From Gymnopilus junonius (taxonomy: Eukaryota; Basidiomycota; Agaricomycetes; Agaricales; Galerinaceae): a stretch of 64,000 bases of DNA. A program made the translations under genes and the position numbers. Shown here one piece after another: positions 1 to 64,000 of the stretch. The DNA is taken from NCBI GenBank assembly GCA_015501075.1, contig JADNYJ010000004.1:310001-374000 (forward strand), in the 5' to 3' direction. The notes beneath the pieces were generated by a model. The model searched no databases and was not told where the DNA came from. It saw nothing but the letters and a program-made list of their open reading frames with translations. Position 1 is the first letter of the stretch, and each line of letters begins with the position of its first letter.

Positions 1-596
1 TGTTTGGTGGAATTATTGTATTGTCCGCAATCCTTGCACAGTCCTTTATTATTGTAAATTTTCCCTGTAAATGCATGTCATAAGGATCTCAATCAAAGCA
101 GCAAAATCTTGCAACCTACAATTACACAATTCTTCCCTATCTCGACATGATTTCCAATTTGTGCCGCTTCGACGACACTATTGGCACCAATGTGAACGTG
201 GTCACCAATCTTCATGGGGTAATAATTGAAATTTCCTCGATACGTCTTATAAGGCGGCCTGTCGCTAAGGGTCACTGACAGGCTATGCTGAATGTATAAC
301 AGACGCTGCTTACCTCATTACGCAACCTTCTCCAACCAGACAGTATCGTCCTAGCGAGATGACTACAGCATGTCCAGGGCCTGTACGACGCAAGTCACCA
401 CGAATGATAGCCCCACTGGAAATGATCGTTTTTCCACCGAGGATAATGTTCTGTGGACCTGCAATGGTAGCCCGACGCGATACTTTATTGCCTGTGTCCT
501 AGTGGGGTAGCATCAGGGTGTCGCGCAACATGGTCATTCTAAAACGCGTACTGTTTCGATGAATTCCGCCTTTGAATAGTAGATAGGAGGTTCCAT
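1..596 (-). CDS. DCTN5: Dynactin subunit 5 (p25), 5' part, cut by window edge
   Basis: Left-handed beta-helix (hexapeptide-repeat) subunit of the dynactin pointed-end complex, which helps dynein bind cargo. Four exons read on the minus strand: 596-552, 498-314, 258-120 and 64 to the edge. Joined, they give an N-terminus starting [15 protein letters not shown], then repeats with [16 protein letters not shown] and [10 protein letters not shown], matching the whole front half of animal DCTN5 (for example NxVSRxxxxxGxQNIxLxGKTI and the IGDHV and GKNCVI turns). The start is the ATG at 596, which aligns with the family start. All three introns are GT-AG and under 65 nt. The C-terminus lies outside the window. 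It diverges from the gene at 754, sharing about 157 bp of promoter. Confidence 0.9.
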
Positions 597-753
597 GTCA
601 GAGGAGTTGAAGGCGTATTGCAGAGTCAGACTTGATTTGGAAATACCTTCCTTGCTTGGACCTTTTCAATCACCGACACCTTGCCGATGGCCGAACGCAA
701 ACGCAGCCTCCAACCGTCAACCGTGACGCGACGCGAAACAGGTCGACACCAAA
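597..753. promoter_or_regulatory. Shared divergent promoter, DCTN5 / TMEM70-like
   Basis: Only 157 bp separate the two divergent start codons, so the two genes must share a promoter region. No clear TATA box is visible. Confidence 0.5.
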
Positions 754-1592
754 ATGCTCTCTCCCCTTCAGCTCGCTAGTGCTAGGGCTGCCCTTTACGG
801 ATGCGCTCAAAGCCCTGGATTTTCAAAGGCATTAACGATCACATCTCCTCGTTTAACGTTCCGCAGCAACACTCAGTCCAAATCAACACGACATTTTTAC
901 ACTTCTACTTCCCGGCGCCAAGAAGAATCTCAAAAAAGCGGTCCAGATTCAAAATCCTGCCGCCATGTTAAAGAAGATCCCTACGTATACCAAGGTCCCT
1001 TGACAGCAGCTTTTCGACGTTTGAAGATATTTTCTCTTGGCTCTTTTGGTCTGGCTACGACATTGTCGCCTTTCATTCTAATGATCCAGTCAAACCTTCC
1101 TATGAACGCTCGTTTGGCTCTTGCATCAATTGCATTAGGCACCTCAGGCCTTAGCACGGGTTTGGTGGCTTGGTGCGCAAAGCCCTATGTCACCACTATG
1201 CACCGCTTCCGTCCGGACGAAATGGGCAGCGCGGAGGAAGTTGAATTAACTACGTACACTTTGACACTCCGACCAAGGATTACAAAGGTGCGGGTTTTCA
1301 TGCACGCGATACCTTTCGGAATGACTAACTATTTTAATTTGTGAAGGTCTATGATCCATCGTTCTTAATCGAGACCAGAAGGCCTTTAGCCAAGTGGGAA
1401 TTAGCAGATCGAATTGCCCTCACACAGAATAGAACTGACGCAGTGGGTACAAACGTACATCCTGCTCCAGGACAGGAAGAGACTGTTGCCGAAACAAGAG
1501 ATTCGAAAGGTGAAATCGTTGGAAGGTGGGTAGTCAAGTGGGAAGAAGGAGGTGTAGGCATTTGTCATGAAGTGGGCCACATAGTTCGGTGA
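754..1592 (+). CDS. TMEM70-like mitochondrial inner-membrane protein
   Basis: Two exons (754-1287 and 1347-1592) joined by a 59-nt GT-AG intron. The N-terminal 60 residues are rich in Ser, Arg and Thr with few acids, as in a mitochondrial presequence. From about residue 75 the pattern YVYQGPLTAAFRRLKIFSLG is followed by two hydrophobic segments (residues about 95-120 and 125-150) with a short loop. This is the layout of the TMEM70/TMEM186/TMEM223 group; TMEM70 assists assembly of ATP synthase and complex I in animals. The family assignment rests on pattern only. The C-terminal exon (VYDPSFLIETRRPLAKWELA) looks conserved. The last codon runs into TGAGTG, which could also be an intron donor, so a short extra exon is possible. 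Confidence 0.65.
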
Positions 1593-2773
1593 GTGAAATT
1601 CATTCTCAATATTTGGCTAGTCATGACAGGGCACCTAGATATTTTAATGTTCATGAAGAACTTCTGCAATAAGACCTCACTTCAGATGCTTACTTTGACT
1701 TTACAATATTGTCATCCTCGTTAATTATCATAAACCCCCGAAGTTTTTTATTGTCGTCCTTGGCGCTACCTTGATAATCTTCGAATGCAAATTCGTGAGT
1801 TTCCGGTTTCTTGGTATTACATGAAGCTCTCTTCTTGGTTCTCTTCATTTCCCATCTTCTTTATTCCCCGACTGCAATGTCGTGCGCAATTACTCTGGAT
1901 TCTCCGCACTCCATATGGGTAGTCGGAACCGCATTCGCTCAATAATCATGTTCTGAAAATGCAATTCTCTATTATTTTGAATTGATTATTTGAACTTCAC
2001 AGAACAGGCTTGTATTCAACTACGTTCGCAGTGTCCACTCGAATGCGCTACTTCTCTACATCAGTCCAGCAACACCAATCCATCTCACTATGCTTCCCAG
2101 GATGTCTAACAAAGCGTTCCCAGTTTACCGTGCACTGGAGGGGACATTGAATGTTTGCTGCGCTTTAGTTAATACCGCTCTAATACCGCGAAACATCGAA
2201 CAATACAGAAAGGAAGATTAGTGTTCGGTGTGAGTTATCGGGAACCTCAAGTCAAACTTTTCTAGAATAGCGCGTATGGCACACGTAGACCATGGCGCCA
2301 AGAGCAAACTCTAGAGTGGGGAACATACTTTAACTAGATAACTAGATAACGTGCGAGCTGGTGAGTACTTAACTGTTGCTGCGCAGAACTTGACTGAGTG
2401 ATTGCCCCTTTCATTTCAGTTGCTTCCACATATCTTTGGTTTTTGAACAAGATCTTGGACCCACATGTGAAGGAACTTGAAGTCGTCGTTGAGAATTTTT
2501 GCTGCCGAGGACATTTGTTCGATGCCCTTTTCTTCTAACTCCGTTTGTGCTGTCTGTCTCGGCGATATGGGATGCTCACCCTCCGGTGTACTGATCTGAA
2601 AGTTTGACTGTGATACCCTGGAGCTCCATTTCTGGATGCCATTATCAAGCAGCCCACAGGACCGTGAACATGTCATGGTTTGGTTTAAAAGCAAGCATAA
2701 TTTTACTTCATAGCCCAACAGATCCTCACTTACAAATTCCTGCCACATTCATCCTCTGCTTGCCTTCTGAACA
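1593..2773. other. Intergenic, no gene seen
   Basis: About 1.2 kb with no convincing coding signal. An open frame on the minus strand at 2748-2416 has no recognisable motifs and overlaps the probable promoter of the next gene. Confidence 0.5.
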
Positions 2774-4228
2774 ATGCCTGGTCTCGACTACTTTTCTAAC
2801 ACCGAAAATAGCGCCTCGACTACTGTAAACCAGCAGGGACAATCGCCCGTAGAGGCGCCGGAATCCGGTGTTTACTTCAACCCTCGCCTTGATCCCAAGA
2901 ATTACCTTGAAGGTCCATTATCTCACAACCCTGCTACCCGATTACGGCAAATGCTTGCGCGCCCTGGCATTGTGGTGAGTACTACACGAAATAATTGTGA
3001 CATTTGATTCATCTTCCCTAGGTGGCGCCAGGCATCTGCGACGGTATCAGCGCAAGGTGCGCACTGGAAGCAGGATTTGACTGCTTATACCAGAGGTTTG
3101 TCAATTATATTTTATCTGTACACTCTTTTCACAATACACTAGCGGAGCTGCAACTACTGCCTCGAGGCTTGGCCAACCAGACCTCGCTATTGCGACGATG
3201 AATGACTTTGTCGGGGTGATTATTGTTTTTATTTCCGATAACGTGCATTGCTAACATGGTGGCATAGGCAGCACAAATGGTCTGCAGTATAAGTCCGTCA
3301 GTTCCTGTTATCGCCGACGCTGACACTGGGTCAGTGAAGGTTATCTTCCTAATTGTAAAAAATACCAAGATATAATTATTGCAGGTTCGGCGGACCTATC
3401 AATGTTGCCCGCACCGTGAGGCAATATATCAGTGCAGGCGTTGCTGGCTTGCACATCGAGGATCAGGTCCAGACCAAACGCTGTGGCCATCTAATGGGCA
3501 AGCAGGTTGTCTCCCGTGAAGAATTTTTGACTAGAATCCGAGCTGCTGTCATCGCTCGTGACTCGATACCCGGAGGATCTGATTTTGTGAGTGTGTTCCA
3601 TACCGTTACAATTTGCGGGATCTGAACAACGACGCCGCAGGTTATCATCGGACGAACAGACTCAGCCCAAGTCCTAGGAATGGAAGAAGCCATCACCCGC
3701 CTGAAACTGGCAGCGGATGCAGGTGCTGATGTATGCTTCATCGAAGGCGTTAAGACAGAGGAACTCCTCCGATCCACTGTCGCAGCACTGGCTCCAAAAC
3801 CAGTGAGTGTGTCACAAATTTCTGAGTCACAAGGCTGATTTGCATCGCAGGTACTTGTAAACGTTATTTCTGGTGGCTTGACACCTTCTTTCACTTGCCA
3901 AGAGGCAGAAAAAATGGGAGCTAAAATTATCAGTAAGGAATATGGTCAAAATTCCTGGTTACACTATCCTCATTCTTCGTGTTAGTCTTCTCCTTGGTAT
4001 CTTGCGTGGCTATGGTACATGCCGTCCGCGCTGCTATGCAATCTTTGAAGAAAACTGGCACCGATTTTTCCTCGGCCAAAGGCATGGATCCTAAGGCGTT
4101 CTTCGAAGTTATGGGTAAAGTTTCATACCTTCTCACAGATGAATAAAAACTGACCAAATCAAAAAGGTCTAAACGAAGTCGTGGAGCTTGATGCAAAGGC
4201 GGGTGGTTCTGCCTTCCAAGAGGTCTGA
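2774..4228 (+). CDS. Isocitrate lyase/PEP mutase superfamily C-C lyase, copy 1
   Basis: Nine exons (2774-2974, 3022-3095, 3143-3215, 3268-3329, 3385-3586, 3641-3802, 3851-3932, 3986-4114, 4167-4228) give 348 residues in one frame. Superfamily hallmarks are in order: VAPGICDGISA, SGAATTASRLG, the metal-binding VIADADTGFGGP, HIEDQ, and the lyase loop KRCGHLMGK carrying the catalytic Cys. The Cys loop argues for a lyase (oxaloacetate hydrolase, 2,3-dimethylmalate lyase or methylisocitrate lyase type) rather than a phosphonate mutase. Oxaloacetate hydrolase of this family makes oxalate in many fungi, but the sequence alone does not fix the substrate. No signal or targeting peptide is obvious. It converges on the flavocytochrome at 4441-6843 and has a diverged paralogue at 7357-8836. 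Confidence 0.85.
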
Positions 4229-4440
4229 ATGGTGTGGGTTAGATACATCATTACCAATCATAATACGGCATCACCCTGAACCGCGTATACACCACTTACA
4301 AGCTACATTTCTCCTATCTATGCATTAGACAGTATGGCTGCAGTCAAACATTCAAATATATAGACGTTTTTCCCTGCTCATCACCATAGATATCCGAAGG
4401 TATATTCTCCATGTAAAGTAAGTAGAGAGCTTCTAAAAAG

Positions 4441-6843
4441 TTACATCTTTGATCTAAGCTCTCGCAATCTAGCATGTTGCATGCTTTCGTCTACAGAGAA
4501 AGAGATCAGATTAAGTGTAACTATTCTGCGAAACTCAGACGTACAGTTGCTGTCGTACAATCTGTCTCCGGGGATTGCAGCTACGTGGGCACTGATATTA
4601 GAAACATCGACCATATCGGGTGTGATGTCTTTGATAGTATTGGCCCCCAGCAAGCGCATGTTCATCTCGAATTCGTCCTAAAATGGAATGTTGGAACCAA
4701 AACAGAATCTGATTGAAAGGAAAGGCATACATGCAGAATGCTCAAAGCCCTGTCAACACCTTCGACGCCATATGACGAAAAGGCGTACAAAAAAGGTCGA
4801 CCGACGCCCACTATCAGAAGTCAAGACTGAATATCCTCGCAAATGAGATTAGACCAAAGACCGACCTGCAGTGGCCCCAAGAGCAATTGCCTTAATGACA
4901 TCTGTTGCTCGTCGTACACCACCATCAACAAAAAGTTGGAACTTCTCATTTGGGAAAGTAAGGCCGCGCTTCTCCTTTAATTTGGCAACAACCTCGACGA
5001 GCACCTCTATACCAGAACGAGCGAAGTCCAGCTGACGACCACCATGGTTTGAGAGGACAACACCTGCCAAGCCTAGATCATAAGCTTTCAAGGCATCCTG
5101 GGTTAAGAAACCTCTGTAAGATAAGATTACAGCAAAAGGTAGGTGATTCACTAACCTCCCACCGTTGTACACCCTTCAAAATCAGAGGCACTAGCCACAA
5201 AAATACAATAAGCGCACTTTCGGATGCTAAGCAATGATAAAATGGTACTTTTTGTGATGCTCTTAAACCAGTCTAGATCACTCCATTGTAGCCCGGGGTC
5301 GATAAATGACTGGAAAGCGTGAGGTTTCAACACTCGAACACAAAAGCGGATGCTTACACTGATAGCCCTTGCAGCCCCCTGAGACCTGTCAACCCCGTCT
5401 GAACCCGACTTGGCTACTTCAGACGGATCTTCCGCCGTGAATTTCATTCTCATATCCTGAGGCGTGATTAAACCTTCGCTGGTACAAAGAAACCTCCCAA
5501 ATTCACCTTTTCTCGACGGCCAAGTTGTGGTGCATCTACTGTAATAAACAAACCTTTGATTCCACGTTTTTCTGCATGTTGTACGATACGCTTCGTTATA
5601 TTTCTATCTTTGTTGACGTACCTAACATGAGTTCAGCGTAATGTAAGAATTGGGTTGTAATCTATACCTACAGCTGGAGAAACTGTACTTGTCCCGGCTG
5701 GGCGGCGTCGACTATTTGATCGAAAGAACAAGACGCCAACGTAGGAATCTTTGAATAAAACTTTCAAAAGGAGTTAAGATATAAATAAGATTGCATACTT
5801 GCCATTTGAATAACGCCATGCTTTGCTGCAGCTTTCGTCAAGTTGATCTCGCCATCTGGGTGCCCCAGCTTGCCAAGTGCTGTTGCAGTCTAGCAAACTG
5901 TAAGACTCGTAGTGATGACCATACTGTCAAGACTCACAATGTAAAGAGGCATACTGGAACGATGACCTAAAATAGTCGTTGACCAGTCGACTTTTGTAAC
6001 ATCGATCAGTATCCGGGGTCGGAACCATATTCTGTCCTATACTCAATTTTAAACTAGGTGCCCGTAACTAGAACGGACCTGTGATATGCAGCGTGGTTCT
6101 CGCGGGTGGTAATTTCATCGTCTGCAGCCGACGAATAGTATGCCCACGCTTTCTCGGTCATGACTTGTTTCGCGATAGCCTGCTGGAGTCAGAGAATACA
6201 AAAACCTATAATTTGAAAAACCTACTTCAAAGTCGTGAAGATTCAATATTTCATCGAGAACCGGTCGCCTTGACATGCGTTCTTGTCTCCCTTTTTCCTC
6301 ATCCGTTATGGTAATTTCCACCTTTTGAGCTGTATTTGGCTCGACGGGACCAAGACTGCAAAATTGTTTTATTACTTTATAGTAAAGGAAGTAAGTGAAA
6401 GGAAAATACTGTTTCTCTGGTGGAAGGTTAGTGGTGATGGCGTCTGGGGGGTGTATTGGGTCATACTCTTGCCTTTCTGGGAATCAGCAAGGCATGTGGA
6501 AACAACATTGTCAACACAACGTACGTAGCGTCCTTTCCAGCATATTTCAGTATGATTTTGCTACCACCTACATCAAGTTCCGGGGTTCAGTTCCCTGACT
6601 ACAAGGCATACGCAATTAAACCTACCAGGATGCTCTGTAAAGGCGGACTCAGCACATGAAAGATTTGTTGTCAAAGAATCCGTACCGTCAAGAAAGTCTG
6701 TAACGTCGTAAACATTTCCTTCAGTTGAGGGGAACGTCAGTACGTTGTAAAATCGGAAAAAGAAACAACTGCAACTCGCCATGTACAATAATCCAGCAGC
6801 TTTTTCGAGTGTTGTGAGTGGCGACTTCCTTTCCAGAAAGCAT
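4441..6843 (-). CDS. CYB2: Flavocytochrome b2 (L-lactate dehydrogenase, cytochrome), copy 1
   Basis: FMN- and heme-dependent 2-hydroxyacid dehydrogenase; the family oxidises L-lactate to pyruvate and passes electrons to cytochrome c. I read 18 exons from the ATG at 6843 to the TAA at 4443-4441. A cytochrome b5 domain ([20 protein letters not shown] heme ligand, second His in PIHPPD) is followed by the FMN barrel: [27 protein letters not shown], [56 protein letters not shown]. It aligns along its length with yeast Cyb2 but starts at the b5 domain ([17 protein letters not shown]), with no mitochondrial presequence. Two introns (about 5749-5802 and 6719-6779) need GC-AG donors, and a 9-nt micro-exon (6626-6634) encodes part of the HPGG motif. 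No disabling lesion found. Confidence 0.85.
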
Positions 6844-7356
6844 CTTCGAACAGACGGCAAGTATAACAAGGAATCAAAAAGGTGAAGGAGATAGAAAGAT
6901 TGTTGTTTTGTGAGAAATGCGGAGAAGTGTATTCCGCTCCGCTACCGGCTCAGGCAAGAACCAAAATAAGAACCATGAGTGGTGTTCCAAATTTACCCCA
7001 TCCCGCCGGGCCAGGAACCCGTTCAGGTGACATCATGTTTTGAATTGGTTTAAATGTATGTACATGCTATCTAAACGATAGTAAAAGCAACGCACCGTCA
7101 GGTATTTCGATTTCGATTCCTGCTTTAAAATTCGTTGTTCACAATAATGATCGTTGGTACAGAGTAGAGATTGGTAACAGTGGCAATAGATAGAAGACGT
7201 AGTTAAAGCATTATACGATACAACAGTACTAGCTTGTGAGTGACCAAATTTTGAGGCGGACAGGGGTATAGGCTTCCACACTTTCTTTTACGACCAAAGG
7301 GATTGAGAGGCAAGAAAATAAAATTACAATTACATCTATGGAAGGATGTCGCCGAC
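6844..7356. other. Intergenic, b2 copy 1 promoter and lyase copy 2 3' region
   Basis: About 500 bp upstream of the minus-strand flavocytochrome and downstream of lyase copy 2. No gene seen. Confidence 0.5.
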
Positions 7357-8836
7357 CTAGACCAGCTGGAAGGCCGATCCGCCTGCACAAGCATCAAAGT
7401 CCACAATTTCATCTAAACCTGTACGAGCTTATCGATACCATTGGAATTGTTGCCGGAAAGGGACTCACCCATGACTTCGAAAAATTGCTTCGGATCCATT
7501 CCACGAGACGAAGATAAGTCGGTGCCTGTCTTCTTCAGGGCACGCATAGCAGCTCGGCAAGCGTGAACCATTGCAACACTTGATACCAAAGAGAAAACTG
7601 ATCTACGAAGTTAGAAACATTTATATGTTCTCAAGTATTCTGAGAACTGACTGATAATTTTGGCACCCATCTCCTCTGCCTCCTTGCTGGTAAATGACGG
7701 GGTCAAACCACCAGAAATAACGTTAATAAGAACCTATCAAAGTTTAACCTAAAGACACTGCATGGTTTTACTTGGCGACTTACAGGTTTTGGAGCGAGCG
7801 CTGCAACGGTAGATTGCAGATGTTCACTCGTTTTCACGCCCTCGATAAAACATACATCAGCTCCGGCATCAGCAGCTAACTTCAGACGCGCCACGGCTTC
7901 TTCCATGCCCAACACTTGGGCAGAGTCAGTCCGAGCAATGATGACCTGAAAGGCATATATGTAATCGCACAGATATTAAAAGGCAGAACTTACAAAGTCT
8001 GACCCTCCTGGAATAGAATCACGAGCCAATACTGCCGCCCGAATGCGCGTAAGAAACTCTTCTCGGCACACAACCTGCTTGCCCATTAGGTGGCCGCATC
8101 TCTTTGTCTGAACTTGGTCCTCAATGTGAAGTGCAGCCACGCCAACACGTGCATACTGCTTAACAGTGCGAGCGACCATAGCAGGACCTCCAAATCTGCA
8201 GTTTCGGGTCAAATCGCGTAGCCAGAAACAGATCATCAGGGACAGACCCAGTGTCAGCGTCAGCGATGACAGGAGTTATAGGATCCAAGCTGCAGACCAT
8301 TTCCGCGGCCTATGTTGTGTGAACAACGTTTAGTGAGTAAAAACATTGAAGTTGCAAATAGCGCTTCACCTGGACAAAATCATTCAAGGTAGCAATTGCG
8401 AGATCAGGCTGGCCAAGACGAGAGGCCGTGGTGGCTGCTCCACTAAAAAGCAGAGATAAGTATGAGGCAGCATTACATTTAAGAAAGGGTGACGAAACCT
8501 CTGATAAAGGCAAGAGAAACCCGCCTCTAAGGCACATCGAGCACTAATGCCATCGCAAATCCCCGGCGCAACCTACAGGAAGACATTAAGATGGGAAAGC
8601 ACAAGAGATAATTTACTACACACAACAATTCCTGGTCGAGCGAGCATTTGACGTAATCTCGTAGCAGGATTTATTGACAGAGGACCTTCCAAAAAATTCT
8701 TTGGATCAAGACGAGGGTTATGGTACACGCTTTTTCGAGGTCCCGTTAAAATATTGTGAGGCTGATGGCCGACGAAGTCCTGGCATTTCTCAGCTTGAAG
8801 GTTACCCCTGGAAAAATAGTCGACTGCTGGAGACAT
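7357..8836 (-). CDS. Isocitrate lyase/PEP mutase superfamily C-C lyase, copy 2
   Basis: Paralogue of the gene at 2774-4228 on the opposite strand, with the same exon order. It starts at the ATG at 8836 (MSPAVDYFSRG) and ends GGSAFQLV at the TAG at 7359-7357. It keeps YHNPRLDPKNFLEGPLS, RQMLARPGIV, SGAATTASRLGQPDLA, the VIADADTG metal site and HIEDQVQTKRCGHLMGK with the catalytic Cys, so it should be an active lyase. The main differences are in the first 35 residues and in single residues elsewhere, for example LNDFVQ against MNDFVG. The last intron separates EVMG from LDEIVDFDACAGG. Substrate is undetermined, as for copy 1. It is divergent from flavocytochrome copy 2. Confidence 0.85.
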
Positions 8837-10227
8837 GATAGAAGTGCAAAGGGTATAGAAACGTTGAAGAAAAACTCTCTAGGAGATCGAGTGGAAAATC
8901 GGAGCGAGTTGAGAATTAAAAAGACCATGGCAGAGGGCTTTATATATCGTGTAAGCAGAGAGAAAGAAAGGAAATCAAAGTCGGTAGTTCAAGAAAGGAA
9001 ATGAAATACCTAAATTTTCAGGCATCCTCAGTGACCGGCTTTAACGGCAAAGATGGGATAAAGCAATGAGATACAGACATCCGATAAAATTTCTGGCTTG
9101 CTGCTTCTTTTCATCTTCCAAGATCTGCATCGTTCCCCGATCGTCAAAGACCGATGAACAACAGTGAGTGGAGTAGTCTGCACTTCTGGCCTGCCCTAGC
9201 TACGGACATTGCTTTACGTATATATGACATCGACATAATATAACCTGCACAATGTCGAATTGTTCAATGCAAAGGATATGCTCAAATGAACTTGTTTTTG
9301 TGGCGCTGTCATTTCATGTTGCGAAAGGGCGTCGTAGGCAATTCGGATCCCAATCGTAAACAAGAAGAGGCGCAGAAAACCTCGCAAAGTCCAACCAAGA
9401 AGAGAAAACATTACACCGAGTACGTCTGACGCCGCGCGCCAAGCAGATAGAAGGTAAGTATAGAGCATAAGCCAAGCTGAAGCCTCGTTTTGGCAAATTT
9501 GCCGAGTCCGGCTCTAGGTCTGCTTGCGTATATTTGTTGAATTTGTTGAATGCGGCTTGGCGGACTTGGCTCTCTCCCCTCAATATTCAGGCAATTCCGT
9601 TTCGAGTCCCTGACTGGAAGCCTTAGGCTCATAATTGCCGATTCTCTGTGAGCAAATTTGGAGCTGCAATATTTCGAAACATGTTTATGTCTTCCCAAAT
9701 CGCTCAAGACGAAATGAAAATATCCCTGATACTCTTATGATAGCCTCTGCAGTGGCTTTCAAGTAGTTGCGAAACGAGTTATATATCTATCTTCTCTTTA
9801 CGCCCGGCGTTAAGGTGGTGGATTTGACGACTAATGCCAACTACTGCCAAGATCTTTTCCCCGAGGTGCTTATATATCTTGCTTTTCCCGTTTCCTTCAC
9901 ATGGCCACTGCGATGCACCGAAGGTTCTCTTGAGACTTTCAAGCTTCTCCGAAAGCAATGTTTGGCGATGTTATCGGACCAGGGACTTGCAAACTTGCTG
10001 CACGGCTTTTGTGGGTGTAGGAAGCGGTTCTTCCCCTCTAACTCCGATTGAACTCATCCCCCAAATCATATCTGTACGGTCTACTGGAAGCTACGGAATG
10101 TGGAAGAGCGAAAGTCTCCATAATTCTCTCCAGCCGCTCTCAAAATCAGGAGTTCCTTCATCCCGCCTCAGTATATCAACCTGGATGTTTTACTGTGACT
10201 GCAATCTTTTCTCTGCCACAAAACAAA
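8837..10227. other. Divergent intergenic region, lyase copy 2 / b2 copy 2
   Basis: About 1.4 kb between divergent starts. A minus-strand frame at 9468-9214 could encode an 84-residue protein with one hydrophobic stretch, and another at 9707-9411 overlaps it in a different frame. Neither has a recognisable motif, and I do not call them genes. Confidence 0.4.
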
Positions 10228-12385
10228 ATGTCTTCCCTCGTCAGTGGACAAGTCGTGGCCGAACATGCTAGCAGAGACAGTTGCTGGATCATCGTACATA
10301 GTAAGTTCTTTGAATCCTCGATCAGTGGCGGATGGTCCTAACCCGAACGTAGACAAGGTTTACGATGTCACAGATTTCTTGGATGGTAAGAGATCAGGTG
10401 TATCCCAAAATGGGACTTTATAATCATTTTCGTACAGAACATCCTGGGGGAAGCAAAATCATCCTCAGATATGCTGGCAAAGATGCAACGTAGGGGTTCC
10501 CTCTAGAAACCACACTGTAGTGATTATTGACTCTGAAACCACTTTTCAGTGAGGCCTACGAGCCTATCCATCCTCCAGATGCAATTCAGAATAACTTGCC
10601 TATCGAGAAGCAGTGGGTGCCTTTACTGCCGTAGAGTTGTACATCGGACTGAAGGATGCTTAGCATTGGCTCCGTTGATCCCAACACCGTTGCCAAAGTT
10701 GTTAAGCAAGCTACTGAAGAAGACAAGAGGCGCCAAGCGTTGATGGATGCACGACCACCTCTCGATGAAATCCTCAATTTGCATGACTTCGAGGTGAAGC
10801 CTTCGCATCGGAATACAGTTTGGGCTTGGCTAAAAGCCTTCTTCCCACTTAGGCTGTTGCCAAAGCTGTACTTCCTGCCAAGGCTTGGGCGTACTATTCC
10901 TCGGCATCAGATGACGAGATCACCATTCGCGAGAATCGTGCTGCTTTCCAGAGGTCAGAATGCATGCTATTGCCACTGTCCCTTGGCTGAAATTTGTCTC
11001 AGAATTTGGTTCCGCCCCCGGGTGCTCCGCGACGTGACTTCGGTTGATTGGTCAATGACCATCCTCGGGTGCAAGTCATCTCTCCCAATTTACATTGTAC
11101 GTTGGATGTTCCATTGCACTTTTATGATCATTAAATTTCTACCTTACTAGTCTGCAACTGCTCTCGGCAAACTCGGTCACCCTGATGGAGAACTTAACCT
11201 CACGAGAGCTGCTGCAAAGCACGGCGTAATCCAAATGGTCAGTATTGTGCCTTATTTAGAATGCTAACGCTCTGAAACGTAAGAAGATCCCTACCTTGGC
11301 ATCTTGCTCTTTCGATGAAATTGTAGACGCCGCACAACCAGGCCAACCTTTGTTCCTCCAATTGTATGTAATATTTAGTATGCTAAATTCATATTTTTTT
11401 AATTTTCATTTACGTCATGTCAGATATGTGAATCGTGACAGAGAAATCACCAAGAAATATGTCCAACATGCTGAGAAACGAGGAGTAAAGGCCCTCTTCA
11501 TCACAGTTGACGCACCTCAACTCGGTCGCCGAGAGAAGGATATGCGCATGAAATTTGTGGACGACGGTGCCGGGGCTAAGGTGCAAGAAGGTCAAAAGGA
11601 TGTCAAGAAAGATCAGGGTGTTGCAAGAGCGATAAGTGTTAGTTGCATTTCATATCTAGACCTCACAACCCTGATCAAGCGTTTCATATTCGTTTTAGTC
11701 TTTCATCGACCCGAGTCTCTCGTGGAAGGACATCCCGTGGTTCAGGAGCATCACTAACATGCATATTATACTCAAGGGTGTCGCCACTCCAGAAGACGCC
11801 ATCTTAGCCTATGAAGCTGGATGTCAAGGAATTGTGCTGAGCAATCATGGTGGTCGACAACTCGATACCAGTCGTTCAGGCGTTGAAAATTTAATTGACA
11901 TTGTCGCCGCCCTTAAGACAAAGGGCCCATGGCCTAATCCTAATTTCTCCATTTTTGTTGATGGCGGTGTTCGTCGTGCCAGCGACGTACTCAAAGCTAT
12001 TGCTCTTGGTGCCTCTGCTGTTGGAGTTGGTCGCGGTTTCTTGTATGCTTTCTCTAGTTATGGGCAGGAAGGTGTCGAAAGGGCCATCCAAATACTTCGC
12101 GTAAGTGATTTCGTATCGCATATAATTTGTTCGCATTAACTCCACCGAATAGGATGAATTCGAAATGAACATGCGCTTGCTCGGTGCTCGCACAATCAGT
12201 GAAGTTGTCCCAGAGATGGTCGACGCAAGTGCTCTGCGTTCACATGCAGGTCTCACTCCTCCCGATAACCTATACAACACCATATGTAAGGCCCTTTTCT
12301 AGTTTGACTTCAACACCTTTTTCATTCATTCTTTTGACTTTTAGATCAACCTCTCGGCTTGGCATCTTTCAAAACGAAGCTTTGA
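10228..12385 (+). CDS. CYB2: Flavocytochrome b2 (L-lactate dehydrogenase, cytochrome), copy 2
   Basis: Multi-exon paralogue of the gene at 4441-6843. It starts MSSLVSGQVVAEHASRDSCW at the ATG at 10228. The b5 domain has [16 protein letters not shown], here with no intron inside HPGG, and PIHPPDAI. The FMN domain shows [125 protein letters not shown]. The last exon ends GLASFKTKL before the TGA at 12383-12385. Introns are GT-AG, including the two positions that are GC-AG in copy 1. Like copy 1 it lacks a mitochondrial presequence, so a cytosolic or non-classical location is possible. No lesion found. Confidence 0.85.
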
Positions 12386-13705
12386 TCGCCAGAGCGCAAG
12401 CGTACTTGGAATCGCTACTACTTAGTATGAGGTTCGCTACTTGAATTGATTGTTGTATGGACCATGTAGTATTTATTCTCGTCATCGATTCACAATAGAG
12501 CAGGGCATTCTCATATACCTATGAAGCAATATGAGGTTCAGTCCTCTCACTAGCATCGAATAACTGCGTTTTCTCCAAAAGATTTTGACAGGTGGCAACT
12601 TGAAAATGATTACATAAGCATTGAATGGTCCGCCGACCCGTCAGACTCGACTGGGGACTTCATATGTAATAAACTCCTCCAAAACTCTTCCTCTAACAAC
12701 TTTCTTCACGGATCCCTCTCACCAACTATATATGTTGCAGAGCAATGCGCACATAATGGATCCCCTACTCCTCAAAGTCGTCATATGATACAAATCGAGA
12801 GACAATCTTCAAGTTCAAATCTAGGCTCTCTTTACCTTTTCATCCGACTCGGAGAGGTTTTCAGTCTACCTTGAACCTTCACGTCACCGATTAATGGCAT
12901 CCAAACCGATGAAAAAAACAACTATCTGGTTCGGTCTGAGGCATTCTGGTTGTCTCTATTCTTGAGATTTAGGTGAGTAATTCTCGCCTTCTTTATTTCC
13001 TTTCAAGATGCACAACTTCGTATCTCACCGGATACTCGGTACTTTATGGACTGGAGGCTTGTTCTGTGAAGGGCACAGCGCTCTGGAATGATTTGTCTGT
13101 TCGCAGATGATATCTTCTCTCTGAACTTTCTGCTCTTCGGGTTTCTTCTCCCTTTCTCGCACCTGACATTCATCACTCCAAAGGTGCAATATACTTCAAT
13201 CTGTTTATGCGACTATTCCACCTCTGCCTCTCCTGCGTGCCATGGGAACTACACTATAATGGAGCTCAATTTCCTTTTGCGCCATGACTTCTGCAAACCG
13301 CCAAGCGAAGTCTAGTAAGTCAAGGGAACGACGGGAGGCGGATGATTTAGCAGAATCCAATCGTTCACGAGGACTGTTTATGCAACCTCTTACCTCCATC
13401 GACCTCCAAGCATTTTCCCTTCGCTTGAGGACTTAACTGGCAATATACTGGGCTTCCCGTTGTGTCATTTGCGGATCTTGCTCTTCTCCCGCCGTACGCC
13501 AAGAGATGCCCTCAGCCCCACCTGTTAATTTATGGAGGTCTCTTATACCGCAATATAATGCGCGCTTTTTTGACACGTGAAGTGGCGAAACTAGTTGTGC
13601 GGTTCAAGGTCTTTCCATTTCCTTAATTTCCGAATCCATTACCACTTTTGAACAAGGTATGTGACATAAAGATTGTAAAAAATATTTTGATTTAGCTATC
13701 CGTTT
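12386..13705. other. Intergenic with one open stretch of unclear origin
   Basis: No complete gene. From about 12592 to 12885 the plus strand is open for nearly 100 codons (it includes ENDYISIEWSADPSDS), with no start codon early on. The pattern recalls exons of Ser/Thr-rich cell-wall proteins of mushrooms, so it may be an exon remnant. The rest shows nothing recognisable. Confidence 0.3.
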
Positions 13706-15068
13706 TTAGTTCCGCTTTTTAGTCAGCTCCCAATGACCCCAGATGGCGCTCGAATCGGACGAGCCAAGGTACAAGCCCCAAGAAATGAAATAATGAGCCA
13801 ATACCAAATTTAGTTCCTCTGTTTCGTCCAGAAATTCGAGTTTTGATATCCTGAGAAACATGATTTAATCATATGATTAGAGGAACTCAGAGAAACGATG
13901 AAATCACCTTTCTAGTTCGCCATCATCAATGTAAGCTTTTCGGATGTCTTTTAGAGTCAGTGCAACGGCTGCTGCAAACCCGCTGTCCAAAAAGCGTGTT
14001 GACAAGCTTTCTATAGTTTGGTAAGGTTCAACACCAGGCAAGGAAATATTGCGTTCCTAAAATTGGACTAAGCGAGGCAATACTTTCAGTTCAGGAGAAG
14101 CGCATTACCTTCAAATTATTGACCATGACACGCCCGAATGCATCATTAAGGCCAAACATTTCATAGACGATGCATCCGAGAACGCTGTTTTGGCTTTTTT
14201 GAAAGGTCTTAACGAACCACTCCAGTAATCGGGACGAAGAGGAAGGTAACATGTATGCTAGGACACATTCAAATAGTAAAAGAGTCGGAAGAGAGGGGTC
14301 CAAGATCGCCTTGTGTTCAGGATCAGGGGAAGAGAAGAGAGTCGATTCAAGGGACTCCTCAGGTGGAAGTCGAAGATCTGCAGGAAGAAGATAATATTTT
14401 TCAGAATGAAGTGCAGTACCGCCACGGCCTAATGACAATGCATCAACAAAATATAGCGTCGCAGCAGTAAAGAAAGACTTCACCCAGCGAAACACCAGAA
14501 GGATCTCCGAGAGTGGCCGCAAGGTCCTTGCTCTGGCGGATGGCCATGGCCTTCTTGGTGGTTATCTCAGGAAAGTCAACCTCAACATATGTCTGCAGAT
14601 TATCTTTCAAAGATCCGGCCTATCGGTGGACGACGATGAATTTGGTGTTCATGTACAGAGGCATGAATTTCAACGTGCCGCAATTCGCCAGAATCTGGTG
14701 TCACTTCCTGCGCCAAGGCTCACGATTTGGCATTTATGGCCTGCCTTGCCTGTGAGCTCCAGCCATTGATCAACCAGAGAGTCTATTCCCGCGCTCCTGA
14801 CATAGGTGCCGATGTTTATGAGAGGGGGTCGAGGAGGGAGCAGATGCGCTCTGGGCACAAGATATTTGATGTATGGATCGGTGAGATACCCCTTCTGGAC
14901 TGCAGAAAGTCGTGCTACTGCTGCATCGTTGTCGGTACCGCGAATTGGAGCATCGCCTGCTTGTGCTCGGGATGGAGGTAGCATGGTGGGAATGGCGGGG
15001 AAATCAAGTCCAAAAATGGAAGCGGCGCGTCGGTACATACGCAGTTTGACTCGAGTTACGTAACTCAT
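13706..15068 (-). CDS. PPM1: Leucine carboxyl methyltransferase 1
   Basis: SAM-dependent methyltransferase that methylates the C-terminal leucine of the protein phosphatase 2A catalytic subunit and so controls holoenzyme assembly. Visible parts in order: PIRGTDNDAAVARLSAVQKGYL, the SAM motif VSLGAGSDTRFWR, TYVEVDFPEIT, LLPADLRLPPE, PTLLLFECVLAYM, YEMFGLNDAFG, then the conserved tail LNLVLAHYFISWG and AIWGHWELTKK before the stop at 13708-13706. The first Met is at 15068; an in-frame Met at MLPPSRAQAGDAP (about residue 29) is the more family-like start. The junction after FWRIA has no clean GT donor in the right phase, so either a non-canonical intron or a missed detail lies near 14640-14690. 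Confidence 0.85.
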
Positions 15069-15196
15069 GGACCGACACGCCGCGACACGGTCACCTGAAT
15101 CGAGTCAATGACGACCTTGACGTACGACCATGAAAGACACGCTGCCGCTCCGCATACAGCCGCTTAAGGGTCTCTTTTGTCCACTCGGCGTATAAA
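15069..15196. promoter_or_regulatory. Shared divergent promoter, PPM1 / nuclease-helicase
   Basis: 128 bp separate the two divergent starts. A GTATAAAATGG TATA-like element at about 15190 overlaps the start of the nuclease-helicase ORF. Confidence 0.4.
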
Positions 15197-18100
15197 ATGG
15201 TCGACATGAGTCCCACAGCTCCTCACAAACTTGAAATGAAAGCAAAGAAATCTCTGACAGCTACCAATCTTGCTGTGTACCAACACTTGAGTTGTGATCT
15301 CTACATTCACAACATCTACAACAGGAGAACAGGTCCTGGCCAAGACTCCAACTACTCAAGTCCTACTGAACTATCCAAAGCTCAGTTCAAGCGCGGCCTT
15401 GACTGGGAAACATCTCTTTTTTCTTGGTTGGATCAATCAAACCTACTCCTCCAAGTGCCTTCAATACCTCTCGAAGCCGACAGTTTGCTGGAAAATATTC
15501 TAGCTGACGAGCGAAGTCATTTCTTTATAGCGGGTTTGACTTTTTGGCCTCCACGGCAAGACTTGAACAAAAGGTTCAGCGATGCCATGACGGATCCGCT
15601 TACTTTTGGTCTCGCCAAACCAGATCTATTGGAAATCACCCGGGTTGGCAGCCAGATTCAATGGCGGGTTATCGACGCTAAAGCTTCCAAACAGGTCAAA
15701 GTGCGTATCTTGGACGTCAGCTCCTTCTCCTACGCTGATGCATTTCTAGGCATCGCACTATATCCAAATCTATTTTTACACATTGTGTCTAAATTATCTG
15801 CTTTGTCGTTTTCCATACCAAGCCACGGATATGGCTGGTGTTTGGCTACCTCAAAGTGAAGCTTTCGACACTGCGACACCAACTATAAACGGCATAAAGA
15901 CGATTTCCATATCGCTTCTTGCACCTGCCTTCGATGTGCTTCTTTTCAAAGAATTGCCCAAAGTCATAGCGTTGCCCTATGAGGAAGTCAAATGGCATTA
16001 CAATCCTCTCTGCCACGGTTGTCACTATGAACCTGTATGCAGGGCACGAGCTCAAGACAAAGGTGAAATAGGCAGTATGCCAAATATCTCTATAGACGAC
16101 GCTAGGGCCTTGAAAGATCTTTTGCGTATCTCTCGTGTACCTGCTTTGCCAAAATCAGAAAATCGTTTGCCCGACATTGAACAACTTCATGAGCTCTTTG
16201 GACATCGTGCTAAGGTCGACCTTCTTGCCAATTTATCGCCCATGGTCGTCAAGAGGGCAAAACAAATCTTAGCCATTCCAAAGAAAGTTGCCATGGCACA
16301 GATAGCGATACGCAGCCCTGTCGTTGAGGCGGCAAGAACGAAAGACATTCAAGTGAGCTTGACATCAAAGGAAGAAATTTTATGAGTACTCATCAAACAT
16401 ACAAGGTCATTCCACGCCGCAACTATACATGCCCAAGTAAAGAAGATATAGCGGTTATCATATCTATCATAAATGACCCATCTTCTCCCAGCAAAGGAGG
16501 AGACTACTTTAGCGTCACAGTGCATCCTGGAATCGTTCCCATCGACCTTCCCCCTTTTTTATGCCCAGCGAGCGACTTCATTGCCAAACTTGCAAATTTG
16601 ATACGTTCCATAGAGGCGATTCCCGAAGTACCCTCTCCGAATACCTGTCAGTTTTACGTGTGGTCAATGGGCGAACATATTTCACTTCAAAGTAGTATCA
16701 TCCAAGCAGCACTTACCTCTGCAGCCTCCAGTGATGATGTTCGACTATGTGTAGGTGCTCTTTCTCAAGGTGCTTCCCTTCTCCAAACTACCTTCCAGCC
16801 ACTGTTACTTTCCGGCGCTCTCCTCAGCTTTCTCGCAAATGGGAAACGGACAAAAGCCGAATATAAGGTCTGCCTCGAGCGCATGGGTTTGTCAACTGAA
16901 GGCCACATCGAAGTCCTGCGTAAAAGGATCGACAATGAAGTCCGAAGGCTCCAGGAAGAATCGGTAATATCAGGGCACGAGGGCTGCCGGAGAGAGCTCG
17001 GTCAGCTGCCCTGCGTTGTTGTCTTGAAGAAAGAGATTGAACGACAGCTTGCCCTACCTATTCCTGGATATTGGGACCTTCCAGAGTGTATATCCCTCCT
17101 TGCATCCCCGGTACACTTCTGTCCAACCGATGAGCAGATCTTCAAGGCATATAAGAACGGCGAAGCTTTTGAAGATCTTCTCATCCGTCGAAACCAGACA
17201 ATTTTCAAGGTATTGAACCTCTTCAGGGTCCGTGCAAAGTCAGCCAGTGGTACCTCGTTTCTAGTCAATGATGCAAAGGTGATTTCGACCCGATTCATGG
17301 ATATTTGCAAAGAGGCGCATATTCGCAAGCTCTTTTTTATGCAGCAGGTTCGTAACGATTTAACTTTGAGTTTTGACGGAGGTTTTACTCATTTGATTTG
17401 AAGTTTGAAGTTCTCGCCAAACTCACTGAATTATGGCAGTCACGGATTGATGGCTGCCCTGAAGCTCCTGTCCTCCAATATTGCGATGTTGTGCAAGGGG
17501 CCCGTGGCCTTGAATACATTTTTCGGCTTATTTCGGGGATAGTTGATGTCCCAGCGTCTGATAGAGATTACCCATTTTTTGACAAGCTTCTCGTCCAAGA
17601 GAACACGAGCGATGAAGATAGCAGTGATAGTACCCCAGTTGAAGCTCTATTCGATGACCTGGGAGTTTCTGGGTTGGTCTTCCCCCTCAACAGATACACG
17701 AAAGGGCATTGGACCAAGCAGGATCCAAGGGTTCAGCAAGAACTTTCAGTGGCTGATGTTCGTAACGTCTATCTCAGTCCGGATGGACAGCATACCATGA
17801 TCGCCTTGCGTACCTGGGGAACCGGACAGTTGGTCTTCAAAGAAGGGGAAATATATCGCCTCTCTCCTCGCCTTGTCGACTTCAACACAACCAAGGTCCT
17901 TTCTTCCCTGTTTGAAAGCGATCTCTTGTGGGATTCTGAAAACGATGTCGCCGGGAACGAAGAAGATCTGCACCATGGCATACCGTTCCTGCAGCTCATT
18001 ACTAATCCAAACTCGCTCGGAAAGATGCCCGTAGCTAGACAATACTTAAGAACGGAAAATGAAATCCAGAAACTCTTTCGTGATCTAAGAGACCTTGGTA

Positions 18101-19913
18101 ACAGTACTGCAGGGTCTCTCGTCCTCAAACCTTCTCAACACAAAGCCACTCAACGCATCTTATCAAACAGACTTTCAGTCATATGGGGCCCGCCAGGTAT
18201 GATTTTAAATTCCTGTGTAACGTCGTCACACGATAAGCTAAGAAACTGTTCCATAACATTGAAAGGCACTGGAAAGACATACACTATATCGTTGTCACTT
18301 CTGCGTCTTATCGCAGTTGAACGTAGACACCATGGCCCACAGCCCAAGATAATATTCATAACGGCCATCACGCATGCAGCTATCGAAGCTTGTCGCGGAA
18401 AGCTCGTACGCCTGATGGATGCGTACCGTTCTATAGCATCGCTGCCAAAGAGTTGGTTAGACGACGTTCACATTCGCATTGTCTCCAAGGGCAATGATTA
18501 CCCACCACCTCCAAGGACAGGATCAGCTGTACACATATACGCGGGAACGATATATCAAGTGAGTTACTCGAATGCTTTGCAAATACGTTCTTGAAGGTAT
18601 ATCTATGCCCTAGTTATACAATTTCACCAAGAAGCACTCTATGGAAGTTGACTGCGTGATTGTCGATGAGGCTGGTCAGATCTCTTTGGGTTCCGTTTCC
18701 CTCGTTATTCGTTCCCTAAGCCCACAGGGACGTATCATCATCGCAGGCGATTCTGAACAGCTGGCACCAATCCTCAGCGCCCAATATCCTCTACTAAAAT
18801 CGCATGCACTATTTGGTTCAATCCTTGACTGTCTCATGTTTTCAAAGTCGATCCACAACGACAACGCCCCTCTTTTGTCCCCGAGCCTAGCGGATGCAGA
18901 CGCAGGAGGGTCATCTCAAGGTAGCATTGTTCAATTGACCGAGAATTTCAGGTACGCATCCGGTGATGTCTGGTCCATCGATCCACTTATGAATGTTGTA
19001 ATAGACTAAATCCTGATCTTGGGGAGTTTGTCTCTACCATATACTCCCGTCAGTTTAAGCCGCAGAAAGTGCAAGCCCGGCAGCTAGCGGAGGCTCTCCA
19101 GTCACTGGATAAGGACAAAAGACAGCTTGTTGGACTTCCCATAGATTTGCTCAAGTCGGTTCGAACGTTCTTGGTTGCGCTGTCCAGGGTGATGTTGAAG
19201 GAAAAACAAGAACTCCTCATTCCTCCTGAAGTTCATTTGGCTAGCAATGTCCAGGCTGGTACATCAGAGGTTGCCTTGACGCATCAGCCCGTCTCGCTAG
19301 CACTTGTGCGTCTCCGAAGCTGGTCGGGGCGTAATCAAAACATTCCATACGAGTTACATGTACATGTCGAAGCTGCAGTGGCCGCGGCTCTGGTTGTATC
19401 ATTACGGACGTGCTGTCCAAACGACGATATATTCGTCGCGACTCCACATAGGATCCAGCGCGAAGCAGTAAAAGCAGCCCTGGCGAAGGTCATGACAGAT
19501 GAGGCGATCGAAGAGGCATTTGGGCGGATGCATTTAGGAGACAACACCACGAATCCCAGAGTAACAGTTGATACGATTGAACGACTACAAGGTTCGTTGA
19601 TTTGTCTCAGGAGGACGATTAAAGGTTTTCTGACTATTTCCTAGGCTCAGAAGCAGCCTTTGTGATATGCTTATTTTCTGTACCCAAGTCGTTTACGGCT
19701 GATCTCAGCTTCCTCCTTGAACGTAGGCGTCTCAATGTGGCGATTAGTCGTGCAAAGACCCTCTGCATTCTAGTAAGTTCTGATGAAGTTCTATGTCCAC
19801 CGGTCAAAGTCCTTGCCAATGAGGGAACGGCCAAAGGTTATGCTTTCCTAAAAGCATATCAACAAAGAGCTTGGTCTTATTATCTGCCAGTTCAAGTGGA
19901 GAAAGTCTTATGA
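15197..19913 (+). CDS. RecB-like nuclease fused to SF1 helicase (TM0106/DNA2-like)
   Basis: Eight exons (15197-15700, 15750-16352, 16406-17347, 17404-18196, 18266-18558, 18614-18951, 19005-19591, 19645-19913) give 1,442 residues in one continuous frame. The N-terminal third has a PD-(D/E)XK nuclease signature (LAKPDLLEI, then VIDAKASK) and a cysteine cluster PLCHGCHYEPVC, like the Fe-S-bound nucleases of the RecB/AddB/Cas4/Dna2 group. The C-terminal half is a superfamily 1 helicase: Walker A GPPGTGKT (split by an intron after GPPG), DEAGQ, GDSEQLAPIL, VDTIERLQGSE, and RRRLNVAISRAK. The order resembles bacterial TM0106-family nuclease-helicases and eukaryotic Dna2, but the spacing is not that of a clear Dna2 orthologue. 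Likely role: nucleic-acid end processing. An acidic tract lies around 17600-17650. Confidence 0.85.
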
Positions 19914-22746
19914 TCTAGGTATTAACATTGTCACCGACAATATATCGTAGTGTATTTCTATTTCAATAACATACTTCAGACCGTAATTTAAGATATTTAT
20001 TAACTGCGTAACTAAACATACGTGTACACTGCCATCGTGGCTAGTATAACCCTAAGCTTTGTGGCATGGCCAGCAGCCAAAATCGCCTATGCTATAGATC
20101 TGGAACTGAACTCCAGCGATGATTGTTCTCTGACACCTTGTCGACAGAAATAAAGCCAACACGAGCTCGGGCTGTTGCAGCAATCGCCATTTGGTTCACT
20201 TACCCTCTAAAGTACTTTTGAAATTCGCCGTATATAGCTTAATTGAGACTGAAACGCGGCATCTGGTCGTTTGGGCAATTTCGGAGAGAAGCTGGGTTTA
20301 TCGATTCTTTGTTGTTGAGAATAATGAGTTGAACGGGGTTTAGAAAGATGTGCAGGGTTAAATCAATGAACCAAGACGAATCATCTATTCACAAAATCCC
20401 ACCTTCTTTTTCGAAACCGATGGTCAAGGCATGGTTGCCAGGTAATTGCCACAGGTCCATTTCCAAGTGAACTATGTCGGACTTAGCTTTGAAGATATTG
20501 AATATGTTTGTTGAAATTTCGTCGATATCCGTTGTCCGTGGTCTGAGGGGAGACTTAAACTCCCTTAAATTTAACCTCGTTATCGGTTTGATAGCTAGAA
20601 AGAGGATGAAATATGTAGGGTAGCGAAAAACGGTAAACCTGATCAGCGGAAGCAAATTAGGAGACTGGAACTTCCCGTGACCGCGATTATATGCTGGGCC
20701 ATTGGCCTTCACTGCTCAGATCAGACCGGTTTAGCCAACAACATCAACAGTGACAGTGGGCAACCTAACCCCTGTCATCCACACTCCTGGTCATCTATGT
20801 CATCCAGACATTGCACTCACTCAGCATCTGGATATTTTCTTCGTGATTCACGTCCTTCAGAACAAAGACATCTGGGATACTAATGGCCTTCAGAAGTAGA
20901 AGACTAAGTTATAGCCTTCTCAGGCTATTTAATGAAGCCCTGCGGCCTAGAAACTTGGGGTGAGGGTAGAAGGGGATGGCCTCAACAGAAAGACGGTACA
21001 AGTCACAAGCACGACTCACCTACAAATTACAGACTGAAAGGAAATCGGGCGGGAAGGTTCTCACATTGTTTACAATCCTGGCCATTTCCTGGAATGTCTT
21101 CAGTTAGACGACTTTTCAGCAAGAATACGATCGCCAGTCAGGGATGCAGCGAGATAATGGCCGTGGCGCGGGCGAGTAGAGCGTCACGCAAGCTTAAATC
21201 TTTGGCTTCTTCTGGAGAAGACATCCAGAGTTGCAATTGCATAATTCAGGACTCTTCTGGATATGTCAATGAGTCAGTCTCGACATTCCTGCAGACTGGG
21301 CTTTTTATGACAGGTGAGTATTCGTCTTTTTTTCACAAATTCATCTGGCTTGGCTTGTTGGGTGTTTGAACCCGAATTTTTGTGTTGCATCTTGATGCCC
21401 GCACAATTATTTCTTGGATGCTTTCTCTTCATCGCTTTTTTCAGCATTTTGAAGTGTTGATGATCTTCCGCATTAAAGCTTGCTGTCACACAGGCTCTTG
21501 GGCTTTGCTGACGTTGATCACACCTGACAGACGTCGAAAGGAACCTATTCATGTTCAACTGATGAGCATTGCCTTGTTGGAACGGAGCGGAAGGCGCCAG
21601 GAGGCTCTGACTCACCTCATCGTGGCGTGACTCGGACGTGATGAATGTCACGCTGCTCCCGCGAGTCGATTCGCAGCAGACGGCTATAAGTCATGAAGGG
21701 TGTTCAGGCAGCGACATCGACAAGGGATAATCCAGTGGTCATACTTGTGAGGTTTCTTGAAAGTACCAGCATCATGGGCCCTCGATGCTGCGCAATGGAA
21801 TTAGGGCAAGCGATATGAACAGATCGGTCCTGCTGTATGCTGCATTGCATGCCCACTGCGCCTAATATTCGGACGTGGCTGAAGAGTTATTTGTCGCCTT
21901 CCGCAGAAGGTTTTGCTTTGCCGTAAACCTTCACTGCATAAAGCGCATTGCATTGTTCGTCGATGGATAGCGTACGTGCGCCCACATCGAGTTCAAGTAC
22001 TCGTGGCCATTAACTGCAGAAGTCTGGCCAACTTCACCACTACTAAACTCGTATTCAACATGCCACTTGGCTTACCTATCAGCCGAACCAGATCCTCAGG
22101 TTACATTGAAATTTTCGTTGAATTGGAGTTAAAGTTGTTGTCAACAGTACTGAAGTTTGAAGCTGGACCCCATCAGCGGCACCAGTCGTCGCTCCTATGT
22201 TTCAATATAGAATGTCATTTGTGGATTCGAGAAGTCTACCATACTCGAACTGAACGGTGCGCACGGCCAAGTTCTGTCTCGTTACAATTTGGAGGTTCTA
22301 TGAAGGCGGGCGTATTCAGCATACGAGGTGTAACAGTCCTTTGGAATACTATCCCGTTGCCCGTTGTTGACGGCGGCGACAGAATACGCGCTGATTGTGT
22401 GCCTTGGAGACCGCCGTGAAGTGTAGAGCGTAGGATATTCAAGCTTGAGAGGTTCACAAGTGTAGTCCAATATGAGTCTACGTCTAGCCCTATTCAGGGT
22501 GGTTCTATGACCGCGTGCTGTGAATCAAGTACAAATCCGAAGCCCGCAGAAATATAAGTAGATTCAATGCCCCACTCTTCTTTTCAGGGACCCTCTGCCT
22601 CTTCTTTCCTCTCTTTTCTCTCCCCATCTCCTTTGGCACAATCCTCCTCCTCCTCCCGTCATTCCAGAGCCTCTCAGGCTTCCTCGCACATCTCCTGAAG
22701 CAAGATTCCTCCCACATTCGTTTTCAGGCTGTCAAGTCTTCCAAAA
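19914..22746. other. Gene-poor region, no gene seen
   Basis: 2.8 kb with scattered short frames (for example minus 20712-20389, plus 20932-21369, plus 21913-22419) that lack motifs, consistent splice patterns or strong starts. CT-rich sequence at 22570-22680 is the probable promoter of the next gene. Confidence 0.4.
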
Positions 22747-23349
22747 ATGTCCCTTGCGCGTCTTTCTTTGCCATCCATTAGCCATGTCCTTGAAACAGAC
22801 CCATCTATTCCAAGGAAGAGGTCCGCCCCTGCTATGCTATACAATGAACCACATTCGGCCGTGTCAGTTCCCCATGCACATTTGATGGTATACACGGTTC
22901 AGCCTTTTCACCTCTTTCAAGTGGCTCATAGTCTTTTTTTCTTGCAGAAAACTATTGATTTCCGTGACAATGACCTCGAAGCCGAGGAAGAGGAGGTTTT
23001 TTCTCTCATCGTCGGGTTTCCTAAGGAAGCGGTAAGTTGGGCCTTCTTGTTGATTGTCTGCTATTGATATGACATTCATATAGGCAGTAGACGAGGCTCA
23101 GACGCAAACTATCTACCTAGAGCAAGCAGCACCAGCACCTGCCCAGCTTCAGGATAAGAAGCATGGCCAAGCATTGAGCATCTGGGTCAAGGTATTTCAA
23201 TCCAAGTATCTTTTGCATGCGTCGTTGAGTTCTGAATACTTTATCAGAATAACTTCCCTCGTTTGGTGGTTGCCGTTCGTAAGCTCTTTCCCATCAAGGT
23301 CGCGGTGGCTCTCGTACACAAAACCGGTCAGAAGCTGGTCAAACATTGA
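22747..23349 (+). CDS. Small unknown protein, paralogue 1 of a local family
   Basis: Four exons. Exon 1 starts MSLARLSLPSISHVLE at 22747. Exon 2 carries KTIDFRDNDLEAEEEEVFSL. Exon 3 ends LSIWVK. Exon 4 gives NNFPRLVVAVRKLFPIKVA and stops at 23349. The same four-exon layout and motifs recur at 28170-29031 and, on the other strand, at 34572-35213, so this is a real gene family. There is no signal peptide or membrane segment; an acidic middle (EEEE) is followed by a basic C-terminus (VRKLFPIKVAVALVHKTGQKLVKH). It is preceded by a pyrimidine-rich stretch typical of highly expressed fungal promoters. Function unknown. Confidence 0.65.
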
Positions 23350-23742
23350 GCAACTTTCAGTGCATCCCATAAATCCATGTTTCAACTCCTCCAACTAGAC
23401 TTCCCTGTCATCCTGCAAATTCAGTCACTCCTTGGCTATATTCTCTTTTTATTTGCTTTAAAAATGCTGACACCTGTTCTGTTCTTCGACTTGTACCATA
23501 CTTATTTCTAGAACTATTGTTCTGCATTATTTTCCTTCCCACTGCGTCTGTCGTTCCTTTACCTCCCTTCCTACAGAAAACAAATAACCAGCTTTTTTAA
23601 TTGGCCTTGGTATGGCGGTGTTGTACACTGTCTCGTCTTGGGGCCACTTCTCTATGTACTATATCTACACAATCTTTTTCTGTCACCTAGCACCTGTCAT
23701 CTAGTCCCCAATACATTGTCTGTGCGTATTCATCCATAGCAT

Positions 23743-24715
23743 GTCAGCCATAGGGTTGGGTAAAAAACCTCCTGGGGGGTTACTTACCGGTAAGTTACCC
23801 CCAACCAGTCGAGGGGGCCGGTAATTTACCTGTAATTTACCTGTCACGTGATTATTTTTGGCCCAATCTCAATTTTTTCTTCGCCTGCGGTGCTCGGGAT
23901 TCTCGCTAGCATCCTCACCCTCGGCTTCAAGTCTTGTGGCAGAAGTATACGTGGTCGTTTGGCCCTTTGTCGAGCCAGGAGTCGTCTTCGTCTTCGTCAT
24001 CCAAAATTTTCTCGGTCTCGGTCTCTGGTGTAGGTGAGAGATAGAATATCCTTGCTGTCGGCAAGGGCATTGTCCCTTCTTTCACGTAGTTCCATGATGT
24101 CTATAGCGGTAGGCATATCCAATGACTGGAGGAATGCTACTTGGTCTTCTTTTTCAACCAGGCTTGCTGTTTTTGAAAATAGTTTGTCGTCGAAAAGGCT
24201 GAGTAAATTTGGTGCATTCTTCTCTGAGGGAACGGAGAATTTTGACAAGGCCAGAATGTTAAGGCTATCTTGCGGGAGCAGGACCTGGAATATGTTGGGA
24301 GGTATAGCCATGGAGGGACTCATTTTTGCTTCAAGCAGCGTCGATGATAAAGTCGATAAAAATCGGAATATCTCTTGTGGTCCGGATTTCACCACTGACA
24401 AGAGAGCCTCTGATTATCAGTTAATACCCCTCCTGTGTGGCAGTTGCCCAATTTTTGTATCAAGAAGTGTGAATACATGCACTTATTATCCTATAATCCT
24501 TTCTCATCTAAGTGCTTGAGCCCCTCAGCCTACAGCAGTCGGATATCTGACCTGGTGAGGTATACCTCCCAGAGAAGCATGTGACCCAGGTAAATTACCA
24601 CTCAAAACCTTTACCCCTCTGGCAAGGTAAATTACCAGTAAATTACCAGTTATTTACCAGTTATTTACATGCCGGTAAAAAACCAAGACGTTTTTTACCC
24701 AACCCTAGTCAGCCA
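23743..24715. mobile_element. Non-autonomous hAT-type DNA transposon with 8-bp target duplication
   Basis: Element 23751-24707 (957 bp) is bounded by perfect 18-bp terminal inverted repeats TAGGGTTGGGTAAAAAAC, and flanked by a perfect direct repeat GTCAGCCA (23743-23750 and 24708-24715). The 8-bp duplication is diagnostic of the hAT superfamily. Both ends carry clustered subterminal motifs of the type GGTAAWTTACC. The interior has a 134-codon minus-strand frame (24401-23997, starting MSVVKSGPQEIFRFLS) with no transposase or BED-finger signature, so the copy cannot move itself. Intact repeats and duplication suggest a fairly recent insertion. Confidence 0.9.
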
Positions 24716-27700
24716 TCAATCTCCAAAGCACGCCGACAGTGCTTGCACTAAGCTTGCACCAAATTATTGTGTCGGCGGAAACTATCATTTCAAGTTGTTA
24801 TTGAGTTCCTAAACGCAGTCACTTCCTTTCAAGTTCCTGCAGTTTTTGAGTCCTTTTCCTGTCCTTTTAACTTTGATTAAATTAAAATTATATATCAAGC
24901 TCGGCACTCATTACATCATTAGCTACGAAACGACTGAACAGAACGACTGAACAGCCATAGGGAGGTGATCGACTTATCATTTACCGGCTATCGGAGTCTG
25001 CAAGGGAGACTAACTGAACAGTACGACTGTCATCACCTACTGATCAAGCACCTTTCCGTCTATTCATTCCTCTCTATAGCAGGGAGAGCCATCGACTTGA
25101 GCATATGGCATGTATCTTGGGCGTGGCGAAACGACTCGGAGGAGCGCGATCTGCTAATCTAAGGCAAGAGCAGTGAGATAGATAAGCCGGGTTTAGAGCA
25201 GTTCTGAAGTCAAGAATACGAGAAATGCCATGCAAGACGGAGACTGGACTAGGGCCAGGTATTTTGACGTTCCGGTAGACACCCGTGCACGAAGCATTCG
25301 GTTTTGGCTTGAATTCTTGAATTTCATCATCGATATTGGTTCAGACAGAGTAGCTCGAAAATAATGTAGGTAAATACCAACTGATCTGACCACGATGAAA
25401 ATGTCCCAGAGGCGACTTGCTGCTGTTCATTAACATTCCCCAGGTTCGTTGCCCTCACTATATTAATGACTCTGATGACTTCATCGAAACAAGACGTAAA
25501 TTGAAAGCCAAGATTTCCAGTATCGCATGAAGCTTACGGGGAAATAGGAAAGGTCTGGAAAGGTCCTGCAATCCCAATAGATGAGGTCAGAAACTCCTGG
25601 GGGGTCTTGAACGAGTGATTCGCTGTGCGATGAGTCGACGGTTGTGTGATCTGAGCTTGTATGGCTTTGAACATTAATCTGGCTGTTGCCGGTCGAGGAT
25701 GTACTTCTAAACCACTTGACTTCGGTCTTTGAAGAGAATTGAAATTCCCTGATTTTTTGGGAAAGAGTGCTAAGAATTCTCCGAGTTTTGAGGCCTTGAG
25801 GGGCGAATTTGCGGTCAACTTTTGCTGACTTCCCTCGAGTAGGAATTTTGCGGAAAACGATCAAATCTTTGCAAACCGACATACTACAGGATGAAGATTA
25901 AATAAAGAAGAGGTTAAATACCAGATCCTGGGCCATATGAGGTTTAGAGGAGGGATTCTGTTGGCCCCAAGGTGTTATGTTTTCAAACACCGCGCAGTCA
26001 CAACGGTTCACAGACTCAAACAATTCCTGTTTTTCCTTCCATCAGCGAAGACAATCATCAGCTAGAATTCTTGTCATCTCACCTCTTTATTTCGTCGACT
26101 TGCAAAGGCGCGATGTCTCGGATGCCACCAGCGGCAAAATTCATGCCGATAGAAAAGCTCAACGCGAGCAGAAAATCACAGTAGACCCTTGTTGCGTCTG
26201 CAATAACGTCAATACCTCAATACATATCCTCAGAAGCCTACGGCATTGAGGAGACGGGGCAAAGGCGGGATCCCCATACGAGCGGCCTAGACTTGAAGAG
26301 GCCTTTTGGTAGACACCGACAGCATTTCAGTCGGTTTTGGCACGGCTGTTGAAGGCGCAGACTGGGCAGGCCACGCCAGGTAAGGTCATTGATATTTTCC
26401 TTGCGTACCCACTGGCTAGAAAAATTCTGTAGAGTTAGCTAGGCACCTCAGGGCCTTTAGCTGGCCCGAGAGTAAAAGAACGGGCGGAGGTCTTCTTTAT
26501 GCAGGCTTTCTCTAAGCCATTCGTATGGGCGGCATGGATATTATTTCACTGCAGGCGGGTCAGACTTCAAAAAAATCTCATTCAACGACGAGGAGAGGTC
26601 TTCTGTCAATCAAGTGAGTTCCTCATTGTTTAGACGTTGAGATTTTCTTTTCTTTCCATTTGCTGTATGGTATATGCTTCTAGTCGTTTTCTCTGTGCTG
26701 ACAATATTTCTTCTTTATAACAGCTGTCTTCTTTCTTCATTGCTGGCGTCGATCGACCACAATTTAAGGCGGCGTTGAGGATCACACAAGAGCGTCGTTG
26801 AAAGTCACAAGTTGAGAGTTGAAGGACAAGCTGCAGCCGAATCACACCTCTTAATGTCGTGGAGCATGGGAGAATGACCTGTACGTGTTCGATTTATGAA
26901 CAACTAACTCTGGCCACCTGTGGAAAAGAGATCGAAAGCACCACGGCGCTATCGTGACTCACTCTATTCATTTCCGCCCGTCGGGGCGTGACATGACGCG
27001 CTATCTGTCACATCGTGGGAGTGGCGTCGCGGGCTTGGGAATGCCATCAGGACGCGTATCTCGATTTGGCAGTTAGAGCGGGACCGGCGGAAAGGGTCGA
27101 CATGCGCCAAGTGGCCTTGGGACCAGCAAGTGACCAGAAGGTGAAGCAAGAGGGCTGGACGTTTTCGAGTCGCGCCATGGGTCTGGATCCGAGAATTCCA
27201 GGAAGGCGGGATGAGGAGGACCCTGCAGCAGATTCGCAGAAGGTTGTGCAAGTGATGCCCCGCCGTGTTAGGCGGAAGTTGTCCTATCGACAGCGGCGCT
27301 GCGCAGAACATAGAAGGATGCTTCGTGGAGGGGGCTGGCCTCAAAAAATGTCTGGGCCTCCGAATCCTCGCAAGCGACCAGGTCGGATTGGGCTCTATTT
27401 TCAAGATAAACTCGTGGTCACCAACGAAGGAGTGGGTTGATTCCTGAGACGACGACGAGGATCCCCAGGCAAGCAGACAGGAAGAGAATACGAGGGATGC
27501 GCAATAAAGCAGGACAATGCTTCAAGAGCAGCAAGATGCGATCCAAAATTAGGACCTCGGAGTGGGAGGTGGACCCAGTCCTGAGTCTCTGCGCAGGTGA
27601 CAGTGAGCTCTCTGTGTCCTCGGGAGCGCGTCACCTAATTGGGCGAGGCTTCGAATTCCACGGAAACATAGCGCGATCAACTCCTTCCGTCCGGGGATGT

Positions 27701-28169
27701 CATACCGCGAGTCATATCATTCCCCCTCCTTTTAGCTCCGTTGCGCCAAATTGCCAATCATTATCTCAGTCGTTCCGGCATCTAACAAGTTCGCCTGAGA
27801 TTGTATAAGACGGTTTTCGTGTCTCTTCGGGAGAGGCCCCACACCCTCTTCCTGTTTCCTTATACTCTCTTCTCCCTCCCTCTGACTGTCCTGTCGGCTT
27901 GAAACACTCTATTTCCGTCTACAGTTAATAGCACCGGAGATTATTTAATCTGCACTCCTTCCACTTGCAGTCTCGTATCTCGGTCTTCCAAAGGCAAACT
28001 TTTTCACTCTTTTGCTTCCTCAAGTTTTTTCTCTGTCCTCAAATTTCAAATTCCTCAACTCTCGGCCTCCAAAAACCCATCCACTCGTTTTACTTTTCTG
28101 AAGAAAAAACTTACCTCAAACCAACCCGTCTACGTAATCCAAACCTCCCAAAGCCAATATCCAATTGCA
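24716..28169. other. Gene-poor region
   Basis: 3.4 kb in which overlapping frames on both strands (for example minus 25882-25481; plus 27015-27440 opposite minus 27404-26964) show no family motif and no splice-consistent model. The last 400 bp become strongly pyrimidine-rich ahead of the gene at 28170, with a GTATAAG element near 27804. Confidence 0.4.
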
Positions 28170-29031
28170 ATGCCCAACCTTCACCGCGTACCTTTCCCGT
28201 CGATCCACCACATCCTCGAAGCCGGTCCGGACACGGACGAGCCTATGCTCCCCAGACGTCCGTCTGTCATCACCATCGTTGACATGGCTTACGACGAGGG
28301 GCGTGACTACGCAGCATCTTGGACGCCTACGGGGACGTTAGTGTCGTCGTCGTCTCACTCATTGGCATTGGCGTCGACGTCGATATCAATGTCAGACGAA
28401 CGTCCATCATCGGGATCTGACCATCGTGATTTGATGGTACGTCCAACTCTATCTCCCTGTCTTTGGGCTTGACGTTTTCGTTTTCGTTTCCTTGTATCTT
28501 TTTTTGGTTCGCACGTAAACGAAATGAAATGTGCTCATTGTTACGATATTTTCCTCTTTTTGGCTTTAGAAAACAATCGACTTGCGTGATGCGGAACCGA
28601 TTGCGAGGAATGGCGAGGAGCAGTTTTCATTTATCGTTCATTTTCACGAGGATGAAGAAGCTGTAAGTTGTCCTTTTTTTTTTCTTCTGTCATGTCATCG
28701 AGAGAAACTCATGTTGTTTACGTTACCCTTCAGGACAATGACATTGACAACGACGACGCACGAACTGTCTTTGAGCAGAACAGACCCAGCACTTCTCGCG
28801 GGTTAGCTAAACTTGGGAGTAATGGCAGCTCTAGCGATGTCAAGGTGAGTTTTTGCCGTATCTGCTTGTTCGTTCTTTTTTCTGATGAGTGATTTGTTAT
28901 AGGCCCAGAACCAGCATATTTCCGTGCTACTGGTGACTGCAGTACGGAAATTGCAGTTCCTCGGACCTGTCAAGATGAAGATGAAGGCCAAGATGCCGTC
29001 CATTTTTACTAGGAAGATCGTTCAGCACTGA
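28170..29031 (+). CDS. Small unknown protein, paralogue 2 of a local family
   Basis: Four exons (28170-28437, 28570-28662, 28734-28844, 28903-29031). The start region MPNLHRVPFPSIHHILEAG matches LPSISHVLE of paralogue 1. Exon 2 gives KTIDLRDAEP and FSFIVHFHEDEEA. Exon 4 gives LLVTAVRKLQFLGPVKMKMK and ends KIVQH. Introns fall at the same points as in paralogue 1. It has a longer Ser/Asp-rich exon 1 (SSSSHSLALASTSISMS) and a more diverged C-terminus. No targeting signals seen; function unknown. It sits about 5 kb from paralogue 1 on the same strand. Confidence 0.65.
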
Positions 29032-30026
29032 CGGACGCGGAATGATGACACGGCATAAGCATAATTCGCATTCGCAGCTCATTCATTGTTCGCTGTGTTG
29101 GGCTATTGAACATTGTCCAATGCGTTCCTGATCCACTGCCCACTGTTCGACTGTTTCGTTCTGCCGGTGCCGACATCATCATTTCATCATCGCTGTCATA
29201 TACTCGTAATATACACCCCGTCAAGGTCCGACTCAAAGCTCCTATGATATATATCCTCCTCCCTTATTCGTCTATTCGGAAAAACCCAACGCCCAGATCT
29301 CCCAACGTACAACTCATCAATTCAGTAATTTCGCAAAGTCTTGACATTGCCTACTTTATTTTGTCGGCAGCTGGCTCGTTGGTGGCAGTGGCTTGATTTA
29401 TTGACCCCCGGGTCCGAGTTTGAAACCTTAAACTCTTGTCATCCACATTCACGTCCGCGCCCGCGGTGTGTGTACGTTACTTTCGCCCATCAGCCCAGGT
29501 TCTGCCCTGCATTCCTGCTTGTCGTCGTTCGCTGCACCTCAGCTCTCCTTTTCCTCCATATCCCTGCTTTCACAACCTGTTTTCGGAAATGTTTCGCTTT
29601 GGATCACTCACTCTCTATGCAAACCACCCCGTCATTTTGTCCTGTTATGTTACTACTCTATAGAAATCACCTAAATGAACGAATTGGCTTTGGCCAGAGA
29701 TAAACTCGTTTTACTTGACGTTATTGTACTTATCACCTTTTTTTTTGTCAATGTATCATAGTATTTTGATATTTATTATAGAAAAAAGACTTTTTTCAAA
29801 TCGTCGGATTGGAAGCTTGATACGATACGGGGTAAATGAATATATGAGATCCATCCATGAGCCAAGTATATAATAAAACACCGAAGGGTATAGGCAAATT
29901 AGTTGATGTGAAACAAAGGGGCATCTTTTGCCGATATGTAGTCCAAAGCAGAAAAAAAGGATATCCGGGGGTAAGTAAGCAAGTGGGGCTCGTTAATATG
30001 TCGTAAAATTTCATTAGCGCTGGATA
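29032..30026. other. Intergenic, no gene seen
   Basis: 1 kb with only short frames. Poly-T runs near 29740 and A/T-rich sequence to 29900 fit 3' flanks of the two convergent neighbours. Confidence 0.5.
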
Positions 30027-30918
30027 TTAATAGGTTTGGATGGCACTGTCGATTTCGTTGGTGGGTCGCTTTCTGAAGCTGATTCGGATGGGATTGTCGT
30101 TTGGGTGTCTGGTAATTAGTTAGTAAAGGCTGTGGGACGAGAGGGAGGGAGGACAGACCTCCGTACGCCGAGACAGTAACAGGCTCTGGCGGATAAAGCG
30201 ACGACAGCAAACCATTGGAGGATTGTAGCGGTAAGAATCATCCACACGCCATTCCCAAAATCGACACTGAGGAAAATAGTCCCATTGATATTTGCCAGCT
30301 CCTGCCGAGCAACCAACACGAGCGCTAAATCTGCGGCGAAGGTGACGGTCGCGACGAGTGAGGTGATGATGGTAAAAATGAGAGCAAAGATGGAGAAGAC
30401 GTGGGATGCGAGGAAGAGGGAGAAGAGGAAGGCGATGGTGGAGAGGCCGGCGACGATGGGGTGGAGGATGAGGATGGTGAGGATGGCTTTCTGGACTATG
30501 GATATGAGGGAGGGGGATATGCCTACGTCTGTGGCGACGTAGGAGGGGACGGTGTATCCGAGTTGGGGGCCGAAGCAGAGGCCGGGGTTGAGGAGGGTTG
30601 CGGGATCGAGGGCGCTAGGAAGGGGGTGAGCAGATAATTAGATAAATAGAGAAGGGATGCACACCCAGAGGCGCAGACACCCCAGACGCCGAACCTGAGC
30701 TCGGTGGCGACGGTGGTGGGCTCGGTGGGGATGACGGTGGAGCGGAGGACGAGGAGGTCGATGGGCTTGATGATGGTGAGGGAGAGAGAGACGAGGAGGA
30801 AGAGGAGGAAGGAGACAAAGAGGGAGACACAGGCGACGAGGGAGATGATGCGGTAGCGCGAGAGGGGCCTGTGCTCGTCCTTGCTGACCAGGCTGCTCCA
30901 GCTCACCTTGCTCTCCAT
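30027..30918 (-). CDS. RIM9: Rim9/PalI-type (SUR7 family) membrane protein
   Basis: Three exons (30918-30665, 30614-30159, 30108-30027) give 263 residues in frame. Four hydrophobic segments: one near residues 25-48 (IISLVACVSLFVSFLLFLLV), then an extracellular loop with the SUR7/PalI mark FGVWGVCASG and NPGLCFGPQLGY, then segments at about 130-155, 160-185 and 205-230 (WMILTATILQWFAVVALSA). The tail is short and basic. Rim9/PalI proteins help the plasma-membrane pH sensor of the Rim/Pal alkaline-response pathway. Family membership is well supported; the specific Rim9 assignment rather than another SUR7-type eisosome protein is an inference helped by the neighbour, which starts 98 bp away on the other strand. 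Confidence 0.7.
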
Positions 30919-31016
30919 CGTGGTCTTACCGCATGAAGGACTTGCGCCAAGGCCTATTTTTAGCTCGGGTATTGATGGGTGTTTGGCGAGCTGCTTTGTC
31001 TGTCTCCTACTCTGAT
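30919..31016. promoter_or_regulatory. 98-bp bidirectional promoter, Rim9-like / 7-TM gene
   Basis: The two start codons (30918 minus, 31017 plus) are separated by 98 bp, so the pair is probably co-regulated. No TATA box is evident. Confidence 0.5.
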
Positions 31017-33093
31017 ATGAGCGAACGATGGCTGCTGCTCTCTCTGCTGCCCACTGCGCTTGCCAACTCGGAGTGAGTATATGCTGCCATCCATCCCATC
31101 TGCCCTAATTCCCCTCTCTTCCAGATTCCCAAATGACCCATATCTCGCCTTCCGTCCCCCGTTTGCCCGGTCTCTGCCCGTGCAGATCATGCTCACCGGC
31201 GTCGTGCTCACCCTCGTCGCCGTCCTCTTCGTCCATCTCCTCTTCACCGCCCAGTACCACTGGCCCCTCGCCCCCGTCAACTATGTCCTCCAGCTCTCCG
31301 GCGTCACCACGCTCCTCATCTCTCTCATCGCTACCATCCATGTCGTGCTTAGTGCGACCTTTGCCGAGAGCGAAAAGTGGCCGTATATGCTGAGCTATAT
31401 TGCCGTTAATGTCCCACCGCTGGATGTCAGTACCAACGAGGCCGAGTGGTCCATTGCCGAGAAAGCGACTTGGCTCGTCATGAACGCCTCCACCTCGGGT
31501 CTCATCCAGGTATTGCCTGTTCTCTCTCCTCCGTCTGCTGTCTAATCATTCGTTCAGATAACCCACATCCAGTTCCTGACCATTCTGTACCCTTCAAGAC
31601 TCGAAGGCCGGCTCATCTTTACCCTGCTCGGTCCGTCTTTCCTTCCTTCTTTTTATCATCCACTCATCTCCTCTCCAGGTCCCCTCGCCGTACTGGCCGC
31701 AGTCATGCAGCTCCTTCCCATAAGCGGCAGTCCCTCCGTCTACACCGTCGCCAACTCCATCCGCAACGTCTGCAACGCCACCCTCTCCCTCCTCTTCACC
31801 CTCGCCCTCTTCATCTGGGGCCTCCTCGTCAACCGCAAGCAAGCCTGGCGCACAGAGGGCGGCACACCCGTATTTGGCTGCGCAGCCCTCTCCCTCGCCG
31901 TCATCTCCACCGCACTCAACTTTCTCTACGTCCACAAGCAAGAAGAGTTCGTCTGGCTGCCCAGTCTCATGTGGGCTGTTGTGCTCTGGCAGAGCTTTCT
32001 CGCGTGGTGGTGGTGGGTCGGCGCCGGTGCAGGTGGTGCAAGCGCTGCGTTGGCTTTTGCTTCTGAAGACGAGCGACTCGAGGAAAAATTAAGATGGGTC
32101 GCCAAGAAAGAAAAGAGGCGGCAGGAAAAGAGGGAAAAGAAGGAAGAAAAGAAACGAAAGAAGGCGATGAAGAAACAGAATGATCCTTCCTCCTCTCCAG
32201 ACTCTTCCAGCCCGCCCCGCCGCCGCCGCTCGACGGACGCTGATGCGCCTTCCGTCACGCTCACCAGCGGGGATAGCATCACCTCCACCTCGTCCCTCCA
32301 CTCCTACCTCACCACACTCCCCAAACTCCTCCCCGTCATCCTGTATCGGTGGTACACCTCCCTGCGGCGCGCACACAATGCCGCTGCATTAGTACAAGCT
32401 GCCGAGCATGTCGAGCGGATGAGGGAGCTCGGGAGGGAGGGCGTAGTGGTTGAGGCCCCCCAGGTGGTGCAGACGCCTGGTGGGGGCGCGAGGAGTGTGA
32501 GGCTTGATGTGGAAGTGGATGGATGGGGTTGGGGGTGGGAGGGATTCGGGTGGAGGAGAAGAAGGAGATGGAGGGTCAGTGAGCCTGAGCCTGAAGAGGG
32601 CAAGGAGAAGGATAAGTGGAAGAGGAGGACCATGGCGAAGAAGGAGGAGGAAGGCCATGAGATGCAAGATATTCGTAGACCCAGCCGTGATGCTGATTCG
32701 GAGGTGGATTCTGAAGAAGAGGATATGTACCTTTCTGAAACGCAGGACGATGCGAGGAGGAGGGGTTCGCGGCCAAGTTCACATCCTGATGCAATCCAAT
32801 CTCCAGCGTCGTCTACGTCTACGTTAACTTCTACAACGGGCAACCCTGGTCTTTCGCAACCTCGAACGCGAAGGGACCTACAACCACAAAGGGATCAACA
32901 AGCACCAATAAATTCACCGCCAGAGGTACAAAACCCAGAAGCACAAGCACAACCGAGACTCCCCCAACCCCCTCCTCGAGCTGCACCAGCGCCGCCAGCA
33001 CAGGTGCCAGCTGGTGCGGCTAGACAACGCTCGGTATGGTGGTGGGGTCCGCTCTGGCGCTGGCGCTTGCAGGATTCGACTGTGTATCGGTGA
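31017..33093 (+). CDS. 7-TM membrane protein with long charged tail; Rra1-like pH sensor candidate
   Basis: Four exons (31017-31072, 31125-31509, 31558-31630, 31679-33093) give 642 residues in frame. Signal-peptide-like start MSERWLLLSLLPTALA, then a short ectodomain. Seven hydrophobic segments follow between about residues 38 and 315, the last rich in Trp (FLAWWWWVGAG). The rest is cytoplasmic: a strongly charged helix (KKEKRRQEKREKKEEKKRKK), Ser-rich stretches, and a Pro/Gln-rich end. This architecture fits Rra1, the basidiomycete-specific 7-TM alkaline sensor described in Cryptococcus, which replaces ascomycete Rim21/PalH. Rra1 identity is an inference from topology and from the divergent Rim9-like partner; I cannot align sequences here. 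Confidence 0.7.
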
Positions 33094-33655
33094 TCTTTCA
33101 TTTTTTCACGGGGTTTTTCGTGGTTTGGGTTGAGTTTGGGTGATCTTTTCTTTTTTTCTTTCTTTTGGGGGGAGGAGGTTGTGGTTTGGTGGTCAATCGT
33201 GACACCGTTTCGGTCTGCAAGCTCGAATTGCATCCTCGGGGTTCTGCGTCGTCCACATCGACGTTGACGTCTTTGCACCCAATGCCGAGACTGAATTCGC
33301 AGATAGGGGACGACTACTCTTCAACTCTTCAGCTTCAATCTCCTTTTCCTAGCCGCCAAGAGCCCAGGGACAACTAGGACTCGAAAGTGATCTTCCGTTG
33401 GGGAGGGGTGAAATATCGACAATTGATTCCATTATCCCTCATCGACGAGTGCAGTCTGCAGAACCAGCCCGAATTAAAAGGGTCACGATGGTACTTCTCG
33501 GAATATATAGGAGATATCCAACGAATTGCGAACTGCGCAGCAGCTCGCATGATGATCCATGCATATGCATCCGTCCATCATCTCTTTCCCCCCTGAAGCA
33601 TTATCTTTTCTACTTGCGAAGTGCAACTTGCAACCCCACACCACCACACCACACC

Positions 33656-33985
33656 ATGTCGACCAACGAGCCGGCCAGCCAGCAAGACATGGTATACGCA
33701 CTGGCCCCACCGCACCAGCCTCCAGCTTCCATCCCCCCTTCTGCAAGCACAGTTACCTCCAATGATCGATCGACGCTGTACTCATCTAACATTGCTTTTT
33801 TTGTCGATATCATGACCATGTCTGCTTTTTCTTTTCTTTCCTTTCTCTTTATTAATAATGTCTGCTGCTTCGATCTTCAGTTCGTGTCTTTTCTTCGTCT
33901 CGTTGTGTTCAAACTCTCTTTTTTTGACGCTGGACATATTGTCGACATTATCATCATCTTTATCATCAACATCACAGCATATTAG
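33656..33985 (+). CDS. Possible small membrane protein
   Basis: A 109-codon frame starts in a good context (CACACCATGTCGACC). The first 45 residues are Pro/Ser/Ala-rich and the remainder is strongly hydrophobic (FFVDIMTMSAFSFLSFLFI, VDIIIIFIINITAY). The hydrophobic half lies in T-rich DNA that could instead be 3' untranslated sequence after an unseen splice, so only the N-terminal half is moderately convincing. No family recognised. Confidence 0.25.
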   Translation: MSTNEPASQQDMVYALAPPHQPPASIPPSASTVTSNDRSTLYSSNIAFFVDIMTMSAFSFLSFLFINNVCCFDLQFVSFLRLVVFKLSFFDAGHIVDIIIIFIINITAY

Positions 33986-34571
33986 ATTACTTTTTTTTTT
34001 TCCTTTTCTACCTTTCTTTCGAATCTCAAGTTGCTAGCTATCGATACCTCGGAGGATTGTGTGTAGGATTAAACACTTACTTACTCATCATTTATTTACA
34101 TCTGTAATATTATTATTGTAGCCTGTAGGGGCGCACGTTTCTGCTCGACTGTTATGTGAATGGAGAGTCGTCTTTTATTGAAAAAATTGTGTTAAAGCTC
34201 TCTCAGCAAGATACGACTCGAGTTCAAAAACAAGTAGGATTATCGACAGCGAGTTAGCAAGTATAGACAGACGAATGGGTATGCGAATATGGTACATAGG
34301 TAAAGAGATGTAGGGATGGTATGTTCGTGAAAGATGTTTTAGTAAGAGGTTTTGTGTTGGATCTAGATGGGAGATCAAGATGACGAAAACAAGGGACGAC
34401 AAACATCACAAAAAAAAGATGGTAGTTATCAGAAAAAATGACAGGATGATAGGAAGCGAGCAGGGGGTTGGACACCCCAATACGGCAGCAAAGCAATTGA
34501 CTTCTTTTAATGCTCTAGATCCTTAAAAAGGAAAGTAATGCACGACCAGGAGAATGGGGCTGTCGCGACCC

Positions 34572-35213
34572 TTATTCTGGGTGGACGGCATTGCCCAGCG
34601 CTCGGCCGACTCTGCGGAGCAGAACTTCCGCTACTTTTACCGGGAAGAGCTTACGGACAACGTTCACCAAGCGGGGAAAATTATTCTGCGAAGGGAAAGG
34701 TGAGTCAAGGTCGGATTAGTATTGGTGGATGTCGGGAGGATATGTACCTTGACCCAGCTGCCCAAAGCCTGCCCGTGCTTAGTCTCGAGTGCTGCTTCGT
34801 TTTGGTCTCTGCGGTCATTAACCGTGGGTTTGGGTTCGGCATTGGCTGGTGGCTATACGAAGGACAAGTCAACATGGAATGGGGACCAGAAAAATCGACG
34901 GGGGACTCACAGCCTCGTTAGCAAGCCTGTCGACGGCAAAAATGTGCTCTTCCTCCATTTCCGGTCCGCGATCACGATGATCAATGGTTTGCTAAAACAT
35001 AGGAATGTGAGGGGAGGAAAATAAGTACGACGTGGAAGAAATAGTAAATACCATCGGGTTCAATTGAGGTGCTAACGAGCTTGAAGGCGCAGGGGCCGAC
35101 CCCATGTGCGCGTCATGTAGACTGGCTCTCTGAACTGGTGCTTCTTTTGGGGCAATTCCTTGTCGTTCGAGGACATGGCTTATGGATGGAAGAGAAAGAC
35201 GCGCAAGGGACAT
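34572..35213 (-). CDS. Small unknown protein, paralogue 3 of a local family
   Basis: Third copy, on the minus strand. It starts MSLARLSLPSISHVLE at 35213, identical over 16 residues to paralogue 1. Exon 2 reads QTIDHRDRGPEMEEEHIFAV. Exon 3 ends KHGQALGSWVK. Exon 4 gives NNFPRLVNVVRKLFPVKVAE and ends at the TAA at 34574-34572. Intron positions match paralogues 1 and 2. It is much closer to paralogue 1 than to paralogue 2, implying a recent inverted duplication around the 28-kb copy. Function unknown; no targeting signal. Confidence 0.65.
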
Positions 35214-35899
35214 TTTTAGTTGAACAGCTGTGTGGGAAACGTGTCTGCAAAGAATGTCAAGTGAAGACAGCCCAGAGAAACTTTGAGAGAGGATGGGACT
35301 GGGTCAGAGGTAGAAGGATGAGCTGTGAGAGGGAGGACTAGGTAGAAAAGAGAGGAAAGAAGAGAGGACGACGACCCTGAAGCATGGAAATGACTTTGGA
35401 CCCTTCTTATAGATTTTAGGGTGGATTGAATTTGTGTACTTGGTTTAGGGTACGCGTTGCTTAAATCTTCCTGAATGGGGCAATGTGGTGATACACACTC
35501 AAACCACGGCTGCAAGGTTCTCAAGCTCGAACATACACTCTATGAACTCCAAGCCCCTTTCAGAGTGTATATTCAACTCAAATTCTTCCTTCCTGGTGCA
35601 TCTGTGTAGTCATTACTACCAGATCGATACAACGACAAGGCTGCACAAGTGGACTTGACCCGTGGCGGCCAAAATTCAAGGCCGAATGTCATGGAATTCA
35701 ACTCCGTAAGCCGCTCAAGGTCTCAGCCCAATCACTCCATGCATTAACATCCAGCAGAAAGCTCGCTACAGCTGTGTGACCAGCAAATTGAACACAGATG
35801 CATCTCCACCCTTGCATCAAGTTTTTAACGTTCAAGGCAGTAGGCAGAAGGAACAGTGAATGCATAATTACTGCATGAAATTGTAGGACATGGCGCCCG

Positions 35900-37020
35900 G
35901 ATGCCCCTTTCAGGTTCTCGAGGTGGTACCATGGAACCCGACCTTTAATTCGCGTTGGAAGACGAGGATGCTTTCCGTTTTTGGATGATAGATTGTATCC
36001 ACAGTGCGTGAAATTGTACTGTCTGCTTTCGTGTCAACGAAAGTCTCAACCCAATCTTCCCATCTGCATTCATATCCGGTACAAAGCTCTGTTCAGCGCG
36101 CTGGCCAGAAAAATTGAAAGAAGATCATGATACACCATCCACCTTGCATCATGTTTTCTGATACCCCAACGCAATAGGCAGAAGTGACATTGAATGTATA
36201 ACCACTACACCAAGATGTGGGATATGGCGCTTAGATGCTCCTTCCAGACCCTCATATTGAGGAGATGAGGGGAGCATGAAATCCAATCTTCAATCCGCGT
36301 TGGAACAGGAATAAGCTGTTCACGTAGTTCAATTCGATGGTGCGGACACCTTTCGCATGATAGATCGCACCCAGTGCGTAAAACTGTACTATCTGCTCGT
36401 CGTGTCAGTAAATCTGAATTTGAGGTACAGTCGTATAACGTCATTGCTATCCGGAGTACTTTGAAAACACTCGTCCTCCAGATACAATCGCTGAATTGAT
36501 GTCCGGCGTACTTTGGGGAAACAGTCGTTCTCCAAATACAGTCTTTGACATCCGGCCGCACTTCGATGAATCATTGGACGCCCCATTTAAGGTCTCGAGG
36601 TGAATGGAACTCGTGTTGGAAGACGAATACGCCTTCCACTTTTGGATACTACTTTGAAGAAACATTTGACAATCTTTGATATCCAGCCGCACTTGAACAA
36701 ATCAATGGATGTCCCATTTAGGAACTCAAGGTGGATGGAACCCAACCTTCAATCCGTGTTAGAAGACGAACGGCTTTCCATTTTTGGTTTCCAGAGTGCG
36801 TAAACTTGTACTGTCTGCTTTCCTGTCAAGGAACTTGACTTTGAGGTACAATCGTTGCCTAATTGATCTCCGTCGAACGATCGCCTTAAAAGTGCAATCG
36901 TTGTCTAATTGATCCCAGGCGTACTTTGAACAAAACAATCTTTGCATAATTGATCCCGAAACGGACTTTGAAGAAACAACCGTCCTCGCGATACAATCGA
37001 TGCGTCATTAAAACATTCCG
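35900..37020. repeat. Degenerate nested tandem repeats
   Basis: Two levels of repetition. A larger unit recurs near 35935, 36287, 36610 and 36745 with blocks such as CGTGTTGGAAGACGA and GTGCGTAAAMTTGTACTGTC (the second at about 36004, 36373 and 36794). Within 36445-37010 a shorter unit of roughly 48-50 bp recurs around GGCGTACTTTGAA, CGTCCTCCAGATACAATCG and AATTGATC. Copies are diverged and no frame is conserved across them. Confidence 0.7.
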
Positions 37021-40000
37021 CGTCCTTTGACAAAACTTTCGTCCTCCCAGGATCAATTACCAAGCAGACTCCTAGAACCAAAGGTCGACACTCCAGACAG
37101 CTTCTTAAAATCCAAGTGCAACTATACTGTCCCATCTGTGCGCAATCCTGCCCTAGGAATCTAATTCCATCCTTACTTGACAGGATATTGGGCGTAGACA
37201 CCCTAAGCCCTATATCCTGCTCCCAATCCGCCGGACGCCTGGCCAAAATGCCAGCAATTTCCTCTCGCATTAATGCTCCTGGATGCAAGTGATGCGGCGA
37301 CCTCGATCTTCAATCCAAATATAGCGAAAGGTGAATACGCTGCTCAGCACGACGAAATGCATATTGTGGTGTGAGATATCTGCACAAATGCCTGCGGCGC
37401 ATGAGGTGTTCATATAACTTGACCCGGCATGCTGGATGCAACTCAACAATCCGGTCACGCATGAGGTTTGAAGGTGTCCTAGAATTACGAAGGAGGCCTA
37501 ACCAGAGCAGGGGGGACCACCGAGCCCGTGTTCGCAGTGTCGATTATATTTGCGGGTACGCACTCATTCCCCTCAATGAACCAGTTTACTGACCCATATC
37601 CAGCTGCTCCACCTCTTGCAAGAATGAAGTAGGACCCTATTACGATGTTCTAAGGATGTCGCGGAGTCATACACCCATGCCAGCCAGGACAGGCCCATAG
37701 ACATGGCAATTCATTGGCTGCGCCTTCCTTCGGTGGCCGGGACATGAAAAATTTGACACCTTTATCAAAGGGCGCCCCTTGGTCTTCAAGACCCCAGTTA
37801 GTTCCACAACCGCCCTCTATGCATTCGTCAATATTGCCTGCGCAATCTCTGTCGACTTCGGACTCGCGGGAAGTGCGTGTCACATGTCACATCACCGTGA
37901 CATATAGTGAGTCAAAGCATCAAGGTGCCTTCTCCATCCTTCTGCAACCATAATGCTCATCGATTGAACAGAACAGGTTCTCCAATAATCTGAGAGGTGT
38001 GATCAACGTCAGCAAGCCTTCAAGAAGAGTGTGACAGCAAGTGAAAACCTGAAGACCTCAAGATGAATAATAATGAAGGTGTCTCCAAGAAGAAAATGAA
38101 AGTGTGCACGTCAAGAACGAAAACGAACCCCTTAGGAGTTGTGAAGCTAACTACGTCGAGCAAAGTACTGCTCAAATGAAAGGACTGAAGAACTTACTTT
38201 TTGAGCAAAGTCTCGCTCCTGAGTAATGTCGAAACTGACCCCTTCTTAGAGCAGAAAGAGACAGTCCCGGCATAAAAATCTTAACAGCGCAATTGAATGC
38301 CGTCCAGGAGGACGGTTGTCCGAGGCTGCACCGGCGAGCATGAATTTGCACCACTGCCGTAGTTGCTCCCCAAGCAATGTCCTTCCACCCCGAACCATGT
38401 ATGTTATGACATCTGGAAAACTGTTTTGCTGAATATTCGTTCGTAGGAAATAAGGTTGACACGGCGCAACAAGACTGTCATTTCCCATCGACGTTGCTGC
38501 AGCAATGACATTGCCCAAGTCGTCGCAAATTTCATTGCGAGAAGCTTGGTTTTGCGAGGTGTTCAAGTCAAAATCCTGCTGAAAAATTGTTCTTCTAACC
38601 GTCCAGCTTCATCTCCTGTAGGTGTAATCAACGGGTCCCAGGTCTGGCCGTTCGAAGGGTTTATTCTTGGAAGGCGATCCATCGCTACCCAGGTTGCGTT
38701 GATACTCGAGAGACCGAAAAAAGGATTGAAAAAGAAGAAATGAAGTTGAAAATATCGAAACCTGTGAGTCCGATAAAAGAAGGCGTGACAATGTTCAGGT
38801 TGTGTTGAGACGCAATGAGAACACATCTTTGGCCTCTTTCGGCGGTGTTTCAAATTGCCTCATAATTCAAATTTGCTTCCGCGACATTAGCGGCTTGCCG
38901 CCAGAGCATCTGCAGCAGTTTTATCTCTTTATCCTCACACAATGCCTAGAGAAGATATGCAATCAAAAGCTTTGCTTCTGACCACGAATAATAATACGTA
39001 AAATTCAAGTGAAGTCCAAGAATCCCTGCAAGTGCCACAACTCCTTGGAAGTTGGTAATCCTGCCTTTCCTGAAGCCCAATCGCCCCGAAAAAATGACCT
39101 CTTCAAATAGTCCGATACCTCTTCACTTTATCTTGTCCATGCGATCCTTCTTTCTCTATTCTTAATGGCTAGTAATGAAAAATACTATTGGGATTACCGG
39201 TGCGTCTGTATCCAGATCCAATGCTTAGCTGAGCCGCTTCATCCCAGTACCTCTTTAAGAACGACACAGTAGCTATCTTCTGGTGGATCTAGTCCCCCTC
39301 TATACTCGATTCCCAACCCATAGTGTTAACGATCGTCAAGCACGCTTGAATCATCAAATACTTTATCGCATCGGAACCAGGAACTGCGGCGTGATTCATA
39401 GACAGGCCATGAATTCTCAGATACATGACCGACTGAAGACTTGCTCATGAAGTACTGTATTCCTTTATAGTCCGTATCTTTTTGGTATCCTTGGACAGCA
39501 AGTCGATTTCACTGCGAGCTCTTACACGCAGGATCAAGGTTTGTCTAAATTTTGAAATGGAATGCGGTATTAAACCTTCCGCACAGGTTACATTGCACAT
39601 AAACAAATGACTTAGAGGGGTCTGATCAGGAAATTATCCTTCCGACCACGTCCGAACCTGTCCCATAGGGCAGACTGCTCGGTGTCGAGAATCTCGCTGG
39701 TCCAATCATTTTTTGGGAGAAGCAGAGCTTGCATTTCGAACATATTTAAGACAGCTTGAACTCCATTCCTACACGTGGTATTCCCAGGTTTTGATTTTCT
39801 CACCCACACAATCATTCGAGTAAGCTTTTCTCTTTTTCATTGTCGCTCAAATTTTCAACGTATTCCTTTCTCATCCTACCATTTTTATTTTGTATTTCAG
39901 AACCCTGTGCATATCTTCGTTGGCTATTTTTGTTCCCCGATTTCTACACAAGCTTTCGCATGTGTGTGGTGCCAATGCCGAGCTCTGACTGATCCTTCAC

Positions 40001-41383
40001 TGGACGTGATTGTCTATTTACCATGGTCTTGTTCTTTCGGTTTTACCTTGCCGTTGGCGGCTGGCTGCAGTAAAACTGTTGAAGCTTTCCACTTGCTCAT
40101 GATGACAGAGAATTTTGATGGTCTCAGAAACTCGAAGCGGCAAACCGGGACTACTGGCGACCACTCCGTATTATGCCAATTGGTTGCCTCGCTTGCAACA
40201 CAAAAGCAGTCCCGAATCACAAGTTCTGTGAAGGATATAAGTTCCAGATCGACAACACAATATTATAATGGCGTCTAGAACATGTCTGGTGGGTTTTTCT
40301 AAGATGCGGTATTGGCAGATACTCCACTCACGTCAAATACAGGCAGATGGTCGATCATGTCGGATGCTCGGAATGCATCTCGTTCTTCCGTTAAATGTAT
40401 CCCTCCCTCCCCACGCAAAGCAATTTTACCATGCCGTGAAAGCAGTGAAAAGCACTTCGAGAGGAGCCCGTGACTATTTGAACATCGTCCTTCTCATCGC
40501 GTCTATCTTTGTAGACACATCAAGGTACGCGGGTTTTCCTTGACATAGTCTTGCTTTAATCCTCAACCGGACCTTTGCGCATTTCCAGTTCCTCTCAATG
40601 TCCATCAGTACAGTCTAGACTCTAGACCGACGGATGGAATCGCCCCACATGTACCTGTCCTTCGGCTTCATCTGGCAGAATGGTTCCCTGTATTATTTCC
40701 TCTCTTGCTCCGTCGAAGGACACTGGGACACCCCCGCTTTCTTTTTTGAAGTGTCAACGCACGGAACATAACGTATTATTATTACTGGCTCGGCGTACTT
40801 TGCCATACCCCCGAGATTCTGATCTTCACGATTTTGAAACTGCTGCATACTCGATATGCCATCCAAATGGCTTATGGGACACAAATTCGAAGAATATTTT
40901 GCAATTATGCTTTGATTATGCTGGTTCTGAAAATTCGCTGCAGATGAATTCGTCGTAATCAACTATGATGTTACGTTCAACTCTTTCCCAATGCTAGCGG
41001 CATGTAAGTGTTTTCTCTTTGACTATGAGCGGGTCATGTATGGCAGTCTATGCGGACGTTCTTTGTCCATCTTGGCATAGATGATCCCTCTCACGTCTGC
41101 CCATTATTCTTATAGCACATACTACAACAATAGCTCAAGGAAAGGCCGAAGTTTCGCATGCGATTCTAATGTGGGCCGCGTATCAACTTCTGCTCTTTTT
41201 CTCCTGTCTGCTGTCCTTCAAGACTCCTTCGATTGTCAGAATCCTTCCGTGGCAAGTGAAATAGCAGCGATGAGAACAAGGAAAGAGGGATTGGTACGGT
41301 GATTGCGCCCTGGAATCAAAGTTCAAATTAGCATTCTAAACTTCTATGCCGCACTAGATAATACTACACGCCTCTGGACAAAG
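37021..41383. other. Long gene-poor stretch
   Basis: 4.3 kb with many short frames on both strands, none with recognisable motifs or a consistent exon chain. Possible weak exons lie at 39775-40278 and 40268-40543, but I cannot support a gene. Probably decayed sequence or unannotatable lineage-specific DNA. Confidence 0.4.
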
Positions 41384-41390
41384 TATAAAA
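41384..41390 (+). promoter_or_regulatory. TATA box of the WSC-domain gene
   Basis: TATAAAA, 79 bp ahead of the ATG at 41469, the usual place for a strong inducible fungal promoter. Confidence 0.6.
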
Positions 41391-41468
41391 GCCAGAAGGA
41401 AACGGGCTCAAACGACATCCTATTTTCTTAGGATAATCCTCACTGCGCAAAAGCTCATCTGGGCCATC

Positions 41469-42695
41469 ATGTCTCCGACCTTTCTATCTCGGCTTGCAAT
41501 CCTTGCATTGTCAATAGCTCCCGTAAGTAATGCAATAGTCTATTGTCTTTATATTGGAATCTGAACGATTTCCCTCAGGTCGTTCTTGCCCTGCCTTCTG
41601 GCTCTCATCTAGAGAGGAGGCAAAACGGTACAAACCCGAACTTAGCCCTGCCCGGATGGACCTTCGTTGGATGCTTCACGTTGGTGTCGGCATCTTCGTT
41701 TATACATTCATGCTAAACATTATCTGTCCTCTTTAACAGTGATGCGGACCCCGCAACGCGCACTCTGCAAGAGCATACCATTGTCAATCCGGGAATGACA
41801 CCAGCCTTGTGCACTGAATTCTGTGGCAACTTTACTATTCCTCAGACCTTTGCTGGAACAGAGTTCACAAGCGAATGTTGTAAGTTCTATTTTTTAGACT
41901 TCCGTAATACAATTTCGGTGTATATTTTGGATTATAGCCTTTCTCTGCCATCATCCCTAAAAATACCCATGACTGATTCTGTCTCATAACGTAGTCTGCG
42001 ATTTCAACATCCAAGGCACGGCAACCCAGGTCGATGATTCGGAATGTGACTTCCCTTGTGGAGGTGACGACACTTTAACATGCGGTGGTGCAAGTTTGAT
42101 CAGTGTATTCCAAAACTCCAACCCGGGCGTACTGCCTCTGCCAGCCAACAAGGCACAAGTTGGGACGTGGGCTTTCGACGGTTGCTTCACGTGGGTTCCT
42201 ATGTTTCAATTGCGGGATATATGGCATTAAATTTAAGAATCACAGAGATGTCGTCGGTGACAACCCGCGCACACTTCTCGAGCGCTTTGATATCCCCGCG
42301 GGTGTCACAATTGAAAGCTGCACAGATCAATGCGCTGCAGCGGGATTTAACATCACGGGATTGGAGTTTGGAGAAGAATGCTGTAAGTCCACTCTTCCCT
42401 CTATCATAAACTTTCTTAAAATGACCTCATTTTTATAGGGTGTGGCAGCGCTTTCTCTCTCCCGACAGCTAACATCACTGCTGCCCCCACAGATTGCTCT
42501 CGTGCTTGCGAGGCCGATCCCACAGAGCTCTGCGGAGCTTCTTTCAGGCTGTCAGTTTACATCGACACAGGCGTTGACGGCGGTGAAGGTACCGACCCGA
42601 CTCCTTCACCTGTCCCGACTCCTATCCCAACACCCACCCCTGTACCGACCCCAGTCCCGACCCCTTCACCCGTTACTACTGACCCTATTGCCTAG
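41469..42695 (+). CDS. Secreted protein with two WSC domains
   Basis: Exon 1 encodes a signal peptide (MSPTFLSRLAILALSIAP, then VVLALPSG) ending in a Kex2-like LERR. Two WSC (carbohydrate-binding, Cys-rich) modules follow. The first runs from GWTFVGCFTDA through LCTEFCGNF and ECFCD to CDFPCGGDDTLTCGG. The second runs from TWAFDGCFTDV through SCTDQCAAAGF and GEECWCGSAF to CEADPTELCGASFRLSVY. The C-terminus is a Thr/Pro repeat (PTPIPTPTPVPTPVPTPSP). At least five exons; introns fall at the same place in both modules (inside CFT and inside EC[FW]C), evidence of internal duplication. Likely a wall-associated or secreted glucan-binding protein. Confidence 0.85.
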
Positions 42696-42879
42696 TTGGG
42701 CTTTGGATTGTGGAAGCCATTTTCGCCTGCTAGACAGTCCTCAGCCGTAATATACCTCTTTATGAATTGTATTATTTCCTTTGGTCATCAATGATAAGGC
42801 CTTGCAAGTTGCTTGTTGGTTGCTTGTCGAGATTTGGGAGATTAAGACTTCAGAGAAGTAGGTAGCTCACATCAGCCGG

Positions 42880-43100
42880 ACCTTATATATACAATATACA
42901 AGGGCCTTTGAGTTCGAATAAAAGTTTAATCTTGGTTCCACTGTGAGTTTCCCTTGCAGTTGAAATAAGAAGGCCTTTTATATTTTTAACTAATAAAAAT
43001 ATAAAAGGTCTTTTTATTTCAATTGCAAAGGAGACTTCACAGCTGAATCAATATTTGAATTTGTTTATTCAAATTTAAGAGACCTTCACATTCCTAAGCC
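42880..43100. repeat. Large imperfect palindrome (foldback / MITE-like)
   Basis: The core arms 42941-42989 and 42994-43042 are near-perfect inverted copies (CTGTGA ... CCTTTTATATTTTTA) around a loop of only about 6 nt. Weaker symmetry extends outward to about 42880 and 43100 (TTCGAATAAA against TTTGAATAAA). It lies about 250 bp after the WSC gene stop. No target duplication was found. Confidence 0.7.
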
Positions 43101-43699
43101 TCCAGTGTGTAGGGCAGTTTGGAGTGCATACATAGTTCTTGATAATTGTCATTTTCCCAACAGGCCAAAAAGTTCTTTCAGGTTCCAGTTGGGTTCCAAT
43201 CTGTCTCTGAGTAGCAAACTTAATAGTGCCCCTTCAAGTAAAATGAAGGTTCAACAACATTTACCCAGGTACTTATCCCAACAGCTCGCAACTGCTGTAT
43301 TTAAGAAATCAAGGGCTATTTTTAAGTTGCAGCGGCACTTTCCGCTTTGGCAATCCGAGTCGTCATGATGTTGACTGCTCCAGTTTTCTGGACCTCCTGT
43401 ACACAAGGATTCACCCTTTTGCTCTCGTCGAACACACCAGGCTTAAATATCAGGAAAGTACTCATCCTGAGTTCATTTTATGACGCCATTATCAGTTGAA
43501 GACGCCAGAATTTGTAACCAAAATCCCACTTGAACTCTTACATAGCATCTTCAAATTGGCCCAGAGTCTCTCTCCTTTACGAATAGAGGATTAACGAACT
43601 ACAAGAGGATGGAAATCTCGATTTCTCATGCTTCTCATGCATGACGTTCCTTCTCACTTGCATGTTCGGATTTATGGTCTACTTTCTTCCATGACTGCT

Positions 43700-44890
43700 G
43701 CCAGCGGACAAGAACTCACGAGTATCAATGGATAGCCTGTCTGTATATCTAAATAGGTCTGGCAATAGACCTTTGGATATTTGGAATTATCTGCCAATGA
43801 CATTGAAACCCTGTGCCTAAAGTCTTGGCTCAAAAAACTGTTAGAACACGCCAAATGCTGGCGTCGCTTGCCACTTACAAAAGGTTCTACTTCCACTTGG
43901 CCAGAAGAAGTTTTCAAGGTCCTGGAAAATACAAGCGCCAAATCTTGAATCTTTGGAAATATACTACCGCTTTTAGAGTGGACGCCCACTCATTTTGAAG
44001 GTTTCGACATTCAACATTCACTATTGTCGACTTTTCAGATAGAAACCAACGATGAGAACCGAATTGGTTTTGGACGGTCAACCTTTCTTGACGTTCTCGA
44101 GGTTCCGAACCTAGAGAACCTCTCCGTTTCAGGAGAGATATTCGCTCCTGAGGTCGATTTGCTCATCGTCACGCAAACACCTTTGGAAGACCGTGTCTTC
44201 CCGTTCATTCAGACTATCGCCCGAGATAATTCTGCACCTGGGCTTTTTCCCTCTTTGCACACGTTGGCCCTCATCGGTTGCCAAGTTGAAGAAGATTCGC
44301 CTTACCCGCTACTTCTAGATCTGGCGCACGCAACAAAATCCATCAGTCACCTTTATGTGACCCAACTTAATATACACTATGTTGACAGAAACGTATTCCA
44401 CGTTGTGGTGGAAATGGGTTTAGAAACCATCTTGTGGCCCAACCTGAAAAGTCTGAGTTGTATGATTGAGCTAGATAACGAGTTCGAGTATGAACCAGCT
44501 TCCTGCCTGGAAGTTGTTGAATGCCGTTCCAGAGAGCTGAAAAAGCATTGCGTCTTGCGCTTGTTTGGCACTGAAGCTCTTTGGTGGAAGCGTAATGATC
44601 CAGACACTTGGAAGCATCTTCAGGAGAAGGGGTTCTATGAGAGAATAGGTGGATACTGGTATGAAGGAGACATCGATTATATCCCATGGCCACCTCGAGC
44701 TAAGCGCATTTTCCACTCACCATCTTCTTGTCTCACAACAATAACGAATTCGAGGACGCTGAAGACTGTTGAATTCTTTGCGTATAATGGCGTTGTAACT
44801 TTCCTAAGAGCCACCTTCAGTTTTGTCTCCTCCTTTCAAATTGTTCCAATTTCCAGACCACCACTCGATTACAGGGTCTCCATTTCCTAG
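43700..44890 (+). pseudogene. F-box/LRR-like gene, probably broken
   Basis: The 3' part (44024-44890) is a long open frame with leucine-rich spacing typical of mushroom F-box proteins (FLDVLEVPNLENLSVSG, FPSLHTLALIGC, WPNLKSLSC). Upstream, fragments of the expected N-terminal region occur in different frames, such as DIWNYLPMTL near 43780 and APNLESLEIYY near 43950, separated by stops. I saw no intron set that joins them cleanly, so a frameshifted remnant is more likely than an intact gene. No F-box motif itself could be read. Confidence 0.4.
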
Positions 44891-45158
44891 AAGGTCATGC
44901 ATATACATATGCTAGTTGTGGTATGCATTGTCATACAGAGGCTTTCAAAATTTGGCAGCATTGAAGGTGAAGCTTTCTAGCTCTTTGTTGCCATCGAAGT
45001 CATAGTCATATTACGATCAGTCAACGTAACTTTACAATGGTTTGGAGTCCCTTCTGAAGGAATCACCTGTACAAAGAACCTGAAATTAAAGCAGAGGATT
45101 GGTGCCCGATGGATGGCGAATGGCTAAAGGAACAATGGAGATGTTGGTCCAGATTCGA

Positions 45159-45547
45159 CTAGTACATTTCGAGACTCATGCCATCGTGGATCTCGTAGTC
45201 ATCCAAGGTAATGTGGTCCTTGTAAATTGTGTACCTGAAAGAATGTGTAATTCTTCCGGGGATCCAAAAAAGGGCTGAACGTTACCATTTTTTGAGCTGG
45301 ATCTTGGAAGCATCAGTCCCGGTCTGGGCTGCTATGAGCTTCTTGAGGTCCCCAACAGTGTCCTCAGGACTACACTTGACGCGAACTGCAAGTTGAATAG
45401 TGAAAATTTTCAGTTTCATCGTTGCCAAGTGAAATGGCAAACCAACCTTTGCGCCCAAGTCGGTCATTAGCTATGATCTAAAGATCGTTAGGATAGGTGC
45501 ATACGAGAAACAGGGCAGTGTGCTCAACATACTTCAATGAGAGGCAT
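45159..45547 (-). CDS. HUB1: Ubiquitin-like modifier Hub1 (UBL5)
   Basis: Four exons on the minus strand from the ATG at 45547: MPLIE / [10 protein letters not shown] / [34 protein letters not shown] / [24 protein letters not shown], stop at 45161-45159. This is the complete Hub1/UBL5 ubiquitin fold of the usual 73-residue size, ending in the characteristic tyrosine rather than a diglycine, so it is not conjugated like ubiquitin. Hub1 binds spliceosome components (Snu66) and alters 5' splice-site choice. The pathway fits an intron-dense genome. Divergent from clathrin light chain, 202 bp between starts. Confidence 0.93.
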
Positions 45548-45749
45548 TTCGTCGATTAGGACTCGTTAGTAAGAGAAACGGAAAGGCAAATGAAATATGG
45601 TGAACGTTCGAATCAAAGGTGACTGGTACCGATTCATTGCTTGTCAATAATTGGTGACGTCAAATATAGAAATAAACTCGCACGGCAACAGTTATGCCGA
45701 CTACAATCGAGCTTTCTGTTGTTACACCTTCCGCAGAACCACATTCACT

Positions 45750-46780
45750 ATGAGCGACCTTCTTGATACCGACTTCAGCTCATCGTTCCAGAACAACAGC
45801 AACGACGAGATTGACTTCGACCGTGCCGCGTCAGCGTTCCCTGACATCTCCCTGGATGGTTCTACTGAGCTACCCACTGCACCATCCTTAGCTGCGGGAG
45901 GGACTAACAGCGGATTTTCATTTGACGACTTCGATGACCCTCTGGAGAAGAAAGACACCACAGTGAAGGTCACCGGTGATGACGAAATTGAGAAATTCGA
46001 GAGCGAATTCCCCGACATAGAAGTTCCCCAGGTACGTTGCTTTCCTATCCCCAAGAGTCGATACGACATGTTTAGCCTACGGAAGAGTATCCTTTGACAA
46101 AATATATCTCTCATATACGCCTCGCAGCATCTTAATTCTTCTTTTCTGTCGCAATGCCTTCACTTGTGCTAATACGTATTTACAGCAATATCAACCTCCG
46201 CAACAGCCAAGTTACGCACCTACGACTTTTGCCCCTCAACCACAAACTTCTGCCTTTTCTTCCACCCCTATCTTGACCCAAGAGATTGAAGACGAGCCCC
46301 AGGTCATCAGGTCTCTTAAAGCATTGTTATGCCTTTCATGTCGCTGACCAGATCATCCGCCACAGGGACTGGCGTGAAAAGCAGCAGGAAGAAATTAAAG
46401 CTCGAGATGAGGCCTCCAAAGCTCGTCGACAGGAAACTATTGACAAGGCCGAACGAGCGATCGAGGAGTTTTACGAGACCTATGCCAAGAAGAAAGAGAG
46501 AAGTATCAGGGACAACAAGTTAGTACTATCTCGATTTCCATTTGATTTATTCTTAATTCTCTACAGAAATTCGGAGGCTGAGTTTGTTGCTGATCTTCAG
46601 GCGTCCTTGTCGGCCGGAACGACTTGGGATCGTATTTCTAATCTCATTGAGCTTCAAAACTCGCAGAGCAAGACCATTGCTCGCACTGGTGCTGGCACCA
46701 CCGACCTCTCAAGGTTCAAGGAGGTACTCTTGAGATTAAAGCGGGAAGGCGATGCTGCTCCTGGCGCCGCTGGTTATTAG
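45750..46780 (+). CDS. CLC1: Clathrin light chain
   Basis: Four exons (45750-46031, 46186-46310, 46366-46518, 46567-46780). Acidic N-terminus (MSDLLDTDFSSSFQ, SFDDFDDPLEKK), EKFESEFPDIEVPQ, then a Pro/Gln-rich linker. The heavy-chain-binding coiled coil (RDWREKQQEEIKARDEASKA, AERAIEEFYETYAKKKER) is followed by the conserved tail (TTWDRISNLIELQNSQSKT, DLSRFKEVLLRLKREG). Length and order match fungal Clc1. It acts on clathrin coats in endocytosis and Golgi sorting. Convergent with the monoacylglycerol lipase, about 200 bp between stops. Confidence 0.93.
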
Positions 46781-46979
46781 ATATCAGTTTTCTGTCGTTT
46801 CTTCGTCGAGGACGCCAAAATTTTATATCATCAGTTTATTTGTGGAAATTTAACTCTATGTTCGAAATTAATATGACCACCTTCAGTGGCCAGGGAATGG
46901 TATAAATGTGATAAGTTAGCAACTAGAATTCAACACTAGATGTCTGGTATAATTGAATGTCTGTCCATTTACGCTGGAA

Positions 46980-48335
46980 TCACAGCTTAGATTTTGAAGG
47001 CCCAGTTAAAACCTCGGCCTCATTATTGTTTCCTTGGGTGGACACGCCCTCGGGAGGCGAAGACGACGCATATATGTGTTCCTCAATGAACGCAGCCACT
47101 TCGGCTGCCAATTTCTCCTTAACACCAGCTGGTTCATTTTGAAGTTCATGATAGCCACCCTTTAGAATTCTTTAAGGTTCTGTAATATGCGTAAGAAGAT
47201 CATAAATGCTAACGTACGTCGTAAAGAGAAATCTTCTTTTTCTCGGCCGGAATCTTGTCATGGAAGTCTTTCGATGCTGTGTGGCTTGTCACCTTTGAAC
47301 CAGATTTAGCTAATTATCACGCAAACGGGACGAAGAGGGTAGCAGACCTTGTCTTCAGTTCCATGTATAATCAGCACCTGTCATAGAAGTCGAATGAATT
47401 ATGAGTGGCGATACGAAAAGGGGTACTGCGAATAGATACAGGAAGTTTCTTTGGCCAGTGAACGTGATCGTTGTACAGTAAAACTTCGCCCTAATGTGCC
47501 TGGAGTTTCAATAAGCAGTTCATTTTAAGAGTGGAGAAAGGTATGCACCTGTGAAAGCATATCACTGACGTTCTTCAGAGATCCCTGCTGCTTGATGAGG
47601 GGGTCCTTCAGGTAAGCGTTGTTAAATTCTGCGTCATGGGATAAATGCTAGTAGTTAAATAGTAGGGTAAGCTTAAATGATATTTCTCGGAATTTTGCAA
47701 ATGTAAAGTAAGGCTGACCTTAGCTTTCACAGCTGCAGAAACCAGCATGGATGGCAGAACATTCCCCACTTTAGTACCAACCCATCTTGTGAGTTTTGGT
47801 ACTGGTCTGGTCTGGAGGATCAGAGGACTGGTAGCAATGACTCCCTTAAGCGAGTCAAGTGTTTGCTTATATGCGCCCTTCTCGCCTTGAACTGCGAAGC
47901 CGAGAACTTCACCCCCACCCTATAATATAAGGAAGTTCATTATTGAAGTAGCAATCACAACGAGTTGCGGACCATGGAATGACCCATCAGGAACAAGGGT
48001 ACACCTTCGAAAGTCTTGCGAGCATGACTGATAGCCCAATTAATATCTTCCATTTGTTCTTTCCAAGACGTCTTTCCATATGAGCTATGCTTGCTCTTCT
48101 TGCCCGTCTTGTCCTGACTAGTTAACCCGAAGCCCCGCTGGTCGAATGCCAACACAGCGATACCACGCGCAGCAAGCAAAGGATGGAAGTGGGTGTATCT
48201 TCCGACATGTTCTGCAAACCCGTGTACGAAGACGACAGCAGCTTTGGGCGAGTTCGGCGGGGTGTAAGTTCGAGCATAAAACTGGGTTGAGTTCGGACCC
48301 GTAAGCCAGTGTTCCGCGTGTTGTTCCGTGGTCAT
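46980..48335 (-). CDS. YJU3: Monoacylglycerol lipase (alpha/beta hydrolase)
   Basis: Multi-exon minus-strand gene. First exon MTTEQHAEHWLTGPNSTQFY, then VVFVHGFAEHVGRY (oxyanion HG), FDQRGFGLTS and PLFLMGHSMGGGEVL (nucleophile Ser in GHSMG). Downstream exons include ATSPLILQT, and the last has GGYHELQNEP carrying the catalytic His. It ends SKSKL at 46982-46980. Family members hydrolyse monoacylglycerols at lipid droplets, mitochondria or endomembranes. The frame is open upstream to another Met at 48482, which would add 49 residues including an Arg-rich stretch; I prefer the start at 48335 because the family begins there. Confidence 0.85.
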
Positions 48336-48653
48336 GTTTATTCTGGTCAAGTAGGAACGAGTAAAAGAGGAATAAGTGAGAACTGGAAGGTGTCTGCGAA
48401 AGAAAGGTAAGGACTTGGAAGTCCAAAGCTGGAGAAACATACCAGATCGGGGTGCATGCGGGGTAAACATCCGGCACACCATGGATTACCGCATAACCGG
48501 AATTGCTTGCACCTGCAGAAACTTTATCGACATCAGCCAATCATCTTCACACGACCTTTAAGTTTGTGGAGCTTTAAAGTGGACAAAGAAAGCGCCCTTC
48601 GGCATCTTAGTATGTGGTATATTCAACAGACTGGTTTCATCCTTTACAAACTT

Positions 48654-49560
48654 TTAGTTTACTGAATAAATCCTGAAAGGCGACGATATGGCATCTAGTA
48701 CGTTATAGACTTGTCTCCTTTCTCTAGTCTGCACCTTGCGTGGAGGTCGAGAACGACGTCGAGGAGTTTGTATTTCACGATCAGCATCAGACTGTCCCCT
48801 CTCCCTAGTTTGTCCATTCGCTTTACATGAGTCTGAACCTGCGTGGTAAATTCACCGACGTATATTCAATATCACATTCTACGACCACCTACCTGCGCCA
48901 TTCAACCGTAATTTTTCGCCGTTGGGTGTGACGGTCGTAAGCTTCCCGTCGATGCAACCGGAGCTGTCCGTATTTACTTCAATAACAAATGGGTAAGAAA
49001 ATGCTGATCAAATTTCAAAAGGTTGTGCCGACACTCACCACTATTACGACCGGATTTCCCAATATCCACCCTGCTTCTTTGAGAAACACCCATCGGGCAG
49101 CAACAGAAGTTAGCGTGCACTGCGTTCAAAATTAGCACTTGCAGGGAGCATGGTTAAGAATTAGAGCAAACTTAGAAAACCCTCTCTACCATCATTCAAA
49201 GGGAGAGGTAGTGATATTTTGCCATCCCTTCTCCTAGGAAAACGAGTACAAGCGGATAACACGATGCGTGCATACGTCGAAGTAAAGAAACAAACCACAG
49301 ACGTTACGATAACCGACGGTTACAACCATCTCATCAATATACCATTGTAGTCCAAAGCAAGGGGCAAAGGCACCGAGAAGTATATAAGTCTACTTGAAGA
49401 TAAGATTACATTACATTGTATTGATCAATTGATCACGTGTACCTAACCGCCCGAGTTTCTCGCCGAAGAGATTCGCAGATCATTACTTACACGGCTCTCA
49501 TCCTCCACGTCCACGCCGTGTTTCTTGAACAGGGCCTACATATACCGTCGGGATCGGTAA
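48654..49560 (-). CDS. Unknown multi-exon gene, 5' end uncertain
   Basis: A splice-consistent chain on the minus strand: ALFKKHGVDVEDESR / TYILLGAFAPCFGLQWYIDE / CTLTSVAARWVFLKEAGWIL and VVIV / VNTDSSGCIDGKLTTVTPNG / GSDSCKANGQTRERGQSDAD, then an Arg-rich stretch (TPRRRSRPPRKVQTRERR) and a stop at 48656-48654. Hydrophobic and Trp-containing in the middle, basic at the end. No family recognised. The first exon must lie upstream of 49535, where it would overlap the 5' end of the ABC transporter gene on the other strand. Confidence 0.4.
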
Positions 49561-49593
49561 AGGGCTAAATAAGGGGGCGCGCTGCCATTAAAG

Positions 49594-52498
49594 ATGCTGG
49601 GTATCTGGGCCAGGTCGTCTCTGCGGCCCTCTTTGTCCCTGCTCAGTAAAGATTTCAAGTCGATCGACAGTCGGTATCACCATGCGTCGGCGACAGTTTG
49701 TTTTGCCACCCGGACATTGCACAGCAAAAATACATTGAGAGTTCCATTGACCTCTACAATTTTCAAAAGTTGGCCATCTCCCAGACATAATTCTACGCAA
49801 CCGCCTGCTTCACCTTCGCCATCTTCATCCGCTCCGAAACCAAAGCCGTCGTTCATCTCACGGTTCCTTCCTGCCTCAATAGCAACGAAGGCGCCGGAGA
49901 GCTCTTCATCTTTTCGAAAGATTGTAGCTCTTGCGAAACCAGAGAGCAAGCCCCTTGGAATTGCCATTGGTTTACTTCTTGTCTCTTCGGCCGTGTCAAT
50001 GAGCGTACCTTTCACCATTGGAAAGCTGATCGACTTCTTTTCAACTACAAGTCCTGTGAGAACCGTTTCTATTGGTGAAAGACGCGTCGCTCATGTCCTT
50101 GATAGCAAATACCATTCGGACTTTCATCATGGCAGGCTGCCACGGTTCTCCTCTTTCTTTTCACGCTAGGGGCTGTTGCAAATGCGGGTAGAGCCATGTT
50201 AATGAGGTTATCAGGTTAATTTTTTTATGCTTTGAAATAATGAAGACCAACGCGTCAAATTCTACAGGGCAAAGAATAGTTGCGCGTCTTCGTGAACGGA
50301 CATATTCAGCAGCGTTAAGGCAGGAGGTAGAATTTGTCGAGAAAGGAGAAGGCGATGTTCTCAGCCGACTGAGCGTGGACACGAGTATAGTGGGAGAAAG
50401 GTGAACAAACTCAGCTTCTTGCGCCACGGTTTTCGAAGTAATTAATCGCATTTAGTGTCACCCAAAACCTTTCTGACGGTCTTCGCGCGATCGTTATGTC
50501 CACTGTTGGGCGTAAGAATGATTATATTTGCCATTACCTTTGACTTATTTCTTGAACACAGTTGGCGCCATGTTTTATGTTTCTCCGACATTAACAATGT
50601 TGATGTTGGCAGTAGTTCCCCAGTATCCTTGGGTGCTGTTCGTTGAAACTTCCATCCAGATATTCGTCAGGCATTTGACTGGAGACTAGGTTTTCTATGG
50701 TCGCTACTTGAAAAAACTTTCCAACAAAACTCAGGAGGCAATAGGCGAAATGACAAAGGTACACAAATCAAAGGTTGTCATTTCCTAGCTGTAAATTTAT
50801 TAACCAAATCTCGCAGGTTGCCTCAGAGTCTCTATCAGCCCTACGTACCGTGCAATCTTTCAATGCCACTCCACAAGAGGAGGAGAAATTTCATGAGAAG
50901 GTTGCAAAGGTTTTGGCACTGGCCAGAAGAGAAGCAATTGCTAGTGGAATCTTCTTTGGCAGTACTGGTTGGAGTGGAAATGTTACCATTCTTGCCCTAC
51001 TTGGCTATGGTTTGTACTGAATTGAACCCGTCGGTCGTCGGTATTTCACTGACCTCCTTCATAGGTGGCACCTTAGTCTCTCGTGGCGACATATCGGTTG
51101 GCGATTTGACCAGCCTCTTACTTTACACTGTCTATGTGGGAAGCGGTCTACAAATGCTCACGTAAGTCTTGTGGTAACACAATAAGCCCTACTTAACCTG
51201 CCTTTTTCAGCTCATTTTTGTATGCCATTTCCGTGAATTGTCTGCTAACAGACCAAGCCTGAGAATTTTTCTAGTCATCTATTATGCGCGGCATTGGTGC
51301 AGGAGCTCGCGTGTTTGAACTTGTCGACAGGACACCAGCGATACCTTACGGAGTCGGTGATGAAGTTCCAAAAGATAAAGTCGGCGTGGTCAAATATGAA
51401 CGCATTCATTTCGAATATCCCAGTCGCAAAGGTGTACCAATCTTGAATGAGTTCAATCTCGAGCTGGAACCTGGAGAAAGTGTAGCCATAGTGTAAGTCA
51501 AAGTTTAAACATGCCATTAAATTTGGAACGTTCACATATTGTCAATAGCGGCGAAAGCGGGGGCGGAAAGTCTTCTGTTCACTCACTTCTTCTCCGGTAC
51601 TATGATCCTGTCCAAGGAAAAATAACCTATGATGGACGAGGTGGGTTATCTGATGCTGTAGAAAGCACGTCCAGTGACTGATCAGTGGATGCAGACATTC
51701 GCGAATTCTCAACCACTTCCTGGCGTTCAATTATTGGCGTTGTTCCTCAAGATCCTGTCCTATTTGCTGGGACCATTGCTTCAAATATTTCTTTGGAAAC
51801 CCCGACGCTACACGTCAGGAGGTCGAACAGGCTGCTCGGGAAGCGAACTGTGAATTCATATGGGGAATGCCTAATGGCTTCGATACAGAGAGTAAGATTT
51901 TGCCATTCAAACAAGTGGCCCGGTTTCCTCATATCTTTATTCATCAGTCGGTAGATTGAGTTTGAGTGGTGGCCAGCGACAGCGCCTAGCAATAGCCCGC
52001 GCTTTACTAAAGAAACCGATCATCTTGGCACTTGATGAGGCGACTAGCTCTTTAGATGCTACATCGGAGCGCAGGGTAAGCTAACGATGAATAATTTGCC
52101 CTATCCATTTACTGACAGCTTTGTTTGCTAAGGTTAACGACGCCATTGATAGGATTCTACATTCTCGTCAGACAACGGTCCTGTTCGTCGCTCACAGATT
52201 ATCGACCATTGCTCGCGCAGAACGGATAGTTGTTCTCGAGGGTGGTCGTATCACGGAATCTGGGACGTATCAACAACTCGTACGTGCACCTCCCAGAATT
52301 TTTGCATCATCTGTCTCATCTTTTGTCAAGGTTGACCGTCCCGATTCACGTTTCCGCTTCCTGATGGCGGCCCAACTAAATGCGGCTGCTGGAGAAAAAA
52401 TTGACGCAGACTCTGAGGCTGCGGAAGAGCAGGAAAGTGAAGAGGTCCAAGAACTGACGGATATTCCAGAACGGTCACAGGAAGGTCGTTCGACTTAA
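49594..52498 (+). CDS. Mitochondrial ABC half-transporter (MDL/ABCB10 type) with apparent frameshifts
   Basis: Starts [20 protein letters not shown], an Arg/Ser-rich mitochondrial presequence. A transmembrane domain follows ([80 protein letters not shown]). Then the ATPase: Walker [11 protein letters not shown]-loop [13 protein letters not shown], signature [16 protein letters not shown], Walker [15 protein letters not shown]-loop [11 protein letters not shown]. The C-terminus is acidic. About a dozen introns are canonical. However, the frame breaks at about 50621 (four C where five are needed for the LAVVPPVSLGA motif) and about 51799 (one T too few before [12 protein letters not shown]), and the junction near 51205 does not join in frame. 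Either base-call errors at homopolymers or a young pseudogene. The homologue family exports peptides or heme-pathway compounds from mitochondria. Confidence 0.75.
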
Positions 52499-52835
52499 AT
52501 TTATCATAACCTTCATCTTTGTGGACGGTATGTACGTGTAATTCATGTAATAGACGAAACGTTTCCCCAACTCCAGCATTGCGTCACTTACATCTCTTTA
52601 ATATTTATTTACATCTATTAGACATTATATAGATTCGGATTCGCAAAATCGTGGCTACTGCCATTCCTTATGCCGGGGTGCAATTTTCCAGTGCGAGAAA
52701 ATCTCGACTCTCGAGGGCCAATCGACCTGTGCCTCATGACGAAGTCCTGGCATCCTCATGTTGAAGGTGACATCATTCCTTCCCCATTTTATAAGGCCTG
52801 GATTTTGTCAACGAGAGATGTTACACTACCGCACA

Positions 52836-53897
52836 TGCAGGCCCTCACGCCAAGTAGTACTGGAGGAACTGGGTCTCCCATTCAAAGCCCAAAGGCGATC
52901 AACATTGACGCTGAAGCGAAGAATGCTAGATCATACATCAGTGAGATTAGACGGCCCATTGGCGAATTAACTGTGAGTGTCCACTTATCAATTTACTTAT
53001 TCGCTGCAGAGCTGATTGGTCCATTTGTAACTAACAAGGCCGCTGTGGATGCCTTGCAAGGACAGACTATGCAAATTGCCCTGCTAGGCGAACCCGGCAC
53101 CAAGCAGGAGATCTCTGAGTTCGTATATCTTAGCCAAATAAAGTGTCTATTAAATCGATGAACACAGCCTCCGCGACCAAATGCGCAATCAAGACAAAAG
53201 GCATAGGGAAGGGCTCGTAGAAATACAAAGTAAGTCTTCGGGATGCTGTTGTCACGTTGCGTCTACTTAGTAATGGATGTTACAGATATTCTTGATGACC
53301 TCTTGGACAATCAGGTCAAGGCAGATATGAGGAAACAGGGTTGTTCCCAAACTTCTAGGTTACCCAGCTCTTTTCAATTAACGTCTCCCTAGTCGAGCAG
53401 GAGATCGCAACTCGGATTGACGAATTGGTCAAGGAACATGTGGCGAAGTGTCTGAAGGTCCATATTCCTCAAGAACTTCAGGACGAAGTTGCTTCCAGTA
53501 AACGCGAGCTCGAAGAACTGAACATTCGCCTGCACAACTCGTAAGCTCAACTTGGTTAATCTTGGCATATGGCTCACTTGTCGACGTTTTATAGCGAAAG
53601 TCGCCGTGCTAACGGAAACCTTCGTCACAACAAAGCGGACGATCTACTGGCAACTATGCTTATGCTCGATGGAACTGTGAGCCTGCGTTATCCAAAGGAC
53701 TTGCGAGGTCTTTTCGAACTCGATGGTATGTCGGGTTCAATGATTGGCTTTTATGAATGAATCTGACTTTATTCATAGGCGAGACTACTAAGGCCCTGAT
53801 GGTCGATTATGCATTACCTGAACTAACGGAGTCTAGGGACCGTAACCTCAACAAATTCATGCAATTCTGTGGCGTGAGATACCAATTGGTGGAATGA
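52836..53897 (+). CDS. Unknown coiled-coil protein
   Basis: About six exons. N-terminal Ser/Thr/Pro segment (MQALTPSSTGGTGSPIQSPK), then NIDAEAKNARSYISEIRRPI, a helix-rich middle (SLRDQMRNQDKRHREGLVEI, NILDDLLDNQVKADMRKQ, VEQEIATRIDELVKEHVAKC, LQDEVASSKRELEELNIRLH) and a conserved-looking end (YPKDLRGLFELDGETTKALM, LTESRDRNLNKFMQFCGVRY), stop at 53897. The heptad pattern predicts a coiled coil. An open frame extends upstream to a Met at 52670, but with less coherent composition. I recognise it only as a type of hypothetical protein common in mushroom genomes. Confidence 0.6.
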
Positions 53898-54286
53898 CAC
53901 TGTTTTTCATCTTTATTCTACGTAAGCTAATTATTCCAAGTATACCCAGGTTCGCCGCGTAGCTGCTTAGAAGCTTCAAACATCAAATCCTTTTTGACTG
54001 GCTATATCCCTCTGTTTCCCTATGAAGCAGTGGGCTGAAATACAACCTATATTCTTGGATTTAATCTATGGATTCAGCAGCTATAGGTTCCTACCGTTCA
54101 ACTATGAGCCACCTTGAGCTTGTGTTACCTTGGAAAGCCTACTTGAGGCAGCTTCTTTCAAATCATAATCCCTTGGTTCAACTGAGATATAGAAATGTAC
54201 CTATTTATCTCTGCCTCTGCTTTTTGCATTTTTTGAGAAAATGGATTTTTTATATGATACATATTTTTACACTTGCTAAATTAAAA
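53898..54286. other. Intergenic, A/T-rich before the putative element
   Basis: No gene seen. A/T content rises toward 54240-54286, immediately before the tRNA fragment. Confidence 0.4.
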
Positions 54287-54307
54287 CAACCGACTTTAGC
54301 TCAGTTG
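54287..54307 (+). pseudogene. Truncated tRNA-Tyr 5' fragment (putative left attachment site)
   Basis: CCGACTTTAGCTCAGTTG starts at 54290 and matches the acceptor strand and A box of the intact tRNA-Tyr at 58722 with one C-to-T change; the CAA just before also matches. Similarity stops abruptly after GTTG. Nothing after it resembles a B box. Confidence 0.7.
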
Positions 54308-54347
54308 CACCCTAGCCGAACGAGGCGAGGACATACCCGACTTGTAT

Positions 54348-54490
54348 GTGCTGCGAGGCCGTAGGCCGATCGCTGTAGCATCGACCCTGTGAAGCCGCAG
54401 GCCGAGCTCTGTTTTTCCATCGTCGTGAGGCTGCAGGCCGATCCTCATCTTGGACATTGACCATTGACGCTGTGAGGCCTCATGCCGAGC
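54348..54490. repeat. Tandem GGCCG-type repeats
   Basis: Four imperfect copies of a short motif, GAGGCCGTAGGCCGATC, GAAGCCGCAGGCCGAGC, GAGGCTGCAGGCCGATC and GAGGCCTCATGCCGAGC, spaced about 30-65 bp. Each has partial internal symmetry and could form a small hairpin. They lie just inside the putative left end of the element. Confidence 0.6.
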
Positions 54491-55440
54491 TCACCATCCG
54501 TCATCGTGCACGAGTCTCGCCTACCTACGTCACCAGCCTCGTCACCGTTCGTCGTCGCCATCGCTCCCTACAACACTACCCGTCGTCGCCGTCGTGACTT
54601 CCTTCATCACCACCACACTGATCGCTGTAACATCGACACTGTCGGGCCAAGCTCTCTTCACCGCCACCCGTCGTTGTCATCGTCGTGACTTTGTGTAGCA
54701 CGGGCGCGTCACCACTCCTCGTCACCACTCATCATCGTTGTTGCTCACTGCCCATCGTCCTCGTACCCTTGTCGTCGCTCCCCGCCAACCCAAACTCTCT
54801 TCATCTATCATCGTATGTCACCACTGCTCATCGCCATCACCCTTGCTCACTGCCATTACTGCCCCTGCCCATCGTCACCATCACCCTTCCTCATCATTTC
54901 ACCGTCGTCGCTCTCACCTCACCCACATCGCCGTCGCGCTCATTAATCGCGATCAGCGCGATCGTGCCTGATTCCCAACTGGCTACGTCATCACCTGACC
55001 GCGTTTGTGTCACCCATCACCGTCCTCTTTTGCCTCCTGCTACCGCCACCACCTCCATCGCCTGCCATCGTCAACGGCTCCATCCCCACGTCGTTCTACA
55101 TCTGGCCTTCATCTTCATCAACAGTCGTGCTACCCAGACCGCGTTTGTCTTACACCACCGTCCTCGTTGTCTCAACGCCACCCTCATTGCCATCGTCAGT
55201 GGCTGGTCCCCTCCCTGGCCTTCATCCTTCATCACTGCGTCGCCGCAGATTGTAGTCGCTCACCGCCGTCATAGTTTCTCTCATCGCCGTCCCATCGGAA
55301 TCTACGTCTGTCCTAGTTGCTCCCTCATTGCCATTGACCACCATCCTCACGACCGTTGTTGTCGTCTCTCTCACCTCCCCTCAATAGTCTACCTGCATAA
55401 TACGCAGATTGCGCATGCATCCCACTTTTATCAACAAATT
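54490..55440. repeat. C-rich low-complexity tract
   Basis: Nearly 1 kb dominated by CATCGTC, CACCGTC and CATCACC words on the plus strand. All three plus frames are open over long stretches because stop codons are rare in such sequence, so the 252-codon frame at 54685-55443 is not evidence of a gene. Confidence 0.7.
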
Positions 55441-55559
55441 TGAATTAATTATAGTATACTGTAAAATGCACGCTCGTCACCGTGGACATCTGCCGCCGGC
55501 TTCCTTTTCATCGCAAGAGTCAGGCAAAAATCTTCTCAAGAGGTAAAAAGTCGTACACA

Positions 55560-56740
55560 AATGTAAACACTACTCTGTGGTCAGAAACGTGTGTATGAAG
55601 TCCATCGTCTATCCACGGACGAGCGTGTGTATGAGCTGTCTAAAGGCACCCTCGCTCTCCAAGAGCTCGTCCTCACTTGGATCCCCAACTGTCCTCGGCA
55701 GCTCCTTCATGGTGGCCGAAAACGTGGGGCTTCGACCCGTCTTGCCAGTCTTCTAGGACACATCGAGCGACCAGCATAGGTCCTCACACCAAACTTGGTT
55801 CGGTCGTTAGCGAAAAGGACCAGCGATGTCATCAAAAAGGTAAGCACCTTTAGAAACATTTTTTTCAAATCATTTCTTGCCTTGATGATCTTTTCGTGAT
55901 GGCCCTGAAGTACTTTATAGGATATGACATTGTCCGCAGGCAGTCGCCCAAACGCGTCCTCTCGGAACTGCTGCTTCAAAACCTGCGTCAGCTCCGCCCA
56001 CTCGACCGAAAATTTGATGGCGTGAATCGTTCACATCACCGACATCACAAAACTGTAAAGAACATGGGCACTCTCACTGCCTGTCATCAGGCTTTCACGT
56101 CCATGCAGGTGCGCAACCCGATCCGTGTTTTCTTCCAAAGCGAAACTCTGGGCTCCAATCTCGGTAAAGTCTCCTTGCTTGGTAAGTTGGGCTTTCTTTT
56201 TGGCGCGTCAGTAAATACTTGATAAAAACTGTACTGGCCATACCAGATGATCATCATCAGGCGCAGGCCGGTAGCCCCTCAACAAGCGTACAAACCCTTC
56301 CTGCTCAGCCTCTAGCAGCGTCTTTCTGCCAGGACAGAGCAAATACGCAACCCACTCTCCAGCTTCAATGGCCCCTGCATCGCTTGCTCTGATCATTTCT
56401 ACCACCCTTGAAGCGGCTCTCTGAAGAAACCTGAGTTCATTCCTTGCCAAGATAAAGCAGAAACTCACTGCTTGGACCTTTTCAGGTTCCTCCTAATTGC
56501 TGTTCCCCTCCTCCTCTTCAATATCGCTGGCTGTCATGATCCCGGTCATATGCGTGTGCATCAACCCCATGGGCCAGTGCACCTTGTTGAAAGATCGTGC
56601 ATATTGCTTATGAGTCCCTGGCATCGCAGTCATAGACACCGGTTCAGGGTTCATAACCTGCATATATGCGCGTTCCAGGGCATGGTCCATCATGGAAGCA
56701 AAAGCAAAACCCAGAATAGTAATGTGTATTCCATTTTAGA
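55560..56740 (-). pseudogene. Decayed ORF, copy A of an element-associated family
   Basis: Reading on the minus strand: MDHALERAYMQVMNPEPVSM, GLMHTHMTGIMTASDIEEEE, FLQRAASRVVEMIRASDAGA, YLLCPGRKTLLEAEQEGFVR, LTKQGDFTEIGAQSFALEEN, FREDAFGRLPADNVISYKVL, ELLESEGAFRQLIHTLVRG. It parallels copy B at 59000-60522 throughout. Lesions: TAG near 56490 where copy B has TGG; TGA near 56020 after SFVMS; a TAG where copy B has CAG before TMDFIH. Function unknown; no known transposase motif recognised. Confidence 0.6.
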
Positions 56741-56761
56741 AAATACCACCCAAACAAACAA

Positions 56762-58682
56762 ATGTCGCATATAACCCCTCCTGTGCAACTCTCCTCCCCA
56801 ACCATGCCTCCAAGTCCGTTTCTCGTGCCCAGCACTCCTGCGTCACAGAAACATAAACCTGCTCAAGGCAATTACTCTGGTAAACATGGTCACAGGATGA
56901 TCGGCGCCGAGTTTGAGAACAAGTTTAAGGACAGGAAAAGACTGGATAAACACCTTGCTGCTCTCACAGTACGACATCTGAAACTGCTGGGCCAGGCTAC
57001 TCTCGTCAAGTATGCCTGTGCGGAGCGGGCCCTCCTGCAGTTCCTCACCTGGTATCACCGGTCCGAGGAAAAGGTGCTTGTCTCCATCTCTGTGGACAGA
57101 AATTTTCCTCTCATCCCTTTGCTCAAGCTATTTTTTGGCAATGTCGCACAAGATGGAAGGTCAAGCCTTGGCATGGGCCTCACAGGCTGGACTTTGCGCA
57201 CAACCACGGACTTTGTCAGGAGCTTCTTGAGCATGGTATATATCTCCCACCTTTTCTACATCTGGTCTCTCATACACACTTCCCTCAGCTGCGCCGACAT
57301 GGAGTTCAACCACCTACCCAAGCTCAAAAGATGTCATTTTTAATGTATACGCCTTTCTTGCCTACTGGTAAACGTTCTGCTCACTCTCCCATGACCCAGA
57401 GCTCTATCATTTTCGCCTACGCAAAAATTGCAAAGGCTCTCCTTGGCAAGGTAAACAATCTCCCGCAGTCGCCGTTCTTTTCAACCTGAAGCCTGGTTAG
57501 GTTTCATCCTCAGATCCTTTCGGTATGAATTCGCTAGCTTCATGATGCCAAGGATCCCCGACGTACAGCTCAAGTACCTCATGGGCCACCAAATCAACAC
57601 GAACATCGTGGCAACTACTTATCAAGTCCCAGATCGTGCCATTGACATTGTGGCTATCCGATTCGGTGGCGTCGAGAACAACGATTTCCCAGAACATCAT
57701 TCCTCGGTTGCCTGGGCAAAGGATACTTCATAGGTCTCTCTGGAAGAACTGCAAAATAACACCGCGCTGAAAGAGCTGATAAATAAGCTCAACGAGGCTG
57801 GGCAGCACGTCTTTGACAAATTCGGTTGTGGATCAAAAGAGGTTGCCGATCAGGCAAGTCGTCTGCAAAATCTTCACACCCTCTCTCACCCCTCTTTCTA
57901 GTTTGCAGATCATGATCTGGTCAAAAAAGTGGGTAACGCTTGGGCAGACGTCTTTTTGGGATACGGTCAATTGACATCTTTCATCGTACGTTCGCTTTTT
58001 TTTTTCATTTCTTTTCACGTTCTTCCTGACTTCTGAAGGCAAATTTCCGGAATGCAGTGGTCTTGCAACGTAAACAGAATGACATGTCCGAAACACGGAT
58101 CTCATATCTTCTTCAAGCATGAACACGAGCAAAATGATTACCCACCTTCACAATATACATAACTATAGGCTCGTCGAATGTTCGCAGGTACACGACCACA
58201 TTCCAGATTGCTTCAAACTCCCGGACACAGGGTTCCTCACAGTCACTGATGCCGAACTTAAGTTGGAACATCTGCATGAGGCGATGCCTACGACAAACCT
58301 GGTGGAATGGCGTCGGTCCACAGTACGGGGCACACAGGCAAGACGTATTCGTGCCCTTGCCTGTCCAGATGATGCCGAATCTTCGACCAGTGCTGGCCCA
58401 CTTCCGGTTGCCGAACCATCGATCAGTGCTAGCTCGACTAATGCTGACTCGCCCGTCATACTTCCAGTTGCTGAATCGTCGACTAGTGAGGAAGAAGAAA
58501 CTCGACGGTGTATGGTCGTCTTTGCTAAACAAAACTCGACCGTCCCCGCCGAGGACAAGGTTATAAACTATTTGATCCGGGAGAACATCACTATTGAAGA
58601 GTGTGAAGGTCTGACGGCTAGCAATATTTTAGAGCACGGCAAAGTGGCATTGTGTAAATTATTGAAATCTTGGGCTTCCTAA
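56762..58682 (+). CDS. Tyrosine recombinase-like protein (element integrase candidate)
   Basis: Exons 56762-57235, 57289-57344, 57400-57450 and 57514 onward join in one frame. N-terminal region (residues about 55-105, LDKHLAALTVRHLKLLGQAT and VKYACAERALLQFLTWYHR) looks like the helical core-binding domain. The catalytic-domain signature is RSFRYEFASFMMPRIPDVQL, KYLMGHQINTN and ATTYQVPDR: candidate Arg, the GH motif and the Tyr nucleophile. I could not place the first catalytic Arg. After YQVPDRAIDI a TAG at 57731-57733 interrupts the frame, which continues (VSLEELQNNTALKELINKLN, FADHDLVKKVGNAWADVFLG); a weak 63-nt intron (donor GTCGAG) could remove it. A further intron would use a GC donor (GCAAGT at about 57854). 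The last exon ends LCKLLKSWAS. Fold-level assignment; Crypton or Starship-type (DUF3435) affiliation is uncertain. Confidence 0.55.
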
Positions 58683-58721
58683 ATACTGTACTTGTATTTG
58701 TTCTCTTCTATTTAAATCAAC

Positions 58722-58813
58722 CGACCTTAGCTCAGTTGGAAGTAGCGCAAGACTGTAATTTGGATACAAAATGATCATCTTGAGGTCGCCTGTTCGAACC
58801 AGGCAGGTCGGAT
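58722..58813 (+). tRNA. tRNA-Tyr (GTA) with 18-nt intron
   Basis: Perfect 7-bp acceptor stem CCGACCT/AGGTCGG with A as discriminator, perfect 5-bp T stem GCCTG/CAGGC around TTCGAAC, and anticodon stem CAAGA/TCTTG. The loop reads CTGTAA, then an 18-nt intron (58760-58777) placed directly after position 37 as in all eukaryotic tRNA-Tyr genes, then A. Anticodon GTA. The D stem has a C-U mismatch (GCTC against TAGC). A pyrimidine/T-rich terminator follows. Confidence 0.88.
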
Positions 58814-58999
58814 TTCTTTTTCTCCTTTTCTGTTCAAATTTGAGATTTGTAGCGGCTTTGGCGTTATTCGTCGGTACACACAATGAAATCCCTTAGTAAT
58901 AAAAAAAAGGAAGAAAACAGTGAACTCTAGAGAACTTGAAAGAGGCCCCTGGAATTTGAACTATTTATAAAAATTTCACATCTTGGAAGAATAGAAGGC

Positions 59000-60522
59000 T
59001 AATTTGCAGACTCCGGAGGCCCACAAGGTCTTTGTCGACTCGCAGCTCTCGGAGTTTGGCATAGGTGACTACTACATTGTTTTGAATCCTTGACCATTGC
59101 CAAGCCTGCGGCCACGTTCCCATGCTTACGAGTGGTTCTTCTTTTTAGAAGCAGAAACCCTTCGGAGCCATGGTGGTGGTTAAACGTCGAATCGAGCAGT
59201 TTATTTGTTTGGCAATGTCAGTATTTCCTTGAATGGAATACTGATTGCTTTTCTTGGACTATGCTCCTAACCATGGCGGACCGTGCACTAGAAGCGCATA
59301 TATGCATGTAATGTGCCTCGAACCCCTTTCCGCAGCTGCCACCACACCAACAACTAAAAAAACGATATACCAAGACCATGGCCAGAGTCATCACTTGGTT
59401 GGGTTGATGCATATGCATATGCATATAGCTGGCGTCCGGGCCACGAGCGGAACTGAGGATGAGAACTCGGAGGATGAATGGGAGGAGCCTTACGTTTGAC
59501 AGATTGTAGGCCCTTTTGCTTGTGCCGTGAATTTGACTGACCGGTCTTTGGTCCAGACGGCTGCTTCTTGGGCTGAAGATATCGGGGAAGTAACCAAAAC
59601 GGCGGCCATTGGAATGGATCGTATATTTGCTCCATCCGCGCAAACGGACACTCTTGGTAGCCGAGCAGGAAGGATTTGTGCGCCTGCTAAGGGGCTACAA
59701 GCTTGTGCCCCATAGACGATCAAGTGGTGCGTGCATGACAAGATTGCTAATTGCTAACCAACATGTTTTCTGACACATAAAAGCAAGCGCTACTTGAAAA
59801 GCAGGGCAACTTCAAGTTCAAGGAAATCGGAGAACGAAGTGTTGCTTTAGAAGCAAACGAGGACTGCCTTGCTCGCCTGCATAAGCGCGAAGCCTTAATA
59901 GGTGATAGTCAACATGTCGACGCTCTCTATAGTTTTGTCTTGTCGACCAAGTTTGCATTTGAATGGGCTGAACTACCTTCGAAGACGCGCTTCCGACACG
60001 ATGCCTTCGAAAGGCTAGCACCTAGCATGACCTTTGAAGCATTACAGCACCGGCATGAAAAAATCATCAGGGCTAGGAACGAAGTCAAAAAATTGTTTCT
60101 CGAAGTACGTACAGAATTTTCCCTTTCTGCCTTGCTGGACGCCCCAAGTGTCGTACGGCAGTGGCAAAACCGGCCGTAGCCCTACGTTTTCAGCAACCTT
60201 GAAGAAGCTCCTCAGTCAAGCTGAGGATCTAGACGAAAACGACCTTTTGGAGAGTGAGGGCGCCTTCACGAAGCTAATGAACGCTCTCGCCGACGGACAG
60301 ACCATGGACTTTATTCACAAGTTTTTCAAGGCTCATCGAACTACACGAATATTGCTGAAATGCCGAACAAGAATTTGCTTTGAAAATAGACTTTGCGGTG
60401 GCATGTGCGGTGGTGAAAGAGACTGCGAGAGCGAAACAGATAGTCTGATACGTGGTTTAAGTGACCCAGCATACCTGACGAGGCTGAATTTAATGCTGAG
60501 GCCAGCGATGGTAGACGGGTGA
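59000..60522 (+). pseudogene. Decayed ORF, copy B of an element-associated family
   Basis: Plus-strand homologue of copy A, just beyond the tRNA. Readable pieces: TPEAHKVFVDSQLSEFGI, AYMHVMCLEPLSAAATTPTT, GLMHMHMHIAGVRATSGTED, VQTAASWAEDIGEVTKTAAI, WIVYLLHPRKRTLLVAEQEG, FKEIGERSVALEANEDCLAR, WAELPSKTRFRHDAFERLAP, EKIIRARNEVKKLFLE, LLESEGAFTKLMNALADGQT, ending LMLRPAMVDG at 60522. Relative to copy A it has a single-base loss near 59297 and an 8-nt loss near 59612, both shifting the frame. A Cys-rich stretch lies near the end (RTRICFENRLCGGMCGGERD). Function unknown. Confidence 0.55.
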
Positions 60523-60911
60523 TACAAGAGTGAGGTTGAGCTTGTGGTGATGGATGGTGATAAACATTGATGGTGGTGAGAAAGAGAATCAGTGACCACG
60601 GCATTATTCCACTGATATGAATACATTGACTGAGAGCGTTTATCTAGCCACTGCGACAACTAGCAAGGTTAAACCCTGAGGATGCTTCTGAAGAAAAAAT
60701 TTGGAGATACTGGTGCATTTCATTATGCAAGTCCCGGTGATACAAATGACACGCATCACAGTCAGGACTTTCCGTCTAAAATCTAGAATATAAAGATATC
60801 AGGGAATACATTGCTGTCAGAACAGTCTACAACGCAAGTGTCTGGCCGATCCCTAGAAAGTGTGAAAGTGTGATAAACGATGAGAGAAAGGCTGGAGGCT
60901 GGATATTTCCT
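60523..60911. other. Intergenic, no gene seen
   Basis: About 390 bp between the decayed ORF and the NUDIX gene stop; nothing recognisable. Confidence 0.5.
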
Positions 60912-62578
60912 CTACAAGTTGCCTTTCTGAATGGCATTCTCTTCCAGTGGGAAACTAATCTTTCCTTCGGCCCAGTCTCTGATAAGCACTCCTGCAATGG
61001 CAGTGACAGGTGGTAGTCGGAAAGGAGGCTCCTCGGATTCAGAGGGAGCAGTTGGCGGCTGTGACTGTGGGGCAGTGGCCTCAGCTGGCGCTAGTGCTAG
61101 AGGTGCTTTGTCTTCCGTATCACTGCGCCCTTCTGTAATTTCATTGAGTTTCTTGTAGTCTGCCCGATTAAATCTTGTGCCTGCTTTGTGATGAAGAACA
61201 GCGAGAACTTCCTCCCGACTAAACCATCGGGCATCTATGCAAAAAGGTCAAGTAACTGCACCACATACTAGTTCCTATAGGGACTGACCAACTAACTCAT
61301 TGTCCAAGTCGGTTCGTATTGGTTTTGTGGAGTCTGCACGAGCGTAGAATCCAACCATGAGGTTTGCGGGGAACGGCTGTATACAGCGCACAATCTCAGT
61401 TAACATAAATCGAATACATCGCATCGACTCACCCATGGCTGACCAGAATGATACGTGATATTCCAAACATGAACACCAGCTTCTTCCCACATCTCCCTTG
61501 CGACAGCATCTTCAAAAGACTCCGCAGGTTCGATAAATCCAGCAAGGGCAGAGTAGAACTTTCCCGGAAACCTTCTCTGAGGACAAGAATCAGATCTGCG
61601 TCCATTCACCATCTAGTATTCGTTGTACAACTCACACCTCTGCCAAGGAGAACCTTATTACCTGTCTCGTCTATCGCAATCATTATGACCACAGCATCCG
61701 TCCGGGGGTGAGTAAAGTTGTGCAATCCTTTGCTAAACGTGCATTATTTAATGACCCGGTCAAGGTCATGGAAAGTGAACTCACACAGTAGGACAAGGTT
61801 TTCTATTAGAATTATCGGTCCAAGGTAACAAAGAAGTGCAAGATATTTTCCACCCTCCCCACATCGAATACGTGGTTGATCCACAACCCGGACAGAACTG
61901 GCAATGTATATTCATTAGAGATCGTGGATATTATTGAGGAAGTTGCACCACCTTGTTCCGCACATTCCAATCAGTGAGACTCCTGGCTTCTGCAAAGATG
62001 GCAGCAGTCATGCCGTCGAGATTTGACATGAGCGCCCTAGGTTCCACCCAATCGAGGACCTGTCCCTCTTTCCCCGGAATGGTCTCCTTCAGCACATCCT
62101 GTAACTGATCTGTAGTATAGTTCAAATCAGATACATCTACAGAAAAGTAGAGTGTTCCATCGAGCTTTTTAACCGCCTCTTCAGGATCCTTGAATTCGGA
62201 AGACGGGAGAGCAGAGGTACTGTCATTAGACTGCCGTTCATGTAGGCCAAGAAATACGACACGGGGACCAATATGTCTAACAGATTCGGTAGGAGAATGG
62301 CGATCATGCCCATCTTCTTCGCCCTCTTTTTCGACGAGTAGTTCTCCTGGTTCTTTGCCTTGACCAAAGTATGGTTCCGGACCAAGAAACGGCTTCACAT
62401 CTGCCGTAGTCAAGTAGACTGGGGCAGGCCTTGTTAAACAAGCTTTGTTGGATGCTGCAAGGGGCTGTCCCGAGTTGAACAACAGCCATCTTGAAGAAGG
62501 AAGACGGACGACAGCGTTAAGGAATGCCTGCGATGGTCGAAGCCATGAAAGACGGTTCAAGGGCGAACCGCCGTACAT
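60912..62578 (-). CDS. NPY1: NADH pyrophosphatase (NUDIX hydrolase)
   Basis: Hydrolyses NADH/NAD+ to NMN(H) and AMP, usually in peroxisomes. The N-terminal domain starts MYGGSPLNRLSWLRPSQAFL. Then a zinc ribbon (FCPGCGS followed by ISCTS and RKPCPT), the Nudix box GFIEPAESFEDAVAREMWEE AGV, and the subfamily mark SGQPWPFPANLMVGFYARAD. The C-terminus has DARWFSREEVLAVLHHKAGT and WAEGKISFP, ending at 60914-60912. It ends KGNL, not a clear peroxisomal tripeptide. A short upstream exon (MPKT near 62660) is possible but does not join in frame, so I use the Met at 62578. Confidence 0.9.
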
Positions 62579-63128
62579 ATTTATGTGTCTAGAGCATCCA
62601 AAGAATGCCTGGTTAATCCCTAAAAGTGGAGAGAATATCGCGACTTACGTCTTGGGCATGGTAAACGGTGTACGTATTGGACAAGAAGGTATTGAGAAAG
62701 AAGTTAGGTTAGGCTGTTAGTACTCTGTGCTACATCGCGTGCAAGATAAGACGGAATCTGCTTGGTAAGTCACAAATCTTATGACATCGACGTCGTTCTG
62801 ATCATGAGTAAGCCAAGTAGGAACATTCGTTTCACGTTTTAAATGGGTTATCGTCTTGTGCGCTACATGTTGCTTAAATGAAGTACTGAATATAATACAT
62901 ACAGAGTAGAGCTGCCGCCCAAGAGAAGGGTATTTCGCCTACAGTACTGACATTATTGCGGAATTTTAAAGATAAGAATTCGAGTTCAAGCTCGGCAGCT
63001 CAGCGGCAGGCGTAAAAGCTGAGCGGTTCCGGATCTTTGAGCCAGATTTATTATGCAAAAAATTATGGAATACATACAGTGTGCACTTGTGGATGATGCT
63101 TTGAGCGTTCGGAATTAATAGCACCTCA
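62579..63128. other. Intergenic, no gene seen
   Basis: 550 bp between the NUDIX gene 5' end and the kinase 3' end; nothing recognisable. Confidence 0.5.
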
Positions 63129-64000
63129 CTAATACACATCCGAGCGATTGAATCGACGATAGGATGCTGTGTCACGGAAATACGGATGGTCCAAGCATGT
63201 TCTGCTTGTCAAGCGGCGTTCAGGGTCATAAACCAAAAGCTTTTTAATACAATTCAGGAGGGAATTTGGAGTCGTTGGAGGAAACAGAGAAGGGAAATGT
63301 GTAGGAGCGACCTATGCAAAAACAGGCATCAGTTAGGAGATTAAATTGTCAAAACAATTTTATAAGCTACCACAGGGAATTGGACACCGTGAACACGAGC
63401 CAGTTCGATACCTGCAGGCCAGGCACCTCCATCAAGCGGGTTCCCACTGCTGTCGACTCGAGCTTCATCTGATGGGCTTCCTAGAACGGAAAAGAAACGA
63501 TGTAGTTGATCCATTTGATCCGTTCCAGGGAATAATGGGGCAAGTTTCAAGACCTCTGCTGCGACGACACCGACGGCCCACATATCCACAGCAGTTGTGT
63601 AGTGGGGAGCGAAAAGAAAAACCTCCGGAGCACGATACCAACGAACGGTAACGTACTCTGTGTATGGACCGGAACTATCAGAGTGTCGCGCTAAGCCAAA
63701 ATCGCAGAGCTTTATTATGACGATAACATCCTTTTCAGTGGCAGTATTAGCCGATGTAACCGCCTCCGGATTAACTGGGACTGTCTGATAGTCAAATATT
63801 CCTTGAGTAGTGACGAGAATATTCTCTGGAACCACATCACGGTGGATAAAAGAATTACAGTGCAACCAATCCAGTCCAAGTAAAGTTTGATGAAGAATTG
63901 ACGATACAAGGCCACCAGCAAAGGGACGTCCCTTGCGAGTCTTTATAAGCTGGTAAAGATTTCCTTCCATTGCCCCCATAGCAAGGTACAATTTTCGATC
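63129..64000 (-). CDS. Ime2/MAK-type (RCK family) CMGC kinase, 3' part, cut by window edge
   Basis: The visible part covers the kinase domain from the hinge on: MGAMEGNLYQLIKTRKGRPF, LLGLDWLHCNSFIHRDVVPE, NILVTTQGIFDYQTVPVNPE, IIKLCDFGLARHSDSSGPYT, EYVTVRWYRAPEVFLF, VDMWAVGVVAAEVLKLAPLF, then, after an intron, FPPTTPNSLLNCIKKLLVYD and LDHPYFRDTASY, ending SDVY at 63131-63129. TEY activation loop and MEGNLYQL are typical of the Ime2/Crk1/MAK branch. The catalytic loop reads HRDVVPEN where family members have HRDxKPEN, so the catalytic-loop Lys is replaced by Val; DFG is intact. The protein stops soon after the kinase domain, without the long tail of Ime2 orthologues. The N-terminal lobe is outside the window. 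Confidence 0.85.

Follow-up and report, generated by a model that had tools for sequence, protein, structure and literature searches.

Features of the tRNA-flanked block

The window analyzed here (the whole 64,000-nt stretch, from the genome of Gymnopilus junonius, the source of the element described below) contains a block of about 4.43 kb with a truncated tRNA-Tyr 5′ end on its left and an intact tRNA-Tyr on its right. This arrangement, proposed in a preliminary description of the locus, was confirmed by a repeat whose two copies lie 4,431 bp apart and by the tRNA call of ARAGORN. The features of the locus are as follows.

54281..54307, + strand: left junction, read as a native tRNA leader with a displaced tRNA-Tyr 5′ fragment (nt 1-18); 25/27 identical to 58712-58738
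54352..54490, + strand: four repeats close to the left end, approximately TGNGAGGCCGYAGGCCGAKC, starting at 54352, 54388, 54424 and 54471; from a pattern search
55585..56762, − strand: ORF2, second gene of the element, divergent from the recombinase-like gene and degenerate here (stops); from homologs at the element loci
56804..58682, + strand: putative tyrosine-recombinase gene with introns, degenerate here; from exon pieces, the relative on contigs C368/C469 and alignment
57501..57730, + strand: box II exon, RSFRYEFAS...LKYLMGHQ...TTY; from motif scan and alignment
58712..58738, + strand: right junction repeat, read as restoring the tRNA 5′ end; from the repeat match and similarity to contig C157
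58721..58812, + strand: complete tRNA-Tyr(GTA) with an 18-nt intron, its D stem drawn with 3 bp; from ARAGORN
59264..60342, + strand: inverted second ORF2-type remnant to the right of tRNA-Tyr; from homology to C368:214660-215787 and, in the opposite orientation, to 55585-56762

A scan of the window allowing up to three mismatches found CCGACYTTAGCTCAGTTG at 54290-54307 and 58721-58738, that is, two matches against 0.09 expected; none of 100 shuffled windows had two. The repeat extends to 27 nt and comprises the tRNA-Tyr leader and the tRNA 5′ end. Within the left junction, CCGACTTTAGCTCAGTTG agrees letter for letter with the tRNA-Tyr genes of contigs C310 and C35, and the right copy has CCGACC. 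The intact tRNA was called by ARAGORN with introns allowed, while the same program without introns reported no tRNA in the whole window. The Rfam tRNA model at permissive settings did not report the tRNA-Tyr at 58721-58812 and reported a tRNA in six of six related loci, of which the fast gathering setting recovered only two. The block is present twice in the assembly, on contigs C334 (the window copy) and C462, apparently as the two haplotypes of a single locus. An origin of the left fragment in a dispersed tRNA-derived SINE, which had been named as an observation that would overturn the proposal, was rejected, as the 201 bp at 54200-54400 match two places in the assembly only, both of them these haplotype copies.

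The recombinase-like frame stops just before the intact tRNA, as had been claimed; its TAA lies at 58680-58682, 38 bp before the tRNA. The window gene lacks the block that contains the box I arginine, and the allele on C334 carries a TAG in frame; in this state the window copy cannot be active. For this decayed copy, that corrects the earlier picture of a mobile element with its own tyrosine recombinase. ORF2 homologs are confined to two element loci, counting the inverted remnant to the right of the window tRNA-Tyr, and the window ORF2 shows DNA homology both to C368 and to this remnant. Three recombinase-like exons gave pS values of 0.72-0.86 versus pN values of 0.23-0.33, and ORF2 compared with C368 gave pS 0.66-0.67 and pN 0.25-0.28; constraint on both element genes is evident at the sequence level. 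Matches to the TGNGAGGCCGYAGGCCGAKC-type repeat with up to two mismatches numbered 19 (four on C334, four on C462, six on C368, five on C469 and none elsewhere), and a reversed-pattern control gave none.

The identification of the gene product as a tyrosine recombinase (YR) is by motif only. YR motifs occur in order, GLRPGCLVEI (in the C368 copy) followed by [KR]SFRYxFAxxM...LKYLMGHQ...Y, with the usual first histidine of box II replaced by K or R. A strict YR pattern, composed after the protein had been seen, matched one of eight reference YRs and none of 40 window shuffles, and among seven sequences it matched the four recombinase copies only; a loose pattern also matched unrelated frames and carries no weight. 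The family, structure-sequence and profile tests were negative. Pfam scans of protein pieces gave sub-threshold, unrelated matches only, searches of NCBIfam and of PDB sequences gave no match, and PHROGs gave a single match of unknown function (E 0.047). The hhalign comparison with eight prokaryotic YRs reached 0.8% (sub-ranges at most 3.2%), compared to up to 0.7% for 30 shuffled controls and 86-99.9% for leave-one-out controls among the eight. In an HMM search, 4 of 500 shuffles outscored the C368 box II piece, and single-sequence structure models of two database proteins (pLDDT about 37 each) were too poor to use. Protein searches, part of which scored just the roughly 8,000 best-word candidates, found homologs in Gymnopilus junonius records only. 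The element protein is, by its motifs, a putative YR.

Related loci and the origin of the tRNA halves

Searches of the Gymnopilus junonius genome placed relatives of the recombinase-like gene at two loci in all, each on two contigs, and the element is found on both contigs of each (C334/C462 for tRNA-Tyr and C368/C469 for tRNA-Phe). The relative on C368/C469 has exons 50-57% identical to those of the window gene and ends 20 bp before a tRNA-Phe, and a 34-nt tRNA-Phe 5′ fragment lies 7.1 kb upstream. The Tyr and Phe elements have in common the recombinase-like gene, the divergent second gene and the short repeat. On C157, a 26-nt 5′ fragment lies 176 bp upstream of a second tRNA-Tyr, and the stretch of 90 bp beside this tRNA matches the right end of the window element; the similarity runs from window position 58645 through the tRNA to 58812 (82% over 183 columns). 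Beyond the right end and the tRNA, a blast comparison of C157 with the window or C368 gave no similarity at E ≤ 1e-3. The C157 locus is best read as a deleted copy of the element. Of the further tRNA-linked copies that had been anticipated, the full arrangement was thus found at tRNA-Phe, and the second tRNA-Tyr holds a deleted copy only.

The sequences of the tRNA halves bear on which part arrived with the element. Both Tyr orphans have T6, like the C310/C35 tRNA-Tyr genes, and the full tRNAs at both loci share C6 and an altered D arm. Arrival of the 5′ half with the element would give this pattern; selection for a functional tRNA could by itself also account for C6. When the flanks were joined, tRNA-Tyr (window) and tRNA-Phe (C368) were called at default thresholds, and the joined C157 flanks were called as a tRNA at a lowered threshold only. 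The orphans end at nt 18, 26 and 34, and therefore a single fixed crossover requires trimming of two of them. The match of the longest orphan, that of tRNA-Phe, stops after ...AGACTG, and the same letters stand at that place in the full tRNA-Tyr. On this ground the crossover is probably on the 5′ side of the anticodon loop or close by, and it may lie nearer to the loop than the 18-nt match suggests.

The opposite arrangement, in which an element carries a whole tRNA and leaves a 3′-half orphan to the right, was considered and rejected. No such orphan was found to the right of the tRNA in the window (5.2 kb), on C462 and C368 (about 10 kb each) or on C157 (2.2 kb), in an ungapped search with up to 7-8 mismatches that short remnants would escape. 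Contigs C345/C201 carry a full tRNA-Phe followed by a 3′-half copy, the sole locus seen with a 3′-half orphan, and this counts against the proposed scheme.

A proposed mechanism and its alternatives

The architecture is present at one tRNA-Tyr and one tRNA-Phe locus, with a deleted copy at another tRNA-Tyr, and these loci share unique parts. The block is probably a decayed copy of a family of integrative DNA elements that restore the tRNA gene they split; for this family we infer a circle, recombinase chemistry, a crossover point and past transposition. The element would encode the putative YR and a divergently transcribed second protein, with a repeat cluster near its left end. In its circular form, the recombinase gene would be followed directly by a copy of the target tRNA's 5′ part, headed by a leader of its own, and the recombinase would recombine this part with the matching stretch of a chromosomal tRNA gene, probably at or close to the anticodon loop on its 5′ side. 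The native 5′ part would be orphaned beyond the left end, and at the right end the element's copy would be joined to the native 3′ part, which leaves a whole tRNA gene. The preliminary reading of integration targeted to tRNA genes is strengthened by recurrence of the arrangement at tRNA-Phe and C157, but not by YR identity beyond motifs.

Another type of transposon that targets the 5′ region of tRNA genes could have left the repeat as a long target-site duplication from a staggered cut. Each end of the block is marked exactly by the repeat, profile searches did not match the protein to YRs, and tRNA-targeting DNA transposons such as Dada exist (PMC3706591). We regard this origin as unlikely. 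No DDE, RT or integrase domain was found in the scanned reading frames (a subset of all frames), and repeats of 27-34 nt far exceed the 6-7 bp given for Dada (PMC3706591). Furthermore, a target-site duplication would make left and right copies equal at each locus, later drift aside, while the left copies resemble the C310/C35 tRNA-Tyr and the right copies resemble each other across loci, a pattern that counts against it.

It is still less probable that a tandem tRNA duplication decayed around an unrelated gene pair, with the loci related by segmental duplication. The tRNA-Phe and its 3′-half copy on C345/C201 would fit such a history, as would the local rearrangement seen in the inverted ORF2 remnant, but the loci carry different tRNAs (Tyr and Phe), and blast (E ≤ 1e-3) showed no similarity among the window, C157 and C368 outside the element, the tRNA and the ORF2 remnant. 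Moreover, chance would not put the end of a gene 20 bp from one tRNA and 38 bp from a different one, each time accompanied by the same second gene and repeats. It is likewise highly improbable that the block is the remaining integration module of an endogenous virus or plasmid that had a site-specific integrase. YRs associated with 28S rDNA and telomeres are known from endogenous nimaviruses (PMC10871703), and YRs occur in some algal polinton-like viruses (PMC12220804). However, no structural or replication gene appeared in the scanned frames, both full loci hold the same two genes with no other recognized cargo, a viral_contigs scan found no relative, and the study of polinton-like viruses detected no tRNA genes near the integration sites (PMC12220804).

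Taking up again the element that restores its target, we lean slightly toward a broader view, that of a eukaryotic integrative-element lineage whose recombinase shows no profile-level relationship to those compared. Its targets would be nuclear tRNA genes of low copy number (Tyr and Phe), which it would enter near the anticodon loop and restore, the island strategy of prokaryotes having been either inherited or reached by convergence, and its 5′ cargo would rewrite the host tRNA at each insertion. If true, the strategy of bacterial and archaeal islands also works in a nucleus, at a tRNA gene with few loci, and the recombinases gain a new lineage whose natural target is conserved. The signature of a whole tRNA at one end and an orphan 5′ fragment at the other could then be screened for in fungal genomes.

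Comparison with known systems

Integration that splits and rebuilds a tRNA gene is well known in bacterial and archaeal islands. Searches of the open-access PMC literature listed no paper recognized as describing an element with a YR that restores tRNA genes of a eukaryotic nucleus. In the papers cited here, eukaryotic elements that target tRNA genes land beside them (PMC5006619) or, as in the case of Dada, inside high-copy ones (PMC3706591).

Compared to Cryptons, the present element shows both likenesses and differences. CryptonF are fungal DNA elements that encode a YR and are proposed to move as circles (PMC3212892); the element here is also a fungal DNA element, with a putative YR gene and a presumed circle. 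Unlike CryptonF, it has no GCR1_C match in the Pfam-scanned pieces, and its tRNA repeats of 27 nt (window) and about 34 nt (C368) differ from the 4-6-bp terminal repeats of CryptonF (PMC3212892). The word "tRNA" does not occur in the text of the Crypton paper (PMC3212892). Starships, described from Pezizomycotina (PMC12134995), are fungal mobile elements classified by their tyrosine recombinase, and the element here has a putative YR. Unlike these giant, cargo-bearing elements with their DUF3435 captain, the element is 4.4-7.1 kb with two genes and gave no DUF3435 match in Pfam scans. Dada, which are eukaryotic DNA transposons, sit within tRNA genes as the present element does, in some cases at the A box TAGCTC; they have a DDE transposase and 6-7-bp target duplications, and the passages describing them do not mention target restoration (PMC3706591). 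In contrast, the scanned frames here lack a DDE domain and the repeats are 27-34 nt.

The closest parallel is prokaryotic. In the integration described for Islander, the tRNA gene is split, element sequence restores it and the displaced fragment lies at the other end (PMC4383910). Integrases like that of pTN3 use the 5′ half of the tRNA, while archaeal integrases generally prefer the 3′ end (PMC8371274). The present element differs from prokaryotic islands in its fungal nuclear genome, in the introns of its genes and tRNAs, in a protein for which profile comparison with eight prokaryotic YRs detected no similarity, and in a second gene and repeats near the left end. As in those tRNA-restoring elements, a regenerated tRNA stands at one end and a displaced fragment at the other in the window, on C368/C469 and on C157. 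The gene near the junction, which ends 38 bp before tRNA-Tyr and 20 bp before tRNA-Phe, has YR motifs in order but gave no profile match, and is a candidate for the site-specific integrase.

The tRNA-linked arrangement and its copies

A recombinase-like gene with a complete tRNA beside it and a displaced tRNA 5′ fragment (the orphan) is a repeated arrangement in the assembly searched (58 Mb, 898 contigs). Rightward of the orphan come a repeat-bearing stretch and then two divergent genes: the element's second gene (ORF2), encoded on the minus strand, and the recombinase-like gene, encoded on the plus strand and separated from the complete tRNA by a short gap. The window locus, on contig C334, has the following features.

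54281-54307 and 58712-58738: 27-nt repeat, 25 of 27 nt identical (pattern control run)
55585-56762 (-): ORF2
56804-58682 (+): recombinase-like gene
58721-58812: tRNA-Tyr(GTA) with an 18-nt intron, called by ARAGORN with a D stem drawn with 3 bp
59264-60342 (+): ORF2-type remnant in inverted orientation, to the right of the tRNA-Tyr

The repeat bears out the preliminary description, which had claimed a truncated tRNA-Tyr 5′ end and an intact tRNA-Tyr at the two ends of the block. It had called for further copies beside tRNA-Tyr; a recombinase-like gene beside a tRNA, here tRNA-Phe, with a displaced 5′ fragment was found on C368 and C469, and the tRNA-Tyr locus of C157 has an orphan and a right end. 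The recombinase-like protein matched two loci in the assembly on two contigs each, namely C334 with the near-identical C462, which is most simply the other haplotype, and C368 with C469 (the Phe element). On C368, the gene lies on the minus strand with its TAA 20 bp before nt 1 of tRNA-Phe(GAA), and a 34-nt tRNA-Phe 5′ orphan, the same in both contigs, lies 7,131 bp (C368) or 6,359 bp (C469) upstream. A third locus is the tRNA-Tyr of C157, where similarity to the window starts at 58645 and continues through the tRNA (82% over 183 columns); its 26-nt orphan begins 176 bp upstream of the tRNA, with 150 bp in between, and no further element part was matched there beyond the element's right end. 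At blast E ≤ 1e-3, C157 shares only the right end and tRNA with the window and shows no similarity to C368, and between C368 and the window the similarity is limited to ORF2-type sequence plus the repeats at the left.

The repeat motif TGNGAGGCCGYAGGCCGAKC, searched assembly-wide with up to two mismatches, had 19 matches, all at the Tyr and Phe element loci (4 in C334, 4 in C462, 6 in C368, 5 in C469; reversed-pattern control, 0), of which the absence elsewhere is the informative part, since the pattern was derived from these loci. For 17 of them the distance to the left junction is at most 500 bp; the other two, one each in C368 and C469, are about 1.4-1.5 kb inside. ORF2 homologs (18 matches, including the inverted remnant) were likewise reported from the Tyr and Phe loci alone. 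G+C is 0.54-0.58 at 54500-55499 compared to 0.44-0.46 just to the left, and only 0.51 in the repeat-bearing stretch of C368 compared to 0.48 overall. Within the Phe element, up to about 100 bp of C368:217400-217496 has matches at 81-97% on eight contigs that lie outside the element loci, and is apparently a dispersed repeat.

Several tRNA copies received deviating ARAGORN labels because of introns: C157 was labelled Asn, C310 and C35 undetermined (gtaa), and C223, C1 and C345 Ile. By similarity to copies called Tyr or Phe, we infer that the first three are Tyr and the last three Phe. Assuming the haplotype pairs C334/C462, C310/C35, C368/C469 and C345/C201, element sequence with a 5′ orphan is present at two of the three tRNA-Tyr loci, which amount to five copies, and at one of the five tRNA-Phe loci, which amount to seven; the two long stretches compared between C310 and C35 are 96-98% identical. 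A genome-wide D-arm pattern with at most one mismatch had 13 matches, 10 in these tRNA genes or orphans and the others on C145, C190 and C312. The Rfam tRNA model reported all six related loci with permissive filters, including the C157 tRNA-Tyr at 45.2 bits, and two of the six at the gathering setting; it did not report the window tRNA-Tyr. The window tRNA-Tyr is graded as probably functional, short of certain. In C462, 54 bp past the tRNA-Tyr, an insertion of about 760 bp (11820-12582; absent from the window at 58866) has inverted ends CAGCTCTTTTC...GAAAAGAGCTG and looks like a haplotype-polymorphic DNA transposon.

Identity and state of the two genes

The C368 protein has a box-I-like GLRPGCLVEI, then KSFRYGFATYML...LKYLMGHQPGSNLAKTVY, and the window protein has RSFRYEFASFMM...LKYLMGHQINTNIVATTY. 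The motifs R, [K/R]-x-x-R, GH and Y follow one another as in boxes I and II of tyrosine recombinases, and a loose box II pattern was found in seven of eight reference recombinases. These motifs, with the att-like architecture, suggest that the element protein is probably a tyrosine recombinase. The earlier claim of such an enzyme is supported by motifs but not by profile searches. Pfam gave sub-threshold, unrelated matches only, NCBIfam and PDB sequences gave no match, and PHROGs gave a single match of unknown function (E 0.047). In hhalign comparisons with eight prokaryotic tyrosine recombinases, the protein scored 0.8% and its box II piece 3.2%, compared to up to 0.7% for 30 shuffled controls of the former and 86-99.9% for leave-one-out controls. 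An HMM search placed the C368 box II piece fifth of 320 reported, under four shuffles, and the window piece 22nd. Folding was uninformative.

Only one of four recombinase gene copies keeps both boxes. The window gene is without the box I block, and an in-frame TAG interrupts its C334 allele but is absent from C462. C469 lacks 0.9 kb at nearly the window's gap site, with 3 bp common at the break; C368 retains the stretch. The box I arginine block is missing near C469 2790 and window 57362-57385, as if lost repeatedly, in copies about 50% diverged.

Between the window and C368, three recombinase exons encode protein 50-57% identical (pS 0.72-0.86, pN 0.23-0.33), and for two pieces of ORF2 the values are pS 0.66-0.67 and pN 0.25-0.28. 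These values point to purifying selection on both genes, of which the direction alone is safe because synonymous sites are near saturation. The 3′ part of the inverted remnant is 73% identical to C368 (pS 0.57, pN 0.15; internal ORF2 copy, 57%); the 5′ part (25% identical, pS 0.71, pN 0.58) has figures expected from decay or poor alignment.

Proposed integration into tRNA genes and known systems

We consider it quite probable that the window block is a decayed copy from a family of integrative elements that recombine into the 5′ part of a tRNA gene and restore the tRNA at the right end; our confidence is slightly lowered because the profile score is hardly above shuffled controls. Position 6 is T in both Tyr orphans, as in the tRNA-Tyr of C310 and C35, and C in both complete tRNAs (window, C157), which also share an unusual D arm. 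This pattern fits, short of proof, a right-hand 5′ half that came with the element. When orphan and right tRNA were joined at TAGCTCAG, ARAGORN at default called tRNA-Tyr for the window and tRNA-Phe for C368; the C157 join was matched at a lowered threshold only and labelled Asn.

The match of the Phe orphan runs up to and including AGACTG, at the 5′ side of the anticodon loop, and the complete tRNA-Tyr has the same letters there. If crossover occurred at this point, later trimming would have to be assumed for the Tyr orphans, which measure 18 and 26 nt; alternatively, crossover may lie within nt 8-18. Prokaryotic integrases are described as acting at the anticodon stem-loop, T stem-loop or 3′ end, and for the pTN3-like integrases of archaea the site used is the 5′ half (PMC8371274).

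One arrangement does not fit tRNA restoration at the right end. At C345:5060-5315 (-) and C201:162212-162465 (-), the sequence runs from a complete tRNA-Phe through DNA with similarity to the C368 right flank into a tRNA-Phe 3′ half, the mirror image of the other loci. The similarity to DNA right of the C368 tRNA-Phe covers 73 bp to the query end (about 95 bp by eye). These loci may reflect integration in a second mode, a product of excision that took the tRNA 3′ half with it, or local duplication.

Among known systems, membership in CryptonF or Starship fails on domains and repeats, and membership in Dada on enzyme and target duplication. In the portions of the literature available to our search, no tRNA-restoring element of this type was recognised in a eukaryotic nucleus. 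With its recombinase placed here in no family, the element would, by analogy, work as prokaryotic tRNA-restoring islands do.
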